Below are positions 1 through 57,464 of a stretch of 57,464 nucleotides of DNA, in pieces. The stretch is from Brasilonema angustatum HA4187-MV1. Its GTDB lineage: Bacteria; Cyanobacteriota; Cyanobacteriia; Cyanobacteriales; Nostocaceae. How positions within the stretch are numbered: position 1 is the stretch's first letter; every line of letters begins with the position of its first letter. The DNA lies in the NCBI GenBank assembly GCA_019359695.1, contig JAHHGV010000051.1, forward strand, positions 1-57,464, written 5' to 3'. The notes under the pieces were generated by a model, which saw only the letters and a list, made by a program, of their open reading frames with translations, was not told where the DNA came from and made no database searches. The position numbers and the translations under genes were made by a program.

Positions 1-84
1 AAATGCTTCCACAAAAACCTGAGCCTATTTTATTAGCCCAGATTTTTGCCAAGCTTTCTTCTCTCGGTCGTATTCACAATGCTT

Positions 85-816
85 CTAGTACCGTTCCAGC
101 CTCGTAAATTGGCAAAGGTATTGAATAAAGAATGCTGCATCTTCTTCTCCAAATGCTGCTAATCCTTGATAGGGGTTGGGTGGAATAATGTCTACTTCTG
201 GTTTGCTGGGGATAATACTAATTTGCTCTTTTTTAAATAGAACTGGAGTTTGCTGCTCTAAATATTTTATTAAGACTGCGCAACCTAATTCATAAGCAAA
301 CTCCACCTGTTGCCCTGCTGCTAGAGCATCATAAAATGCCACAGAAAATGCTATTGCTGTTTTATCCCCAACCGCTTGGTTCATGCCAATCACGTAGTTG
401 ACATGTTGGCTAATAGCTTTTGCTTGCACCTCACTATAGCAGGCATTGAGCAGTACACACTCGACTCCCTTTGTGGCAAATAACTTGAACATACTTGCCA
501 ATGCATGAGCGTTAACTTCGACTGGCTCTTCAGTTTCATCTTCTAAGACAATGCCATTACTACCTGCACCATGCCCACTAAAGTGAACAATCTGGGGTTG
601 GTAATCTAAAATAGCGCGGTAGAAATCACGCTGACTCACTGCCCACTTCTGTTCTAACCTGAATTGCTCTCGCTTAGATGCTCTTCGCAATCCTTCATCA
701 ATTTCCCGTACTTCTTTATCAAGTCGTAGCCGAGATGTATTTGTAGGATTGGCTGCCAAAATTAAAATAGTTTTGACATCGGGATTGTTACCATAGGACA
801 GTTGCTGAGAAACCAT
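85..816 (-). pseudogene. CHAT-domain cysteine protease, truncated before a STAND NTPase domain
   Basis: The 243 residues form a CHAT (caspase-fold) peptidase domain. It opens with KTILILAANP, has the catalytic His in HFSGHG (His82) and the catalytic Cys in LLNACYS (Cys126). Near residue 216 it reads NPYQGLAAFGEEDAAFF, the usual entry to a novel-STAND NTPase (nSTAND1) domain in CHAT-STAND(-WD40) proteins. The expected continuation (FGRE..., P-loop) is absent: after about 15 unrelated residues the frame stops, and the remaining bases to the window edge carry no NTPase. The gene therefore looks 3'-truncated by a deletion or rearrangement at about position 130, leaving a possibly still catalytic protease without its sensor. 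CHAT domains of this kind are known as effectors in bacterial conflict and programmed-death systems. The domain is certain; the truncation is read from the sequence. Confidence 0.75.
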
Positions 817-1523
817 GTAATTTTAATATTATTTTCTCTAAAAAGTAAAAAAGATGCTCAAAGATGCTACACGATAAACACTTCTTTATAGGTGGAACCG
901 AAATTAACTTATGCAGTAATGGGATAGGAACAGAATAAATAGCTTGCAAATTGCTCATGGACTAAACCGCAGTAAATGCTTGCATATACTACTACCTCGT
1001 CTAACAGTTTTCTATTTACTTCTTACTACACAGTCTCTGTTCTGAATTCTGCAATCAAAGTAAAAAACTTATAGCTGAAAATCATTGAGTCACATTGCGT
1101 TACACCTTTAAGCCACAACGTGGAATTGGTGGCTTAAAGTATTCATTACTCGTGATTGTGAGCCGCATCACCAACCTTGGGTGTTTTGGTTGAGTCGATG
1201 GGGGCTATTCCGTTTCGTTGGGGTGTGACAGTTGTAGGTGCGGAATGTGGGTTATAAAGCAATACGGTTCAGTTAAGACATTTATTTGTTGAGGCAGCAA
1301 GGGAGCAGGGGGCGGGGAGAGGGGGGAAACTGATCCTGTGTGAATCGGTTTCTCCCTTGCACCCTGCTTGCCTTGCTCCAACTTTCTCGCCGCGCAAAGC
1401 GCTAACACGAGCAAATTTCTTATCTGAACCGTATTGGGTTATAAAGCCAAACTACTTTTTTTCCTACTAAGTAGTCATACCATTTCTCTATAAACTTGCG
1501 CTTAATATTCCCTCGCCTAACAT
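817..1523. other. Gene-poor stretch holding a hairpin and a MITE
   Basis: No credible gene is seen here. It holds an 11-bp perfect inverted repeat (ctttaagccac / gtggcttaaag, 1106-1116 and 1129-1139, 12-nt loop) and the small mobile element described separately (1261-1435). The short minus-strand reading frame inside that element is of low complexity and is not a gene. Confidence 0.6.
1249..1447. mobile_element. MITE-like element with 12-bp target-site duplication
   Basis: A 175-bp segment (1261-1435) is bounded by perfect 12-bp terminal inverted repeats, aatacggttcag at the left and ctgaaccgtatt at the right. On both sides lies the same 12-bp direct repeat gggttataaagc (1249-1260 and 1436-1447), which reads as a target-site duplication. 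The interior has no transposase and contains a purine-rich stretch, so this is a non-autonomous element. Removing the element and one repeat rebuilds a continuous intergenic sequence. The parent transposase family cannot be named from the window. Confidence 0.8.
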
Positions 1524-2198
1524 TCAATGAAAGAGCGTTGCCAGACTGGGAACAAGTTGAAACGTACCACTCTTCATCATGATGGAAAACCCTAGCCAGA
1601 TTAATATCCAGGGAAATATTTTTCGACCATAGCGAGCTAGAAGCGGAGCCATCAGAGGATTACGAGTCAGATTATAAGACAGTAAGCACCACATGCCAAC
1701 AGTTAAATAACAAACACACAAAATGACTCCTAAACTTGGCAGATTGGTAGTAGCAAACAACGGTACATAAATACCAATGTTATTTCCTCCATTAGCAATA
1801 GTTACTGCCGAAACTCGGTAAGTTTGAGGATCACGCAGAGTCGCCAATAATGATTGTTTACCGCGTTTAGGTTTTACTGAGTTACTAAATGTCACTGACA
1901 CATCTTGAACTGTGTCGTCATCATCATCTCGACTCATGAGATTGCTAATACCAATAATAATTGGCAGAACGCCTAACAACCCAATCCAAGCTTCTGGAAG
2001 AAATAAACCACCAAAAAAACCAGGCAAACTAGCAAGTACTAATGCCGTAAATCCAACAAATTCACCAAAAATAACATGCTTAGGACGGAACGTGCGATTA
2101 ACTTTTCCAAAGAAAGCAGTCAAGTAAATATTGTCGTCAAAGGTAGTTGCAAAAGCGGCAGAGATGCCAAGAATTAATGTACCAATTAGCCAACTCAT
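1524..2198 (-). CDS. CadD-family (LysE superfamily) cadmium/cation transporter, paralog 1
   Basis: A 224-residue polytopic membrane protein of the CadD cadmium-resistance transporter family. Visible family features are the acidic first helix (FATTFDDNIYLTAFFG), the hydrophobic second helix pair with FTALVLASLPGFFGGLF, PEAWIGLLGVLPIIIGI, and the conserved ANGGNNIGIYVPLFA segment near residues 136-150. A loop of Asp residues (RDDDDDT, about 90-96) divides the two halves. It is paralogous to the next gene upstream (2553-3254) and shares its order of motifs, but the conserved acidic residues differ slightly (NNIG here, DNLS there). The likely role is divalent-cation efflux across the plasma membrane; the actual metal is unknown. 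A 354-bp AT-rich gap separates it from the upstream block, so it probably has its own promoter. Confidence 0.8.
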   Translation of the reverse strand: MSWLIGTLILGISAAFATTFDDNIYLTAFFGKVNRTFRPKHVIFGEFVGFTALVLASLPGFFGGLFLPEAWIGLLGVLPIIIGISNLMSRDDDDDTVQDVSVTFSNSVKPKRGKQSLLATLRDPQTYRVSAVTIANGGNNIGIYVPLFATTNLPSLGVILCVCYLTVGMWCLLSYNLTRNPLMAPLLARYGRKIFPWILIWLGFSIMMKSGTFQLVPSLATLFH

Positions 2199-2552
2199 AG
2201 TTATTGCTTACAAAGGTTTAAAATTACTTTTATAGTCCTTCTCTGCTTATAGAAGTAACAGCAGTTTTTTAAATAGTTGAATTGTTTTTATTTATAGATG
2301 CTCACCATTAATTACATTTGATATTTTGTGTTTACAATTTATCTTGTTTTCAATATTATGCTTATCCCTAGATAAAAGCAAATATTCTTTTTTTTGATAA
2401 TGATAAATAGATTTTATGGATAATTCTAACTTTTGACATTGTGTAAAAACAGCAATTCACCACAAATGTCACCGTATAAACAGGAGAATAAATTTATATT
2501 ATGAAAGTTGTCAAATAGGTAAGTATCTCTGAGTTCAACACATCAGCACTGA
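2199..2552. other. AT-rich intergenic region upstream of CadD-like gene 1
   Basis: This stretch is strongly AT-rich and has no reading frame of coding character. It should hold the promoter of the minus-strand CadD-like gene that starts at 2198. I see no clear operator or hairpin. Confidence 0.4.
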
Positions 2553-3254
2553 TTATGCACAATCCCGGAAAGCATCTGTTGACTCTGCAATTAAACATAA
2601 ACCAATTAGCCCCACCGTAAGTACAGTTAAACCACGATTTTCCAAAGTGTGGCTATTAATCAAAATATAGATACCCAATCCTATGAGGATAAAAGGAACA
2701 AAATAATTACCGTAGCGAGTGAAGAGTTTGGCAAGTATGGGAACTTGCGTAAAGCGATAAGCAGCATAGCACCAAACCGCAACTAATGAGAAGAAAACTG
2801 CCAAAATCACTTCCAAATCTTCCCATGTACAGCTAGCAAATAATGGTACGTAGATACTGAGATTATCACCGCCATTAGCGATGGTTACAGCAGCAACTCC
2901 ATAAGCTTGAGGTGAAAATAGGCTAGCTAGCCAAGAATTTGCAGACTGTTCCGATTCTGGTACGGTTTCATCCTCATCACTCGCTGGATTTAGCAAGCGA
3001 TTAATACCAATGGCGATGGGAACCGTACCCAAAAGTCCAATCCAAGCCTCTGGGAAAAGCCTACCACCAAAGAAACTGGGTAAACTAGCAAGCACGAGTG
3101 CTGTAAAACCGAGATACTGTCCGATAACAATGTGTTGATGTCGGAAAGTTGTACTCACTTGAGAGAAAAACAGTAGCAGAACCACAATATCATCTAGATT
3201 AGTGGCAGCAAAAGCAGCAAATCCAGTTGAAATCGCACCAATAAAGTCATCCAT
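2553..3254 (-). CDS. CadD-family (LysE superfamily) cadmium/cation transporter, paralog 2
   Basis: A 233-residue CadD-type membrane transporter. Motifs in order: FAATNLDDIVVLLLFFSQ in the first helix, FTALVLASLPSFFGGRLF, PEAWIGLLGTVPIAIGI, an acidic loop (ASDEDETVPESE) and ANGGDNLSIYVPLFA. The DD pair and ANGGDN match the canonical CadD signature better than paralog 1 does. It starts 13 bp after the SPFH gene (3268-4257), which follows the TerC gene by 42 bp, so TerC, SPFH and this transporter probably form one minus-strand operon. Expected role: export of Cd2+ or another divalent cation. Substrate is inferred from family only. Confidence 0.83.
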   Translation of the reverse strand: MDDFIGAISTGFAAFAATNLDDIVVLLLFFSQVSTTFRHQHIVIGQYLGFTALVLASLPSFFGGRLFPEAWIGLLGTVPIAIGINRLLNPASDEDETVPESEQSANSWLASLFSPQAYGVAAVTIANGGDNLSIYVPLFASCTWEDLEVILAVFFSLVAVWCYAAYRFTQVPILAKLFTRYGNYFVPFILIGLGIYILINSHTLENRGLTVLTVGLIGLCLIAESTDAFRDCA

Positions 3255-3267
3255 TTTAGTTTAGTGA

Positions 3268-4257
3268 TTATTTTTCTTTGAGAAGTGCAGTAGTTAACTC
3301 AGAACGAGATTCGACTCTTTGTTGTTGGGGATTTTTCTGAGCAGCTTTGACAATTTCATCTAACTCTAATTGAAAGAGTCTGGTGTTGTCGCCACCACCT
3401 GCGGAGATCCAAGGCATCCTACCATCCCATTTGGCGATCGCTTGGCGTTGTAAAATTGCAGGAGTCAGCGACTCTACTATTAATCGATGGGCGATCGCTT
3501 CCCCCTTTGCTAAATTTACTCTTGCTTTGGCTTGGTTTTCCGCCTTGATAGCCATAAATCCTGCACGTTTCGCTTCTTGTTCAGCAATTTGCTTGGCTTC
3601 CACTGCTTTGTTAAACTGCTCTGAAAAATGAATATTTACTAAAGAAATATCATCTATTTCTATGTCGTAAGTTCCTAATCGAGATGTTAAAGCTTTATCC
3701 ACCTCAGCTTTCACTTCTGTACGTACAGTGATAATTTCTTCTGCTGTATACCTTGCCATCACGGCTTTTAAAACCTCTTTAACAGCAGGGTTAATAATAC
3801 GGTGAACAATGGATTTTTGATTACCAACACGCTGAAAAATCGTATTCACTTTTTCTGGAGTGATGTGCCAATTTAAAGCCACATCTGTGTAAACATTTTG
3901 CAAGTCTTTAGATAAAGCTTCAGTTGAAATTTCCTGACTTTGCAGTCTCACACTCAGCTTTTGGACAGTATTAACAATCGGGATAATTGGGTGAATTCCT
4001 TCGCTGAGAATTTCTGGTTGTACCTCCCCAAACTTCATTAACACTCCTCGCTGTCCAGGATTGACAATTACGAAAAAGCTACAGATGATAGTCAAAGCAC
4101 ACAGTAACAAAACTATTCTGACTATTGCTTTAATATCTTTGTTATCTTTTTGGGCAGGATTAAAATCGTTGATGATCTGTGCAGATGTTGTCTGAGTAAC
4201 TTCTGTTCCTATAACAGAATTTGGACTTTCATTTTTTGTTATTTTTTCTAGATTCAT
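3268..4257 (-). CDS. SPFH/Band-7 (prohibitin-like) membrane protein
   Basis: A 329-residue protein with a short cytosolic N-terminus, one transmembrane helix at about residues 45-66 (IVRIVLLLCALTIICSFFVI), then a prohibitin-type SPFH domain: VNPGQRGVLMKFGEV, the GIHPIIPIVNTVQKLSVR strand region, a helical region (YTAEEIITVRTEV) and a coiled-coil tail rich in Ala, Glu and Lys (about 215-265). SPFH proteins form large membrane-associated rings that scaffold or protect membrane protein complexes. Here it lies between a TerC-family transporter and a CadD-family transporter, which suggests that it organises or stabilises these cation exporters. That coupling is inference; the family assignment is secure. 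Confidence 0.85.
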   Translation of the reverse strand: MNLEKITKNESPNSVIGTEVTQTTSAQIINDFNPAQKDNKDIKAIVRIVLLLCALTIICSFFVIVNPGQRGVLMKFGEVQPEILSEGIHPIIPIVNTVQKLSVRLQSQEISTEALSKDLQNVYTDVALNWHITPEKVNTIFQRVGNQKSIVHRIINPAVKEVLKAVMARYTAEEIITVRTEVKAEVDKALTSRLGTYDIEIDDISLVNIHFSEQFNKAVEAKQIAEQEAKRAGFMAIKAENQAKARVNLAKGEAIAHRLIVESLTPAILQRQAIAKWDGRMPWISAGGGDNTRLFQLELDEIVKAAQKNPQQQRVESRSELTTALLKEK

Positions 4258-4299
4258 GACTTTGGTGTATTGAGAAAAAGATGTTGATTAAAAACTAAG

Positions 4300-5046
4300 T
4301 TATGTTCTGTTATTTTCATAGCTATCAATAGTCAAGACTTTCTGATTTTCTGGTACGGAGCGCTTAGAAAATCCCCAAGTAAATAGAGCTACAATCAGCG
4401 TTAACATAATCCATTGAGGCGGTACATGATCTGGAATTAATGCTTTAAACATCAATCTCACGCCTACACCAAACACTGTTAAATAAGCAGCGTCCAGTAA
4501 ATAAGTAAACTCAGAAAGCCAGCGCACAAACAAACCAGCCATAAATCGCAGAGTGATAATACCAATGACGCAACCAGTCATTACCAACCATGTTTGACTA
4601 GAAACTGCAACGGCTGCTGTAACGCTATCTAGAGAGAAAGCTAAATCTGTAACAGCAATCAAGAGAATAACTTGTCCAAATGTACAATTTGGATGCTTTG
4701 AAGAGTTGTTTGCTTGTTCTTCTACTGCATTGGAATCAAAATATTGCCAAAAATGCTTTAGAGATAACCACAACAAATAAAGAGCGCCTCCTAATTCAAA
4801 CTGCCAAAACTGAATCACCCATGTTGCTGTAAACAGTAAACCAATCCGCAGAATAAAGGCAATAATTAATCCCCAATTTAAAGCCTGACGTTGTTTTTGT
4901 GGATCTTCAATATCTTGAACTAGTGCTGCTAAGGCAACTGCGTTGTCAGCAGACAGAACTGTTTCTAAAGCGACTAATACTAGTAAAGTTCCAAATGTTT
5001 TAATAGATAAATCTGTACCCAAGTATCCACTTAACTGTTCTAACAT
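4300..5046 (-). CDS. TerC-family integral membrane protein (probable Mn2+/cation exporter)
   Basis: A 248-residue polytopic TerC-family protein. Both conserved acidic transmembrane motifs are visible: ETVLSADNAVALAAL near residues 28-42 and TDLAFSLDSVTAAVA near residues 133-147, with YLLDAAYLTVFGVGVRL further on. TerC/Alx proteins belong to the LysE superfamily; characterised members export manganese, help metalate exported enzymes or contribute to tellurite resistance. In plants and cyanobacteria TerC homologs have been linked to thylakoid membrane biogenesis. It is the first gene of a likely operon with the SPFH protein and CadD-like paralog 2. The substrate here is not proven. Confidence 0.85.
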   Translation of the reverse strand: MLEQLSGYLGTDLSIKTFGTLLVLVALETVLSADNAVALAALVQDIEDPQKQRQALNWGLIIAFILRIGLLFTATWVIQFWQFELGGALYLLWLSLKHFWQYFDSNAVEEQANNSSKHPNCTFGQVILLIAVTDLAFSLDSVTAAVAVSSQTWLVMTGCVIGIITLRFMAGLFVRWLSEFTYLLDAAYLTVFGVGVRLMFKALIPDHVPPQWIMLTLIVALFTWGFSKRSVPENQKVLTIDSYENNRT

Positions 5047-5226
5047 CCTGATTTCTCCAATAACTCCCGTCAGACATTGAGTTCTTAAAATTGCTTGTTA
5101 TGAAAATAGAACTAGAAGTGAGGTTTTCAATATATAAAATCGAAAATTGTATCAGTTCTAGTCCTATGTATTATTCAGATAAATCCATTCAAATTTTATC
5201 TGAATAACGTTGTTAAAATATTGATT

Positions 5227-5841
5227 TTAGCCATTATCTCCGCCAGTCAATGTATTAGGAATGCGAGAATCAACAAAAGCTTGCGATACATTTGGGATAA
5301 ACCAATCTTTATCACCGGGCTTGACAACTTTGGCATTGGGGAGATTTAATTCCAATTCTGAAGTATCTGGGTTTTTCTTGACTAAAAGTTGTGTACCATC
5401 CATAATCTTGATGGCAACAGCACCAGTTTTATCTAAGGAAGCAACTTTCACATCATCAGGAAGATAAACACCCTGACAATCCCATTGATCAGGTGTTGTT
5501 TGACCATTTGCCAAGAAGTAAAGTTGATTGCTGTTACCAGATTCTTCTGACTCTTCGCCACCATTACCGTAGATTGCTAGGTTACTACCACTCTCGTTGC
5601 GGCATTGTCCCCAAGCTATCCCTGATTCTATCGCTGCTTTTTGGAACTCTAACTCATCAATTTGGCGTTGCACATCTGCGGGGATTGTACCTTCAGCACT
5701 TTTCTGTAATTCTTTAATGGTTTTTGTCACTTCCATGTAATCGGGGTTCTTCTTGTAGCTAGGATCTGCCCAAGAAGGTTGAGCGATCGCTAAATTCACA
5801 AACAGAACTGCAATCACTAGTGCAACTTTCAGAAGTCTCAT
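5227..5841 (-). CDS. Secreted conserved cyanobacterial protein, function unknown
   Basis: The chosen start (MRLLKVALVIAV) is preceded by AAAGGAG about 7 bases upstream; a longer reading from a TTG codon at 5859 lies across that ribosome-binding site and is less likely. The 204-residue product has a signal peptide (MRLLKVALVIAVLFVNLAIA, cleavage near QPSWA-DPSY), followed by a helical segment (about 30-70), a Cys at CRNES and another at WDCQGVYLPDDV. It ends in GGDNG. No catalytic motif is recognised. It probably acts in the periplasm or thylakoid lumen. It is co-oriented with the transporter block but separated by about 180 bp, so membership of that operon is uncertain. Confidence 0.7.
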   Translation of the reverse strand: MRLLKVALVIAVLFVNLAIAQPSWADPSYKKNPDYMEVTKTIKELQKSAEGTIPADVQRQIDELEFQKAAIESGIAWGQCRNESGSNLAIYGNGGEESEESGNSNQLYFLANGQTTPDQWDCQGVYLPDDVKVASLDKTGAVAIKIMDGTQLLVKKNPDTSELELNLPNAKVVKPGDKDWFIPNVSQAFVDSRIPNTLTGGDNG

Positions 5842-6089
5842 GATGTTTTCTCCTTTCAAACTAGATTTTTTGGCAAACTTTAAGGCAAACTAGGTGTCTG
5901 ATATTTAGATGAGGCTGTGCTTACGACAGAATTTGTAGTCTGCTGTTATTTATGTCTGAGTTCGTTGTCAACCTTAGTTTTACTTTAGGTTTTCTCACTG
6001 AGATGAGCAAACGTAATTTTTTTTTGAAACAATAATCAGAAGTAATGGAAGCCGACATGTAGCACCGCATTAACAATTACTTATATCAA

Positions 6090-6545
6090 TTAATACGCTG
6101 CAATAAAGCTATAAATTAGTCCCGACAGTGCCAGTAATGTCATTATTGTGTAAGTAAAATCTCTCTGTTGCACAAAAGCAAATACTGAAAGTGCAACACG
6201 AATCACGGGAATAGCAATTAACTGTAAAAGTCCAAATACTATGATGCTATTATGGTTACCTGAAAAAATACCTCTAGCTACAAGTTTTGGAGAATCTAAT
6301 ACCGATGGCTGTCCTTCAAAAAATTGATAATTAGCAGGTTCTGCACCGTAGCTAAGTAAATATAAAATTCCTCCTACCAAAACCGTAGAGCAAGCAAGAA
6401 GAACACCGTATTTTAATAAATTGCTAATCAGCTCCTCAAATCGCTGCTCGCTAGATGTTTTTGTGCAGTCATTTTGGCACACAGACTTAGAAATATTTTG
6501 CTCATTATTGCCACTATCAAGATGATGAAAATTGGATAGATGCAT
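6090..6545 (-). CDS. DUF1634 membrane protein
   Basis: A 151-residue protein with three predicted membrane helices (about 47-66, 100-122 and 132-150) and the DUF1634 signature: an N-terminal helix LLKYGVLLACSTVLVGGILYL, then FSGNHNSIIVFGLLQLIAIPVIRVALSVFAF. DUF1634 proteins are typically encoded next to TauE/SafE-type sulfite or organosulfonate exporters and are presumed partners. A TauE/SafE gene does lie directly upstream here, but it is decayed (6604-6858 and 3' continuation), so this protein may have lost its partner. Function beyond that association is unknown. Confidence 0.8.
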   Translation of the reverse strand: MHLSNFHHLDSGNNEQNISKSVCQNDCTKTSSEQRFEELISNLLKYGVLLACSTVLVGGILYLLSYGAEPANYQFFEGQPSVLDSPKLVARGIFSGNHNSIIVFGLLQLIAIPVIRVALSVFAFVQQRDFTYTIMTLLALSGLIYSFIAAY

Positions 6546-6552
6546 CCTAAAT

Positions 6553-6858
6553 TACTCCTGCTAAACTGTTGTAGACCATTTTCAGTGCCATTACCACCAG
6601 CACTCAACTAAAGACTATTCTCAAAGTTTGAGTATTAGCCCCTACTAAAATTTTTGCCCCTAACAAAGCGCCAGGTAATACACCCAACATCACAGGCATT
6701 GTTACCCCTGGTTCAATAAGTAGGTCGGCGTAAATAATTATCATTGAAATAAGGCAGGACTGGCGCAGCAAGGCGCTGCCTCCTAATGACTGCCAAAACA
6801 TCGTTAACTTTATTTGTACCGACCTACTTACTCTAGGTTTATTGCTATAAAGAATCAA
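6553..6858 (-). pseudogene. TauE/SafE-family exporter remnant
   Basis: Only the C-terminal part of a TauE/SafE permease is recognisable: IEPGVTMPVMLGVLPGALLGAKIL, then TQTLRIVFS followed by an in-frame TGA, after which the reading continues as VLVVMALKMVYNSLAGVI and a stop. The internal stop interrupts the last membrane helix. At the 5' side the gene is replaced by a 114-bp inverted-repeat element (6717-6830) and sequence unrelated to the family. Normal members are about 250-300 residues, so more than half is lost. TauE/SafE proteins export sulfite, sulfonates or related anions. Confidence 0.7.
6717..6830. mobile_element. Inverted-repeat (MITE-like) element inside the TauE remnant
   Basis: The left end taagtaggtcgg (6717-6728) is matched by ccgacctactta at the right end (6819-6830); the inverted repeat continues imperfectly for about 19 bp (cgtaaataa against ttatttgta). 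The 114-bp element has no reading frame of its own and sits where the N-terminal part of the TauE gene should be. Its insertion probably took part in inactivating the gene. Confidence 0.65.
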
Positions 6859-7327
6859 ATGTTATTCTTTTTCAAAACAATAATCTGAAGTAATGACTTA
6901 GATTTGGCAATTTCCGGCATGAGTTACAAGTCTATTTTTGCCTAAAATTGTAAGGATTTTGTTAAAATATGATTGAGATATCTTGTGTTTTTTTCTAATA
7001 ACTGGTATCATTTTTTCCCCTTTTGATGCTCCCGTTACACCGCTTGCCGTTAGCGGGAGAGTTGTCACGGTAAGCTTACAATTGAATATTGCAAGATGCA
7101 AGCAACTTTTGAGCAACAAATGTCACCGTATTGCAATCAAATTAATGTAGAGAATTCAATATGTTTCCATCGTCGCTCGCCTATGGGCTATCTCAAAGAG
7201 GAGAGCGTTTTTGATTATACCAGTTGTGCTATGGGTAACATTTGCGACTGCGATTGTGTTGAGTGGATTGGGCTGGCTTTAAAAAAAGCATTGCGTAAAT
7301 ATTTTGTAGTTTTTAACACAGTAAATT
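6859..7327. other. Gap without a convincing gene
   Basis: Reading frames exist on both strands but have no recognisable domain or ribosome-binding site. On the plus strand near 7195-7283 a hydrophobic 26-residue segment ends at a stop, possibly the debris of a membrane-protein gene. The promoter of the DUF2141 gene should lie at the right end. Confidence 0.35.
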
Positions 7328-7792
7328 ATGACGATGCAACGTTCTTTCTGGAGCTTTTTACTTTTAATAGATGTCATATTTATGACATTTATATCCAGTG
7401 CAAAAGCAGTGTCTAACAGTAGTCTCACCGTCACCATTAACGGCTTGAAAAACCAGCGTGGGCAAGTTTGTCTGAGCGTGTTTTCTGGTGGGCGAGGATT
7501 TCCGACTAGTAGCGATCGCGCAGTGGCTGCCCGTTGCGTCAAACTAGAAAACGCCCCGCTGACAGTTAAATTTGAAAACTTAAAAGCAGGAAATTATGCG
7601 ATCGCCGTCTTTCATGATGCCAACAGCGACGGCATCCTCAATCGCAATCTATTGGGTATCCCCACTGAAGAGTTTGGCTTTTCTCAAAACCCCAAAATTC
7701 TCACAGGTCCGCCCAAATTTGGCGATTGTGCGGTTCTAGTTGCTGGTCCACAGACCAATATTCAAATTCAATTGCTGAACTTTTTAAGCTAA
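7328..7792 (+). CDS. Secreted DUF2141 protein
   Basis: A 154-residue protein with an N-terminal signal peptide (hydrophobic run to about residue 27, cleaved near SSAKA) and a DUF2141 beta-sandwich: LTVTINGLKNQRGQVCLSVF, ENLKAGNYAIAVFHDANSDG, RNLLGIPTEEFGFS. HDANSDG resembles a Ca-binding-like turn seen in this family. DUF2141 proteins are small exported proteins of unknown function, often encoded near carotenoid or outer-membrane genes. The next gene, an outer-membrane Omp85 protein, follows in the same direction. Confidence 0.8.
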   Translation: MTMQRSFWSFLLLIDVIFMTFISSAKAVSNSSLTVTINGLKNQRGQVCLSVFSGGRGFPTSSDRAVAARCVKLENAPLTVKFENLKAGNYAIAVFHDANSDGILNRNLLGIPTEEFGFSQNPKILTGPPKFGDCAVLVAGPQTNIQIQLLNFLS

Positions 7793-7880
7793 AGTGAACG
7801 CAACAGCATTGCTTTGTTGCCATCCTACCGGAGAATAATATAAAATCCAGAGCGATTTCAATCCCTGCCAATGTGTCGTT

Positions 7881-9410
7881 ATGAGAGAATTTGACTGTTA
7901 CCAAAATGTGGGTAATGACAAAGTTTTAGTTATGCGTATTGTAATAGTTGCCATTTTTGTAGTGGGGATAGTGTTGTTCCGGGAAAATCAGCAAGCACTA
8001 GCAAATTCTCAATCTACTGTTTTACAAACAGATAATTTAAGCCCATCGCCAACCCCTCCAATACTCGAAAAACTTAGAGGAAAAAGTGGCGAGACTGGTG
8101 AGATTGCCCAAAGACTTGTCAAAGATATCCAGATCCGTTTTATCAATAATAAAGGCAAGTTTGTCGATGATAAGGGTCAACCGATTGAGGGACGGACTCA
8201 GAAAGATTTTATCATCGACAATCTGAAACTAAAGCCAGGTCAAGTATTCCGTGAGGATGTCCTTCAAAAAGACTTGCAACGACTCAGGAGATTAAACTCA
8301 TTAGATGAAGTCAATGTTTCCCTACAAGAAGATGACACTGGTGTTTATATCATCTACAACATTAAGGAACGTCACTTCCCTTCTTTAAGCTTCGGCGGTG
8401 GTAATAACGGTGATGTTGGGCTTTACGGTAAGGTGGGATATGAAGATGCAAATATTAACGGTCTTAATGAACAGCTAGATACCAGCGTTCAGGTAAGCGG
8501 TAAAGATGTTCAGTTTGACAGCCAACTCACCAGTCCTTATCGTCATGGACAACCAAACCGCCTAGGGTACAGCATCAGAGTTTTTCGTAAACGAGATTTA
8601 TCTCGCACTTTCAACGATGATATCAAGCTGTCCAACGGCAGCACAGTCCGGGAAGGACAATTTGGCGGATCTATAGCAGTTTTAAAATCTTTCAATGACT
8701 GGGATACAGCTTTTGGTCTTAACTACACCAGGATTAGCCTTCGCGATCGCGATTATAATCTTGCACGAGTGGATAGACTAGGAAGTCCTCTCTCAGTCAG
8801 CGGTACTGGCATAGATGATTTGGTTACGGTGTCGTTTGCTATAAGTAGAGATCAGCGCGATCGCCGTAACAATCCAACTCAAGGATCGCTCCTCACCCTC
8901 AGCACTGAACAGGCAATTCCGATTGGACTGGGTAAGATTTCCAGCAACCGCCTGCGGGCAAACTATATTCTATATGTGCCAGTCACCTGGATAGGTCATG
9001 GTCGCTTAACTGAAAATCCAGAAATGTTGGCTTTTAATTTGCAAGGTGGTACAAATATTGGGGAGTTTCCACCAGCAGAAGCGTTTGATTTGGGTGGACT
9101 GAATTCTGTACGAGGCTACGGAGGTGGTAAAGTCGGCAGTGGACGTAGTTATGGCTTGGTTTCTATGGAATATCGTTTCCCAATTCTTGAGTCAGTGGGG
9201 GGAGTTGTCTTTGCTGACTTCGCCTCGGATTTTGGATCTGGCAAAACAGTGCTAGGGGAACCGGGTGTACTGCGAGGTAAGCCTGGGAGTGGGTTCGGTT
9301 ACGGGTTAGGACTGCGAGTCAAGTCACCGTTTGGGTTAATTCGGGGTGACTTGGCAATTAACGATGACGGAGATATAAAATTTGAAATTACCACTGGTCA
9401 GCGGTTTTAA
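7881..9410 (+). CDS. Omp85/BamA-type outer-membrane protein with one visible POTRA domain
   Basis: The product has a hydrophobic signal segment (MRIVIVAIFVVGIVLF; the internal ATG at 7932 may be the true start) followed by a Pro-rich linker. A POTRA-type domain covers about residues 85-170 (IQIRFINNKGKF..., LKPGQVFREDVLQKDLQRL...LNSLDEVNVSL). A C-terminal 16-strand surface-antigen barrel (about 175-509) ends in the aromatic residue typical of outer-membrane proteins (TTGQRF). The barrel carries the VRGYGGG motif of the Omp85 family (residues about 411-417). Such proteins insert or translocate polypeptides across the outer membrane. At 509 residues it is shorter than cyanobacterial Omp85/Toc75, so it is better viewed as a TamA/FhaC-like member than as the essential BamA. 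Confidence 0.8.
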   Translation: MREFDCYQNVGNDKVLVMRIVIVAIFVVGIVLFRENQQALANSQSTVLQTDNLSPSPTPPILEKLRGKSGETGEIAQRLVKDIQIRFINNKGKFVDDKGQPIEGRTQKDFIIDNLKLKPGQVFREDVLQKDLQRLRRLNSLDEVNVSLQEDDTGVYIIYNIKERHFPSLSFGGGNNGDVGLYGKVGYEDANINGLNEQLDTSVQVSGKDVQFDSQLTSPYRHGQPNRLGYSIRVFRKRDLSRTFNDDIKLSNGSTVREGQFGGSIAVLKSFNDWDTAFGLNYTRISLRDRDYNLARVDRLGSPLSVSGTGIDDLVTVSFAISRDQRDRRNNPTQGSLLTLSTEQAIPIGLGKISSNRLRANYILYVPVTWIGHGRLTENPEMLAFNLQGGTNIGEFPPAEAFDLGGLNSVRGYGGGKVGSGRSYGLVSMEYRFPILESVGGVVFADFASDFGSGKTVLGEPGVLRGKPGSGFGYGLGLRVKSPFGLIRGDLAINDDGDIKFEITTGQRF

Positions 9411-9411
9411 T

Positions 9412-9552
9412 ATGAAGTATTGGGGTGAAACAATAGCTGTGACTCAACGGATTTTCATTGAATTATTGCGTCGGAAACGTAGCTTAATTTTTTGGAGTAT
9501 TTTTCCAATCTCAGTCTTAATTCTTAACGGCATAAATCTATTTCAAAATTAA
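9412..9552 (+). pseudogene. N-terminal remnant of an ABC-2 type transporter permease
   Basis: A 46-residue frame begins at ATG 9412, one base after the Omp85 stop codon, and reads MKYWGETIAVTQRIFIELL followed by RRKRSLIFWSIFPISVLILNG, then stops after a few unrelated residues. This is the cytosolic entry and start of the first membrane helix typical of cyanobacterial ABC-2 permeases, whose full length is about 250-280 residues. Everything after the first helix is missing, and the Nudix gene starts 4 bp further on. It is most simply a deletion remnant. Family recognition rests on memory of the N-terminal pattern and is moderately sure. Confidence 0.55.
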
Positions 9553-9555
9553 TCC

Positions 9556-10146
9556 ATGAGTATTATCGAATTGCTAGAAGAATTACGAGCGATCGCACAG
9601 CTTGGATTAAACTATTCAAAAGACATTTATGATCGCGATCGCTACGAACGACTTCTCAGTCTTGCCTCCTCACAGTATTCAGCATTATCTTCCCTCCCAA
9701 CTTCAGAAGTAGAAAAGCGATTTCGCGCAGAATTGGGCTACATTACGCCGAAAATAGGAGTATCAGCTGCAATATTAAACGATCAGGGTGAGTTGTTGTT
9801 GGTTCAGCGAACTGACGATAGTACGTGGTGCTTGCCGTGTGGTTGGGCTGAAGTTCGAGAAACGCCGCAGCAGTCGATGAAGCGCGAGGTGCAGGAAGAA
9901 ACTGGTTTGCTTGTGGAAGTTGGTTCGTTGATTCGTCTTGGTTGCCGTATGCCTGGAGATTTTGGACAACCCCACACCACTTACCATCTCCAGTTTTATT
10001 GCACAGTTGTTGGTGGAACGTTGCAAGAGTCCCATGAAACAACCAATGTTGGATATTACGATATATGTTCTATCAATAAATGGCATGCCGATCATCAGAT
10101 TGAAGCTGAAGCAGCACACCAGTATTGGGAACTTTTAAAAAAATAA
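9556..10146 (+). CDS. Nudix hydrolase with N-terminal helical domain
   Basis: A 196-residue protein. Residues 1-62 form the helical N-terminal domain found in some ADP-ribose pyrophosphatase-like Nudix enzymes (IIELLEELRAIAQLGLNY...). Residues 65-190 form the Nudix fold. The Nudix box GX5EX7REXXEEXG is complete: Gly96, Glu102, Arg110, Glu111, Glu114, Glu115, Gly117, so Mg-dependent hydrolysis of a nucleoside-diphosphate-linked substrate is expected. The precise substrate (ADP-ribose, a nucleotide sugar or an oxidised nucleotide) cannot be told. It is preceded closely by a permease remnant, so it may once have been part of a longer operon. Confidence 0.88.
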   Translation: MSIIELLEELRAIAQLGLNYSKDIYDRDRYERLLSLASSQYSALSSLPTSEVEKRFRAELGYITPKIGVSAAILNDQGELLLVQRTDDSTWCLPCGWAEVRETPQQSMKREVQEETGLLVEVGSLIRLGCRMPGDFGQPHTTYHLQFYCTVVGGTLQESHETTNVGYYDICSINKWHADHQIEAEAAHQYWELLKK

Positions 10147-10302
10147 ATGATATCGTTTCTGGTTAAATCTGAATTATTAAAAAACCGCAGAGACGCAGAG
10201 AACGCAGAGAGATAAAAAAGAGAAATAATTCCAGTACAAACAGATTTGATATGAGCAAAAATGATTATACAAATAGCAAACAGAACTAATTTATTACAAT
10301 CT

Positions 10303-10363
10303 TAAATCATTCGTAAAATTCTCTCTTCTCTCTTTTCTTGGCGTCCTTGGCGTCTTGGCGGTT
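10303..10363 (+). repeat. About 60-bp dispersed repeat, copy A
   Basis: The stretch from taaatcattcgtaa through tcttggcgtccttggcgtct to ggcggtt recurs in inverted orientation at 44022-44079 with only a few differences. Both copies are intergenic. Just upstream (10187-10212) lies a related gcagagacgcagagaacgcaga tract. It looks like a small dispersed element rather than a gene. Confidence 0.7.
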
Positions 10364-10398
10364 GGTTAAGAATTAGATGTTTTTAAAAATTTAATAAT

Positions 10399-12909
10399 TC
10401 ACCGTTTCACTTCCTTCAATACCTCATCCATTGGATAATTTGGATTATCAAACGCGAGCGATACTTCACATCTAGTTAACGGAAAAGGCTCCAAAAGCTT
10501 GCCATTTTCATGACTTTCCAAACGCCACCAAAGAGTTTGTACAGCTATCTCTTTACCATCAACAAACTCAAAAGTGATTTCAGCAATATTATTTAATCCT
10601 ACAACTTCTTTGCCTTTTCCTTTCTTACCTATATAATCATGAGAGTTTCTTGCCATTGCGAGGTATTGTTCCAGAGGCTGCTTACGATCTTGTCCTGGTA
10701 GAGGTGCTTTGACAGAATAGAATTGCTGAGAATGATAATTTCTCGGTTCATTAATTTCTTCTGGTTTCGCTGATAAAAAATCAATCCGGTACCACCATTC
10801 AGGTTGTTTCGTGATTTGTAAGACTCTAAACCAATCGCGTTCTTGGACTAAGTCCACTTTAGCCGGACTACATTTGACTCTCCAAGGAAGATGTTGAACA
10901 GTTTGGTCTACAAGAGTATAAAAACCACCAATTTCTAGTTCTTTTCCTCCTTTATTTTCCCACCCTAAAATTTCTGCTGTTGGGAAATATTTTAGAATTC
11001 TAAAAGGAACAAAACCTTTTGTATGCAATGAGTGGCTTCCACCGAACCCCTTGGCTTCATTCTTAAGCGAACTACTCGTAAACTGGGCAATAACAAGTTC
11101 CGTCTTGACATTTTTGGAACTTTGAAAAGGACGTATTGCCGAATATTGTAGACGCGCGGTAAAACTATAGTGAACATCCCCAGATAAGATAATGACACGA
11201 CTTTGGTGTGCAGGTAATGCTCGTAGTGCGAGTCTGGAAAACAACCTTTCAAATGCTGTTTCTTCTAAAGCCCAAGCTTCAGGGTCAAAACCCCAAGCCG
11301 CAGCACCCAACTTCTCTGCAATAGTTTTAGCTGTCTTTTGTAAGGTTTCTAAAAACGGTAAGCCAATAACTGGGCTAGGCGCGATCACCAAAGTCACTCG
11401 TGTATTTTGTGGACGAACAACTTTTGAGATTTGTTCATCGCAACCTTCAGCACTTAAAAGTCCGGGAAAATCAAAGTCCTTCCCTGGAAATTCTCGCCAT
11501 GTGCGCGTATCCAGAACTAAAACTTCATATTCTGGAGCAGTTACAGTATAGTGCCATTTTAAAGAACCTTCTTGATGGATGCCTCGCCTTGGCTGACTTG
11601 TTTTTATATCTGCAAAGGATGGCAAACCAACACGCAAAGCAATTTCTTGTTCGTTTTCTGCATTTGTGCTATAGGAAGCTGACCATGCTTCGGTGGCTTT
11701 GAGTAGTGCTTCTCCTGGCTTTCCTTGTTCAAATTGTTCTGGTGTATTTCCCCAAGCTTGGCAGATAGCATAAGCAAGTAAACCATTTTGGAGTACGCGC
11801 CGACCGAGAGGTTTATTAAAAGTGCGATCGCACCACGCAATATTTAAAAACCAGTCATCTGTAATTTCATGGTCATCAAATATCATGTATGTGGGAACAT
11901 TTGCTAAAGCACGTCTAATATCTTTAATTGTTACTTGAAAATCTTGTAAATCGGCAATGTCTTCTGTAAACGAAGTTCGACTTACTTCAGATTTTTGTAC
12001 ATCAGGATGAACATCTTCAAAGCTTGGAAAGTCTTCGGGTTTATTCCACAGCACATCACTCCAAACAAATAAATACATTACCAAAAATTCACCCAATGTG
12101 AATAAATGACTTTTGGCAATATTGGAAACTCTGTTAAGTTTGTTAAAACTTGCCGTCAACCCAGCAGTATGTGTTGCTAAATTATTACGCTTTCCTGGAT
12201 TTAACTCTTCATAATTTTGGACATCTGGTAGTATTTCTGTCCATCCCAAAAGTGTCTGGCTAGCATCCATCAATATGAAAAGTAAAGCATCAGCCACATC
12301 ATCCACATAAATTTGGTCACCTGTGAGGAAGAGTTGATGCGGTCGTTTTCTTGGATCTTGTTCTAATGCTTCCCTAATCATTTTGTCCACTGACGCAAGT
12401 GCATCAAGACTTTCACCGTGAGGCTTGCGACAAGAACCGTGAATAATTCGCACATCATTTAAACAACTTGGCACAAGTGCAAAACTTGGCAAGTCATATG
12501 GGGGATATATAATGTCTTGTATTGATCCTTCTAGAGTTAAGACACCGGGCTGATTCAGCGTTTCCCCATGACCGAAATATAAATTGTAAAGATAATTTTC
12601 CCCGTATAAGAGATTTGATGAAGTTTTAGCTGTGACAGCAACTATGTGCAGATAAGTACCAACTTTTATCGTTTTTTGACTACCACTAAAAAGTCTTTTT
12701 TTCTTCGTATCGAATATTTCTAGAGTAACATTACGGCTTTCTTTCAAAGCCACCCATACAGTTACAGCATTGGGTTCAGTGCGTCGTAGAATTGGTCCAG
12801 CGAGAACAAGTGGCAGTTTGTTAATCCGTTCTCTTAGAGGTGTCCATATCATGGATTTTCTGCCATCAACATTACACTTTGAGCATATTTGTTCTCCAAA
12901 ATTTGTCAC
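10399..12909 (-). CDS. PhoD-like metallophosphatase family protein
   Basis: A long (836-residue) member of the PhoD/alkaline phosphatase D family. Metal-binding motifs are visible in order: HGSCRKPHGESLDAL near residue 155, LFLTGDQIYVDD near 193, YMIFDDHEITDDW near 344 and VIILSGDVHYSFTAR near 573. The N-terminus has a fibronectin-like Purple-acid/PhoD_N sandwich (GPILRRTEPNAVTVWVAL). No signal peptide is seen, and an internal ATG at residue 20 (MIWTPLRERINKLPLVLAGP) may be the real start. PhoD enzymes hydrolyse phosphomonoesters or diesters with Ca and Fe; whether this long cytosolic-looking type is a true phosphatase is uncertain. It stands alone in its orientation block. Confidence 0.8.
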   Translation of the reverse strand: MTNFGEQICSKCNVDGRKSMIWTPLRERINKLPLVLAGPILRRTEPNAVTVWVALKESRNVTLEIFDTKKKRLFSGSQKTIKVGTYLHIVAVTAKTSSNLLYGENYLYNLYFGHGETLNQPGVLTLEGSIQDIIYPPYDLPSFALVPSCLNDVRIIHGSCRKPHGESLDALASVDKMIREALEQDPRKRPHQLFLTGDQIYVDDVADALLFILMDASQTLLGWTEILPDVQNYEELNPGKRNNLATHTAGLTASFNKLNRVSNIAKSHLFTLGEFLVMYLFVWSDVLWNKPEDFPSFEDVHPDVQKSEVSRTSFTEDIADLQDFQVTIKDIRRALANVPTYMIFDDHEITDDWFLNIAWCDRTFNKPLGRRVLQNGLLAYAICQAWGNTPEQFEQGKPGEALLKATEAWSASYSTNAENEQEIALRVGLPSFADIKTSQPRRGIHQEGSLKWHYTVTAPEYEVLVLDTRTWREFPGKDFDFPGLLSAEGCDEQISKVVRPQNTRVTLVIAPSPVIGLPFLETLQKTAKTIAEKLGAAAWGFDPEAWALEETAFERLFSRLALRALPAHQSRVIILSGDVHYSFTARLQYSAIRPFQSSKNVKTELVIAQFTSSSLKNEAKGFGGSHSLHTKGFVPFRILKYFPTAEILGWENKGGKELEIGGFYTLVDQTVQHLPWRVKCSPAKVDLVQERDWFRVLQITKQPEWWYRIDFLSAKPEEINEPRNYHSQQFYSVKAPLPGQDRKQPLEQYLAMARNSHDYIGKKGKGKEVVGLNNIAEITFEFVDGKEIAVQTLWWRLESHENGKLLEPFPLTRCEVSLAFDNPNYPMDEVLKEVKR

Positions 12910-13036
12910 TTTTAGAGAAACAACATTCTACAATTGTAAGATCCCGCGACGAAATAGTTCTACAATAATCTGCCAGCGTTCCTCTATTTCTTCAACAACA
13001 TTATAACGCATCTAAGTATTAAGTGCTTCTTGTGAA

Positions 13037-13061
13037 TAAGGCACAGCAATACTGTGCCTTA
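13037..13061 (-). terminator. Hairpin downstream of peptidoglycan-binding gene 1
   Basis: A perfect 10-bp inverted repeat (taaggcacag / ctgtgcctta) with a 5-nt loop lies about 75 bp after the stop of the minus-strand gene 13135-13383. There is no strong U-run after it, so it is only a candidate terminator. Confidence 0.5.
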
Positions 13062-13134
13062 CCATGTGGTTTCTGGTTTTGAAAGCGCTGTCAAGCTAAA
13101 ATCCCTGTCTGCTTGATATCACAAAGCCACAACA

Positions 13135-13383
13135 CTAACGTACTGCTTGCTCCAATTTCTCCCAGGTTTTAGGACCAGCAATCCCATCGATAGACAGTCC
13201 GTAATATTTTTGGAACAGCTTAACAGCCGTTTGTGTATTATATCCAAAATATCCGTCAACATTCAGAGGTGGAGGATTTCCAGAGTTTCGTTTACGGTCA
13301 ACTCGATTCAGTAAGTCTTGCAAATGTCTTACTGGTTCACCTGTACTACCTTGTCGCAGTTGAGGATGAGCTTGAGTAGACAT
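13135..13383 (-). CDS. Peptidoglycan-binding domain mini-protein, copy 1
   Basis: An 82-residue protein that is essentially one PG_binding_1 domain: PQLRQGSTGEPVRHLQDLLN, NVDGYFGYNTQTAVKLFQKY, GLSIDGIAGPKTWEKL. It has no signal peptide, which is odd for a wall-binding module. The start is supported by a GGAG sequence in the leader (aaaggagaattATG). It is a tandem duplicate of the gene at 13778-14026, with about 70% identical residues, and the similarity extends into both flanks. The function of stand-alone PGBD mini-proteins in cyanobacteria is unknown; they may bind glycan-like ligands or act as adaptors. Confidence 0.8.
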   Translation of the reverse strand: MSTQAHPQLRQGSTGEPVRHLQDLLNRVDRKRNSGNPPPLNVDGYFGYNTQTAVKLFQKYYGLSIDGIAGPKTWEKLEQAVR

Positions 13384-13517
13384 AATTCTCCTTTATTGAG
13401 GTTCACTCAGGTAGCTTTAAAAGAGAAAGTCATTTCCTTCCCCCCTGCAAAAGTAATAGTTGGTAGCAAAGTCAACTTATGCAGTTTTCAGAAAAAATCC
13501 GGTTTCTCATCCTGATA

Positions 13518-13628
13518 CCATTTCACGAAATCCTTGATACAAATGATTAGTCTCTAATTCTTTCTCCCCTGCTCCTCTGCTCCTCTGCTCCTCTGCTGCC
13601 TATTTGTATCAACCTTAAAGTGAAACGG
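13518..13628. mobile_element. TA-flanked inverted-repeat MITE, copy A
   Basis: The 111-bp segment starts ccatttcacgaaatccttga and ends with an imperfect inverted copy (ccttaaagtgaaacgg); the inverted arms extend about 30 bp, to the ttgatacaaat / atttgtatcaa pair. TA dinucleotides flank it (13516-13517, 13629-13630), as expected for IS630/Tc1-mariner-mobilised MITEs. The interior carries three ctcctctg repeats. A second copy lies at 56866-56961. Confidence 0.7.
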
Positions 13629-13708
13629 TATGACTCTCCATTTCAAGAGAGTCTCAGCCATCATTACCCGAGAACATTTAATTCTAGGAAAATCATTTCA
13701 AAGCTAAA

Positions 13709-13744
13709 ACCCCCGTCTGCTTGGGATAACAAACAGACGGGGGT
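13709..13744 (-). terminator. Rho-independent terminator of PGBD gene 2
   Basis: An 11-bp perfect GC-rich stem (acccccgtctg paired with cagacgggggt) lies 34 bp downstream of the minus-strand gene 13778-14026. Read in the gene direction it is followed by TTTT, the classic intrinsic-terminator layout. A degraded relative of the left arm (atccctgtctgcttg) lies after copy 1 near 13101, showing that the terminator was duplicated and then decayed there. Confidence 0.75.
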
Positions 13745-13777
13745 AATAACTTCTAAATCCGACGCAAAGCTAAAACA

Positions 13778-14026
13778 CTAACTTGCAGCTTCGATCAATT
13801 TCGCCCAGGTTTTGGGACCAACAACTCCATCAATAGTTAATCCATAAAATTTTTGGAAGTTCTTAACAGCAGTCTCAGTATTACCTCCAAATTCTCCGTC
13901 AACTTGTAGTGGAGGAGGATTTCCGAAGTTTTTTTTGCGATCAGCTTGATTTAGCAAGTTTTGCAGACGGGTGACTTCCGAACCTTGGCTACCTTTTTTC
14001 AGAATAGGTTGAGTTTGAGTAGACAT
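13778..14026 (-). CDS. Peptidoglycan-binding domain mini-protein, copy 2
   Basis: An 82-residue single PG_binding_1 domain: PILKKGSQGSEVTRLQNLLN, QVDGEFGGNTETAVKNFQKF, GLTIDGVVGPKTWAKL. It parallels copy 1 (13135-13383) residue by residue and is closer to the family consensus (GEFGGNTETAVKNFQ). The start is preceded by AGGAGAATT. No export signal is present. It has a convincing own terminator downstream and a leader conserved with copy 1, so the two copies are probably separate transcription units under similar control. Confidence 0.82.
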   Translation of the reverse strand: MSTQTQPILKKGSQGSEVTRLQNLLNQADRKKNFGNPPPLQVDGEFGGNTETAVKNFQKFYGLTIDGVVGPKTWAKLIEAAS

Positions 14027-14196
14027 AATTCTCCTGGATTAAAATTGGGTAGAGTTATTTTGTACAGGTGAAAGTTCTTTCCTTCCCCTGTACAAAATTA
14101 ATAGTTGACAGCAAAATTAACTTATGCAGTTTTCATCCATAAAAAATTTGGTCTATCAATCTGATTTTCCATTCCAAGTACCAACGCCACAACAAC

Positions 14197-14766
14197 CTAG
14201 CGTTTCTCTAATTTAGCAACTCGCCCTTCTAGTGCATTAACCTGCTGCTTGACTTCTACCACCAAAGTAGCCAGTCTATCAAACATCTTCTCTCGTTCTT
14301 GCTGCGACACAGTTCTTCCAGAACGTGGAGATGGTGTAATCGTTGCGCTACGAGAAGGCGAGGGCGCAGAACGCCCGTCCCTTTGGGACGATCGCCCACT
14401 TTGATTTAACTGCGCCTCAATACGATTAACCCGCGACTCCAAACGATTACAGCGGTTTTCTGTAAGGTGGGCATTGCTCAGCAATATCTCAAATGTCTAT
14501 CACGTAGGCTTTTGTGAGCAATGCCCAACGCCAGATGCTACCCTGCGGGAAGCCGCCCTCCGGGCGTCTACAAGCCGGGAAACCCGTCCAACGCACTGGC
14601 TCCCCTACGATTTGTGGTCTATTCATATGAAAACCGCTGTAAATCCGCTTCTAGGTTGTAGAAGCGAGATTCTATTTGCACCAGATAAAGCGGTGTTTGA
14701 AAAGACTGTGCCCCAAAGTAGAATAGACAAAAATAGGGCTAATGCCATCAGCCCAATACGTTTCAT
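14197..14766 (-). pseudogene. Membrane-anchored coiled-coil protein gene split by a MITE
   Basis: Removing the 190-bp element at 14450-14639 plus one TA joins two fragments in frame. The 5' part (from ATG at 14766) encodes MKRIGLMALALFLSILLWG and TVFSNTALSGANRISLLQP, a signal peptide or anchor, and now runs into a TGA inside the element at 14623-14625. The 3' part continues RLESRVNRIEAQLNQ, a Ser/Pro/Arg-rich linker and a second coiled coil (FDRLATLVVEVKQQVNALEGRVAKLEKR). The intact product would be about 126 residues. The 3' fragment can be read from an ATG inside the element (14484), so a cytosolic version lacking the anchor may be made. The family is not recognised. Confidence 0.72.
14450..14639. 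mobile_element. TA-target MITE (cagcggttttc family), copy A, with nested repeat
   Basis: Terminal inverted repeats cagcggttttc and gaaaaccgctg are flanked by TA on both sides (14448-14449, 14640-14641). The body matches the copy at 49724-49838 almost base for base, including ctcaaatgtctatcacgtag and the gtgggcattgctca inverted pair. This copy carries about 75 extra GC-rich bases (about 14528-14605: gccagatgctaccctgcggg ... cgcactggctcc), which belong to the palindromic repeat family seen at 17018 and 53202-53445, so one repeat has inserted into another. It splits the coiled-coil gene. Confidence 0.88.
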
Positions 14767-14781
14767 GACTTTGCTCTACCC

Positions 14782-16263
14782 TCAGTTTGGTTGCAGTTGA
14801 GAAAATAACCTTTGCCAATCAATATAACTAGCAGTATTTTCTCCCTGTTTCACCTCAAATGTGACGTTAGATGCTTTCGTTTGTTGTAGGGCTTCTACAC
14901 AGAGTTTAGCCACATCCTCGCGGCTGATTTTTCCTTTGATATTGTCACCTTGCTCTAAAATAAACTCCTTACCCCCGACTTCCTCAGTCAGCGCACATGG
15001 TCTAATAATCGTGTAAGGAATTCCGCTTTCTCTTAAACTATCTTCTCCCTTCAACTTCCATGTTAAAATTCCTCCTAACTGGTCATTTAATTTGACTGCT
15101 GGCGGTTCTTCATCTAAATTGATTCCAGGACGACCAGGACGAGTCACACCCGCTGAACTGACTAAGACAAACTGTGGTAAATTTGCCCCACCATAAGCTT
15201 TCATTGATTCCACTTCCAAAGCAAAACCACCAGGAGAAAATTGAGGATTTAACTCACCATCATATTCAAACTTGCTCAACATCAGTTGAAAAGAGCAAAT
15301 TTTGCTTGGATCAATTTGCGGTGAATCTTTGACAGTTTTGGCACGAAATACCGCAATCATCTGGGCAAAAGGAATGCGAACATTCATCCAGGTATTAGCT
15401 TCTGTATTAAAAGAGTAACTGTAGGCAACACCATCCCATTGTGCTTCTGTACGCAGAAGGAATTTATAGCGCTTACCATCACCTTTTAAGCGCAATTCTA
15501 CACCTTCGTAACCAGAGAGATTGAAGGGAGGGGCGAAATTTTTCGTTCTTACAGAAGCAAAGCCTCCTGAGTTCGCAGTTGAGACATTTCCAGCAAACAA
15601 AGCTGTTTGTTCCACCAATTGGATTTGACTTTCGCTCACGCCACCCATGACAACATCATCCACCGCACCCCAAATATTTTTTAATTCTGTTGATGGTTTT
15701 GTGAAATCAAATAATAGTTTTTCCCCTGCTTTCGGCAGATATTTAGCAGCAGCTTCTACCAAGTTTTTCACACCTTGATATTCTACATTTTCAGGGGTGT
15801 CGCCAACAATTTCTGGTTGATAAAATTTGATGCCTTGATAATACTTAGCGCGTTCTGGAGTATCTCCTTCTACTGGTTGCACACGTACCGCTGTACAGGA
15901 TATAACCGCTTGGATATTAGCCATAACTAGGGAATTTAAAGTTTCTAGCTTAGTAATATCTGCAACAACTAATTCAACATTATCACTAAGAATTGACCGT
16001 GCTTTATCGATGTCTCGCACGAGTGCACGCACTTTATAACCCGCATCCAGCAGTCGTTTGACCACTCGCTGACCAACTCCACCCGTCGCACCGGCTACTA
16101 GTATCACACCCACTTGTTTTGCTCCATCAGGTATATTTTGGCTACTATTAAGACGACCTTGAATCAAATCCTGTACCCAGTTGACAAAAGGGACGACCTC
16201 AAAATAAGTCAGGGTTTGGATGAATCTGCCTAAATCCCATTGAGAGCGATTGTTGTTAGTCAC
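14782..16263 (-). CDS. SDR/NmrA-type protein with embedded CIA30 domain (HCF173-like)
   Basis: A 493-residue protein in which a Rossmann NAD(P)-binding fold is interrupted by a CIA30 (NDUFAF1-like) beta-jellyroll domain. The nucleotide-binding loop VAGATGGVGQRVVKRL lies at about residues 57-72. The CIA30 domain runs about 165-350 (FDFTKPSTELKNIWGAVDDVVMGG, ...FNTEANTWMNVRIPFAQM, ...GGFALEVESMKAYGG). The atypical SDR fold resumes with LVSSAGVTRPGRPG and PYTIIRPCALTEE. This architecture is shared with the plastid factor HCF173, which binds psbA mRNA and promotes D1 synthesis in plants; cyanobacterial homologs are known by sequence. A role in photosystem II biogenesis is therefore plausible inference. 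Confidence 0.82.
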   Translation of the reverse strand: MTNNNRSQWDLGRFIQTLTYFEVVPFVNWVQDLIQGRLNSSQNIPDGAKQVGVILVAGATGGVGQRVVKRLLDAGYKVRALVRDIDKARSILSDNVELVVADITKLETLNSLVMANIQAVISCTAVRVQPVEGDTPERAKYYQGIKFYQPEIVGDTPENVEYQGVKNLVEAAAKYLPKAGEKLLFDFTKPSTELKNIWGAVDDVVMGGVSESQIQLVEQTALFAGNVSTANSGGFASVRTKNFAPPFNLSGYEGVELRLKGDGKRYKFLLRTEAQWDGVAYSYSFNTEANTWMNVRIPFAQMIAVFRAKTVKDSPQIDPSKICSFQLMLSKFEYDGELNPQFSPGGFALEVESMKAYGGANLPQFVLVSSAGVTRPGRPGINLDEEPPAVKLNDQLGGILTWKLKGEDSLRESGIPYTIIRPCALTEEVGGKEFILEQGDNIKGKISREDVAKLCVEALQQTKASNVTFEVKQGENTASYIDWQRLFSQLQPN

Positions 16264-16603
16264 GATTCATATCTTACGCTTGTTCTGTTCCATAATCATT
16301 ATTATCACGATGATTCTTCATCAGTTCACCACCATATAGACTGATTTTTGATCACACAAAGAATTCAGAATAATCAATAGTGAACCAACGCTATGCACCG
16401 AGGGAACCCGAAGGGTAAAACAGAGCCGAGTCCTTGGGGGCGATCATCGCCCCAATATTCCTGGCGCTCAAGTGTCATGACTCGTGGCGGAGTATCATGT
16501 AGCTCAGGATACAGAAAAACTTAACATAAGATCATTCTTCTGAATGTTGTTAGTAAATAACGAGGAGATTTACTTTGGCGTATGACTTTGTATATAGGTA
16601 ACA
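16264..16603. other. Intergenic stretch with repeat debris and a hairpin
   Basis: No gene is seen. A nearly perfect inverted repeat (ttgggggcgat / atcgccccaa, about 16433-16453, one bulged G) and the motif gaacccgaagggt, also found at 17060-17072, mark dispersed repeat material. The promoter of the downstream small gene should be at the right end. Confidence 0.4.
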
Positions 16604-16873
16604 ATGAAGCGTTTTCCGTACGAGGGTTTTTCTGCCAAACCAGAATCGATTAAACAACAAGAGAAACGCTTGCATTATAAGTGTTTTCGCATTTTAGCAA
16701 GAGATAGTGAAGACCAAAGTTACTATGTGGCGCATATTACCAACTCTGCGACGAAATCAGATTATTTTTGTTGGTGTAATGCTAATCAGCAGTTGAAGGT
16801 AGGAAATCTAGTATATGGGTGCTTGTTTGAATCATCACACATTGAAGGGATACCGTTGTTAGTCATTAAATAG
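16604..16873 (+). CDS. Small hypothetical protein
   Basis: An 89-residue basic protein beginning MKRFPYEGFSAKPESIKQQEKR and ending HIEGIPLLVIK. It contains three Cys (CFRILARD, FCWCNAN, GCLFESS) but no recognised zinc site or domain; the composition suggests a small cytosolic beta-rich fold. No strong Shine-Dalgarno sequence precedes the ATG. It lies between two repeat-rich gaps and has no operon partner. I do not recognise the family and call it a gene on composition alone. Confidence 0.45.
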   Translation: MKRFPYEGFSAKPESIKQQEKRLHYKCFRILARDSEDQSYYVAHITNSATKSDYFCWCNANQQLKVGNLVYGCLFESSHIEGIPLLVIK

Positions 16874-17360
16874 TCAAAGGTTAAATATCAGGGTGTTTAT
16901 GTTTTTCGTGTCAACTAAAGCACTCCTCAGTATACTTTGAGGATTGTCCGGTGAACGCAGTTCATGATGGCTACTTAACTTTATTTATGTATATAGGAAT
17001 CCGGTTTGATTTGGTCAGACCAGTGCTGCAGGAGGGTTTCCCTCCGTAGGCATCTGGCGAACCCGAAGGGTGAAATTACTTGTGTACGCGCTTAACGCTT
17101 AACAGGGAAAAAGGCTCTTTAAGGTGTACCTAGCTGAGCCAAAATAAAATAGTAGTCCTATATACAGTTGAAAAATTAATAACTCATGACATTAATCATC
17201 AATATTGATATTATGAAAGCATTGGGAGTATGCAGGCAAAAAATGGCAAGCACAAAAGTGATACGCCATAATTATTTGATTTGTAGCCAACAACCTTGAC
17301 CTATACGCCACCAGGCTTTAACTTGCCACTAGAAACACATATTCACGAGGGTAGCAAACT
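16874..17360. repeat. Intergenic region with a GC-rich palindromic repeat
   Basis: The block gaccagtgctgcaggagggt...ccctccgtaggcatctggcg (17018-17059) is one unit of a GC-rich family that also occurs at 53202-53445 and nested in the MITE at 14450. The motif ataggaatccggtttgatt just before it (about 16993-17011) recurs near 39060 and, inverted, near 18390. The rest of the gap shows no gene. Confidence 0.55.
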
Positions 17361-18257
17361 ATGCTCCAGTTTCAACCTCTTGGCTTTGGACAAAAAGTCG
17401 TTCATACCTCTGTGGGGTTTATGACTTACTACACCCAAACGACTGCACCTTGGTTGATTGCTGAGAGAGAAAATTTACCTCCCCTAGTTTTTCTCCATAA
17501 CTTTGGTGGCGGGGCTTGTGCTTATGAATGGTCTAAAGTTTACCCTGCTTTTGCAGCTAAGTACGAGATTATAGCGCCGGACTTAATTGGTTGGGGTGAA
17601 TCTGCACATCCTGTGCGAGATTACCAAATTAACGATTATTTGACGAGTATTGCAGAGTTTATTAGACATACTTGTCGTCCACCAGTAACGGTGATTGCGT
17701 CTTCATTAACAGCTGCTTTGATGATTCGCCTCGCGATCGCTCACCCTTTTTTATTTCAAGCCCTGTTTTTGGTGTGTCCCTCTGGATTTGATGATTTTGG
17801 GCAAGGTGCAGGACGCAGACTTCCACTTGGACTGATCAACATACCACTCTTGGATGATTTCATTTATACTGTTGGCGCTCAAAATGAACTGGCGGTACGC
17901 AACTTTTTACAAAGTTTTTTGTTTGCCAAACCAGAACGAGTTTCTTCAGAAATGGTACAAGCTTTCTTAGCCTCTGCAAAACAGCCTAATGCTAAATTTG
18001 CAGCCTTGGCATTTTTACAGGGTAACCTTTACTTTGATTTGAGTTTGTATATTCAACAACTGACTATTCCTACTGTGATATTGTGGGGTGAAAAGGCACA
18101 ATTTACCAGTGTTCAGCTAGGACAGCGTTTGAGGAAGTTAAATACCAATGCAATTCGTGATTTTCATACAATTCCAGATGCAGGAGTCTTACCCCATTTG
18201 GAAAGACCTGAGGTTGTGATTGGTTTGTTGCAACAGTATCTACATGTTAATACATAA
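17361..18257 (+). CDS. Alpha/beta-fold hydrolase
   Basis: A 298-residue alpha/beta hydrolase. Visible elements: the oxyanion-side strand FLHNFGGGACAYEW (about 44-57), the DLIGWGESAHP loop after strand 4, and a nucleophile elbow reading IASSLTAAL (about 113-121). The usual GXSXG is changed to A-S-S-L-T, so the elbow Ser is present but the flanking glycines are not. Later come the ILWGEKAQF strand with the acid region and a His in GVLPHLERPE (about 275-284). The substrate is unknown. The relaxed elbow means that a non-hydrolytic or altered activity cannot be excluded. It is followed by the Ap4A phosphorylase gene in the same direction. Confidence 0.78.
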   Translation: MLQFQPLGFGQKVVHTSVGFMTYYTQTTAPWLIAERENLPPLVFLHNFGGGACAYEWSKVYPAFAAKYEIIAPDLIGWGESAHPVRDYQINDYLTSIAEFIRHTCRPPVTVIASSLTAALMIRLAIAHPFLFQALFLVCPSGFDDFGQGAGRRLPLGLINIPLLDDFIYTVGAQNELAVRNFLQSFLFAKPERVSSEMVQAFLASAKQPNAKFAALAFLQGNLYFDLSLYIQQLTIPTVILWGEKAQFTSVQLGQRLRKLNTNAIRDFHTIPDAGVLPHLERPEVVIGLLQQYLHVNT

Positions 18258-18306
18258 GTTATATAAGATTCATTTTTGATTTTTGCGAAGCTTTATACAC
18301 TTGAAG

Positions 18307-18362
18307 TTCCGTATTCCGTATTCCGTATTCCGTATTCCGTATTCCCTGTTCCCTGTTCCCTA
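18307..18362 (+). repeat. Heptanucleotide short tandem repeat (ttccgta / ttccctg)
   Basis: Eight head-to-tail 7-mers: five ttccgta, two ttccctg and one ttcccta. Heptameric repeats of this type are characteristic of Nostocales genomes. It lies between the hydrolase and the Ap4A phosphorylase gene. Confidence 0.92.
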
Positions 18363-18427
18363 TCTTCACGAGTAAGTTCAGAAATCAAACCAGATTCCTA
18401 TATTTCACACTCTCTATTCGCGCTATC

Positions 18428-19378
18428 ATGCAACAAGACAAACAAGCTATACATGAAAAAATTTTACTCAAACCAGGCACTTTGTGGAAACGTGTTCAAG
18501 AACAGACTGAGTACGCTCTACAATGTGGGGCGTTGCTGACAATACCAACAGAATTTGAGTTCATAGAGCAAGATGGTGTTCGCTTCTTAGTGCGAGTTTT
18601 ATCTAACTTGGCTCGCAAAGATGCTGTTAAGCAAAAACAACAGACAAAAACTTCCTCCAGTCAAGAATTTAATCCTTTTCTTCCCTACGAGGAGGATTTG
18701 TTTGTAGCAGATATTTCTCAGACACACGTATGTATCTTAAACAAATTTAACGTTGTTGACAATCACTTGCTGATCATCACTCGTGCTTTTGAAGAACAGG
18801 AAACTCTACTCACTCTGCAAGATTTTGCAGCAATGTGGGCGTGTCTAGCGGAGGTTGATGGTTTAGTCTTTTACAATGGTGGCAAAATTGCAGGTGCTAG
18901 TCAGCGACACAAGCATTTGCAACTGGTTCCACTTCCACTCATACCCGATGGGTTGCAGATACCGATTGAACCTCTGTTGGCATCCGCTCAGTTTCAAGAC
19001 TTGATTACCACTATACCGCAGTTTCCTTTTGTACACGCCTTTACAAGGCTAGATCCTCTTTCGGTACAATCTCCATTGAAAGCGGCTGAAGTCACACTCT
19101 CGCAGTACCGCACCCTGCTACACGCTGTCGGCTTAGAAAACAGTGGAAGACAATCTGGTGCTTATAATCTTCTGGCGACAAGGGAATGGATGTTGATTGT
19201 ACCGCGATCTGCTGAAAGCAGCAGCGCTTCGCTATCGCATGAATCTTTTGAGTCCATTTCTGTCAACTCATTAGGATTTGCAGGTTCGCTTTTCGTACAA
19301 AACGAGCAACAAATGGAGATTATCAAAGACATTGGACCTATGACATTACTACAGAAAGTTGCTGTTGCTACTAAATAG
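18428..19378 (+). CDS. ATP adenylyltransferase / Ap4A phosphorylase family protein
   Basis: A 316-residue protein of the Ap4A phosphorylase (APA1/2-like) family. The N-terminal domain carries LLKPGTLWKRVQEQTEYAL, the middle contains FNPFLPYEEDLFVADISQTHVCILNKFNVVDNHLLIITRAFE split over two strands, and the catalytic HIT-like motif reads QRHKHLQLVPLPL with His161 and His163. The C-terminal region has the family sequence NLLATREWMLIVPRS. Such enzymes phosphorolyse diadenosine tetraphosphate to ADP and ATP and so limit this stress nucleotide in the cytosol. Length and motifs match cyanobacterial members. The start follows closely after tandem-repeat sequence, so regulation of this gene may lie upstream of the repeat. 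Confidence 0.88.
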   Translation: MQQDKQAIHEKILLKPGTLWKRVQEQTEYALQCGALLTIPTEFEFIEQDGVRFLVRVLSNLARKDAVKQKQQTKTSSSQEFNPFLPYEEDLFVADISQTHVCILNKFNVVDNHLLIITRAFEEQETLLTLQDFAAMWACLAEVDGLVFYNGGKIAGASQRHKHLQLVPLPLIPDGLQIPIEPLLASAQFQDLITTIPQFPFVHAFTRLDPLSVQSPLKAAEVTLSQYRTLLHAVGLENSGRQSGAYNLLATREWMLIVPRSAESSSASLSHESFESISVNSLGFAGSLFVQNEQQMEIIKDIGPMTLLQKVAVATK

Positions 19379-19419
19379 AGGGTTTGAATCCCTATATTCC
19401 TGATTCAGAATTCAGAATT

Positions 19420-21183
19420 CTAGCTTTTGAATTCTTCTTTAACCGCATTTCGACGATGATCCGCTGCTTGCGTCAACAAAGACTCAGCAAATGCGATCGC
19501 CTCCTGCACCGATTTCCCACCAGCTAACTGTGCTAGTTCTTCTCGACGCTTGTTTAAATTATCCAGGCTTGTGACTCGCACAACAGTACGTTGTTCCGGA
19601 TGTCCGTTGTTTGTTTTGTCACCTGGTTCGAGGGTGATGACTTGCTTATCGACTCGGAAATGTCGGTCTGCCATTGCTGCAACTAAGGGCTGGTGTGTCA
19701 CACATAATACTTGAGAGCTTTCACCTAACTGATGCAATTTTTCTGCAATAGCCTGTGCGACACGTCCAGAAACCCCAACGTCAATTTCATCAAACACCAG
19801 TGTCGCATTCTCATCAGCTTGAGAAAAACAAGTTTTGAGCGCTAATAAAAAGCGGCTCATTTCACCGCCAGAAGCAATTTGTGTTAAGGGTTGCAGGGGT
19901 TCTCCTGGGTTAGGACTAAACAAAAAGGTTATTTTATCTGCTCCCGTTGCGGTTGGGGAAGTTGGTACAATCTCAACTTGAAACTGTACCTTTTCCATTG
20001 CCAAAGGTTTGAGTTCCCTGATCAGTTCTGCTTCTAGAACAGCCGCAGTGGTGCGTCGCAGCAGAGTTAACTTCTGACAAGCTTCAGTCAGCTTTTCCCA
20101 ACAAATATTTTCTTGTTTTTCCAGACTTTCGATTGATTGGTCGCTATTATTAAGTTCAGCCAACTCTTCTTGGATGCGTTGGTAATAAGCGATCGCCTCA
20201 GTCAGAGTCGAACCGTACTTACGACAAATTTGCTTTAATTCCTGAATACGCTCTTCTACTTCCTCTAAGCGCTGCGGATCGGCTTCCAAATTTTCCCCGT
20301 AGGTATTAATTTGTCGTCCCACTTCTGCCAAGGTTGCTTGAGCATCTCTGACCATATCCAACAACGGTTGCAGTTGGGTATCGTATTCTACCATGTCGCT
20401 TAATGTGATTTCACTGTCTCCGAGCAAATCTCCTGCTGCTGGAGTTTCAGCATCATTTTGATACAAAGCTTGGTAAACTTTGTAACTCATCTGTTGTAAA
20501 TCAACGACATGATTGAGACGTTCTCGCTCTTGTAAAAGCTTTTCTAATTCATCTGGTTCACTGAGATTAGCAGTTTTGAGTTCCTGTACTTGGTATGTGA
20601 GTAGGTCGAGTTGTTGTAGGCGATCGCGTTCTGATGTCCGGCGTTTTTCTAGGGCTATATGCGCTTTTTGATACTCGCTAAAACTCAAGGCGACAAGTTG
20701 TCGCTGCTGTATCAGGGAATTGCCACCGTATATATCCAACCACTCTCGGACTTGAGCAGATTGTCCCACTTGTACAGTTTGCCCTTGAGCGGTGATTTCC
20801 ACCAAGCGTTCTCTGAGTCCGGACATCAACGCTCGATTAACCAATACTCCATTAACGCGCGATCGACTGCGAATATTACTTGAGGTAGCTGCAATTTCTC
20901 GGCTAATAATTATAAAATTATCTTCGATTAAATCTATTTCTTGTTCGCTTAACCAGGCGGCTAATCCTAAGTTAGAGCTAAACGTCGCTTCTACCATTGC
21001 CCGAGTTGTACCACTGCGAATCACACGACTGGATACTTTACCACCCAATACAGCATCTATCGCATCTAAAATAATCGACTTTCCCGCGCCGGTTTCCCCT
21101 GTCAAAACATTAAGTCCTGTCCCAAATTCCAGTTCTAATTGGTCAATCAGGGCAAAATTTTCTATTCGCAATACAGACAACAT
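19420..21183 (-). CDS. recN: DNA repair protein RecN
   Basis: A 587-residue SMC-like ATPase. Walker A is GETGAGKS at about residues 29-36 within LNVLTGETGAGKSIILDAID; the ABC signature region is ASGGEMSRFLLALK (about 437) and Walker B is ATLVFDEIDVGVSG (about 459-472), followed by the switch His in VLCVTHQPLVAAMADRHF. The central 160-390 region is coiled coil. RecN loads at double-strand breaks and helps to hold broken ends for recombination. It is full length and convergent with the Ap4A phosphorylase gene. Confidence 0.95.
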   Translation of the reverse strand: MLSVLRIENFALIDQLELEFGTGLNVLTGETGAGKSIILDAIDAVLGGKVSSRVIRSGTTRAMVEATFSSNLGLAAWLSEQEIDLIEDNFIIISREIAATSSNIRSRSRVNGVLVNRALMSGLRERLVEITAQGQTVQVGQSAQVREWLDIYGGNSLIQQRQLVALSFSEYQKAHIALEKRRTSERDRLQQLDLLTYQVQELKTANLSEPDELEKLLQERERLNHVVDLQQMSYKVYQALYQNDAETPAAGDLLGDSEITLSDMVEYDTQLQPLLDMVRDAQATLAEVGRQINTYGENLEADPQRLEEVEERIQELKQICRKYGSTLTEAIAYYQRIQEELAELNNSDQSIESLEKQENICWEKLTEACQKLTLLRRTTAAVLEAELIRELKPLAMEKVQFQVEIVPTSPTATGADKITFLFSPNPGEPLQPLTQIASGGEMSRFLLALKTCFSQADENATLVFDEIDVGVSGRVAQAIAEKLHQLGESSQVLCVTHQPLVAAMADRHFRVDKQVITLEPGDKTNNGHPEQRTVVRVTSLDNLNKRREELAQLAGGKSVQEAIAFAESLLTQAADHRRNAVKEEFKS

Positions 21184-21497
21184 TAAGTCAAATTCTCCAT
21201 GAGGACAGACGCCGGATTCTTTTGATTTGTGGGAAACTATAAATCAACGGTTAGCAGTTAGGAATATCTCATACCATCGGACGAGTACGACCAATTGAAG
21301 TGTACCAAATTTAGTTTAGTTCATGAAGTGTAAATTGTGCTGAGGATATAATTCTTGAATTGAGAAATAGATTGTAGCCAAGAAGTTCTAGTCTCTAAAT
21401 TTCTCTTTCTCCACCGTTTCTTAATCAAATTTACAGATTCAGACAAGAAAAAGTTACAATAATTAATAAAATAAATTAAATACTATGGTAGTGCGAC
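21184..21497. other. Divergent intergenic region between recN and the UbiB-type kinase
   Basis: An AT-rich stretch without a gene. It should contain the divergent promoters of recN (minus) and the ABC1/UbiB kinase (plus). No repeat or clear operator is visible. Confidence 0.4.
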
Positions 21498-23555
21498 ATG
21501 AATGCTAAGACAACTCCCCCTACTTCCCAATTTACAGAAGACAGTCTCGTAAGCACCTCCAACCCAGGTAATGTGTCCAATGTTGAACGAGTACCTGAAA
21601 ATAGTGCGATCGTCGAAGTTGTTAGCTTACCAACTTCAGACGAAACCCAAGTGGTGGTTACGAGAAAAACTGAGTCGCAAGCAATACATTACAATCCCCA
21701 GGAGATTTCGGCGCATTACCAAAAAAGACCCCTGCAAGTTTTCCGGCGGATTATCACAGTTTTGACATCAACTGTGACTTTTGCTGCGGGGTTGTGGTGG
21801 GATAGCAAGCGGGGAGTTGTTGTTAAAAATGACCTAAGGCGAGCAATTAAGTTGCGAGAATTGTTGACTAAGCTGGGACCCGCTTACATCAAAATAGGAC
21901 AAGCTTTATCCACTCGACCAGATTTGGTTCCTCCTGTGTATTTGGAAGAACTAACTCGATTGCAAGACAAGTTACCAGCTTTTCCTAACGAAATTGCTTA
22001 TCAGTTTATTGAAGAAGAGTTGGGGTTACCTCCGCAGGAGATTTACGTTGAACTCTCTAGTGAACCAATTGCTGCTGCTTCCTTAGGTCAAGTTTATAAA
22101 GGTAAGCTCAAATCTGGTGAACAAGTCGCTGTTAAAGTCCAACGTCCAGACTTGAGAGAAAGTATTACCATTGATTTGTATCTTTTACGCAAACTCGCTG
22201 CATGGGCGAAGAAAACATTTAAACGGGTGCGCAGTGATCTTGTTGGTATTCTTGATGAATTAGGCGATCGCATCTTTGAAGAGATGGACTACATTCATGA
22301 AGGAGAAAACGCTGAGCGTTTTTACCAGCTTTATGGTCACATGAAAGATGTGTACGTGCCAAAAATTTACTGGGAATACACCAATCGTCGGGTTTTGACG
22401 ATGGAGTGGATTGATGGCGTTAAATTAACCGAGACAGAAGAACTTCGCAATTTAGGTATAAATGCTCGTTATTTGATAGAAGTTGGTGTACAGTGTTCGC
22501 TACGCCAGCTGCTGGAACATGGATTTTTCCATGCTGATCCTCACCCAGGTAATTTGCTCGCGACATTCGATGGGCAATTGGCTTACCTCGACTTTGGGAT
22601 GATGAGCGAGATTCAGCCGCAACAGCGCTATGGTTTGATTGAGGCGATCGTCCATGTTGTCAACCGCGATTTTGAGGGCTTGGCAAAAGACTATGTTAAG
22701 TTAGATTTCTTATCCCCAGAAACAGATTTAACACCAATTATTCCAGCTTTTGGCAACGTATTTGCTGATGCTCAAGGAGCCAGTGTTGCTGAGTTAAACA
22801 TCAAAAGCATCACTGATGATCTTTCAGCTTTAATGTATGAATATCCCTTCCGCGTACCACCATATTACGCTCTGATTATTCGTTCATTGGTAACCTTGGA
22901 AGGAATTGCTATCTATATTGATCCTAATTTCAAAGTCCTCAGCGAAGCTTATCCTTATGTTTCTAAACGTCTATTAACCGATCCAGCGCCGGAATTAAGA
23001 GCATCGTTGCAAGATTTGCTGTTTAAAGAAGGTAAATTCCGCTGGAATCGTTTAGAAAATTTATTACGTAATGCTCGTAATAGTCAAGATTATGACTTGA
23101 ACTTAGTCACAAATCAAGCACTAGATTTTTTGTCTTCTGAACGCGGCGCCTTTATTCGAGAGAAACTGGTGGACGAAATTATTAGAGGAGTCGATGCTTT
23201 AAGAAAAAATGTTTTGCACAACTTTACTTACTTACTGCGCGAAAGAGTTGGGATCACAGCAGTCAATGAAACCCCCGGTGCGAGTGTCGAACAAGAACAA
23301 ACCTTAGAGCATATCAAACGCATTTTGAATATTCTCCAACAAACCCGTGATTTTGACGCAACACAACTCGTACCTCAAATTACTCAGCTATTGTTCAATC
23401 CAGCAGTACAGCGTTTAAGTCAACAATTCGCCAACCAGTTGGCACAAAAAGCTGTAGCAAGGTTGATTCGGCAATTGTTGACATCATCAGAAGTGGATAG
23501 CGTTCAAGATAGTCATTTGCCTCAGCCTAAAAGGTTATCTTTACCTGCTAGGTGA
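21498..23555 (+). CDS. ABC1/UbiB/AarF-family atypical kinase
   Basis: A 685-residue ABC1/UbiB family protein. Family motifs: KxGQ within LGPAYIKIGQALSTRPDLVPP (about 130-150), the Ala-rich nucleotide loop AAASLGQVYKGKL, AVKVQRP with the catalytic-type Lys, the catalytic loop HGFFHADPHPGNLL and the metal-binding LDFGMMSEI. The first 80 residues are low complexity and variable. UbiB-like proteins are linked to quinone biosynthesis in bacteria, and plant ABC1K homologs regulate plastoquinone and tocopherol metabolism in plastoglobules; cyanobacterial targets are poorly known. A strong hairpin lies about 50 bp after the stop. Confidence 0.92.
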   Translation: MNAKTTPPTSQFTEDSLVSTSNPGNVSNVERVPENSAIVEVVSLPTSDETQVVVTRKTESQAIHYNPQEISAHYQKRPLQVFRRIITVLTSTVTFAAGLWWDSKRGVVVKNDLRRAIKLRELLTKLGPAYIKIGQALSTRPDLVPPVYLEELTRLQDKLPAFPNEIAYQFIEEELGLPPQEIYVELSSEPIAAASLGQVYKGKLKSGEQVAVKVQRPDLRESITIDLYLLRKLAAWAKKTFKRVRSDLVGILDELGDRIFEEMDYIHEGENAERFYQLYGHMKDVYVPKIYWEYTNRRVLTMEWIDGVKLTETEELRNLGINARYLIEVGVQCSLRQLLEHGFFHADPHPGNLLATFDGQLAYLDFGMMSEIQPQQRYGLIEAIVHVVNRDFEGLAKDYVKLDFLSPETDLTPIIPAFGNVFADAQGASVAELNIKSITDDLSALMYEYPFRVPPYYALIIRSLVTLEGIAIYIDPNFKVLSEAYPYVSKRLLTDPAPELRASLQDLLFKEGKFRWNRLENLLRNARNSQDYDLNLVTNQALDFLSSERGAFIREKLVDEIIRGVDALRKNVLHNFTYLLRERVGITAVNETPGASVEQEQTLEHIKRILNILQQTRDFDATQLVPQITQLLFNPAVQRLSQQFANQLAQKAVARLIRQLLTSSEVDSVQDSHLPQPKRLSLPAR

Positions 23556-23603
23556 AACTTACCATAACTTTAAGATAGAACGGGCTGCGCCCTTAAAGTT
23601 GCC

Positions 23604-23637
23604 TATTCCTGTGATAAGATAGATTATCACAGGAATA
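23604..23637 (+). terminator. Strong hairpin downstream of the UbiB-type kinase gene
   Basis: A perfect 14-bp inverted repeat (tattcctgtgataa / ttatcacaggaata) encloses a 6-nt loop. It begins 48 bp after the stop codon at 23555. There is no T-tract, so it may serve as a processing or stability hairpin or a protein-binding palindrome rather than as a classic terminator. Confidence 0.6.
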
Positions 23638-23803
23638 ATGCAATCATTGCCTGAAAAAACAGTAAGAATGAGGCATTAAAGAAGGTAGAAATTTTATTGT
23701 TATCACAATAATTATTTGGAGCGCGTACATTTTGGTTCCAATGCTACTGCACGCGGTGTCTGCCTCGTCGTCACAATCTTGTAAGAAGAGTGACTATACT
23801 AGG

Positions 23804-24133
23804 CTACATCCGTGCCAAAGCAGCGATCTTGGATAGCTTATCTTTATCCAGCCCTTCCAGTTCGTTCAGATGGAGCCAGCCTTCCTTGACCAATCCAGCA
23901 AAGACAAAGAGCAGAACAGAATATTGGTAGTCGTACTTACCCTCGACTTCATGCCTTCTAGCACTCAAGAAATCATGTAACCGCCAGAGATCACTCAACT
24001 CCACGAGTGTGCTTGCTTGTTCTCGAACTTGTTTAAGCAAAGCCTCAACTTCTCGCTTGTAGGCTTGATCAAAGGCAGATCGAGCTATCTTTTTTTCAGT
24101 ATCAGTCCATTTAGCTTCACTCACTTGCATCAC
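23804..24133 (-). CDS. frp: Fluorescence recovery protein (FRP)
   Basis: A 109-residue all-helical protein matching the fluorescence recovery protein: WTDTEKKIARSAFDQAYKRE, the conserved central region LSDLWRLHDFLSARRHEVEGKYDYQYS and the C-terminal GWLHLNELEGL. FRP dimers bind the C-terminal domain of photoactivated OCP, speed its return to the orange form and help to detach it from the phycobilisome, ending photoprotective quenching. The WRLHDFLSxRR surface is the known OCP-interaction helix. It lies immediately downstream of ocp on the same strand, the usual arrangement for OCP1-type systems, with an intervening hairpin that may tune its expression relative to ocp. Confidence 0.95.
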   Translation of the reverse strand: MMQVSEAKWTDTEKKIARSAFDQAYKREVEALLKQVREQASTLVELSDLWRLHDFLSARRHEVEGKYDYQYSVLLFVFAGLVKEGWLHLNELEGLDKDKLSKIAALARM

Positions 24134-24194
24134 TCAATCTGAAATTTGTGCGGTAGTTAGTTGGTTAGGATTGTTTTGTTTGCTTAGAGTAATT

Positions 24195-24220
24195 GAGCGC
24201 TCTTGGTTAACAGAGCGCTC
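24195..24220 (-). terminator. Hairpin between ocp and frp
   Basis: Two copies of the self-complementary octamer gagcgctc (24195-24202 and 24213-24220) can form a GC-rich stem with a 10-nt loop containing gttaac. It lies between the ocp stop and the frp start. The position suggests partial termination or attenuation that keeps FRP below OCP; a short T-poor tail argues against full termination. Confidence 0.5.
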
Positions 24221-24259
24221 CCCACAATAGTTAGTGATTTACTCTGGGCGCGAGTCTTC

Positions 24260-25219
24260 TTATCTTGCCAGATTCATAAGCTCTTTGGGAGAGGCTAACA
24301 AGTCAATGGCTACGAAAAAGATCTTGTTTTCAGAATTGATCAAGAACCGCCAAGCCATATTCATGCCCACTGCTGCGCCAAACCAGGGGGTCTGAACCTT
24401 GCCTGTAACTTTCACTTGAGTGTAGCCATCGTCTGCAGGTTCAGCGACACCGCGCTCTGGTGCCAACTTGAGGTTCTGACACTCTTCTCGGAAGAACCGC
24501 AGAATTGCATCTTTGCCAATAATCGGTCTTTGAAAGGGAGGTTGCAAAGCACCGTCCGCCACGAACAGCTTAATTAGTTCATCAAAATCATTTGCATTCA
24601 AATTGTCCATGTAGCTCAACACTGTTGGGTTGTCGAGACCTTCAATGGTGACTTTAGTACGCTGAGACTTTTCTTTAGGCGCGACCACAGGTTCAGAAAC
24701 TCTGGCATAGTCGCCTAGTTTACTTGCATCAAACCCCATGTCCACAACCGAGTTTCGTAGGACGGTGATCTGTTGTCCTTGATCCAGGTTTTTGAGGGTT
24801 TCCAATACGGCAGTAGCATTGGCTGAAAGCTTATAGCCAGCCGGAATTGGCGCGACAATGCCTTGCTCCATCCATTCCCCGAGCTGATTCCAAAAACCTA
24901 GTTTAATATTAGGCGACCAAGTAGCATAGGTGCGGCAAATAGGCGTATCTGCGTTGTTTGCCAGATCAGACATAACCTGAGTTTGCTCCTCAAAGGTCAT
25001 TTGTTTGATTTGGTTCAGGATTTGTTCGGCAAACTGCATTCTGGCTGCACCAGGAGCTGCAACTGTGACCGTTTTGCCCATCTCCAGGAAAGCGAACCAC
25101 GTCCATGCCAGTTGATCTTCGGCACTGAGTTGCTTGAATCGTGCAGTCAAAGCCGGTACTGCATCAGCCGATAATGTACCGGGAAAAATACCACGGGCGG
25201 AATCGATAGTAATTGCCAT
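24260..25219 (-). CDS. ocp: Orange carotenoid protein (OCP, OCP1 type)
   Basis: A 319-residue full-length OCP, closely matching the Synechocystis protein as I recall it. Residues 1-165 form the all-helical N-terminal domain (FTARFKQLSAEDQLAW-like region, TPICRTYATWSPNIKLGFW), followed by a linker and an NTF2-like C-terminal domain (about 195-319). The carotenoid keto-group ligands Tyr and Trp are present at 203 (LSYMDNLNAND) and 290 (MNMAWRFLI), each shifted by two from the reference numbering. The interdomain salt-bridge pair Arg155 and Glu246 is conserved. Position 44, Tyr in Synechocystis, is Phe here. OCP binds a ketocarotenoid, converts to a red form in strong blue-green light and quenches phycobilisome energy. 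The adjacent frp supports an OCP1-type, FRP-controlled photocycle. Confidence 0.97.
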   Translation of the reverse strand: MAITIDSARGIFPGTLSADAVPALTARFKQLSAEDQLAWTWFAFLEMGKTVTVAAPGAARMQFAEQILNQIKQMTFEEQTQVMSDLANNADTPICRTYATWSPNIKLGFWNQLGEWMEQGIVAPIPAGYKLSANATAVLETLKNLDQGQQITVLRNSVVDMGFDASKLGDYARVSEPVVAPKEKSQRTKVTIEGLDNPTVLSYMDNLNANDFDELIKLFVADGALQPPFQRPIIGKDAILRFFREECQNLKLAPERGVAEPADDGYTQVKVTGKVQTPWFGAAVGMNMAWRFLINSENKIFFVAIDLLASPKELMNLAR

Positions 25220-25792
25220 ATAGAGGGGTACCTCGCTAAGTTTGTAACTGACTAAAGATGAAGCAATATGTCTCTGGAGATACAGTTTTGCTCTCCAGTC
25301 ATTAAATTATCACAATATGTTAATTTTTGTAAATAATCTTTAACGTAAGAATTGGAAACTTAGTTCCGTTGGTAGCTGTAACACTTGAAAAATCGGCGCG
25401 GAGAGTGAGCAATTCTCTTTTGAACCAAGTGCTTCTCCTTAATATCTGATACACTTCTTGACAAACTAAGGTAAAGAGGTTTTCATTTGCAGTTGATTCC
25501 TCTACGTCCAAAGCAAGGCATGATCGGGTTAGTGCTGCCATAGTTCGGTTAAGGGTTGGTGACGCAAAGTCAGCGGCAGCTTATCTCCTCCGGAGACGCT
25601 ACGCGAACGGGTAAGAAGCAACAACCCGAAACGTGCCGCCCCTGAAAAACAAGCCAGCTTTTGTTTTGTTGATCTGTCGGCGAAGCAGGGTACTCGTTAT
25701 AGTACGCTCGTGCTTGTTTTTCTACGTGTCAGACCCTGGTCAAACCGGGCGTATCATCTGGCAATTTCATTGACACAGGTCATTAATGATGT

Positions 25793-25920
25793 CATATCAA
25801 GTCCGGTTGATTAGTTATTATTCCTAAATCTATGCAGAAACCGAAAACCCTTTCTCCCTACTCCCTTCCCCCTGCTCCCGAAGAGTCCTAATGATAAGTC
25901 TTTAACCGGACACGATATCA
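25793..25920. mobile_element. MITE-like element with catatcaagtccggtt / aaccggacacgatatc ends
   Basis: The left end catatcaagtccggttgatt and the right end ctttaaccggacacgatatca are imperfect inverted repeats over nearly 30 bp (including ttattat / atgataa). The 128-bp interior is pyrimidine-rich and non-coding. A related half-element, atatcaagtttggttaaaaa, lies at about 30597-30616 directly after the ion-channel gene. Confidence 0.6.
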
Positions 25921-26030
25921 GGAGTGTCAAAATCTTTGGTGTTTCGGTTGAGAAAACACGCGACTGTGGGTGAATGCTGCAATGCACATTAGCTTATCAG
26001 GAATCAAAAGCTGCTCTAATTGATGATATA

Positions 26031-26059
26031 TTGACATTGTATTAAATTCTCGTACTTAA
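26031..26059 (+). promoter_or_regulatory. Candidate promoter of trxA
   Basis: TTGACA at 26031-26036 is followed after 16 bp by TACTTA at 26053-26058. A second possible -10 box, TATAAT, lies at 26072-26077, only about 18 bp before the ATG. No Shine-Dalgarno sequence is apparent before the start codon, so translation may start from a short leader. Confidence 0.4.
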
Positions 26060-26095
26060 ACATTCCACACGTATAATTTAGGTTCAAAAATTTCC

Positions 26096-26416
26096 ATGAC
26101 TAAAGCTGTTTATATCCAAGATAGTGACTTTGATAATCTTTTAACCTCTTCGGGACTTGTGGTAGTTGATTACACAGCCTCTTGGTGTGGCCCATGTAAG
26201 TTGATTAGTCCTTTCATCGACGAATTAGCAGAAAAATATGAAGATCGTGCCAAGGTGGTGAAGGTCGATCTCGATCACAACAAAGAAAATGCCAAAAAAT
26301 ATAATATCAAGAGTATTCCTGCCGTGCTGATTTTTAAAGATGGCGAAGAGGTAGAACGTCTGGTTGGCAAGGCTTCCTATGAAACCTTTAGTCAAGCACT
26401 AGAGAAATACCTTTAG
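26096..26416 (+). CDS. trxA: Thioredoxin
   Basis: A 106-residue thioredoxin with the canonical active site WCGPCK (Cys31 and Cys34) inside VVVDYTASWCGPCKLISPF, followed by the cis-Pro region IKSIPAVLIFKDG and the GKASYETF helix. It reduces protein disulfides, transferring electrons from ferredoxin- or NADPH-dependent thioredoxin reductase in the cytosol. The YTASWCGPC entry and length fit an m- or y-like cyanobacterial type, but the subtype is not certain. It is monocistronic, convergent with the NDH-2 gene. Confidence 0.93.
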   Translation: MTKAVYIQDSDFDNLLTSSGLVVVDYTASWCGPCKLISPFIDELAEKYEDRAKVVKVDLDHNKENAKKYNIKSIPAVLIFKDGEEVERLVGKASYETFSQALEKYL

Positions 26417-26844
26417 GTTAAACGGCTACTCCGGGCGCAAGTCGCCGAATTAATGCAGATATGTTGAAAAAACCAGAGATGCTGTGTCAGACTATCACCG
26501 ACTTGAGTGTCGGATATTCAGCAATGAATATACCTAACGTAGCAACGGCAAGCCAGACGCGTTCGCGTCCCTTGCGCGTGTCCCCTTGGGACTCAGCGTG
26601 CGCCTTAGCGCTTAGCCCCATCCGCCATGCGGTGGGGTACTTCACTAACGCTTATGCCAAAGGTAGGACAACATCTAGGTTTTATTTTTCGCTGCTCCTG
26701 AAAACAAAAACCTAGATGTTGTTAAGACAGTACGGAACAAGCCTAAACCTCTTGATTTATCGCCTTTTCCTCTCCCATTGACGTGCGATCACCTGCTCAA
26801 CAATGATGTCCACCAGTTATTTGCTCGCCAACTGTCTAAGGGTT
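26417..26844. other. Convergent gap between trxA and NDH-2
   Basis: No gene is seen; the 84-codon plus-strand frame at 26461-26715 is built from repeat material (acgcgttcgcgtcccttgcg and similar). A perfect 16-bp inverted repeat (acaacatctaggtttt / aaaacctagatgttgt) at 26668-26722 is described separately. Confidence 0.45.
26668..26722. repeat. Foldback with perfect 16-bp arms
   Basis: The arms acaacatctaggtttt (26668-26683) and aaaacctagatgttgt (26707-26722) enclose 23 bases. It lies between two convergent genes and could act as a bidirectional terminator, or be a very small inverted-repeat element. Confidence 0.6.
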
Positions 26845-28278
26845 TCACAGTCTAGTTTCAAAGGCAGGTCTTTTTCCATAATTGTGATAATCCGCTTTGG
26901 ATGTCACACTTGTCAATACCCCCTCACCTGAATCCTTACCTTTTATAGTGGTCGAAGGAACATCGTTGGTAACAGTTTTCCCTTCTTCAAAAGCTTCTCG
27001 ACCTGTAATCAATCTAGAGCGACGACTACGAGTGAGATAATTCCATGCCCACTGAAATACTACTAGTAATTTAGTGTCGAACTCGATTAAGAAGTAGATA
27101 TGAACGACTAACCAAAATATCCAAGCAAGGAAACCTTGGAGTTTGATGAAGCTTAAATCTACAACAGCTAAATTTTTGCCAATCATCGCCAAACTACCTA
27201 CGTCATTGTAACGAAATTGTCGTAGTGTTTGACCTTGAAGCCGTTTTTTAATGAGCTTAGCTACATACTCTCCTTCTTGTTTGGCTACGGGTGCAACACC
27301 AGGTAAGGGTTTTCCATCTTGATGAGAGAAGTTGCCTAAATCTCCGATGACAAAGATGTTTTTATAACCCTTAATCGTCAAGTCTGGTTCTACAATTACA
27401 CGTCCGGAGCGATCGCACTCTACACCTGTGCGGTTTGCTAAAACTTGCCCCATAGCGGAACCTTTCACACCTGCTGCCCATAATATAGTTTTTGAGGCAA
27501 TTTCTTTAACTTCATCACCTTGCTTGAAAGTAACAACGTCATTTTTAATATTTGTTACCCTGGTATTAGTTTGGGTATCCACACCCAACTTTTGCAAAGA
27601 TACTTTTGCGACTTCTGATAACTGTGGTGCCATATGAGGGAGGATGCGATCGCCACCTTGCAATAGTAAAATTCTAGTTTCTCTTGTGTCGATGTTGCGG
27701 AAATCGTCTTTGAGAGTTTTATGTGCCAACTCTGCGACCGCACCCGCTAATTCTACACCGGTTGGACCAGCTCCGACAATTACAAAAGTCAACCAAGCAC
27801 GGCGTAATTCGGGATCAGTTTCATTTTCTGCTGCTTCAAATGCCGAAAAGATTCGGCGACGTATTTCTATGGCATTTTCAACAGTTTTCAAGCCAGGAGC
27901 CATTGGTTTCCAGTTATCATGACCAAAATAGGAATGGTTAGCACCTGTGGCAACAACTAATGTATCGTACGGTATTACTTTATCACCCAGAATAACTTCT
28001 TGGGATTCTGGATCAATATCATTTATTTCTCCCAACAACACTTTTGTATTCTTGCTTTTTCTGAATACAGCTCGTAATGGTGAGGAGATATCAGAGGGTG
28101 ATAGCGTACCTGTCGCAACTTGATATAAAAGCGGTTGAAATAAATGAAAGTTACGTTTATCGATGAGAGTAACATTGACATTTGCTTTGGCAAGAGTCTT
28201 TGCTGTATACAGTCCACCAAAGCCTCCACCAATGATTACAACATGATGTAGTTTATTATTTTCATGTACAACTACCAT
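26845..28278 (-). CDS. Type II NAD(P)H dehydrogenase (NDH-2)
   Basis: A 477-residue flavoprotein of the NDH-2 family. The FAD-binding motif VVIIGGGFGGLYTAKTL lies at about residues 13-29, the second Rossmann (NADH) motif VIVGAGPTGVELAGAVAEL at about 166-184, and the FAD-contact IFVIGDLGNFSHQDGKPLPG (about 309-328) follows. The C-terminal half contains GFLAWIFWLVVHIYFLIEF, the amphipathic/membrane-anchoring region of NDH-2. It transfers electrons from NAD(P)H to plastoquinone without pumping protons. In cyanobacteria NDH-2 enzymes are thought to act largely as redox sensors. Divergent from the ion-channel gene, with 259 bp between. Confidence 0.92.
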   Translation of the reverse strand: MVVVHENNKLHHVVIIGGGFGGLYTAKTLAKANVNVTLIDKRNFHLFQPLLYQVATGTLSPSDISSPLRAVFRKSKNTKVLLGEINDIDPESQEVILGDKVIPYDTLVVATGANHSYFGHDNWKPMAPGLKTVENAIEIRRRIFSAFEAAENETDPELRRAWLTFVIVGAGPTGVELAGAVAELAHKTLKDDFRNIDTRETRILLLQGGDRILPHMAPQLSEVAKVSLQKLGVDTQTNTRVTNIKNDVVTFKQGDEVKEIASKTILWAAGVKGSAMGQVLANRTGVECDRSGRVIVEPDLTIKGYKNIFVIGDLGNFSHQDGKPLPGVAPVAKQEGEYVAKLIKKRLQGQTLRQFRYNDVGSLAMIGKNLAVVDLSFIKLQGFLAWIFWLVVHIYFLIEFDTKLLVVFQWAWNYLTRSRRSRLITGREAFEEGKTVTNDVPSTTIKGKDSGEGVLTSVTSKADYHNYGKRPAFETRL

Positions 28279-28537
28279 AGTAACTATTTCCTTTTGTTAA
28301 GGCTTGTTAATTTTCTTAACAAAACTCTACCAAAAGTGGAATAAAGGCTGCCGTTTATTTATAACATGTGAATAAATACTAAAAGTAGTCTAAATTACAG
28401 CAATGAAAGCAGAAAGCTGATGAATGCGGACGTGTGAATCGCAGACAGGTCTGACAACATTTCAGTGTACAGAATATGGGATATAATTTCACTGAACACA
28501 TACTGTTAGCAGTATCGAATGCTGCCATCAACAGAAA

Positions 28538-30595
28538 GTGCATCCTCCCGACACCACCAATCAACAAAAAAAGCAAAACCTTTTCTTAGTATGCGGACTC
28601 AAAACCTTAGGGCAACATTGTGTCGCAGTCCTAAAGGAGTACGATGTTAAAGTCAGCGCCATTGACGATGTCCAGCCCGGACAATGGGAAGTCCCAGAAG
28701 TACCAAGCTTACTAGAAAAGTTAATCATAGGAGACTGCCGCCAGCCAAGTATTTTACAGCAGGCAGGTATAGATGAGTGTCGTTCAATACTTTTAGTTAC
28801 AAGAGATGAGCGGATGAATATAGAAGCTGCATTTGCAGCACGGCGTCTTAATCCGCACGTTCGCCTGATTGTACGTTCAGAAAAACAAAATTTTAACGAA
28901 CTGTTGTGGGAAAATCTAGGCAATTTTGTTGCCTTTGAGCCTACCCATCTATCAGCTTATGCCTTCGCTCTGACAGCCCTGGCATCCGAAGCTATTGGAT
29001 ATTTTACCTTAGAAGGGCAACCGTTGCGAGTGATAGAGCATCAGGTACAACCAAAGGATCGCTGGTGCAATGGCAAGCCAGTACATAGACTCAATTTAAC
29101 AACTCGCCACATCTTGAGTCACATACCTGTTTCATCTAACCCACCCAAACAGTTCTATGAGTGGAACCCAGAGGCAGTTGTGCAAGCGGGAGACACACTC
29201 GTTTATATTGAAGTTGCAGAAGATCTAACTTTATCTGAGCATCTCAGGGAATCTCAGCGTTCTCGGTGGCAATGGCAACAGTTTGTCCGAGGCATCACAC
29301 CGAAGAATCTTAAAGAGAAAATAGTGCGATTTTGGCAATCTTACTACCAAAGCCAAAATCAAATCCGACGAATTGCGACAATTTATGCAATTACCGTACT
29401 CATACTATGGCTGCTTGGAATAGTTCTCTATCGCTTGTACTATCCTCAGATCACCTTACTCGAAGCTTTCTATGCGACAGCAGTTTTGCTTTTGGGAGGA
29501 TACGGAGATTTATTTGGCAGCGTTAAGTTTGCATCGCAACCACTACCTTCAGATCATATGCCGTGGTGGTTGCGGTTGTTCAGCCTGGGACTGACGTTGA
29601 CAGGTCAAGCTTTCGTGGGAGTATTGTATGCACTGCTAACTGATGCTCTTGTGGCTTCAAGGTTCCAGTTTCTCAATAGACATCCTCCTGTGCCAGAACG
29701 TAACCATGTGGTACTCATTGGCTTAAATCGGTTGGGGCAAAAAGTCGCTGCTGTTTTTCAAGAACTCAACCAGCCGTTTGTGGGAATTCATACTACGACT
29801 CTCGATCAACGGGTTTTACCCGAGATGCCTGTGATTGTTGACAATCCAACCGAAGCACTCGCTGTTGTGAATCTCTCCCATGCCAAAAGTATCGTTTTAG
29901 TTGGGGATGATCACATGGAAAATCTGGAAATTGGTTTAATGGCTCATGCAATCAACCCTGCCAGTCGGTTAATTATCCGCTCTCAAGATCGCCAATTTAG
30001 TGATAATATCACCCCTTTGTTTCCCTATGCTCAAGTTCTGTGTGGCGCGGCTTTGTCAGCGGAAGTTTTTGCTTGTGCTGCCTTTGGAGAAAACGTTCTT
30101 AGCTTGTTTCACTTAAGCGATCAAGTCGTTATGGTAACGGAATACAACATCGAAGAAGGTGATACCCTCAATAAGTTGCTTCTATCTGAAATAGCTCATG
30201 GCTACGGTGTTGTGCCGATTCTTTACCAGAAACAGCAGCAAGACAATTACTCGTTAATGCCTTGGGATGATGTCAGGCTTTGTGGGGGCGATCGCTTGAT
30301 TGTTTTAGCAACAAGCACTGGTTTGCAGCGAATTGAATGGGGTGAAATGCTGCCTCGCCTTTTTAAGGTGCAGATTGAAAAAACTCTGACTAGAAATGCT
30401 AGTGCTGATGGTGCAGAGGAAATAGCCTTGATCACAGGATGTAGTTCCACTACTGCTAGGCAATGGATGAATAATTTGCCTAGAGTGTTGCCAACACCAC
30501 TGTATAAACATCAAGCTCAGCATCTCGTGCGCAAGCTAATAAAAGTACAAGTTTTGGCAAGTGTAATCTCAATTGAGCAATCATCAAATAGCTAA
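28538..30595 (+). CDS. RCK/TrkA-N domain ion channel protein
   Basis: A 685-residue protein starting at GTG 28538. An N-terminal TrkA-N Rossmann domain (LFLVCGLKTLGQHCVAVL, about 15-150) and a following TrkA-C-like part precede a two-helix pore: TM1 about 283-305 (IYAITVLILWLLGIVLYRLY), pore loop FYATAVLLLGGYGDLFG with a K-channel-like GYGD, and TM2 about 345-372. A second TrkA-N domain follows (HVVLIGLNRLGQKVAAVF, about 386). The topology, pore flanked by NAD-binding regulatory domains, recalls CASTOR/POLLUX and prokaryotic RCK channels. The filter reads GGYGD instead of TVGYGD, so K+ selectivity is not guaranteed. Located in the plasma or thylakoid membrane. Confidence 0.85.
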   Translation: MHPPDTTNQQKKQNLFLVCGLKTLGQHCVAVLKEYDVKVSAIDDVQPGQWEVPEVPSLLEKLIIGDCRQPSILQQAGIDECRSILLVTRDERMNIEAAFAARRLNPHVRLIVRSEKQNFNELLWENLGNFVAFEPTHLSAYAFALTALASEAIGYFTLEGQPLRVIEHQVQPKDRWCNGKPVHRLNLTTRHILSHIPVSSNPPKQFYEWNPEAVVQAGDTLVYIEVAEDLTLSEHLRESQRSRWQWQQFVRGITPKNLKEKIVRFWQSYYQSQNQIRRIATIYAITVLILWLLGIVLYRLYYPQITLLEAFYATAVLLLGGYGDLFGSVKFASQPLPSDHMPWWLRLFSLGLTLTGQAFVGVLYALLTDALVASRFQFLNRHPPVPERNHVVLIGLNRLGQKVAAVFQELNQPFVGIHTTTLDQRVLPEMPVIVDNPTEALAVVNLSHAKSIVLVGDDHMENLEIGLMAHAINPASRLIIRSQDRQFSDNITPLFPYAQVLCGAALSAEVFACAAFGENVLSLFHLSDQVVMVTEYNIEEGDTLNKLLLSEIAHGYGVVPILYQKQQQDNYSLMPWDDVRLCGGDRLIVLATSTGLQRIEWGEMLPRLFKVQIEKTLTRNASADGAEEIALITGCSSTTARQWMNNLPRVLPTPLYKHQAQHLVRKLIKVQVLASVISIEQSSNS

Positions 30596-30636
30596 TATCA
30601 AGTTTGGTTAAAAACTTATCATTTTATCGCATGCTA

Positions 30637-30658
30637 TCTGGGGAAATTTCCCCAGATG
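30637..30658. terminator. Perfect palindrome, probable bidirectional terminator
   Basis: The 22-bp sequence atctggggaaatttccccagat is a perfect palindrome between the convergent genes ending at 30595 and 30665. As RNA it forms a 9-bp GC-rich stem with a 4-nt loop from either strand. Confidence 0.65.
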
Positions 30659-30664
30659 GTTGAA

Positions 30665-30997
30665 CTACGCCACAACTCGCCAAGTCAAGGTATAATCTGC
30701 GCCACCTCGATTAAACTTACCAGTCATTTCTCCTTGCCCAGCCTGGCCGCTGCTAGCGGTGACGCTGCCAATGAGATCATCATTATTAAAGATACCTGTG
30801 TCTTTGTCGTACAGTTTAATTTCAGCAGTGCGATCAAAGATGATATTAGAAATATCTCTCAAGTCTTTACCTTCTGCTTCCTGGATGGTAGTCACTCCTC
30901 CAACCTGCTTACCGTTAATGACAAAGTAAACTTCATCACTGCCAAGTGTATCTTCGGTTTTTTCGCAGTAAAGAGAAATGAGTTCTAAACGCGCCAT
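30665..30997 (-). CDS. Small conserved protein of a C2/Ca-binding-like fold, function unknown
   Basis: The ATG at 30997 (MARLELISLYCEKTEDTLG) is preferred over the TTG nine codons upstream. The 110-residue product has the pattern LYCxKTEDTxGSDEVYFVINGKQV, then AEIKLYDKDTGIFNNDDLIGSV and YTLTWRVVA. The Asp-rich turn DKDTGIFNNDDLIG looks like a calcium-binding loop of a C2-like sandwich. Similar stand-alone domains are found in cyanobacteria and actinobacteria, but I know no assigned function. No signal peptide is present. Confidence 0.7.
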   Translation of the reverse strand: MARLELISLYCEKTEDTLGSDEVYFVINGKQVGGVTTIQEAEGKDLRDISNIIFDRTAEIKLYDKDTGIFNNDDLIGSVTASSGQAGQGEMTGKFNRGGADYTLTWRVVA

Positions 30998-31447
30998 ATG
31001 TTTATCCGATAATTTCTGTTCCAAGATAGCTTAATATCGATAGTATCCTGCAACCGTGATGCTTGCTCGCCTCGATGCTATTTGAAAAGCGTGCGTATGC
31101 GCTTTTACCGTAGGATAGCCATATTCTCCGTAACTCGGGAAAACCCAGTTTCCGTAAACCGATTTTCCCAGTTTAGGTTTGTGTAGATAAAGACAAAGAC
31201 AAATAGCGATCGCTTTGGCGATCGCTTGCCGCTACCATAACACAGGTTGAATTGATCAACTCAAAAAAAGAACCAACGCCCAAGAGATTTGTTCTTATTT
31301 CGCCAAGAAACGCTGCTAGTAATTTTTTATCACTCTCTAAGACTGCTTTGGTTTCTTTTATTGTGGCGATACGCATGCAGGCGTCTCTTGCTTTGCGCAA
31401 TCGCCCCTCAAGTACGCTCGGGGTTGGCTGGCTTATATCCAGACTGG

Positions 31448-32809
31448 TTACTGGGATTCGGCTAGCAACGAATCGCACTTAACTCCTTTCTCGGTTAACT
31501 GAACAGTATTGGGAAGGAGTGGAGTGTTACGAAAGATGGGATATTGGGCATCAACCTGATGGGCTTTTTTGACAATTCTGTTAAATAAGAAGTTAGTCAG
31601 GTTTAGTTGCCTAAAAGTCTTTTGTGGATCAGACAGATGGGTTGTTGGTAGCTGTTGCCCCATTTCTTTGAAAACTAGACCAATCGGCACATTGATTTCA
31701 TCCTGGAGTTTGAGACAACGGATGAACAACGGACTGCTAGCGGCAATCACCGATCCAACACCTCCCCGAACTTGTCCCCATCCGATGTAATACAGTCCCT
31801 TGTAGTCGTCGGGAAATGCTCCACCATAACATTTGACGACTGATCCTTCGACGCGCTGGAGTTCCTGAGGTAAGAAGGAATAAGCAACATAAAAACCGGT
31901 TGCACAAACAATTAAGTCAAATTCCTCACAACTGCCATCGCTAAACTCGACTTCCCAACCATTAAGCTGACGCACACTAGGCTTGGGAATTATACGACCA
32001 TGTTTGATGTAGTAAGGCACCTCATTGTTTATAGTGGGGTGTTTATCAAAAACTTGATGGTTCGGTTTGGATAGACCATAGTCTTCGTGCTTGCCGAACG
32101 TCAAACGCATTATCCCGTATGCCGTCAGTCGCTGAAACCATTCTGGCATCCACCATTGCAATAGATCGACGAACGGAACTCCAGCAAATGTCTTAGGGAT
32201 GAACCATACCGATTCGCGCATACTCAAGACACACTTGGCTCCTACCCGAGCTGCTTCTGCCGCAATGTCACAAGCTGAGTTTCCGCTGCCGATAACCAGA
32301 ACTCGTTTGCCACGAAGCATTTCGGGTCGTTTGTAATCTTTGGAATGAATAATCTCTCCGTTAAATTCTCCCTTGAATTCGGGCAAACGTTTGCACCAGT
32401 GATGCCCGTTGCACACTAACACCCCTTTATAAATTCGTTGTTCCCCATCAGTGAAAGTGACTTCCCAGAGATTGTTTTCAATGGGTCGCACGTAATTAAC
32501 GGTACGATTGAGTTCGATTTGCTGACGTAAATCAAAATGATCGGCAAAAGTATTCAGATAATCCCGCATGTTTTGAGCGCTGGGGAAGTCGGGATAATCA
32601 TCTGGCATGGGAAAATGAGTAAATTGAGTAATTTTGCGGGATGAGATGATATGTGCGGTTTCGTAAACACCGTGATACCAATTTCCGCCGATGTCATCAC
32701 TAGCATCGACCTGATCGTAGGGAATACCAGCACCCTTGAGTGCCTCAGCCATACCCAATCCGACAAAACCAGCCCCAATAATCAGATGTTTGTGAGTAGT
32801 ATCGACCAT
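31448..32809 (-). CDS. Flavin-containing monooxygenase-like NAD(P)/FAD oxidoreductase
   Basis: The start at 32809 (MVDTTHKHLIIGAGFVG) is supported by AAGAGG just upstream; a longer frame to 32953 adds 48 residues without domain features. The 453-residue protein has the FAD-binding GAGFVGLGMAEAL, the FMO identifying region GEFNGEIIHSKDY (a variant of FxGxxxHxxxF/Y), the NADPH-binding RVLVIGSGNSACDIAAEAAR and the ATGFY motif (IVCATGFYVAYSFL). It should use NADPH and FAD to oxygenate a small molecule in the cytosol. The substrate is unknown. The C-terminus overlaps a shadow frame only. It is divergent from the NIL-domain gene. Confidence 0.88.
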   Translation of the reverse strand: MVDTTHKHLIIGAGFVGLGMAEALKGAGIPYDQVDASDDIGGNWYHGVYETAHIISSRKITQFTHFPMPDDYPDFPSAQNMRDYLNTFADHFDLRQQIELNRTVNYVRPIENNLWEVTFTDGEQRIYKGVLVCNGHHWCKRLPEFKGEFNGEIIHSKDYKRPEMLRGKRVLVIGSGNSACDIAAEAARVGAKCVLSMRESVWFIPKTFAGVPFVDLLQWWMPEWFQRLTAYGIMRLTFGKHEDYGLSKPNHQVFDKHPTINNEVPYYIKHGRIIPKPSVRQLNGWEVEFSDGSCEEFDLIVCATGFYVAYSFLPQELQRVEGSVVKCYGGAFPDDYKGLYYIGWGQVRGGVGSVIAASSPLFIRCLKLQDEINVPIGLVFKEMGQQLPTTHLSDPQKTFRQLNLTNFLFNRIVKKAHQVDAQYPIFRNTPLLPNTVQLTEKGVKCDSLLAESQ

Positions 32810-33211
32810 AGACCTCTTACATGAATTAAGAACAGAAGGAGAGTTCGCGCGTTGAACAATCCAGCAATGATAGGCGACCTTACAGATCTTTTCAGTTAAT
32901 TGAACACATATTTTCGCAGGGGCTGTTCTATGCCCATACGTGTCAACAATCACGTTTAAACCTTAGTCTAGTTCCCGCTGCAAAACCCAAAAATCTTACA
33001 ATGATTCAGATAGGGCGAAATGGACTAAATCCCTCAAAGGCGGGCGTCAGGTGTTACGGATAGTCAGATTTACTCTTTAAAAGCAAAATAGAGTTATGAT
33101 AAAATACGGTTATCTTATCAATTTACTGCTAATTAGATTTTAAAAGCTATAGAAAAACTTGAGTTTCTATCAGCTTCAGTAAAATTGCTGATACTTTGAG
33201 GGATTAGACAG
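32810..33211. other. Divergent gap between the monooxygenase and NIL-domain genes
   Basis: The left part overlaps a non-conserved 5' extension of the monooxygenase frame. The right part is AT-rich and presumably carries the NIL-gene promoter. No hairpin, repeat or additional gene is supported. Confidence 0.35.
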
Positions 33212-33814
33212 ATGACATTATCTACAACTTTGAATTCTACATTAAGTCAGATCCAGATCAGGATTCCTCAGCACTACCATCGTCAACCAATTGTCTCGCG
33301 ATTGATTTCTCGTTACGATTTAATAATCAATATTGCATCTGCTCTTTTAGAAGCTCATGCAAAAGATGACGGTTGGTTTAACCTAGAAATTCAAGGGGTT
33401 TCTCAGCGCTTAGAAGCAGGTCTTGCCTATCTTCAAGAACTAAATATAGAGATTGTGCAGTTAGATATCAAAAGCATTGCCCAAGAAAATCAGGAAAAGT
33501 TCAAGATTTTATGTAAAAATCACAATTTGAGTGACATCATTGACGACAATGACAAAAAAGCTGATTCCAATGTCGTAGAAGGACAAACCACTCGTGCTAA
33601 ATTTCAAGTTTGTATTCCTCAAAACTATCAGTCTTACCCAGTTATTGCAGGGCTTGTTTCTTGTTATGGATTAACTGTTAACATTTCCGGAGCAGTATTA
33701 GATACCAACCCTGAAAATGACGGTTGGTTTGATTTAGAGGTTTGGGGTAGGCGTCAGCAGATTGTGTTGGGCTTAAGATATTTAAAAAAATTAGGCTTAG
33801 AAGTTTGGTTGTAA
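33212..33814 (+). CDS. Tandem NIL-domain protein
   Basis: A 200-residue protein made of two NIL domains. Domain 1 (about 12-90) has IRIPQHYHRQPIVSRLISRY, HAKDDGWFNLEIQG, LAYLQELNIEIV; domain 2 (about 128-200) has VCIPQNYQSYPVIAGLVSCY, NPENDGWFDLEVWG, LRYLKKLGLEVW. The repeats correspond element by element. NIL domains usually sit at the C-terminus of MetN ABC ATPases, where they sense methionine, or are fused to ferredoxins. A free tandem pair is common in cyanobacteria and presumed to bind an amino acid or other small ligand. The ligand is unknown. A MITE-like element begins just after the stop codon. Confidence 0.88.
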   Translation: MTLSTTLNSTLSQIQIRIPQHYHRQPIVSRLISRYDLIINIASALLEAHAKDDGWFNLEIQGVSQRLEAGLAYLQELNIEIVQLDIKSIAQENQEKFKILCKNHNLSDIIDDNDKKADSNVVEGQTTRAKFQVCIPQNYQSYPVIAGLVSCYGLTVNISGAVLDTNPENDGWFDLEVWGRRQQIVLGLRYLKKLGLEVWL

Positions 33815-33817
33815 TTA

Positions 33818-34003
33818 TTAGAGGATGTCTGAGAAGTCAAAAATGTCATGCTGAACGCAGCGATAGCGTAGTGAAGCATCTCAAAACTACGCCTCAAACT
33901 CTAGATTCTTCATTCCGCTGAGTCCCAAAGGGACACGCTGCGCGAACGCTACATTCAGAATGACAAAATATACCTTGCTTAAACTTTTAAGACATCCTCT
34001 TAG
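33818..34003. mobile_element. MITE-like element with gaggatgtct / agacatcctc ends
   Basis: The left end gaggatgtctgagaagt (33821-33837) and the right end acttttaagacatcctc (33983-33999) are inverted repeats with two to three mismatches. TTA occurs at both outer edges. The interior of about 150 bp is non-coding and includes ggacacgctgcgcgaacgct repeat material. It occupies most of the 362-bp gap between the NIL gene and nnr; the rest holds a gggaaca-type heptamer tract (34029-34062). Confidence 0.7.
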
Positions 34004-34028
34004 ACTCTTAGACTTCGTGGCAGTTGTA

Positions 34029-34062
34029 GGGAAGAGGGAATAGGGAACAGGGAACAGGGAAT
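34029..34062 (+). repeat. Heptanucleotide repeat tract (gggaaca family)
   Basis: Five degenerate to exact 7-mers (gggaaga, gggaata, gggaaca, gggaaca, gggaatt) in a row between the MITE and the end of nnr. Confidence 0.8.
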
Positions 34063-34176
34063 TCTGAACGTTTAACTCTTAACAGAACCTCGTAAAATCT
34101 GACTTTTGCGCATTGGTCTATTGACCAAGAAGTAGTCAAGAGTCAGAATAACGAGTGTGCGAGTGCTGAAACAGCG

Positions 34177-35811
34177 CTATGCAGGAAAGTTTCCCAACGT
34201 AGATGCCAAAACAGCGCTGAGATAATTCGTCAGAGTATGGGCATCTACTCCCAATTCTGTGCGCTCTTGTGCTGCTAAAATTGCTGCTTGAGAATGCCAC
34301 CAAGCACCAGTTGCAACAATCTCCTCTACAGAAATCTTTTTAGAAGAAGCTTGCGCTAATAATCCACCAATCAACCCAGTTAAAACATCTCCACTACCAC
34401 CACGCCCCAAGGCTGGCGTACTTTCGGGATTAATCCAAACGGTTCCTTGGGAGTTGGCAATAACAGTTCTTGCGCCTTTCAATAACACCACTGCACCACT
34501 TTGCGCCGCCGCTTCCCGCGTTGCTTTGACTCTGTGGTGATTAGCATCAGGAATGTCAGGAAACAACCGCTTGAATTCACCCGCATGTGGTGTAAGTACG
34601 GTTACTTCTTGTCGTTTTTGTAACGTCTGAAAGTTTCTCATTTCAGCCAAGATATTCAAACCATCAGCATCTAGAAGTAAGGGGCTAGTGCTATCTAATA
34701 CTTCTTGTAAAATTGGGCTGGCATCTCGGGTTAAGCCGGGACCACAGGCGATCGCACTAAATGAACTCAAATCCGTTTTTGGTGGGAGTTGCAGTTGAGC
34801 GATCGCCCCAGATTCTGTTTCCGGACAACCAATAATCAACGCTTCTGGTAACTGCGCCACCATGATAGATTTGAGAGATTCTGGTACAGCAATTGAGAGC
34901 ATACCGACACCACTTGCTCGCGCACCCAACCCAGTTAATATTGCTCCTCCCGAATACCGACGCGAACCACAAATCAACAGCAAGTGCCCTTCCTTATATT
35001 TATGCGTGACTGGCGGACGGGGTAAAGGCAGAGTAGAGAGGGCTGTTGTTTTTGTGATGCGTTTAGTACTTGGTGAATTTTCCAGTACCGCTTGTATATC
35101 AGCCAAGGGAAAATCAAAATCTATTAACTCAGCTTTACCGATATAATCGAGAGCTTCGTCTTGCAATAAACCCAGCTTCCACAAACCTAAGCAAAAAGTG
35201 TGTGTAGCACGTACCGCAGTTCCCAACACCTCACCCGTATCTGTGTGCAACCCCGAAGGCAAATCGATACTAATAATCGGTTTGTGCCATTCATTGAGCT
35301 GATTGATAGCAGTAGCGATTGGATCTGTGAGCGTTCTTTCTAAGCCAAATCCAAACAACCCATCAATTAATAAATCACAATCTTGCAGTGGCTCAATGGA
35401 GTCATAACACGGCAAACCCAAACTTTTAGAATACTGCAAGTGCTGGGAAGTTAATTCCTTAAGTTTAGAGAAAGGGCAATATATTAAAACTTCATAGCCA
35501 CGAAAGTATAACTCTCGCGCAACAACCAAAGCATCACCACCATTATGACCAGGACCGACGAGAATTCCTACGTGGGAGGGAGGGAGTCTTAGCGAAGCGA
35601 GCCGTAGGCTGGGAGATGAGGAAGCTTTCCCTTTGTTTTCTTGTTGGCAAGACAGGGGGTAAATATCCTGAACACGACGCGCAATAAGTCCTGCCACTTT
35701 TTCCATCAAAGCTACCACAGGCATTCCCGCTGTAAAAATACGCTTTTCGATTTCGTGCATTTGCTGTGCGGTGACGATGACTTGTGCAATTTGTTCTTGC
35801 CTGTCTTTCAT
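34177..35811 (-). CDS. nnr: Bifunctional NAD(P)H-hydrate epimerase / ADP-dependent dehydratase
   Basis: A 544-residue fusion. The N-terminal YjeF_N (epimerase) domain spans about 1-235, with GPGHNGGDALVVARELYFRGY, IDGLFGFGLERTL and SIDLPSGLHTDTGE. The C-terminal carbohydrate-kinase-like dehydratase domain spans about 255-540, with LLICGSRRYSGGAILTGLGA, LTPHAGEFKRLFPD and GRGGSGDVLTGLIGGLLAQ. Together they repair hydrated NAD(P)H. Between the first helices and strand 1 of the epimerase domain lies a non-conserved insertion of about 25 residues (about 57-80, KGKASSSPSLRLASLRLPPS). Its DNA contains cccagcctacgg-type repeat sequence also seen near 55150, so a repeat appears to have been taken into the frame. 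Confidence 0.93.
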   Translation of the reverse strand: MKDRQEQIAQVIVTAQQMHEIEKRIFTAGMPVVALMEKVAGLIARRVQDIYPLSCQQENKGKASSSPSLRLASLRLPPSHVGILVGPGHNGGDALVVARELYFRGYEVLIYCPFSKLKELTSQHLQYSKSLGLPCYDSIEPLQDCDLLIDGLFGFGLERTLTDPIATAINQLNEWHKPIISIDLPSGLHTDTGEVLGTAVRATHTFCLGLWKLGLLQDEALDYIGKAELIDFDFPLADIQAVLENSPSTKRITKTTALSTLPLPRPPVTHKYKEGHLLLICGSRRYSGGAILTGLGARASGVGMLSIAVPESLKSIMVAQLPEALIIGCPETESGAIAQLQLPPKTDLSSFSAIACGPGLTRDASPILQEVLDSTSPLLLDADGLNILAEMRNFQTLQKRQEVTVLTPHAGEFKRLFPDIPDANHHRVKATREAAAQSGAVVLLKGARTVIANSQGTVWINPESTPALGRGGSGDVLTGLIGGLLAQASSKKISVEEIVATGAWWHSQAAILAAQERTELGVDAHTLTNYLSAVLASTLGNFPA

Positions 35812-35900
35812 TAGTCCTGAGTCCTAAAGTTCTGAGTTTTTAGTACTGAATGCTGAGTTATGTTTTCCGGCTTTTTTTGATCTTAGTGTCCATTTTCTAG

Positions 35901-36074
35901 TTAATCTGAGGAAAAATCACCGGATAAAAAATCTTTATTTTGTATACTAGTTGATAATTGGGGCGATTTCTCTGTCAACAACACGGGGTTAGAACCTGTT
36001 GCTTCTAATTTTGCACCGCAGTTTTTACAGGTGAAATCAAGCCCAATTGATTCAATCTGTTAACAACAATGACA
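35901..36074 (-). pseudogene. Zinc-ribbon protein remnant
   Basis: On the minus strand the reading ITSCHCC, stop, QIESIGLDFTCKNCGAKLE, ATGSNPVLLTEKSPQ ends at a TAA (35901-35903). The two Cys pairs, SCHCC and CKNC, would make a treble-clef-like zinc ribbon, but a TAA (36060-36062) interrupts the frame between them, and no good start codon precedes it. The likely origin is a small zinc-ribbon gene divergent from the EAD1-CHAT-FGE gene. It is too short for confident family naming. Confidence 0.4.
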
Positions 36075-36098
36075 TGAAGTGATTAATTTTAACAAGCA

Positions 36099-38072
36099 AT
36101 GAATCTGTCTGGTTCGGAATATCAGAAAGTATTTGAAGCCATTATCAGTGCTTATCCAAGCAAAATTAGTTTACAGATGATGGTTATGTTTAAATTAGAT
36201 GAAAATTTAGATGAAATAGCTGGAGGTGGAAATTTTAGAGAAGTTGTTTTTAAGTTGATGGAATGGGCTAAGTCACAAGGTAAGTTAGAACAACTTCTTA
36301 AAGGTGCGCATGAAGATAATCCTGGTAATCAAGAATTAAAAGATATATACCATAAAATTTTTCCCAATTTATCAAATTACGATCAACAGGACTTAGGCAC
36401 GAACAACGTAACTACTGTCATTGCGATCGAAGGGAAGCAATCGCAACCCGCTCTTTCTGGTAGCGCGTGCGTAAGTCCTAAGCAAAAAATTTTACTATTG
36501 GCGGCGCTTCCGCAAAACTTACGTGTAGATAGAGAAATCCGGGACATAGAAGAAGCCATCAAACGAGCAGTCAGAAGAGATTCATTTGAAATTAAAATTA
36601 GAACTGCTGTACGCCCCCAAGATATTCGTAGAGCACTTGCAGAAGAAATGCCTCAAATTGTGCATTTCTGCGGACATGGTATGCAGGATGGCAGTTTAGT
36701 ATTAGAAGATGATGGAGGAAACCATAAACCTGTATTACCAAGAGGACTAGCAGCATTGTTTAAGCTGCATAGTGATTATGTAAAATGTGTATTACTTAAT
36801 GCTTGTTATTCAGCTTTACCTGCTGAAGCAATTAGCAAACATATTAATTATGTAATTGGCATGGAGCAGCCAATTGAGGACAGAGCAGCGATTGTATTTG
36901 CTGAAGGATTTTATGATGGGCTGGGATATGACAATGTTGATAATAAAGATGTAATTCAAAGAGCTTTCGATGAGGGTATCGTTGCTATTGAATTAGAAAA
37001 TATTTTACAGGATACAATACCTTATTTATGGAAGTTGGGTGTTGCTCAAGGTGAGAAGTCTTCTCCAATAGTAGAGCCTGTGATTGAGAGCAAGTCCTCA
37101 CCTCAAACCCGAACTTTTGAGGGTGAGAAGTCTTCTCCAATAGTAGAGCCTGTGATTGAGAGGAAATCCTCACCTCAAACCCCAACTTTTGAGTTTGATG
37201 TTATCACGGTAAATGCTCAAGGACAGGAAATTAAACGAGAAAAACGCCAAGCTCAATATTACCTTGAAAATGTAGGCAAGAACATCACCCTAGAAATGGT
37301 GGCTATCCCCGGTGGTAAATTTCTGATGGGTTCGCCACAAGGTGAAGGATATGAAAGAGAAAAACCTCAGCATGAAGTTACCGTTCAACCGTTTTTCATG
37401 GGTAAATATCCAATGACTCAAGCACAATGGCAAGTGGTAGCCGCATTACCCCAAATCAATCGAGAGCTAAAGCCAGAACCATCTTATTTTAAAGGTGATG
37501 ACTATCCTGTAGAACGCGTTTCCTGGTATGATGTAGTAGAGTTTTGTGCTAGATTATCTAAAAAGACAGGAAAAAATTATCGACTTCCGAGCGAAGCGGA
37601 GTGGGAATATGCCTGTCGTGCTGGAACCACAACACCATTTCACTTTGGTGAAACCCTGACAGATAAGTTAGCAAACTATGATGCCCGCACAACGTTTGCT
37701 AGCGAACCCCAAGGAGAGTATCGGGAAAAAACTACATCTGTAGGAACTTTCTCGCCTAACGCCTTTGGTTTATACGATATGCATGGGAATGTGTCGGAAT
37801 GGTGTGAAGATTCTTGTTCCTCGGAAAATTATGAGGGAGCGCCAACAGACGGAAGTGCTTGGCAGCATATTGATAATGACAATAATTGTAGAATTATGCG
37901 GGGTGGGTCGTGGTACTACAATCCTAAATGTTGCTGTTCTGCACTCCGCTACAGGTACGGTTCCGATATCGGCTACAACGATATAGGTTTTCGGGTTGTT
38001 TGTGCTGTTCCTGCGAGGACTCATATCAGTGAACAGTTATCAGTGAACACTTATCAAGGACTCCTGCGATAA
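36099..38072 (+). CDS. EAD1-CHAT-FGE protein: caspase-fold protease with formylglycine-enzyme-like domain
   Basis: A 657-residue three-domain protein. Residues 1-90 are an effector-associated domain 1 (EAD1): LSGSEYQKVFEAIISAYPS, LDENLDEIAGGGNFREVVFK, LLKGAHEDNPGNQEL. Residues about 126-315 are a CHAT caspase-fold protease with His193 in FCGHG and Cys236 in LLNACYS. A linker has two 24-residue repeats (GEKSSPIVEPVIE-type, encoded at 37050-37193). Residues about 391-636 are an FGE-sulfatase (SUMF1) domain of C-type-lectin fold: GGKFLMGSP, VERVSWYDVVEFC, YRLPSEAEWEYACRAG, GNVSEWCED, IMRGGSWYYNP, IGFRVVC. EADs are known as homotypic adaptors in bacterial conflict systems, where CHAT acts as the effector. 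The FGE segment here probably recognises a ligand, since such domains often lack catalysis. The last 17 residues derive from repeat sequence. Confidence 0.88.
   Translation: MNLSGSEYQKVFEAIISAYPSKISLQMMVMFKLDENLDEIAGGGNFREVVFKLMEWAKSQGKLEQLLKGAHEDNPGNQELKDIYHKIFPNLSNYDQQDLGTNNVTTVIAIEGKQSQPALSGSACVSPKQKILLLAALPQNLRVDREIRDIEEAIKRAVRRDSFEIKIRTAVRPQDIRRALAEEMPQIVHFCGHGMQDGSLVLEDDGGNHKPVLPRGLAALFKLHSDYVKCVLLNACYSALPAEAISKHINYVIGMEQPIEDRAAIVFAEGFYDGLGYDNVDNKDVIQRAFDEGIVAIELENILQDTIPYLWKLGVAQGEKSSPIVEPVIESKSSPQTRTFEGEKSSPIVEPVIERKSSPQTPTFEFDVITVNAQGQEIKREKRQAQYYLENVGKNITLEMVAIPGGKFLMGSPQGEGYEREKPQHEVTVQPFFMGKYPMTQAQWQVVAALPQINRELKPEPSYFKGDDYPVERVSWYDVVEFCARLSKKTGKNYRLPSEAEWEYACRAGTTTPFHFGETLTDKLANYDARTTFASEPQGEYREKTTSVGTFSPNAFGLYDMHGNVSEWCEDSCSSENYEGAPTDGSAWQHIDNDNNCRIMRGGSWYYNPKCCCSALRYRYGSDIGYNDIGFRVVCAVPARTHISEQLSVNTYQGLLR
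37050..37193 (+). repeat. Tandem 72-bp in-frame repeat in the CHAT-FGE linker
   Basis: Two direct 72-bp units (37050-37121 and 37122-37193) differ at only a few positions and encode 24 residues each, GEKSSPIVEPVIESKSSPQT-like. It lengthens the flexible linker between the CHAT and FGE domains and is a recent duplication. Confidence 0.9.
37899..38000 (+). other. Candidate DGR variable region at the FGE C-terminus
   Basis: Between RGGSW (residues 601-605) and IGFRVV (629-634), most codons are NNC or NNT types that single-base changes at adenines of AAC/AAT would produce: TAC, TAC, AAT, TGT, CTC, TAC, TAC, GGT, TCC, ATC, GGC, TAC, AAC, GAT. This is the signature of a variable repeat in DGR target proteins, where such residues lie on the C-type-lectin ligand surface. 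No reverse transcriptase or template repeat is in the window, so it could only be served in trans, or be an ordinary FGE end. Confidence 0.45.
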
Positions 38073-38096
38073 CTGATAACTGATAACTGATAACTG
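38069..38096 (+). repeat. Heptanucleotide repeat ataactg, four copies
   Basis: Four exact ataactg units start at the stop codon of the CHAT-FGE gene. Related cagtgaac / ttatcag sequence lies within its last codons, so the C-terminal tail of that protein was generated by repeat sequence. Confidence 0.9.
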
Positions 38097-38101
38097 AATA
38101 A

Positions 38102-38983
38102 TTACTTTCCGTAGTAAACTCTCGCATTACCAAATCTTGAATCCTTGCGCAGATAGCTATTCCATTCTTCTGCCTGCCAACGGTTGACAAAAGGTCCAAC
38201 TGCTACATGTGGTCCTCGCGGTTCAAGTCTGGGGATGACGTATACATCTCGTTCTGCGTAGAAATTTCGTCCGATGTAGCTTCTGATTTCGTTTCTATAG
38301 CGGGGTAACTCTTCCGACTTGGCAGGAAGAACGACATAGTAATAACTAGATCGTCTACCAGAATCGCCTCTATCGTAATCACCTCTACGATAATTGTCTC
38401 TACCAGAATCATAGGGAACGTCGGGTTGATCGCGTCCACGTCCCTTATAAACAATGCGATCGCTATAAACAACTCTTGCAGAATATACCCCATCAGATTC
38501 CAGTCGTCTGGCTAGGCTTCTAGCTCCTTCTCTTGTCCTAAAAGCTCCTACTTGAATCACAGAACGTCCTTGAAACCGTTGTCTAAAAGCATTTCTGGGA
38601 ATTAGACCTGTTCCTCGCCGTCCATAACCATTGTCATCAATATACACCTTGTAGGGAGCATAACCACGGTTAGATCCATAAGAGGGTGCTTCAGGTGCTT
38701 GGAATTCAATAGAACGTTGGGACGATGTATTCACCTCAGGAGGTGTATAACCTTGTGAACCTGACGGTTCTGCTGGAAACGGTTCATCTGAAGGTGCAGG
38801 CGGAACACCATCATACACTGATCGTCGCTGTGCTATGAAAACTTCGCTAGGATTGATTTGGGCATATGCTAAGTTAGATTGAGATAAAAAAACTAACCAC
38901 CCTCCTAAGAGCAAGCGCAAAATCAAAGATGGTTGGCTCCATTTGATAAATGCCATAATCTGATTCGGTATTGCACTGACCAT
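38102..38983 (-). CDS. Secreted SPOR-like domain protein
   Basis: A 293-residue protein with a signal peptide (SLILRLLLGGWLVFLSQSNLAYAQ) and then a Pro/Ser-rich region. The SPOR-like beta-alpha-beta repeats are RSVIQVGAFRTREGARSLARRL (about 139-160) and PHVAVGPFVNRWQAEEWNSYL (about 256-276). Between them is a long Arg/Asp/Tyr/Gly-rich low-complexity stretch (DNYRRGDYDRGDSGRRSSYY). SPOR domains bind denuded septal glycan strands, so an envelope or division-site role is likely. The protein has two half-domains instead of one compact SPOR domain. Convergent with the CHAT-FGE gene and divergent from mnmA. Confidence 0.75.
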   Translation of the reverse strand: MVSAIPNQIMAFIKWSQPSLILRLLLGGWLVFLSQSNLAYAQINPSEVFIAQRRSVYDGVPPAPSDEPFPAEPSGSQGYTPPEVNTSSQRSIEFQAPEAPSYGSNRGYAPYKVYIDDNGYGRRGTGLIPRNAFRQRFQGRSVIQVGAFRTREGARSLARRLESDGVYSARVVYSDRIVYKGRGRDQPDVPYDSGRDNYRRGDYDRGDSGRRSSYYYVVLPAKSEELPRYRNEIRSYIGRNFYAERDVYVIPRLEPRGPHVAVGPFVNRWQAEEWNSYLRKDSRFGNARVYYGK

Positions 38984-39099
38984 ATTATTAGCAGCAAAAA
39001 TTTTAAATGATTTTCTTGACTAAAAAATAATCGAGTGATTTAATCCAAAATCTAAAACATAGGAATCCGGTTTGGTTTATGAAGTTACTAGTTGAGCTA

Positions 39100-39127
39100 G
39101 GGAACAGGGAACAGGGAACAGGGAACA
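39100..39127 (+). repeat. Heptanucleotide repeat gggaaca, four copies
   Basis: Four exact gggaaca units in the divergent region between the SPOR gene and mnmA, 110 bp upstream of mnmA. The dispersed motif aggaatccggtttg lies just before it (about 39061). Confidence 0.9.
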
Positions 39128-39236
39128 GGAAATAGAGAACACTTAACAGAAACTGTACGGAGTTCTGTTCAAAAATCAAATAGAAATCCAATATCTTGAT
39201 TTATGTAGTAATTTTATACAAGAAGCGAACTCTTTT

Positions 39237-40304
39237 ATGAACAAAATTGTAGTTGGTCTTTCTGGTGGCGTTGATAGTTCCACCGCAGCAGCCATTTTGC
39301 ACGATCAAGGCTATGAAGTGATTGGTTTAACCCTTTGGTTGATGAAGGGGAAAGGTCAGTGTTGCTCTGAAGGTATGATTGATGCAGCTTATATCTGTGA
39401 GCAGCTAGGTATTCCCCATCATATTGTTGATATTCGGGACGTCTTTCAAACTAATATCATTGATTACTTGGTGGGTGGTTACAGTACTGGGATCACTCCT
39501 TTGCCTTGCTCACAATGTAACAAAACTGTAAAATTTGGTCCGATGTTGCAATACGCGCGGGAAAATTTAGAGTGCGATCGCATTGCCACTGGTCACTATG
39601 CTCGCATTCAATATGATCCCGCTACTGGACGCTACCAATTGCTGCGTGCATTTGATCGCAACAAAGACCAGTCCTACTTTCTCTATGATTTGTCGCAAGA
39701 ACTACTAGCAGGAAGTGTATTTCCACTAGGAGAGTTACAAAAAAGCGAAACTCGTCATCTGGCTGATGAATACAAGTTGAAAACAGCAGATAAGCCAGAA
39801 AGCCAAGACTTATGCTTGGTGGAAAGTAACGGCTCAATGCGAGCGTTTCTAGATAAGTATCTTGCGCCCAAAAAAGGAGATATTGTTGATACTTCAGGTA
39901 AAATTCTGGGTGAACATGATGGTGTTCATCATTACACAATTGGGCAACGTAAGGGTATAGGTATCGCCGCCGCTGAACCACTGTATGTGATTGCATTGGA
40001 TGCAGTGAATAACAGGGTGATTGTGGGCGATCGCACCAAAGTAACCGAACCAGAATGTACTGTACAAAGGGTTAATTGGGTATCCATTGCTGAACCATCA
40101 AGTCCCATTCGGGCGGAAGTTCAAATTCGCTATCGTTCCACTCCTGTACCAGTCACAGTTATTCCCGCAGATTATTCTCGTGTTCGCTTAGTGTTTGATG
40201 AACCTCAATTCAGCATTACTCCCGGACAAGCTGCTGTGTGGTACGAAGGGGAGAAGGTGTTAGGTGGGGGGATCATTGAGCAAACAGTGAACAGGGAACA
40301 GTGA
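39237..40304 (+). CDS. mnmA: tRNA-specific 2-thiouridylase MnmA
   Basis: A 355-residue enzyme that thiolates U34 of tRNAs for Lys, Glu and Gln. The PP-loop ATP motif is [12 protein letters not shown] (residues 8-19). The catalytic Cys lies in [14 protein letters not shown] (Cys94 by family position) and the second catalytic Cys in ESQDLCLV (Cys193). [16 protein letters not shown] and the C-terminal barrel ([13 protein letters not shown]) are all present. The last residues, EQTVNREQ, are encoded by gggaaca/gtgaaca heptamer repeats, so the normal C-terminus has been altered slightly by repeat expansion. Confidence 0.96.
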
Positions 40305-40370
40305 ACAGTGAACAGGGAACAGGGAATAGTGAAAACTGGTAACTGATAACTGATAACTGATAACTGGTAA
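40284..40370 (+). repeat. Mixed heptanucleotide repeats (gtgaaca/gggaaca, then taactga)
   Basis: About seven gtgaaca or gggaaca units run from within the mnmA stop region to 40331, followed by four taactga-type units. They fill most of the gap between mnmA and sat. Confidence 0.88.
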
Positions 40371-40450
40371 CTTCGAATCTGCGAAACGGAAAATGATAAG
40401 TTAATACATAGATTAAAAAAAAATGTAGTTATCGCAAACAAAGGACAGCC

Positions 40451-41638
40451 TTGAGTTATCATTACGATGGCATAGCCCCTCACGGTGGGCAATTGGTGAA
40501 TCGCATCGCTACACCTGAGCAAAAACAAGTATTTCTTTCAAAAGCCGACTTTCTACCGCGAGTTCAACTTAATGAACGAGCAGTATCAGATTTGCAAATG
40601 ATTGCAATTGGCGGTTTGAGTCCACTAACTGGTTTTATGAACCAGGAGGACTATAACGGTGTTGTTGCTCAAATGCGTCTCGCCAACGGTACCGTTTGGT
40701 CAATTCCTGTTACACTCTCGGTGAGTGAACAAGTCGCCGCCCCCTTAAAAGAAGGTGATTTGATTCGCTTGGATAATCCTGCTGGTGAATATATCGGGGT
40801 ATTAGAACTAACACAAAAATATCACTACGATAAGACTCGTGAAGCGGTTCATGTTTATCGAACCAATGACTCAAAGCATCCTGGTGTACAGGTAGTTTAC
40901 AATCAAGGTTCTGTAAATTTAGCAGGTGATGTGTGGTTATTAGAACGCAAGTCTCATCCTCTGTTTCCAAAATACCAAGTTGATCCTGTCGAGTCTCGGC
41001 AGTTGTTTCAGCAAATGGGCTGGAAAACTGTTGTTGGGTTCCAAACTCGCAACCCGATCCACCGCGCCCATGAATATATCCAAAAGTGCGCCCTAGAAAT
41101 TGTGGATGGTCTATTTTTGCACCCATTGGTTGGGGCGACGAAAGAAGATGACATTCCCGCAGATGTGCGAATGCGCTGTTACGAAATTTTGATGGAAAAA
41201 TACTACCCACATAACCGCGTCCTTTTAGCAATTAATCCCTCGGCTATGCGTTATGCTGGTCCTCGGGAGGCAATTTTCCATGCTTTGATTCGCAAGAACT
41301 ACGGTTGCACTCACTTTATCGTAGGACGGGATCATGCTGGCGTAGGAAATTACTACGGCACTTATGATGCTCAGTACATCTTTGATGAGTTTAAGCCTGA
41401 AGAACTGGGCATTGTACCGATGATGTTTGAACACGCCTTTTACTGCATGCGTACCCAGCAAATGGCGACAGACAAAACAAGTCCTAGTCTTCCAGAAGAG
41501 CGGATTCATCTTTCGGGAACAAAAGTGCGGGAAATGCTGCGCCGAGGCGAGTTACCTCCACCAGAATTTTCTCGTCCAGAGGTGGCGGCAGAATTGGCAC
41601 GCGCAATCCGAGTACCAGTTCATACTTACGAAATTTAA
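40451..41638 (+). CDS. sat: Sulfate adenylyltransferase (ATP sulfurylase)
   Basis: A 395-residue homo-oligomeric-type ATP sulfurylase, forming APS from sulfate and ATP at the first step of assimilation. The start is a TTG (40451) preceded by AAGGA, since the conserved [20 protein letters not shown]-terminus begins there. Active-site motifs [14 protein letters not shown] and [12 protein letters not shown] are present. The Cys-free C-terminal end RVPVHTYEI is typical, with no APS-kinase fusion. Separated from mnmA by tandem repeats, so it probably has its own promoter. Confidence 0.96.
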
Positions 41639-41743
41639 ACCATACAAAAGACAGATAGTAAAGTGTAAAAGGTTGCTTTACACTCAGACCTCAGACCTTT
41701 AAGCTATAGCTGATAGACTGAGGCCTGATAGTTAACTTAAGTT

Positions 41744-43945
41744 ATGAAGCGGCGAACGTTTTTAGAAAGTTTTGGCTCTATATTTGGGGTGTTGAGTGCG
41801 ATTGAAACTGGGTGGTTGACATTAGGAAGCCGCTACTATCAAGCTTTAGCACAATCTGCACCGCGTAAATTGGCTTTATTAGTCGGGATTAATCAGTACC
41901 CACAATCTCCAGCTTTGAGCGGTTGTCTAACTGATGTGGAACTACAAAGGGAACTTTTGATTCACCGCTTTGGTTTCCAACCCTCTGATATTATCTCGTT
42001 AACTAATGAACAAGCGACAAGAAAAGCTATTGAGAGGACTTTTTTCGAGCATCTGGTTAAGCAAGCTAAATCTGATGATGTAGTTGTCTTCCACTATAGT
42101 GGCTATGGCAGTCGTGTCAAATTAGAAATGCAAGAAACAGAGCAAAACGCTCTTGTTTTATTTAATGATAGAGATGGACAAGAAAGTAAAAAAGTCAACT
42201 ATTTATTAGAAGAAACACTGTTGCTGATGTTGCGATCGCTTGCCACAAAGCATGTAGCAGCAGTGTTAGATACAAGCTACTATGGGACCTCTAACTCTTT
42301 ACTAACAAACCTAAAAATTCGCGCCCTCCCACAACCAGAACAAGCTATCTTCTTACCAGAAGAACTTGAGTTGCAAAAACAGTTACAAGCAAAAGTCTCT
42401 AGTGAAGAGTCAGTTATTGTGCTTTGCGCAACCTCTACCCCCAAGGAATTCGCAAGGGAGGGACAGTTATCTGGTTTTAGTGCGGGATTATTTACTTATG
42501 CCTTAACCCAGTACTTATGGCAAGCCACACCAGCAACAACAATTCAAGTCTGCCTATCTCATGTGGCAGGTTCTATTCAGCAGTTGGGTAGTACAAAACA
42601 GCAACCAGCTTTATTGCTAGATAGCAAAAGTCAGCTTTCCCGTACACCAATTGGAGATATTTTGCTTCCAAACACCAGCAGTGCAGAAGGAGTGGTTACA
42701 GGAGTGGAGGACGATGGGAAAACAATCCTACTGTGGCTGGGAGGAGTACCTGCACAAGTACTGGAATACTACGGAGTCAATTCACAATTCACGATCATTA
42801 CAAAAGAAGGATCGAACATACAGCTGATTTTGAAATCGCGTGCTGGGTTGACAGCAAAAGCGCAAATGTTGAGTTCTGATGGTACAACTTCTCCCCAAGT
42901 CGGACAACTTGTTCAGGAAGCTGTGCGAGTTATACCCCGAAATATTGGTTTAACAGTCGCCCTGAATGGACTCGAAAGAATTGAACGAGTGGATGCAACA
43001 AGTGCCTTTTCAACCGCCACCCATTTACTAAGCGTAGTCACCGGAGAACAACCAGCAGATTATTTGTTTGGAAAAGTAGCTGAAGCGAAGAATAAAGATT
43101 TAGAAGCAACAGACTCTACAGCCGTGTCTCGCAGTCCTTACGGTTTATTCTCTCCTGGTGGCGAGTTCATTCCAAGCAGTGGTGGAGAAGCTAAAGAAGC
43201 AGTGAAGGTGGCTGCACAGCGGTTAAAACCAAAACTAGGAACTTTACTGGCGGCAAAATTATGGGGACTCACACAAAATACAGGATCTTCTGGCTTGGGG
43301 ATTAAGGCAACATTAGAGATCATAGGTTCTTTAACACCTAGGGCAGTCATACAACGAGAAACACTGCCAAACCAAACCACTCAAACATCAAACAAGAAGT
43401 CATTCAATCCTGAACTTGGTGATATTCCCACTGTCAGCGTTGGCAGTAAGATACAGTATCGAGTGGAAAACAAGAGCTCGCGCCCTGTTTATCTGATGCT
43501 GCTAGGATTAAATAGCAGTAGAACTGCGATCGCCCTGGTGCCTTGGTACAAAGATACTGAAGCAGACTCATCGCAAACCAAACTAGTCGCTAAAGATATA
43601 GTTATCTCCCCAGGAGAAACTTTAACAGTACCACAAACGACTTCAGGTTTTGAATGGGTTGTGCAAGCACCAAGTTCCTTAAGTGAAACCCAACTTATTT
43701 TTAGTACTGCACCTTTTACCCAGTCCCTCGCTGCTTTAGAAGCTGCTAAGTATCCCAAAGCAGAACAGCACCGTATTCAGCCCTTGACAAATCCCCTAGA
43801 AGTCGTACAAGCTGTTCTACAAGATTTACATAATGCCAGTGCAATCAAGGATACGAACACTACAACGACTGATTCCTATATATTGGATGTGAATCATTGG
43901 GCAAGTCTTAGTTTTGTTTATCAGGTGGTTGAACAAAATTGCTAG
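41744..43945 (+). CDS. Pseudo-orthocaspase (caspase p20-like domain with Tyr/Ser in place of His/Cys)
   Basis: A 733-residue protein with a twin-Arg-like N-terminus (MKRRTFLESFGSIFGVLSAI) followed by a caspase-like p20 domain (about 40-300): KLALLVGINQYP, CLTDVELQRELL, VVVFHYSGYGSRV and VAAVLDTSYYGTSN. By alignment to orthocaspase motifs HYSGHG and LDSCHSG, the catalytic His is Tyr121 and the catalytic Cys is Ser178, so classical cysteine-protease activity should be absent. Pseudo-orthocaspases with Tyr/Ser pairs have been described in cyanobacteria. The C-terminal half (about 305-733) includes a beta-rich DUF4384-like region (KIQYRVENKSSRPVYLMLLG, VSPGETLTVP-like). The RR motif suggests export through Tat. 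It may bind substrates or act as a scaffold in the periplasm. Confidence 0.85.
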   Translation: MKRRTFLESFGSIFGVLSAIETGWLTLGSRYYQALAQSAPRKLALLVGINQYPQSPALSGCLTDVELQRELLIHRFGFQPSDIISLTNEQATRKAIERTFFEHLVKQAKSDDVVVFHYSGYGSRVKLEMQETEQNALVLFNDRDGQESKKVNYLLEETLLLMLRSLATKHVAAVLDTSYYGTSNSLLTNLKIRALPQPEQAIFLPEELELQKQLQAKVSSEESVIVLCATSTPKEFAREGQLSGFSAGLFTYALTQYLWQATPATTIQVCLSHVAGSIQQLGSTKQQPALLLDSKSQLSRTPIGDILLPNTSSAEGVVTGVEDDGKTILLWLGGVPAQVLEYYGVNSQFTIITKEGSNIQLILKSRAGLTAKAQMLSSDGTTSPQVGQLVQEAVRVIPRNIGLTVALNGLERIERVDATSAFSTATHLLSVVTGEQPADYLFGKVAEAKNKDLEATDSTAVSRSPYGLFSPGGEFIPSSGGEAKEAVKVAAQRLKPKLGTLLAAKLWGLTQNTGSSGLGIKATLEIIGSLTPRAVIQRETLPNQTTQTSNKKSFNPELGDIPTVSVGSKIQYRVENKSSRPVYLMLLGLNSSRTAIALVPWYKDTEADSSQTKLVAKDIVISPGETLTVPQTTSGFEWVVQAPSSLSETQLIFSTAPFTQSLAALEAAKYPKAEQHRIQPLTNPLEVVQAVLQDLHNASAIKDTNTTTTDSYILDVNHWASLSFVYQVVEQNC

Positions 43946-44271
43946 CTTTCAGGCTTGCATTAAGTTTTTCGTTTGCCTGACGAACAATATAGCAATCCTA
44001 TATGAGTTGTGAGAATTATCGAACCGCCAAGACGCCAAGGACGCCAAGAAAGAGAAGAGAAAATCTTACGAATGATTTAGGACTGCTATATATGTGCTGG
44101 TATTGAAATTAATCTCATCTCAAAGAGTTCATTCTCATTATCTGAACAAAAATAACCCAGAACACAGTTGTCAGAACGGGCTGCGTTCTGAGTTCTTCTT
44201 TAACTAATACCAATTTAAAAAAAGAATGCGACAGATACACACTCCCAAACCCTTGTGATGTCTGGCTTTCT
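43946..44271. other. Intergenic region with dispersed repeats
   Basis: It holds the inverted copy of the 60-bp dispersed repeat (44022-44079), an 8-bp hairpin (tcagaacg / cgttctga, 44171-44191) that could terminate either neighbouring gene, and the left end (aataccaatt, about 44207) of a small inverted-repeat unit whose right end (aattggtat) lies at 44301-44309. No gene is seen. Confidence 0.55.
44022..44079 (-). repeat. About 60-bp dispersed repeat, copy B
   Basis: Inverted copy of 10303-10363: aaccgccaagacgccaagga, then cgccaagaaagagaagagaa and a tail ending aatgattta. Only a few bases differ. Confidence 0.7.
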
Positions 44272-45174
44272 TTATTTTGAATTTTGAATTTTGAATTTTG
44301 AATTGGTATAATGTTCTCCCAAAAACTCTCGTATGTAATTATTGACTAATTGAGGCTGTTCCTGCTGTACCCAATGGCTACAGTTAGGAATATATCTGAT
44401 TTGAAAATCTTTCACATAAGCTTGAGTGCCGTAGGTTAATTCCTTGCCAAGGGCAGTATCGTTTTCTCCCCAAATCATCAACGTTGGTACTTCCAAAACA
44501 CCCCAACTTTGATTAACTATTCTCTGTTTAAAAATGTTGCGATAATAGTTCAACATTGCTGTCAAAGCACCACGTTTGGCAGCAGCATCTTTGTAAGCAT
44601 TCAGATCCGCTTGAGTGAAAGCACTTTTGTCGATCGCCATACCTTGAAATGTATTTTCAATCAGTTGATAATCCAAGGATTGTATGAGTAATTCTGGTAT
44701 TCCTGGTAATTGAAAGAAGAATATATACCAGCTACGTAGCAACTGTTGAGGAGTGCGTAAGCCTTCGGCAAATTTAGCGGGATGAGGCAAATTGAGTACA
44801 ATTAAACGCTCTACCATTTGGGGATGAGAGTAAGCGAAATTCCAGGCGATCGCACCACCCCAATCATGTCCCAGCAAAATACATTTTTCGTATCCCAATC
44901 CTTTAATAAGCGCCTCAACATCTCTGACAAATTCATCCATCACATAAGCTGACTGGTTCTTAGGCTTTTCGCTATCGTTATAGCCACGCAAGTCAAGGGC
45001 AACCACTTTAAAGTTTTGGGCAAATTCTGGTATTTGATACCGCCACGAGTACCAAAACTCAGGAAATCCATGCAACATTACCATTAAAGGGCCATTCCCT
45101 TGAGTAACGTAATGCAATTTCATGCCGTTTGCAGTGATATACTTATGCTGCCATGAACCTTCTAATACAGACAT
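44272..45174 (-). CDS. Epoxide-hydrolase-like alpha/beta hydrolase
   Basis: A 300-residue alpha/beta hydrolase of the epoxide hydrolase / haloalkane dehalogenase type. The oxyanion motif is HGFPEFWYSW (residues 35-44), the nucleophile elbow is GHDWGG with Asp104, DLRGYNDSEKP is the strand-4 loop, WGENDTALG carries the acid region and CSHWVQQEQP the catalytic His. Asp as nucleophile predicts hydrolysis of epoxide or halide substrates. The last residues, TNSKFKIQNSK, come from attttga heptamer repeats (44274-44301), so the native C-terminus after REFLGEHY has been replaced. Confidence 0.88.
   Translation of the reverse strand: MSVLEGSWQHKYITANGMKLHYVTQGNGPLMVMLHGFPEFWYSWRYQIPEFAQNFKVVALDLRGYNDSEKPKNQSAYVMDEFVRDVEALIKGLGYEKCILLGHDWGGAIAWNFAYSHPQMVERLIVLNLPHPAKFAEGLRTPQQLLRSWYIFFFQLPGIPELLIQSLDYQLIENTFQGMAIDKSAFTQADLNAYKDAAAKRGALTAMLNYYRNIFKQRIVNQSWGVLEVPTLMIWGENDTALGKELTYGTQAYVKDFQIRYIPNCSHWVQQEQPQLVNNYIREFLGEHYTNSKFKIQNSK
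44274..44301 (+). repeat. Heptanucleotide repeat attttga, four copies
   Basis: Four exact attttga units lie inside the 3' end of the minus-strand hydrolase gene and supply its final codons and stop. Confidence 0.9.
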
Positions 45175-45384
45175 AATTTATACTCTTCTAGTTAGATAAG
45201 GGGACTTTAAATACAAGTATTAATAGTAACTAAATACATAAAAATTATCTATATGAAATAAAAATTTAAGAAGAAAATCAGTCTTCAACCATTCTTAATT
45301 CAGGGATTGATAATTCCTCTCTTGGTAGATGTATGTTTGGGATCAAATCTGGTAATTACTTAGCTATGATTTAATCCAACTCTT

Positions 45385-46200
45385 ATGACACAGCAACTAA
45401 TACATCATCATTCATTATGGATTGAAAGACTAGCTAGATTTGGTTATATATCTAAAGGAATAGTTTACGCGATCGTTGGACTATTGGCAGCGCAGGCGGC
45501 ATTTAGCAGTGGTGGTAAAATCACTGATACTAAAGGCGCTCTCCGGGAAATTGTCAATCAGCCATTTGGAGAGTTTCTACTAGCTTTAGTGGCAATTGGA
45601 CTAATTGGATACGTAATTCTTCGTTTTGTACAGGCAATAAACGACCCAGAAAATAAAGGCACAGATGCTAAAGGTTTACTACAGCGAGTTGGTTATGTAA
45701 TCAATGGTTTGATCTATGCTGGTATTGCTTTGAGTGCTGTGCAAATTATTCTCGGTTCTAACAGTGGTGGTAACAGTAACTCTAGACAAGATTGGACAGC
45801 AAGATTACTTTCTCAACCCTTTGGTCAATGGTTAGTTGGTGCTGGGGGGGCGTTTGTTATTGGTTTGGGTTTCTATCAGTTCTATCAAGCCTTTAGTAGT
45901 AAGTTTCGGAAAAACTTAAATTTGAATGAATTGGACGATTCAGAACGCAAGTTGGTAATGGGTATTTCTAGATTTGGTTTAGTAGCCCGAGGGATAGTCT
46001 TCTGTATTACTGGCTGGTTTTTAATTCAAGCAGCAACTCAGTCTGACGCTAGTCAAGCAGGAGGTTTAAGTGAGGTGTTACACACACTAGCACAACAACC
46101 CTATGGTCCTTGGCTTTTGGGTATCGTAGCGCTGGGTTTAGTTGCCTATGGTGTTTACATGGTGATTCAGGCACGCTATCGTCGGGTAGTCACACGTTGA
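45385..46200 (+). CDS. DUF1206 membrane protein
   Basis: A 271-residue polytopic protein consisting of three DUF1206 two-helix repeats. Each repeat starts with a helix entry such as RLARFGYISKGIVYAIVG, RVGYVINGLIYAGIAL or GISRFGLVARGIVFCITG and ends with a QPFG- or QPYG-type turn (QPFGEFLLALVAIGLIGY, QPFGQWLVGAGGAFVIG, QPYGPWLLGIVALGLVAYG). Six transmembrane helices result. The family is widespread but uncharacterised. The GH10-like gene follows after 7 bp, so the two should be co-transcribed. Confidence 0.88.
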   Translation: MTQQLIHHHSLWIERLARFGYISKGIVYAIVGLLAAQAAFSSGGKITDTKGALREIVNQPFGEFLLALVAIGLIGYVILRFVQAINDPENKGTDAKGLLQRVGYVINGLIYAGIALSAVQIILGSNSGGNSNSRQDWTARLLSQPFGQWLVGAGGAFVIGLGFYQFYQAFSSKFRKNLNLNELDDSERKLVMGISRFGLVARGIVFCITGWFLIQAATQSDASQAGGLSEVLHTLAQQPYGPWLLGIVALGLVAYGVYMVIQARYRRVVTR

Positions 46201-46207
46201 AAAGTGC

Positions 46208-47362
46208 ATGGCAAAAGTAGAAATACGCGGTGTCTGGTTACCCACAACAGATAGCAAAGTTTTCAATTCCCGAGAAAACATTGCACAAGCTATGCATTTC
46301 CTGGCCCAGACAGGATTTAATGTTGTCTTCCCTGTTGTCTGGAACAAAGGGGCGACAATGTATCCTAGTCAATTGATGCGTCAAACCTTTAATACAGAAA
46401 TCAACCCACAGTTTGTCGGACGCGATCCCTTGGCGGAAGTCGTTACAGAGGCGCGGCGGGTGGGGTTAAAAATCATTCCTTGGTTTGAATATGGATTCGC
46501 CAGTTCCTACAATTTAAATGGTGGACAACTGCTGGCAAAAAAACCTGAATGGGCTGCCCGTGATCGTGAGGGGAAGTTGCTGAACAAAAATGGCTTTGAG
46601 TGGCTGAATGCCCTTGATCCAGAAGTTCAAGATTTTATGTTAAATATAATATTGGAAGTCGTAAAAAATTATGATGTAGATGGTATCCAAGGTGATGATC
46701 GTCTACCTGCATTCCCTAGTGAAGGCGGCTATGACAGAAAAACTCAAGAACGCTATCGTCAGCAGTTTGGTGAGAATCCGCCAAAAAACTTTAAGGATGG
46801 AAGATGGTTGCAGTGGCGTGCCGATATTCTGACTGAATTTCTTGCCCGCCTCTATCAAGCAGTCAAAGCGATTAATTCTAACCTGTTAATATCAATAACT
46901 CCGAATATCCACGACTGGGCATATAAAGAATACTTACAAGACTCGCCTACTTGGCTGAAACGAGGGCTTGTAGATATGATCCATCCCCAAATCTACCGCC
47001 GTGATTTTCTCTCTTATAAAAGCATTATTGATAAATTAGTAAACGAGCAATTCATAGATAATACTCTATCCAAGTTAGCACCAGGAATTTTGATGAAACT
47101 TGGTTCTTACCGGATAAGTTCAGAGCACTTATTGCAGGCTATTGAGTATAACCGTGGTTGTGGAATTTATGGGGAAATTTTCTTTTTCTACGAAGGTTTG
47201 CGACAAGAAAATAACGCATTAGCTGAGGTGTTGCGAAAAGGTCCTTATGCCCAGTCTGCTGCATTCCCTTCTCTGTTAGATTTAATTCAAGGTAGAGTGA
47301 ACAAGAAAATATCATTATCTATTTGGCAGCAGTTGCTGAGATTTTTAAGAAATTTTGTTTAG
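46208..47362 (+). CDS. GH10-like (GHL10) glycosyl hydrolase family protein
   Basis: A 384-residue TIM-barrel protein of the GHL10/DUF187 family: EIRGVWLPTTDSKVF, FNVVFPVVWNKGATMYPS, PWFEYGFASSYN, NALDPEVQDFML, DGIQGDDRLPAFPSEGGYD, SITPNIHDWAYKEYL and VDMIHPQIYRRDF follow each other as the barrel strands. Members are predicted glycoside hydrolases of uncertain substrate, often envelope polysaccharides. No signal peptide is seen. It sits between DUF1206 and DUF2358 genes with gaps of 7 and 10 bp, which argues for one operon. Confidence 0.88.
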   Translation: MAKVEIRGVWLPTTDSKVFNSRENIAQAMHFLAQTGFNVVFPVVWNKGATMYPSQLMRQTFNTEINPQFVGRDPLAEVVTEARRVGLKIIPWFEYGFASSYNLNGGQLLAKKPEWAARDREGKLLNKNGFEWLNALDPEVQDFMLNIILEVVKNYDVDGIQGDDRLPAFPSEGGYDRKTQERYRQQFGENPPKNFKDGRWLQWRADILTEFLARLYQAVKAINSNLLISITPNIHDWAYKEYLQDSPTWLKRGLVDMIHPQIYRRDFLSYKSIIDKLVNEQFIDNTLSKLAPGILMKLGSYRISSEHLLQAIEYNRGCGIYGEIFFFYEGLRQENNALAEVLRKGPYAQSAAFPSLLDLIQGRVNKKISLSIWQQLLRFLRNFV

Positions 47363-47372
47363 GGGGTCATGC

Positions 47373-47825
47373 ATGGAATATCAATTGCAGGTGCAAAAAG
47401 ATATTGAAACTCTTAAAAACGATTTACCAACACTTTTTAAAAAGGATATTTCTTACGACATCTACACGCAGGATATTTACTTTCAAGATCCTGTCAATAA
47501 ATTTAAAGGAAAATTAAACTATCGCATTATCTTTTGGACTTTGCGATTTCACGCTCGATTATTTTTTACTAAAATTTACTTTGATTTACACGAAGTCTAT
47601 CAGTCAGCCGAAGACATAATTTTGGCTAAGTGGACAGTCAGGGGTGTTTTGCGCGTTCCTTGGAAAGCTGGAGTGTTTTTCAACGGCTACTCAACTTACA
47701 AACTCAATCAAGAGGGTTTAATTTACGAACATATCGACACTTGGGATCGCAAACCAGGGGAGGTGTTGCAACAGTTTTTTCGCAAGGGAACAGATATAAG
47801 TGATAAAAGTTCCGTGAAGTTCTAA
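47373..47825 (+). CDS. DUF2358 (NTF2-like) protein
   Basis: The start at 47373 (MEYQLQVQKDIETLKNDLP) follows AGGGGG and is preferred to a TTG at 47355 that overlaps the previous gene. The 150-residue product shows the DUF2358 pattern: YDIYTQDIYFQDPVNKFKG, ILAKWTVRGVLRVPWKAG, HIDTWDRKPGEVLQQFF. These proteins adopt an SnoaL/NTF2-like fold and are common in cyanobacteria and plastids; the function is unknown. It is the third gene of the DUF1206 operon. Confidence 0.85.
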   Translation: MEYQLQVQKDIETLKNDLPTLFKKDISYDIYTQDIYFQDPVNKFKGKLNYRIIFWTLRFHARLFFTKIYFDLHEVYQSAEDIILAKWTVRGVLRVPWKAGVFFNGYSTYKLNQEGLIYEHIDTWDRKPGEVLQQFFRKGTDISDKSSVKF

Positions 47826-48143
47826 AGTTGACACTCTCTTACTTTTTTGTATCACTCAGTATTCCTCACGGCAATGTCCTGTTTCAGCCAGACATACAAA
47901 GCCCTTTGGAGTTTACTTTTAGTGGTGCATTACCGTCTAAGGGCTAAATTAAGAACATCTTCATGGAGAATTGGCATAATTTTACAGAGAATTGGTATAA
48001 CATGAAAAAGTTTATGAAGATCCTTTCATACCAATTCCCCATAGAAAATTGGTATAAACCTCATAATGTCTTCTGTAATTTCCTGCTGGGCAGAACAATT
48101 AGTTGAATAAAAATTAAGTGCTATTACTTTAAGGAGAATCGAA
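47826..48143. repeat. Gap with several attggtat / ataccaat repeats
   Basis: The motif gaattggcataa/gaattggtataa occurs at about 47969 and 47991, its inverse cataccaattcc at about 48028, and attggtataaacc at about 48049. These are arms of a small inverted-repeat family also touching 44207-44309. A ribosome-binding site AAGGAG precedes the gene at 48144. No other gene is seen. Confidence 0.55.
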
Positions 48144-48596
48144 ATGAGACTTAGTGACGAGCTGTTAGATCCAACTAAAAAGAATATGGTTGTGGCTGAC
48201 TGCACGAAGTTGATGGATCAGCAAGTCGCTTCAATGCAAGGGGTTTCTGGTCTCGCCTTTAAAGCCGGCTACACTGCTATAAAGGGGTTTGCGCCTACTT
48301 ATTGTGCTGACGCCGTTGCAATGCTTCTGCCGCAATCATTAACAGCAATTGATCCTATTTGGAGTGAGGGCATACAGTCAGGCAATCCAGTCGAACACCT
48401 CACGCAGAACAGTTCTCGCACAGCGGATGCAATACTCAGCATTACCGACGCAAAGATAGAGAAAACCAAGAATAAGGCTCTGCGAGGTGTATATGATAAA
48501 CTCCGCAATTCAGCTAAGAAGCATGTGGAAGAGGCGGTACCTGGCTTAGCTAAGATAATTGATAACCATACTAAGAACTCAGCAGGTATTAAGTAG
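48144..48596 (+). CDS. DUF6918-like conserved protein
   Basis: A 150-residue helical soluble protein preceded by AAGGAGAATCGAAATG, a strong ribosome-binding site. The pattern NMVVADCTKLMDQQVASMQGVSGLAFKAGY (here split as VVADCTKLMDQQVA and GVSGLAFKAGYTAIKG) matches the DUF6918 type, whose members have KVVADC...LIDxEV...KSGLSGLAIKAGYKAVKG. The C-terminal half is Lys-rich and helical. Function unknown. It stands alone with its own hairpin terminator. Confidence 0.75.
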   Translation: MRLSDELLDPTKKNMVVADCTKLMDQQVASMQGVSGLAFKAGYTAIKGFAPTYCADAVAMLLPQSLTAIDPIWSEGIQSGNPVEHLTQNSSRTADAILSITDAKIEKTKNKALRGVYDKLRNSAKKHVEEAVPGLAKIIDNHTKNSAGIK

Positions 48597-48605
48597 TTAT
48601 CAATA

Positions 48606-48628
48606 AGATTGGGGGAAAACCCCAATCT
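48606..48628 (+). terminator. Terminator-like hairpin after the DUF6918-like gene
   Basis: A perfect 9-bp stem (agattgggg / ccccaatct) with loop gaaaa starts 9 bp after the stop codon. The following sequence is only weakly U-rich. Confidence 0.6.
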
Positions 48629-48717
48629 CAATGATTTGCATAGCTTGAATTCAGTTTATGCCAAATGACACCAAGAGCATTCTCAAACTATACGCTTACA
48701 TGCTTTACCAAACGAAA

Positions 48718-50355
48718 TTAGACAAAGCACTTAGAGGTAAAACTTCCATGCAACCCATAAGGAATATGGTGCTTGAGATGCAATCTGGCGATAGATCCTT
48801 TGTGGAAATCTTTTGCATCTAAAATCACCACATCTGAGCGATGGTACTCAGAGTCATAAACCAAAGCCAGCACCCAGCCATCATCTTCACCCGCGTTTGT
48901 CACCCCTTGAGAAGCAGGGCTGTGGGAGGTGCGTGGAACAAAAATAGGTTCACTAGCAAATCCATACGGGGCGGCACTCCAAAGTTGTTGTTTTCCTGAC
49001 TCAAAATCCACTTTCAGAAATGCTTGCAATGGAGCATTACCAGTCTCTGCATGAGCTGCACCCATGTATAAATAACGATATGGGCGACCAACGTTTTGCG
49101 GATGTAAGCTGGGAAATTCACAACACCGACTGATCAACAACTCTTGCTGCACTGTCTGATTTTTGAGATTAAGATGAAAACGCCATAATTGTCCTGGCTT
49201 GCTCGCATCAAAATCTACTTGTCGAAAATCACTTTGCGGTTGTACTTCTGGCAGAGATTCGTAGCAAAGTGAGTCAATAACAATTTCATCTTCCAGCTCA
49301 ATTGCATTGACATGGTGGAAGACAAAGCCGGTTCGCGTTTCTATAATTTGAACTCGCTTTTGTTTCGGGTTACGCGAAATGATGATTACGCGAGTGGGTT
49401 GTTGTGGCTGAAACTTAATACATTCCCCTGCACCACGCATTCCCAATACAAAAGGTATGGGATTAAAGGTAACGGGATTTTGAAAGAATATACAGTAATT
49501 GGGGGTAATGGCAAAATCGTGGATAAAGGCAAATCCTGGAACCCTATGGGCGTGCTGTCGTACAATCTTACCCTCAGTGTTTAGCTCGAAAATTGTAATC
49601 GTGGTGGATAATCCCGGCTTGATGGAAAAGTTGACAAGGCTTGGCGCACCATTATCTAGAACAGAATTAGGATCTAAGCGGGGATGGGCAGAAAATGCTT
49701 CACCTTCTGACAACACACCGTTACAGCGGTTTTCATATGAATAGACCACAAATCGTAGGGTGGGCATTGCTCACAAAAGCCTACGTGATAGACATTTGAG
49801 ATATTGGTGAGCAATGCCCACCTTACAGAAAACCGCTGTAAAGTATTCTTTGCCCAAAGTTTCTAAAGTGTAGGGATCAAGACGATAAGGCTCAGCGGCT
49901 TCCCACAGTGCCAGCAGTTTACCGCCCCAATAAATCACATTGGTATTGGCAATATTTTTGAGTTTGAAATCTAAAGCATTAGCCAGCCAACCACCGGGTT
50001 TTTGGGTTCCAAAAACACCTCGATACAAGATTTTGCCAGCTTTTTGTTCTTCCAAATACTCTTGAGTACGGACAAAGCGGTTGCGGAAATGAGCACGACC
50101 ATTGGAGAAGGTGATACGGCTAATCATCCCATCTCCATCAAAAGGGTGATGAATCCGTTGCCCTTTTATATCTAACAAACCAGAACCATTTCTAAACAGC
50201 GTACCATGCAGTTCCTGGGGAATTTGTCCTTCTACATCATCAATCCAATAATCAAATTCTTTATCAAGGGATTCATATCCTCTTTGCCAATCCCCACGAT
50301 TGTAGGATTTTTGCGGAACTTGAGATGCTCGTTCGTAAAGTTGAAAATTCTGCAT
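48718..50355 (-). pseudogene. Carotenoid oxygenase gene disrupted by a MITE
   Basis: Two fragments make one carotenoid (apocarotenoid/retinal-pigment-epithelium-type) cleavage oxygenase. The 5' fragment (from ATG 50355, MQNFQLYERASQVPQKSYN) runs to LETLGKEYF and then into the element; the 3' fragment resumes at NGVLSEGEAFSAHPRLDP and ends FTSKCFV. Removing the 115-bp element at 49724-49838 plus one TA restores LGKEYFNGVLSEGEAF without a gap, giving about 506 residues. Iron-ligand His motifs AHPRLDP, FIHDFAIT, FHHVNAIE and LHGSF remain. The enzyme would cleave carotenoids oxidatively, with a non-haem iron. As it stands, only partial products can be made, so it should be inactive. Confidence 0.9.
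49724..49838. mobile_element. TA-target MITE (cagcggttttc family), copy B
   Basis: The ends cagcggttttc and gaaaaccgctg (inverted) are flanked by TA at 49722-49723 and 49839-49840, the expected duplicated target of IS630/Tc1-mariner transposition. The 115-bp body matches the copy at 14450-14639 apart from the latter's nested insertion and orientation, and contains an internal gtgggcattgctca / tgagcaatgcccac inverted pair. It has no coding capacity and must be moved in trans. Confidence 0.92.
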
Positions 50356-50515
50356 GTCAATTCTGGACTTGAAATTTTGGATTGGAAATCTTAGATTTTG
50401 TATTAAGTAGGACTTACGCATAAGAGATCCCCCAACCCCTTACGTGCCTCCTTATGTGGGGATTTCACGCTCCCGTTAAGTTTTTGGTAAAAATGGTCTT
50501 TGTTAAAGCTGGTTG

Positions 50516-51889
50516 TTATGGTGGTGTCAAGGCTGGCTGTGAAGTTGGTGTTGTTGGTGTCTCAGTTTGAGAGTCAGCAGCAGGAAGCCAGTTGATGAAT
50601 AGCAATGGTAGCAGTCTGGTGAGGTTAGAGATGATGACCAACACCCACAAACTATTAAAATTAGTTTCGGTAATTCCCAACCAATACATCAACACTGCCC
50701 CGAATTGGTGTGAAATTAGTCCTCCCAAGTTGCTCACCGACATTAACAGGGCAAATAAAGTCGCTTCCACTCCAGGGGGACAAAGCCTCGCCGCTAATAC
50801 CAAAAATGGCATATAAGCTATTCGCCCCATCACAGTTAAAATTACGCTATCACCAAGACTAAACCAGTGGTCATCTATACCCAAAGCACGGTTAGTATGA
50901 GTCACTAACACCAGCATGGTCATTCCTAATACTGCTGAGAGGGCAATAGTCCAAGCAAAAATGACGCGAAAGGGAACGGTTTTAAGAAAACGTTGAAAAA
51001 TCCAAACACCAACAAGCAAAGCAATGCTTGTCACCAAGTGTACACGTCCCAGAAATTCTGGTTCAAAGTGCAGTTCGTTGGTTGCGAAGAAGAAAAAAGC
51101 TGATTCACTTGTTGGTGTAGCCTGCCAAAGGAAGATAAATGCTGCTGGTAACCAAATTGCTTTTTTACTAATGGCTGCGCGTAGTTCTTGCAGTTGATGC
51201 CTAACTGACACGAAATCTGAATCATCATCAATGCTTGCGTCTTTGCTCACAGGTGACTCAGCAATCAACCAAGCCGCAGCAGACACCAGAAGCGGGAACG
51301 AGGCAGTAATCCAAAAGATAGTTCTGGTGGTGAAAAACTCTAGGAGTATACCGCTGAGGTAAGCTGTTATCAACCCTCCTAAGGCTGAAGCAACCCAACA
51401 CAGCGATTGGAGAGAACCTGCTTGTGCTTGTGATTCACCTTTTACCCTTTGGACAACCAATGAGTCAACAATCACATCACTGACAGCAACAGACAGAGAA
51501 CTAAGTGCGATCGCGATCGCAGCGCCTATGGCTGTGTGAACTATTGTTGCCAGACTTATCCAAGAAATCGCTCCTAGTATCCCAGACAGAATTAGGTATG
51601 GACGCCGTCGGTAACCGAATATAGGCAAGCCATCGGAGAGAAAACCAAACAGTGGCTTGAGTATCCAAGGTAGACTAACTACGCCAAATAAAGCTGCAAC
51701 TTGAACCGGAGTGAGCAAGAGTTCATCTTTCAAGAAAAAGCTGACAGCAAGACGCGCCAACCCTAAAATACCTTGAACAAAGTAAACGGTAAGAATTCCC
51801 AGTAACTCAGGAGTGGGTTCATTACCGAAAAAAACCTTTTCCTTGACTGAGTTTTTGACCTTGGACAAGGCAGAGGAGGAAACCAGCAT
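50516..51889 (-). CDS. Folate-biopterin transporter (BT1/FBT family, MFS)
   Basis: A 457-residue polytopic MFS-fold transporter of the BT1/FBT family: GILTVYFVQGILGLARLAVSFFL, SLPWILKPLFGFLSDGLPIFGYRRRPY (the conserved loop between helices 2 and 3, here broken into two), ATIVHTAIG, VSDVIVDSLVVQRVKGESQ and SLQSLCWVASALGGLI. The LKPLFGFLSDG and RRRPYL motifs are characteristic of plastid and cyanobacterial folate carriers. The substrate is most likely folate or a pterin. Its C-terminus ends in a Pro/Thr tail. It is co-oriented with the disrupted carotenoid oxygenase, about 160 bp upstream of it. Confidence 0.88.
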   Translation of the reverse strand: MLVSSSALSKVKNSVKEKVFFGNEPTPELLGILTVYFVQGILGLARLAVSFFLKDELLLTPVQVAALFGVVSLPWILKPLFGFLSDGLPIFGYRRRPYLILSGILGAISWISLATIVHTAIGAAIAIALSSLSVAVSDVIVDSLVVQRVKGESQAQAGSLQSLCWVASALGGLITAYLSGILLEFFTTRTIFWITASFPLLVSAAAWLIAESPVSKDASIDDDSDFVSVRHQLQELRAAISKKAIWLPAAFIFLWQATPTSESAFFFFATNELHFEPEFLGRVHLVTSIALLVGVWIFQRFLKTVPFRVIFAWTIALSAVLGMTMLVLVTHTNRALGIDDHWFSLGDSVILTVMGRIAYMPFLVLAARLCPPGVEATLFALLMSVSNLGGLISHQFGAVLMYWLGITETNFNSLWVLVIISNLTRLLPLLFINWLPAADSQTETPTTPTSQPALTPP

Positions 51890-51973
51890 TGATAAACAAT
51901 CTTTAAGATTTATCTACTTTTACATATCATATCGATTTTTTGGTGATGGGAGTGTCGGGAGTGTATCACCCAC

Positions 51974-53080
51974 TCATAATCGCTCTTTTAATTTGGCTGT
52001 GAGTTCGTGCTGCTGTTGGATATTTCCAGCAATCAAGATAAGGATTTTTCCAACCAGAACAGTACCCCAGTTGACGATCACAACACCTGTGTTGGTTTTC
52101 TCGTTGAACTCAATATCACTGAAATCAAGGTTTTCAAGTGAGCGATATTGCGTTTTAAAGGTTTCGCAACTCCAACTAGGGATATTAAGCTTTTTGGCAA
52201 CACCTGTGGGATATGATGCACCATTGAAGCGTGGATTACACTCGATTGCCAGATAACGCGTTTCGTGTGTTGCATCTTCCACGACTGCAACATCAAAAGC
52301 AAAGATTTCTTTTATACCACGTTGCGTTATCCACTCAGCTATTGGTTCAACGGTTTCCCAAGGTTGATGCTTACTAGGATAACGATTGCCGATATGGGCG
52401 TAACCATCAAGAATTTGAGAAGTGATGGCAAGACGTTGAAGTTTTGATCCTTCCACAGAGTATTGCACATTTAAAAAGGATAAAGTTGCAACTTCTTCTT
52501 GAATTTGCAAAGGTATTTCATCGGGAAACGTTTTGATAACTTCGTCAAGCTGTAGTTGATTTTCACATCGGCTAATTCCAACACCATTCACGGAAATAGC
52601 AGTTTTCAAATAACACGGGTAGGGAAACTTAGATAAATCTTTGATAGCAGCTTTATTTTGAAAACAAAACGTTAGAGGAACGCTGACTCCAAGTTCTTGT
52701 GCTAGTTGTATAAAATTATTCTTGGAGTTTATAAATTTAACTGTGTTCAACCAGTCGGAATCTATCTGGCGAAACCTATCTTCATCACAACCGACTTTAC
52801 TTGTAGCATTGCCGAAGAAAAAAAGGGAAACGTTATATTGAGGATAGTCTTCCAATACTTTGTATGAAACATCCCAGATGACATTTTCGCTATGGCTTAA
52901 GCCTATCCGTCTGTAATGTTCGGTAATAATATTCCATTGTGACTTTAAATCGGGACACAACTGAATAATATCCTCTGGTTCAGTCAAGCCTAGCACCCTA
53001 CCGGAATAAAGATGATTACCGATCAAACGCTGATCGGTGCAGACCATAATGTCATGGTTGAAAATTTTATGGTGAGTCAC
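51974..53080 (-). CDS. ATP-grasp domain protein, substrate unknown
   Basis: A 368-residue protein with a divergent ATP-grasp fold. The N-terminal third is a Rossmann-like pre-grasp domain (FNHDIMVCTDQRLIGNH). The ATP-binding lid and grasp strands are FPYPCYLKTAISVNGVGISRC (catalytic-type Lys) and IPLQIQEEVATLSFLNVQYSV. The metal-binding Glu/Asn pair appears in YLAIECNPRFNGASYP (about 290-305), with GIKEIFAFDVAVVED before it. Such enzymes ligate a carboxylate to an amine or a related nucleophile. There is no biosynthetic partner nearby, so neither a product nor a pathway can be named. Confidence 0.78.
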   Translation of the reverse strand: MTHHKIFNHDIMVCTDQRLIGNHLYSGRVLGLTEPEDIIQLCPDLKSQWNIITEHYRRIGLSHSENVIWDVSYKVLEDYPQYNVSLFFFGNATSKVGCDEDRFRQIDSDWLNTVKFINSKNNFIQLAQELGVSVPLTFCFQNKAAIKDLSKFPYPCYLKTAISVNGVGISRCENQLQLDEVIKTFPDEIPLQIQEEVATLSFLNVQYSVEGSKLQRLAITSQILDGYAHIGNRYPSKHQPWETVEPIAEWITQRGIKEIFAFDVAVVEDATHETRYLAIECNPRFNGASYPTGVAKKLNIPSWSCETFKTQYRSLENLDFSDIEFNEKTNTGVVIVNWGTVLVGKILILIAGNIQQQHELTAKLKERL

Positions 53081-53654
53081 TTTATTAATTTATTTTGTTA
53101 AGTTAACTGAAAACTGATGATAAATAAGCTGTCGTGCTTAAAGATTGCACATTATCGTTTTAGAGTTGTTGACTGTTGACAGTTGACAGTTAACCGTTAT
53201 CAGGAGCCAGCGCCGTGGGCGGTGAGACCAGTGCTGCGGGAGGGTTTCCCTCCGCAGGCATCTGGCGTATGCGCTTTGCGCACGCCCAGAGGTCTAAAGC
53301 GCAGCGAGACCGGAGGTCTTCCCCGAAGGGGTTTCCCGACTTGAGGAGCCAGTGCGTTGCGGAGCCAGTGCTGAAGACGGGTTTCCCGTCGCAGGCATCT
53401 GGCGTTGGGGTTCCCCCCGTTGTAGCACCTGGCGTGCGACTGGCGTTCAACAACAATCAACAAGTGATTGTGCAGTTTAAATACGTTTTAGCTTAACAAA
53501 TTCTAAAAATATACTCTCATTAGAGAAAAAATAGAAAATCTATCTTTTGACAGATACTATATAAAATATAAGTTAACAATAAATAAACGTATAAATAAGA
53601 AAAATGTATGATTCAGAAAGTTTTCCTGTGCAACGACCAGGCGAATTTTAAGTT
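53081..53654. repeat. GC-rich palindromic repeat cluster in an AT-rich gap
   Basis: From 53166 a gttgac heptamer-like tract runs into about 240 bases (53202-53445) of concatenated GC-rich units: gaccagtgctgcgggagggt, ccctccgcaggcatctggcg, cagcgagaccggaggtcttc, gagccagtgcgttgcggagc and cgcaggcatctggcgttggg. Open frames on both strands across it are an artefact of GC-richness. The units recur singly at 17018-17059, nested at 14528-14605 and partly at 54915-55075. The remainder of the gap is AT-rich with no gene. Confidence 0.7.
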
Positions 53655-54860
53655 TTAAGGATACTTACTCAAAGCTATGACTGCATTCTGCCCTCCAAAG
53701 CCAAAGCTAAAACATAATACGCGCTGAATTTTACTTTGACGCGACTCCCTGACCAAATTCAAATCAAATTCCGGGTATTTCAAACCAACACATGGTGGTA
53801 ATATCTGTTGCTTCAACGCCATTAGTGAAAAAGCAATCCCCAAAGCTCCAGATGCTCCTAATGTATGACCTGTAGCTCCTTTAGTTGAACTGACTGCCAC
53901 GCTTTGAAAAAATAACTTTTGTATCAACAAGCTTTCTAGAGAGTCATTTAATTGCGTAGCTGTACCATGAGCATGAATGTAATCAATATCATTTGCACTC
54001 AGGTAACTGCGATTTAGACATTGTTTGACTGCAGCGATCGCACTCCTGGCTTCTGGTTCGGGCACGTTTGCATGATATGCGTCTGCTGTCAAGCCAAAAC
54101 CAAGAATTTGTCCATACACTCTTGCTTGACGCTGCTGTGCTAATTCGGCTGATTCTAAAACAAAGACTGCACCTCCTTCCGCCAAAACCAAGCCTTCCCG
54201 ACGAACATCGAAAGGATAAGCTCCTGTTTTTGCCAAGGCTCCCATTTGCTGAAACCCAGCTATAGTAAGGGGTGTAATCGGGGAATCCACTGCACCAGCA
54301 ATCACTCGCTGACATTGCCCAGTTTGGATAAGATAAGCGGCTTGTGCGATCGCCCAAATTCCAGTTGCACAAGCCGCCATTGGTGCCAAAACAACTCCGC
54401 AAGCACCGATTTGCCGTGCTGCTGCAATAGCATTCATATGAGGCAAAGTCTCTAACCAACCCTCTAAAGAAGAGGGGGAGCTGGGAGCTGGGTGCAGGGG
54501 GGAAGAAGAACCAATCGAGATTAGCTCTTGCTCTGTTTTTCTTCTGCTTTTGAGCATCTGTTGCGCCATTTGCTCCCATAATCCCTGATAGCTGCGACTC
54601 GAACCAATTACAACTCCACAATCTGGCAAAGGTGAATGTAGTCCTGCATCTTTCAAAGCAGATGTTACAACCAACTGAGTTAGGACTTTTATCTGTGCTG
54701 GTTGTTCGCAAATCATTGCTAAGGGACGCGGTTCCAGTTCTGGAAATGGCTGATGCGATTTTATTCCAGATTCACCTGCGATTAACTTTTGCCAACTGTC
54801 CTCTAAATTTTTGCCTAAAGCGGAAACTAAACCAATACCAGTAACAACAACTGCGGCCAT
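53655..54860 (-). CDS. Beta-ketoacyl-ACP synthase (FabF-like)
   Basis: The ATG at 54860 (MAAVVVTGIGLVSALGKN) is the likely start; the 33 upstream codons read through repeat sequence. The about 400-residue product has the thiolase fold with the catalytic triad positions: Cys in APMAACATGIWAI, His in IHAHGTATQLND and His in GATGHTLGASGALG, with FSFGFGGQNAV at the C-terminus. It condenses acyl groups with malonyl-ACP. An in-frame insertion of about 26 residues (EQELISIGSSSPLHPAPSS and SSLEGW-side) lies between KSRRKT and WLETLPHMNAIAAARQ; its DNA (54504-54542) recurs inverted at 55058-55100. It may be a second, pathway-specific KAS rather than the main FabF. Confidence 0.88.
   Translation of the reverse strand: MAAVVVTGIGLVSALGKNLEDSWQKLIAGESGIKSHQPFPELEPRPLAMICEQPAQIKVLTQLVVTSALKDAGLHSPLPDCGVVIGSSRSYQGLWEQMAQQMLKSRRKTEQELISIGSSSPLHPAPSSPSSLEGWLETLPHMNAIAAARQIGACGVVLAPMAACATGIWAIAQAAYLIQTGQCQRVIAGAVDSPITPLTIAGFQQMGALAKTGAYPFDVRREGLVLAEGGAVFVLESAELAQQRQARVYGQILGFGLTADAYHANVPEPEARSAIAAVKQCLNRSYLSANDIDYIHAHGTATQLNDSLESLLIQKLFFQSVAVSSTKGATGHTLGASGALGIAFSLMALKQQILPPCVGLKYPEFDLNLVRESRQSKIQRVLCFSFGFGGQNAVIALSKYP
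54504..54542 (-). repeat. Dispersed repeat captured in frame by the ketoacyl synthase gene
   Basis: The sequence agaaaaacagagcaagagct, aatctcgattggttcttctt on the minus strand matches agaaaaatagaacaagagct, aatgtcgattggttcttctt on the plus strand at 55058-55100 with about four differences. The copy in the gene contributes part of a low-complexity insertion. Confidence 0.8.
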
Positions 54861-55235
54861 TTTCGGAAGTAGGGGAGCTCTTGAGCAGGGAGAAAGGGAG
54901 CAGGTGAGACAGCGCTCTTGGTAGGGTTTCCAACGCCAGATACCTCTGTCGGGAAACAAGGACTATGGCACAAAGTGCCACGCTACGCTATCAGTACTGG
55001 CTCCTCCGCAGGCGACTGCGTTAGCGCAGCGAGACCGGAGGTCTTCCCCGAAGGGGAGAAAAATAGAACAAGAGCTAATGTCGATTGGTTCTTCTTCCCC
55101 TGAACAAGAGATATTCCTGTAGCGTTTCCTATTTTTACCTCACTCCCAGCCTACGGCGACCTACGGTCCACTTCGTTAACGCTAGCCCCGGAGGGGGCGC
55201 TGCGCAAACGCGCTTCACTCCCTTATTTCTACTTT
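54861..55235. repeat. Repeat-rich gap between the ketoacyl synthase and cyclophilin genes
   Basis: It contains caacgccagatacctctgtc, agcgagaccggaggtcttcc and ccgaaggggagaaaaat units of the GC-rich family, the 55058-55100 copy of the repeat found in the ketoacyl synthase gene, and ctcccagcctacggcgacct sequence related to the insertion in nnr. No gene is present. Confidence 0.6.
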
Positions 55236-56054
55236 CTACTGTCCAGCGTTTTTCAGATTCTCTCCACCTTTGGTGACTTTGGCAGAGTCAATGCGATCGC
55301 CCTGCTGAATTTTGTTGACAACATCCATACCATTAGTCACATTGCCAAAAACAGCATAGTCACCGTCTAAAAAACCTAAATCAGCCAAAGCGAAGTAAAA
55401 CTGTGAGGAAGCAGAATCTGGCATTTGCGATCGCGCCATAGCGACTGCACCCTGCTTGTGCTGCAATACAGGCGGCTTATCTATACCAGCCGTCTTGAGT
55501 GTTTTGCCATAAATTGGCTGATCAGAGCCTTTTGGCTTAATTTCTAGGGGTATGTAGCGAATTCTTCCAGTTTTTGGGTCAGTAAAACTTCCTGTTCCCA
55601 ACCGATCTGCTGGAACTTTCGGGTCTTTACTTTGGGGATCGCCTCCTTGAACCACAAAGGGTTGGGGTTGGCGTACAACTCTATGGAAAACTAAGCCATC
55701 GTACACGCCCCTCTGGACTAAATCAACAAAGTTACCTGCGGTGATTGGGGCATCAGTTCCGTCTACTTCAATGGTAATAGGCGAACCTTTGACGGTCATA
55801 ACCACCGTTGCTTTTCCTTCCAGTCGTGGTAAATCTTTCATTCCAGGAATACTCTCGTTTGTACTTTCAGATACAGAAATTGCCTCTGTGGTTGCTGTAT
55901 TTGTGGTTGTCTCAGCGCTTGAGTTGTTGCTTGCTTCGGTAGCTGCGGATGTTGGGGAAGAATTAGAAACACCTGGCTGTGTGGAACAGCTCCCCAATAT
56001 CAACGTACCGACAATAATGAAAACCACTAAAAATTGGGGAATTTTTAACCGCAT
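55236..56054 (-). CDS. Cyclophilin-type peptidyl-prolyl isomerase, lipoprotein
   Basis: A 272-residue lipoprotein with the lipobox LILGSC (Cys23), a Ser/Thr/Glu-rich linker (24-75) and a cyclophilin domain at about 80-265: [85 protein letters not shown]. The catalytic Arg is in FHRV and the FVVQGGD core is intact. It accelerates cis-trans isomerisation of Xaa-Pro bonds in exported proteins, at the periplasmic or lumenal membrane face. It follows ycf4 on the same strand with 35 bp between. Confidence 0.93.
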
Positions 56055-56089
56055 TGCCAGTTACAGACACAACCACTGTATCTTAGCCT

Positions 56090-56686
56090 CTAAAGTCCTT
56101 CTAAGGGCACACCCAAAAACCGAGCTAACTCGGCACCTTGAACTTCCAACTCTTGTAAAGACAAAGGTTGACCTACCCGTGTTAAGGGAATGTCTCGCCG
56201 ACCTTTAACACGCAGGTAAAGTGCGCGACGAGGGTTCAGACCTTCTTTCACCTCAACTCGCACAGATTGCACATCTTCTGTACTGGAGTCAATTTGAATA
56301 CGGCGGTTTTTTCCTGGATATCCCCAACGGAAAATTGTAATGGTGCCATTTTCTCGGTTAAAGTCGTTATATCCGCCTCCCACATTCCATAAAACCGTTA
56401 GCCATAGGTACAAGGCTAGGAGTGAGCCAGCAGCACCATACAATCCCATAACCAACCCTTGTGGGACGAATGCCAATTGAGTCGGGTCGGAAACTATAAG
56501 TAAATTGATTTTGAGATAGCTGGAAATACCAGCGAGCAAGAAGCCCGTACCCCCTAAAGAAACGACAGTTGCCCACCAGTAGTTACTGAACCGACGAGAA
56601 CCGAGAACCTTCTGATGTAGGACATTTGAAGTAGATTTATCGCTGTTAGGCGATTCACCTCGTGTGGTGGTTGTTGATGCCGTCAT
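56090..56686 (-). CDS. ycf4: Photosystem I assembly protein Ycf4
   Basis: The ATG at 56686 (MTASTTTTRGESPNSDKS) gives 198 residues, close to the usual length, whereas the frame upstream has no Ycf4 features. The protein has two transmembrane helices (about 34-56, NYWWATVVSLGGTGFLLAGI, and 80-105, GLVMGLYGAAGSLLALYLWL) and the conserved C-terminal domain: GGGYNDFNRENGTITIFRWG, FPGKNRRI-like PGKNRRIQI and EVKEGLNPRRALYLRVKGRRDIPLTRVG (in sections). Ycf4 assists photosystem I assembly on the thylakoid membrane. It is divergent from psbD. Confidence 0.96.
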   Translation of the reverse strand: MTASTTTTRGESPNSDKSTSNVLHQKVLGSRRFSNYWWATVVSLGGTGFLLAGISSYLKINLLIVSDPTQLAFVPQGLVMGLYGAAGSLLALYLWLTVLWNVGGGYNDFNRENGTITIFRWGYPGKNRRIQIDSSTEDVQSVRVEVKEGLNPRRALYLRVKGRRDIPLTRVGQPLSLQELEVQGAELARFLGVPLEGL

Positions 56687-56865
56687 TAGAACTACCTTGG
56701 TGCGTGAGATCTTCCCTTTACAAAGTCTGCCATTAGAGCAGGTGTATTGCAAGTTTAGCGAATTACTCACCTTCGCGTATGTCCGATGTTTATAGCTTGC
56801 GCCTCTAATTTTTGCGCAGGCTTGGGCCAACACGCGTAGTCTGTCTGCAGGACATAGAGCTTATA

Positions 56866-56961
56866 CCGTTTCACTTTAAGGTTGATACAAATGGGGAGTA
56901 CCCAAGCAGAGGGGAAAGAATTAAAGACCAATCATTTGTATCAGGCTCGGTCATGAAATGG
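56866..56961. mobile_element. TA-flanked inverted-repeat MITE, copy B, upstream of psbD
   Basis: The 96-bp element starts ccgtttcactttaaggttga and ends tcggtcatgaaatgg, an imperfect inverted repeat pair, with tacaaat / atttgta inside. TA lies on both sides (56964-like pair at 56962-56963 and 56864-56865). It is the inverse relative of 13518-13628. It sits in the spacer between ycf4 and psbD, about 370 bp upstream of the psbD start. Confidence 0.7.
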
Positions 56962-57147
56962 TATTACAGTACTGCTGTGACTACTCATTGCTGAGAACTT
57001 TAAATTTGTAACTTTTCTGAGAAAAGTTGTGTCAGATTGTAAAATTTCTGATATTGATATTAATTAGTAGGTTCGTGCTTTATACCAGATTTCTTCATGC
57101 AAATCAGGCACAAAGGCGGATTAATATGATAAATTAAGAATCATTAA

Positions 57148-57181
57148 GTTTCCGCAAGCTGGACGACCAACTGGTGGAAAC
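57148..57181 (+). promoter_or_regulatory. Stem-loop in the psbD upstream region
   Basis: The sequence gtttccgcaagctgg, acga, ccaactggtggaaac folds into a 15-position stem with two mismatches and one G-U pair around a 4-nt loop. It lies 148 bp before the psbD start and just after a possible -10 box, so it may be near the 5' end of the psbD leader RNA. Confidence 0.5.
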
Positions 57182-57328
57182 TCTTGTGACACATAACAAA
57201 GTGAGAAATGCTGACTTAATACCACATACTCTCATAATGGTAGTAGCTCTATGGTTGCTGTCAGTGTCACAAAAAAGTTAATTCCTCAAAAAAAGTTGCA
57301 ATTTTAGTAAAAAGAGGATTTTAGTCCG

Positions 57329-57464
57329 ATGACCATCGCAGTAGGACGCGCCCCGTCAAAACGAGGGTGGTTTGACGTTCTCGACGACTGGTTAAAGCGA
57401 GACCGTTTCGTATTTGTAGGTTGGTCAGGAATACTACTGTTCCCCTGCGCCTTCCTAGCACTAG
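57329..57464 (+). CDS. psbD: Photosystem II D2 protein, partial (5' end)
   Basis: The frame from ATG 57329 reads [20 protein letters not shown], then [25 protein letters not shown] to the window edge. This is the N-terminus of D2, the reaction-centre subunit that binds pheophytin, the QA plastoquinone and half of the P680 chlorophylls. About 45 of about 352 residues are inside the window. A ribosome-binding site AAGAGGA lies 11 bp before the start. psbC is expected just downstream, outside the window. Confidence 0.98.

Follow-up and report, generated by a model that had tools for sequence, protein, structure and literature searches.

A probable former retroelement-diversified domain in a putative single-chain EAD1-CHAT-FGE sensor-protease of Brasilonema angustatum

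In the filamentous cyanobacterium Brasilonema angustatum HA4187-MV1, docking, caspase-like protease, and binding domains are all encoded by a single gene, which lies at 36099–38072 on the + strand of the window, i.e., the whole stretch of 57,464 nucleotides that was analysed, and forms an open frame of 657 amino acids. The EAD1-CHAT-FGE protein is most likely a putative self-contained sensor-protease, in which the FGE domain would sense, the CHAT domain would cleave, and EAD1 would dock or self-assemble. The single chain was probably condensed from a VMAP ternary conflict system that formerly occupied this chromosomal site and was diversified by a diversity-generating retroelement (DGR).

Three Pfam domains are recognized above cut-off in the open frame: the EAD1 adaptor domain (residues 1–85; 36099–36353, +; PF19955, 85 bits, cut-off 24.2), the CHAT caspase-like protease region (residues 128–317; 36480–37049, +; PF12770 at residues 142–275, 37.4 bits, cut-off 24), and the FGE-type, C-type-lectin-fold domain (residues 399–634; 37293–38000, +; PF03781 FGE-sulfatase, 191.3 bits, cut-off 23.3). 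The predicted catalytic dyad of the CHAT protease comprises His193 in the sequence CGHG (codon 36675–36677, +) and Cys236 in the sequence LNAC (codon 36804–36806, +), which coincide in the alignment with GHG and NAC motifs in a CHAT domain-containing protein of known structure, 8tl0_A (E 6.5e-11). An earlier note on this DNA had described both the three-domain architecture and an intact dyad at these two residues, and both descriptions are confirmed. The sensor of PDB 8tl0 is SAVED, in place of which the window gene has FGE; among the PADLOC models, chat matches the window gene (E 7.1e-14) and SAVED_CHAT has a weak match in the window. The FGE domain also matches Treponema denticola variable protein 1 (PDB 2y3c, E 2.1e-20), a DGR variable protein; this 294-residue chain has an FGE/CLec-type domain like that of the window gene, and neither EAD1 nor CHAT was reported in the match. 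The Pfam and PDB matches point to a C-type-lectin/FGE fold as the carrier of the variable region described below, an assignment made from sequence only, the structure prediction of the full protein from a two-sequence alignment having a mean pLDDT of 30. A 47-bp piece of the linker between EAD1 and CHAT (36435–36481, +) is also present at a different place in another genome, G111 (87%, blastn). Heptamer repeats are found at the 3′ end of the gene (38068–38097).

The best evidence for a recognition role is the DGR origin of the binding domain, which the earlier note had overlooked. The end of the FGE domain, RGGSWYYNPKCCCSALRYRYGSDIGYNDIGFRVVC, resembles a DGR variable region (VR), the core of which (37897–37999, +) was delimited by comparison with a template in G143, a genome of the same genus in which the template source lies at the same chromosomal site as the window gene. 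Template-like patterns were searched for in 192 family genomes, with matches in 54, and 30 of the places found were read; the G143 template, which comes from another species, is the best of these 30 loci by a choice score that favours adenine mismatches. Over 103 nucleotides, the window VR differs from this template at 14 of 30 template adenines and at 9 of the 73 non-adenine bases; for the first two codon positions, the counts are 14/29 against 3/40 (p = 1.4e-4, or about 0.004 after a 30-fold correction for template choice). The G143 target gene differs from its own template at 14/30 adenines and 0/73 other bases, the pattern expected of a working DGR. Two further genes at the same site give comparable values against the G143 template at codon positions 1 and 2 (16/29 vs 4/40 in G061; 12/29 vs 1/40 in G092). 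Elsewhere in the window's own genome, the same test gives p values of 1.9e-8 to 6.1e-6 for the FGE genes on C28, C78, and C89, 5.8e-5 for an FGE relic on C57, and a weaker result for the FGE gene on C55 (20/29 vs 12/40, p 0.0014). Of two controls, an FGE on C2 with both catalytic cysteines gives 21/29 vs 19/40 (p 0.03), and the FGE gene on C63 has no comparable motif. For the genes of G011 and G111a and that on C55, the G143 template is a poor match (23, 29, and 28 of 73 non-adenine bases differ, respectively), so that these three lend weak or no support, the VR of G011 being out of register in this ungapped comparison. As judged against a same-genus template, the 3′ end of the window FGE domain shows the pattern typical of DGR variable regions, namely a 3′-terminal segment that differs mainly at template adenines.

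The VR also bears on the question of whether the domain is an enzyme. Two cysteines after the sequence RGGS constitute the catalytic pair of formylglycine-generating enzymes. When the domain is aligned with the structurally solved FGE 6muj_A, Tyr607 (37917–37919, +), the codon of which is a template-adenine codon, falls where the first cysteine would be, and Cys612 (37932–37934, +) falls at the second. The check on the cysteine pair that the earlier note had proposed therefore shows that the first is replaced and that the domain is not a complete FGE enzyme. No sulfatase was found among the open reading frames read at 30–45 kb of the window, and other EAD1 proteins are encoded in the genome (see below), so that neither of the findings that would have spoken against the note's proposal, i.e., full FGE residues with a nearby sulfatase or the lack of any EAD1 partner, was made. 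A formylglycine-generating enzyme fused to regulatory domains, as the Pfam name FGE-sulfatase and the score of 191 bits would suggest, was rejected and is given practically no credence, because Tyr607, in a template-adenine codon, stands at the first cysteine position and a separate FGE with both cysteines is encoded on C2 of the same genome.

A search for the retroelement itself in the draft genome (98 contigs, 99.73% completeness) gave no DGR-type reverse transcriptase (RT). DGR RTs are marked by an SQ motif, which is carried by the G143 RT; among the seven RVT_1 matches in the genome, all five full-length ones carry QGxxxSP, and the two partial ones stand outside this typing. With the G143 RT as query, a single match was obtained, the C61 RT (29% identical), which is among those typed. 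A template for the VR was likewise not found in the same 98 contigs, either in an initial search or with the G143 template as query, which retrieved the window VR (E 9.8e-20), the C57 relic (E 2.3e-15), and otherwise matches of E 0.3 or worse. Since the VR-like FGE ends on C28, C55, C78, and C89 were also left unmatched by this query, a diverged template could be missed as well. Because neither an RT nor a template of DGR type was found in the draft, the window gene is read as a former DGR target and not as a member of a working DGR.

The history of the site can be followed within the genus. The cassette is flanked on the left by nnrDE (YjeF_N/Carb_kinase by Pfam; 34177–35811, −), which also borders the site from this side in G061, G011, G092, G143, and the empty G134, and on the right by a gene for a SPOR-domain protein (Pfam; 38102–38983, −), which is present in 7 of 7 genus genomes, followed by the conserved mnmA (39237–40304, +; named from a reading of the sequence). 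The SPOR gene, mnmA, and sat occupy 38102–41638 in the window, and the same three genes adjoin the template, RT, and target of G143. The G143 site comprises an EAD1-VMAP gene (VMAP-C, E 4e-28), a gene for an AAA protein (AAA_5/AAA by Pfam, MoxR-type by context), the vWA-FGE target (the vWA part being a reading of the sequence with no Pfam vWA match), the RT, and the template. The G092 site comprises EAD1-trypsin, a 139-aa open reading frame, EAD1-VMAP and AAA genes, both named by similarity to those of G143 (71 and 84%), and vWA-GUN4-FGE; no match to the G143 RT query was found in G092. In the window, no AAA, vWA, or VMAP gene lies between nnrDE and the SPOR gene, and the locus is not itself a VMAP ternary system. 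The G061 and G011 sites carry CHAT-FGE without EAD1, with a broken frame in G011, the G134 site is empty (124 nucleotides between the flanking matches), and in G111 the SPOR gene, mnmA, sat, and a caspase are present and nnrDE and the cassette are absent within the 18.5 kb read. The stretch missing from the G061 and G011 alleles corresponds to 36114–36482 (+; DNA alignment, blastn). Both alleles run parallel to the window DNA as far as ATG AAT ATG TCT GGT, which matches the opening five codons of EAD1, and after the gap the similarity is taken up again where CHAT begins; because the retained codons are EAD1's own beginning, a deletion in G061 and G011 explains the difference better than an insertion in the window. 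A scan of named genomes gave four loci, of which two are alleles already compared (Scytonema tolypothrichoides VB-61278 and Brasilonema sp. CT11) and two are similar in the CHAT part only. A comparison of alleles, which the earlier note had called for across strains, was made here across genomes of the genus and gives a series at one site: a DGR with a ternary system, a ternary system without a detected RT, EAD1-CHAT-FGE, CHAT-FGE, a broken copy, and an empty site. Along this series, a direct comparison can be made of how bacterial apoptosis-like systems are assembled and how they decay.

Decay in the sister alleles, i.e., the loss of EAD1 in G061 and G011, the broken frame of G011, and the missing cassette of G134, is the main argument against a sensor-protease, and it would also be expected if the window gene were a relic on its way out, left after deletion of the ternary/DGR system and without a selected function. 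The decayed FGE relic elsewhere in the genome and the failure to find an RT or template in the draft agree with such a remnant. We nevertheless consider a relic unlikely, since 657 codons and the dyad are intact, simple decay does not explain the gain of CHAT, and dN/dS is below 1 in CHAT (0.28–0.54, three comparisons) and in the FGE core (0.26–0.41, four comparisons). The corresponding values are 0.51–0.73 for the VR and 0.75–0.87 for the linker (window vs G061, G011, and G143); comparisons of non-homologous parts were left out (for G120a, FGE and VR; for the vWA proteins, CHAT; for G092, the linker). The intact dyad, the dN/dS values of CHAT and the FGE core, and the former DGR binding face together underlie the reading as a sensor-protease.

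The sequence relationships of its parts indicate that the window gene is a mosaic, with EAD1 and FGE plus VR akin to genes of this site and CHAT from the EAD1-CHAT family. The closest relative found for the window EAD1 is that of the same-site EAD1-VMAP of G143 (68%, the next being 50%; tree support 98/93), and the DNA at 36045–36379 is 83% identical to the 5′ end of that gene, including 54 nucleotides of leader. The nearest non-allelic relatives of the FGE domain are the same-site vWA-FGE proteins of G143 (68%) and G092 (71%) and an FGE gene at another place in G111 (71%); all three fall with it and with G061 into one 96/96 tree group. By contrast with these same-site affinities, CHAT has its nearest relative, alleles aside, in another genus, namely an EAD1-CHAT-GUN4 protein (85% identical over 195 aa), and it groups with G120a (98/94) in a clade that is made up of EAD1-CHAT proteins and same-site alleles and has a support of 100/100. 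The similarity to EAD1-CHAT-GUN4 stops at residue 322, inside the first of two linker repeats. Proteins of EAD1-CHAT-FGE architecture in other genera (two copies in G047, and G106 and G007) have CHAT domains that are 43–48% identical and lie outside this clade, which suggests at least two origins of the architecture. The dS of CHAT to the other genus (0.27, compared without a housekeeping baseline to that genus) is lower than that of the flanks to G143 within the genus (0.33–0.41), which suggests a horizontal gain of CHAT. Furthermore, the alleles are discordant: between the window and G011, dS is 0.077 in CHAT vs 0.25–0.32 in the flanks, and between the window and G061 it is 0.339 in FGE vs 0.08–0.16 in the flanks. 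Recombination at the site therefore seems to be frequent and its history complex, the polarity of events being inferred.

The linker itself consists of two 72-bp copies (37050–37121 and 37122–37193, both +), the second of which is akin to the single linker of the G143 vWA-FGE gene. The copies are 96% identical and constitute a tandem duplication of 24 residues, as the earlier note had stated; its word recent is not supported in the sense of an event private to the Brasilonema angustatum genome, since both same-genus alleles compared, G061 and G011, have two copies (each pair 92% identical), and the G143 gene has one copy only. In five scanned EAD1-CHAT proteins (a sixth, G166, lies outside the scan), the part that replaces FGE is GUN4 in three, NB-ARC in one, with weak matches to Apaf-1-like winged-helix models, and AAA_35 in one, a variety that would fit a trigger determined by the C-terminal part.

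Candidate partners for EAD1 are encoded elsewhere in the genome, where the search for further EAD1 proteins gave three, of which EAD1-trypsin and EAD1-FGE are neighbours on C55 and EAD1-VMAP lies on C58. EAD1 proteins are found in 7 of 7 genus genomes searched. The EAD1-VMAP gene and an AAA gene lie at the end of C58, and C59 opens with a gene for a vWA-like protein, which has 43% identity to its G143 counterpart and runs on into TPR-like repeats; in G061, all three genes form one contiguous stretch. A ternary core is thus kept elsewhere in the genome, and EAD1 is present both on the effector and on a component of that core. The cognate VMAP of the window EAD1 is absent from the site, which counts against the preferred explanation. 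The recruitment by another EAD1 protein that had been predicted from the sequence stands in so far as candidate partners exist; which of them is meant is uncertain, because the closest relative of the window EAD1 is the VMAP protein that the site lacks and the three others are each about 36% identical to it. In the tree, the window EAD1 is placed with G143 and G092 and the C58 EAD1 with that of the C55 EAD1-FGE (100/98), all in one 93/91 group. An alternative that overlaps the preferred one is that EAD1 docks on the C58/C59 EAD1-VMAP and that CHAT is an exchangeable effector of that core. The encoded core, the common EAD1 group, and the principle of EAD coupling as set out in parts of the account of Kaur et al. 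(2020; PMC7159879) favour this alternative, which still has a rather low probability, the identity of 36% and the likelier pairing of the C58 EAD1 with that of C55 both weighing against it. Pairing of the window EAD1 with the C58 core is possible on these comparisons and not the likeliest arrangement.

For the sensor-protease, the following course of events is proposed. The VR-bearing FGE domain would bind a ligand, such as a phage, invader, or non-kin molecule, and ligand binding or clustering would activate CHAT. EAD1 would assemble copies of itself or dock onto another EAD1 protein, CHAT would cleave cellular or partner proteins, and cleavage may lead to dormancy or death of the cell, with benefit to the filament. 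Receptor specificity would now be changed by ordinary mutation and recombination only. Ligand activation, substrate, and cell death are modelled here on published proposals, as given in parts of four papers (PMC7159879; PMC8195603; PMC10907252; PMC7517822). Alternatively, the protein may be a non-defensive signalling protease, e.g., in differentiation or a stress response, with FGE reading a host ligand, to which the 62 CHAT matches in the genome and a survey that in part reads cyanobacterial DGR targets as regulatory (PMC7517822) would be suited; this is improbable, since turnover of the cassette at one within-genus site, empty site included, is more in keeping with accessory conflict genes than with a core pathway. 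A broader and tentative proposal, plausible rather than probable, is that an immune-like receptor with a binding site once made by targeted hypermutation was captured and fixed in one chain with a caspase-like effector, that recombination at one chromosomal site condensed three genes and a retroelement to a single-chain receptor of innate-like character, and that EAD1-CHAT is a general chassis for FGE, GUN4, NB-ARC, and AAA_35 sensors. With sensor and protease in one chain, the gene offers a simple test of DGR-diversified FGE domains as antigen sensors, an idea so far untested.

In the literature searched, the scope of which left out supplementary tables, no recognisable description was found of an EAD1-CHAT-FGE fusion or of a single gene replacing a DGR ternary system, and no experiment on any EAD1-CHAT protein. 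Several known systems are related to it, and they are compared here from parts of their published descriptions. In the EAD-coupled VMAP (MoxR-vWA) ternary systems (Kaur et al., 2020; PMC7159879), EADs are proposed as adaptors that couple effectors to the conflict-system core, and EAD1, peptidase effectors, and FGE (termed FGS) are also components; such a system occupies the same site in G143 and G092. Unlike these systems, the window has no AAA, vWA, or VMAP gene at the locus, and its sensor, effector, and adaptor form a single polypeptide. Diversification of FGE/FGS domains by DGRs has been described in the same work and in a later one (PMC7159879; PMC8195603). The cyanobacterial DGR variable proteins (Vallota-Eastman et al., 2020; PMC7517822) resemble the window protein in their C-terminal CLec fold with a VR and have N-terminal signalling or protease domains, CHAT-like ones among those mentioned; remote targets and variable-protein homologs are also described. 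They differ from it in that no RT or template was detected in the window's genome and in the presence of EAD1, a term absent from the main text of that survey. In Thiohalocapsa PB-PSB1 (Dore et al., 2024; PMC10907252), DGR targets, which are regarded as antigen sensors, include a CHAT and TIR target and EAD8-STAND-FGE targets; unlike in the window, diversification is seen at most loci, RTs are encoded in the genome, and EAD1 is absent from the main text. Finally, the STAND-FGS and bDLD/EAD systems (Kaur et al., 2021; PMC8195603) combine EAD1 or other EADs and an FGS lectin-fold domain in one chain, for which recognition of invaders has been proposed; an NTPase lies between adaptor and FGS in the STAND-FGS chains, and in the window gene this place is taken by the CHAT protease.

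The linker that joins the EAD1 and CHAT domains of the EAD1-CHAT-FGE protein may have been assembled from a dispersed repeat, because part of its coding sequence (window 36435-36481) resembles a short repeat found elsewhere in the same-genus genome G111; a 19-mer of this repeat is present in a few loci. A second CHAT domain is encoded close to the contig end (window 304-762, minus strand) inside a 245-aa open frame, and shares 48% identity with the CHAT domain of the EAD1-CHAT-FGE protein. The window also carries a caspase (Peptidase_C14) gene with a DUF4384 domain (41744-43945, plus strand). A Peptidase_C14-DUF4384 caspase gene adjoins sat in four same-genus genomes (G061, G092, G143, and G111), independently of the type of variable gene cassette beside nnrDE.

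Elsewhere in the Brasilonema genome, template-A bias, scored against the G143 template, was detected in the ends, similar to DGR-type variable regions, of further FGE proteins, one of which looks caspase-like (L045 12564-14348) and two kinase-like (L044 86-1447 and L046 7935-9836), as judged by inspection of their sequences alone. Despite these biased ends, no DGR-type reverse transcriptase was found in this draft genome. A decayed FGE gene with a similar end (contig C57, L051 7500-8650) is apparently the remnant of a one-time DGR target.

Adjacent EAD1-trypsin and EAD1-FGE genes are located on contig C55 (L042 9028-11712), and EAD1 pairs of like spacing, recognized from positions alone, occur in G061 (C136), G092 (C1, 7.36 Mb), and G111 (C21). 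In the vWA-like-FGE target of G092 (L122 7169-10249), a GUN4 domain is inserted between the vWA-like and FGE parts. A protein in genome G180 combines EAD1 and CHAT with NB-ARC (L150 5108-7183), and is matched weakly, under the cut-off, by the winged-helix models of Apaf-1 and Dark.
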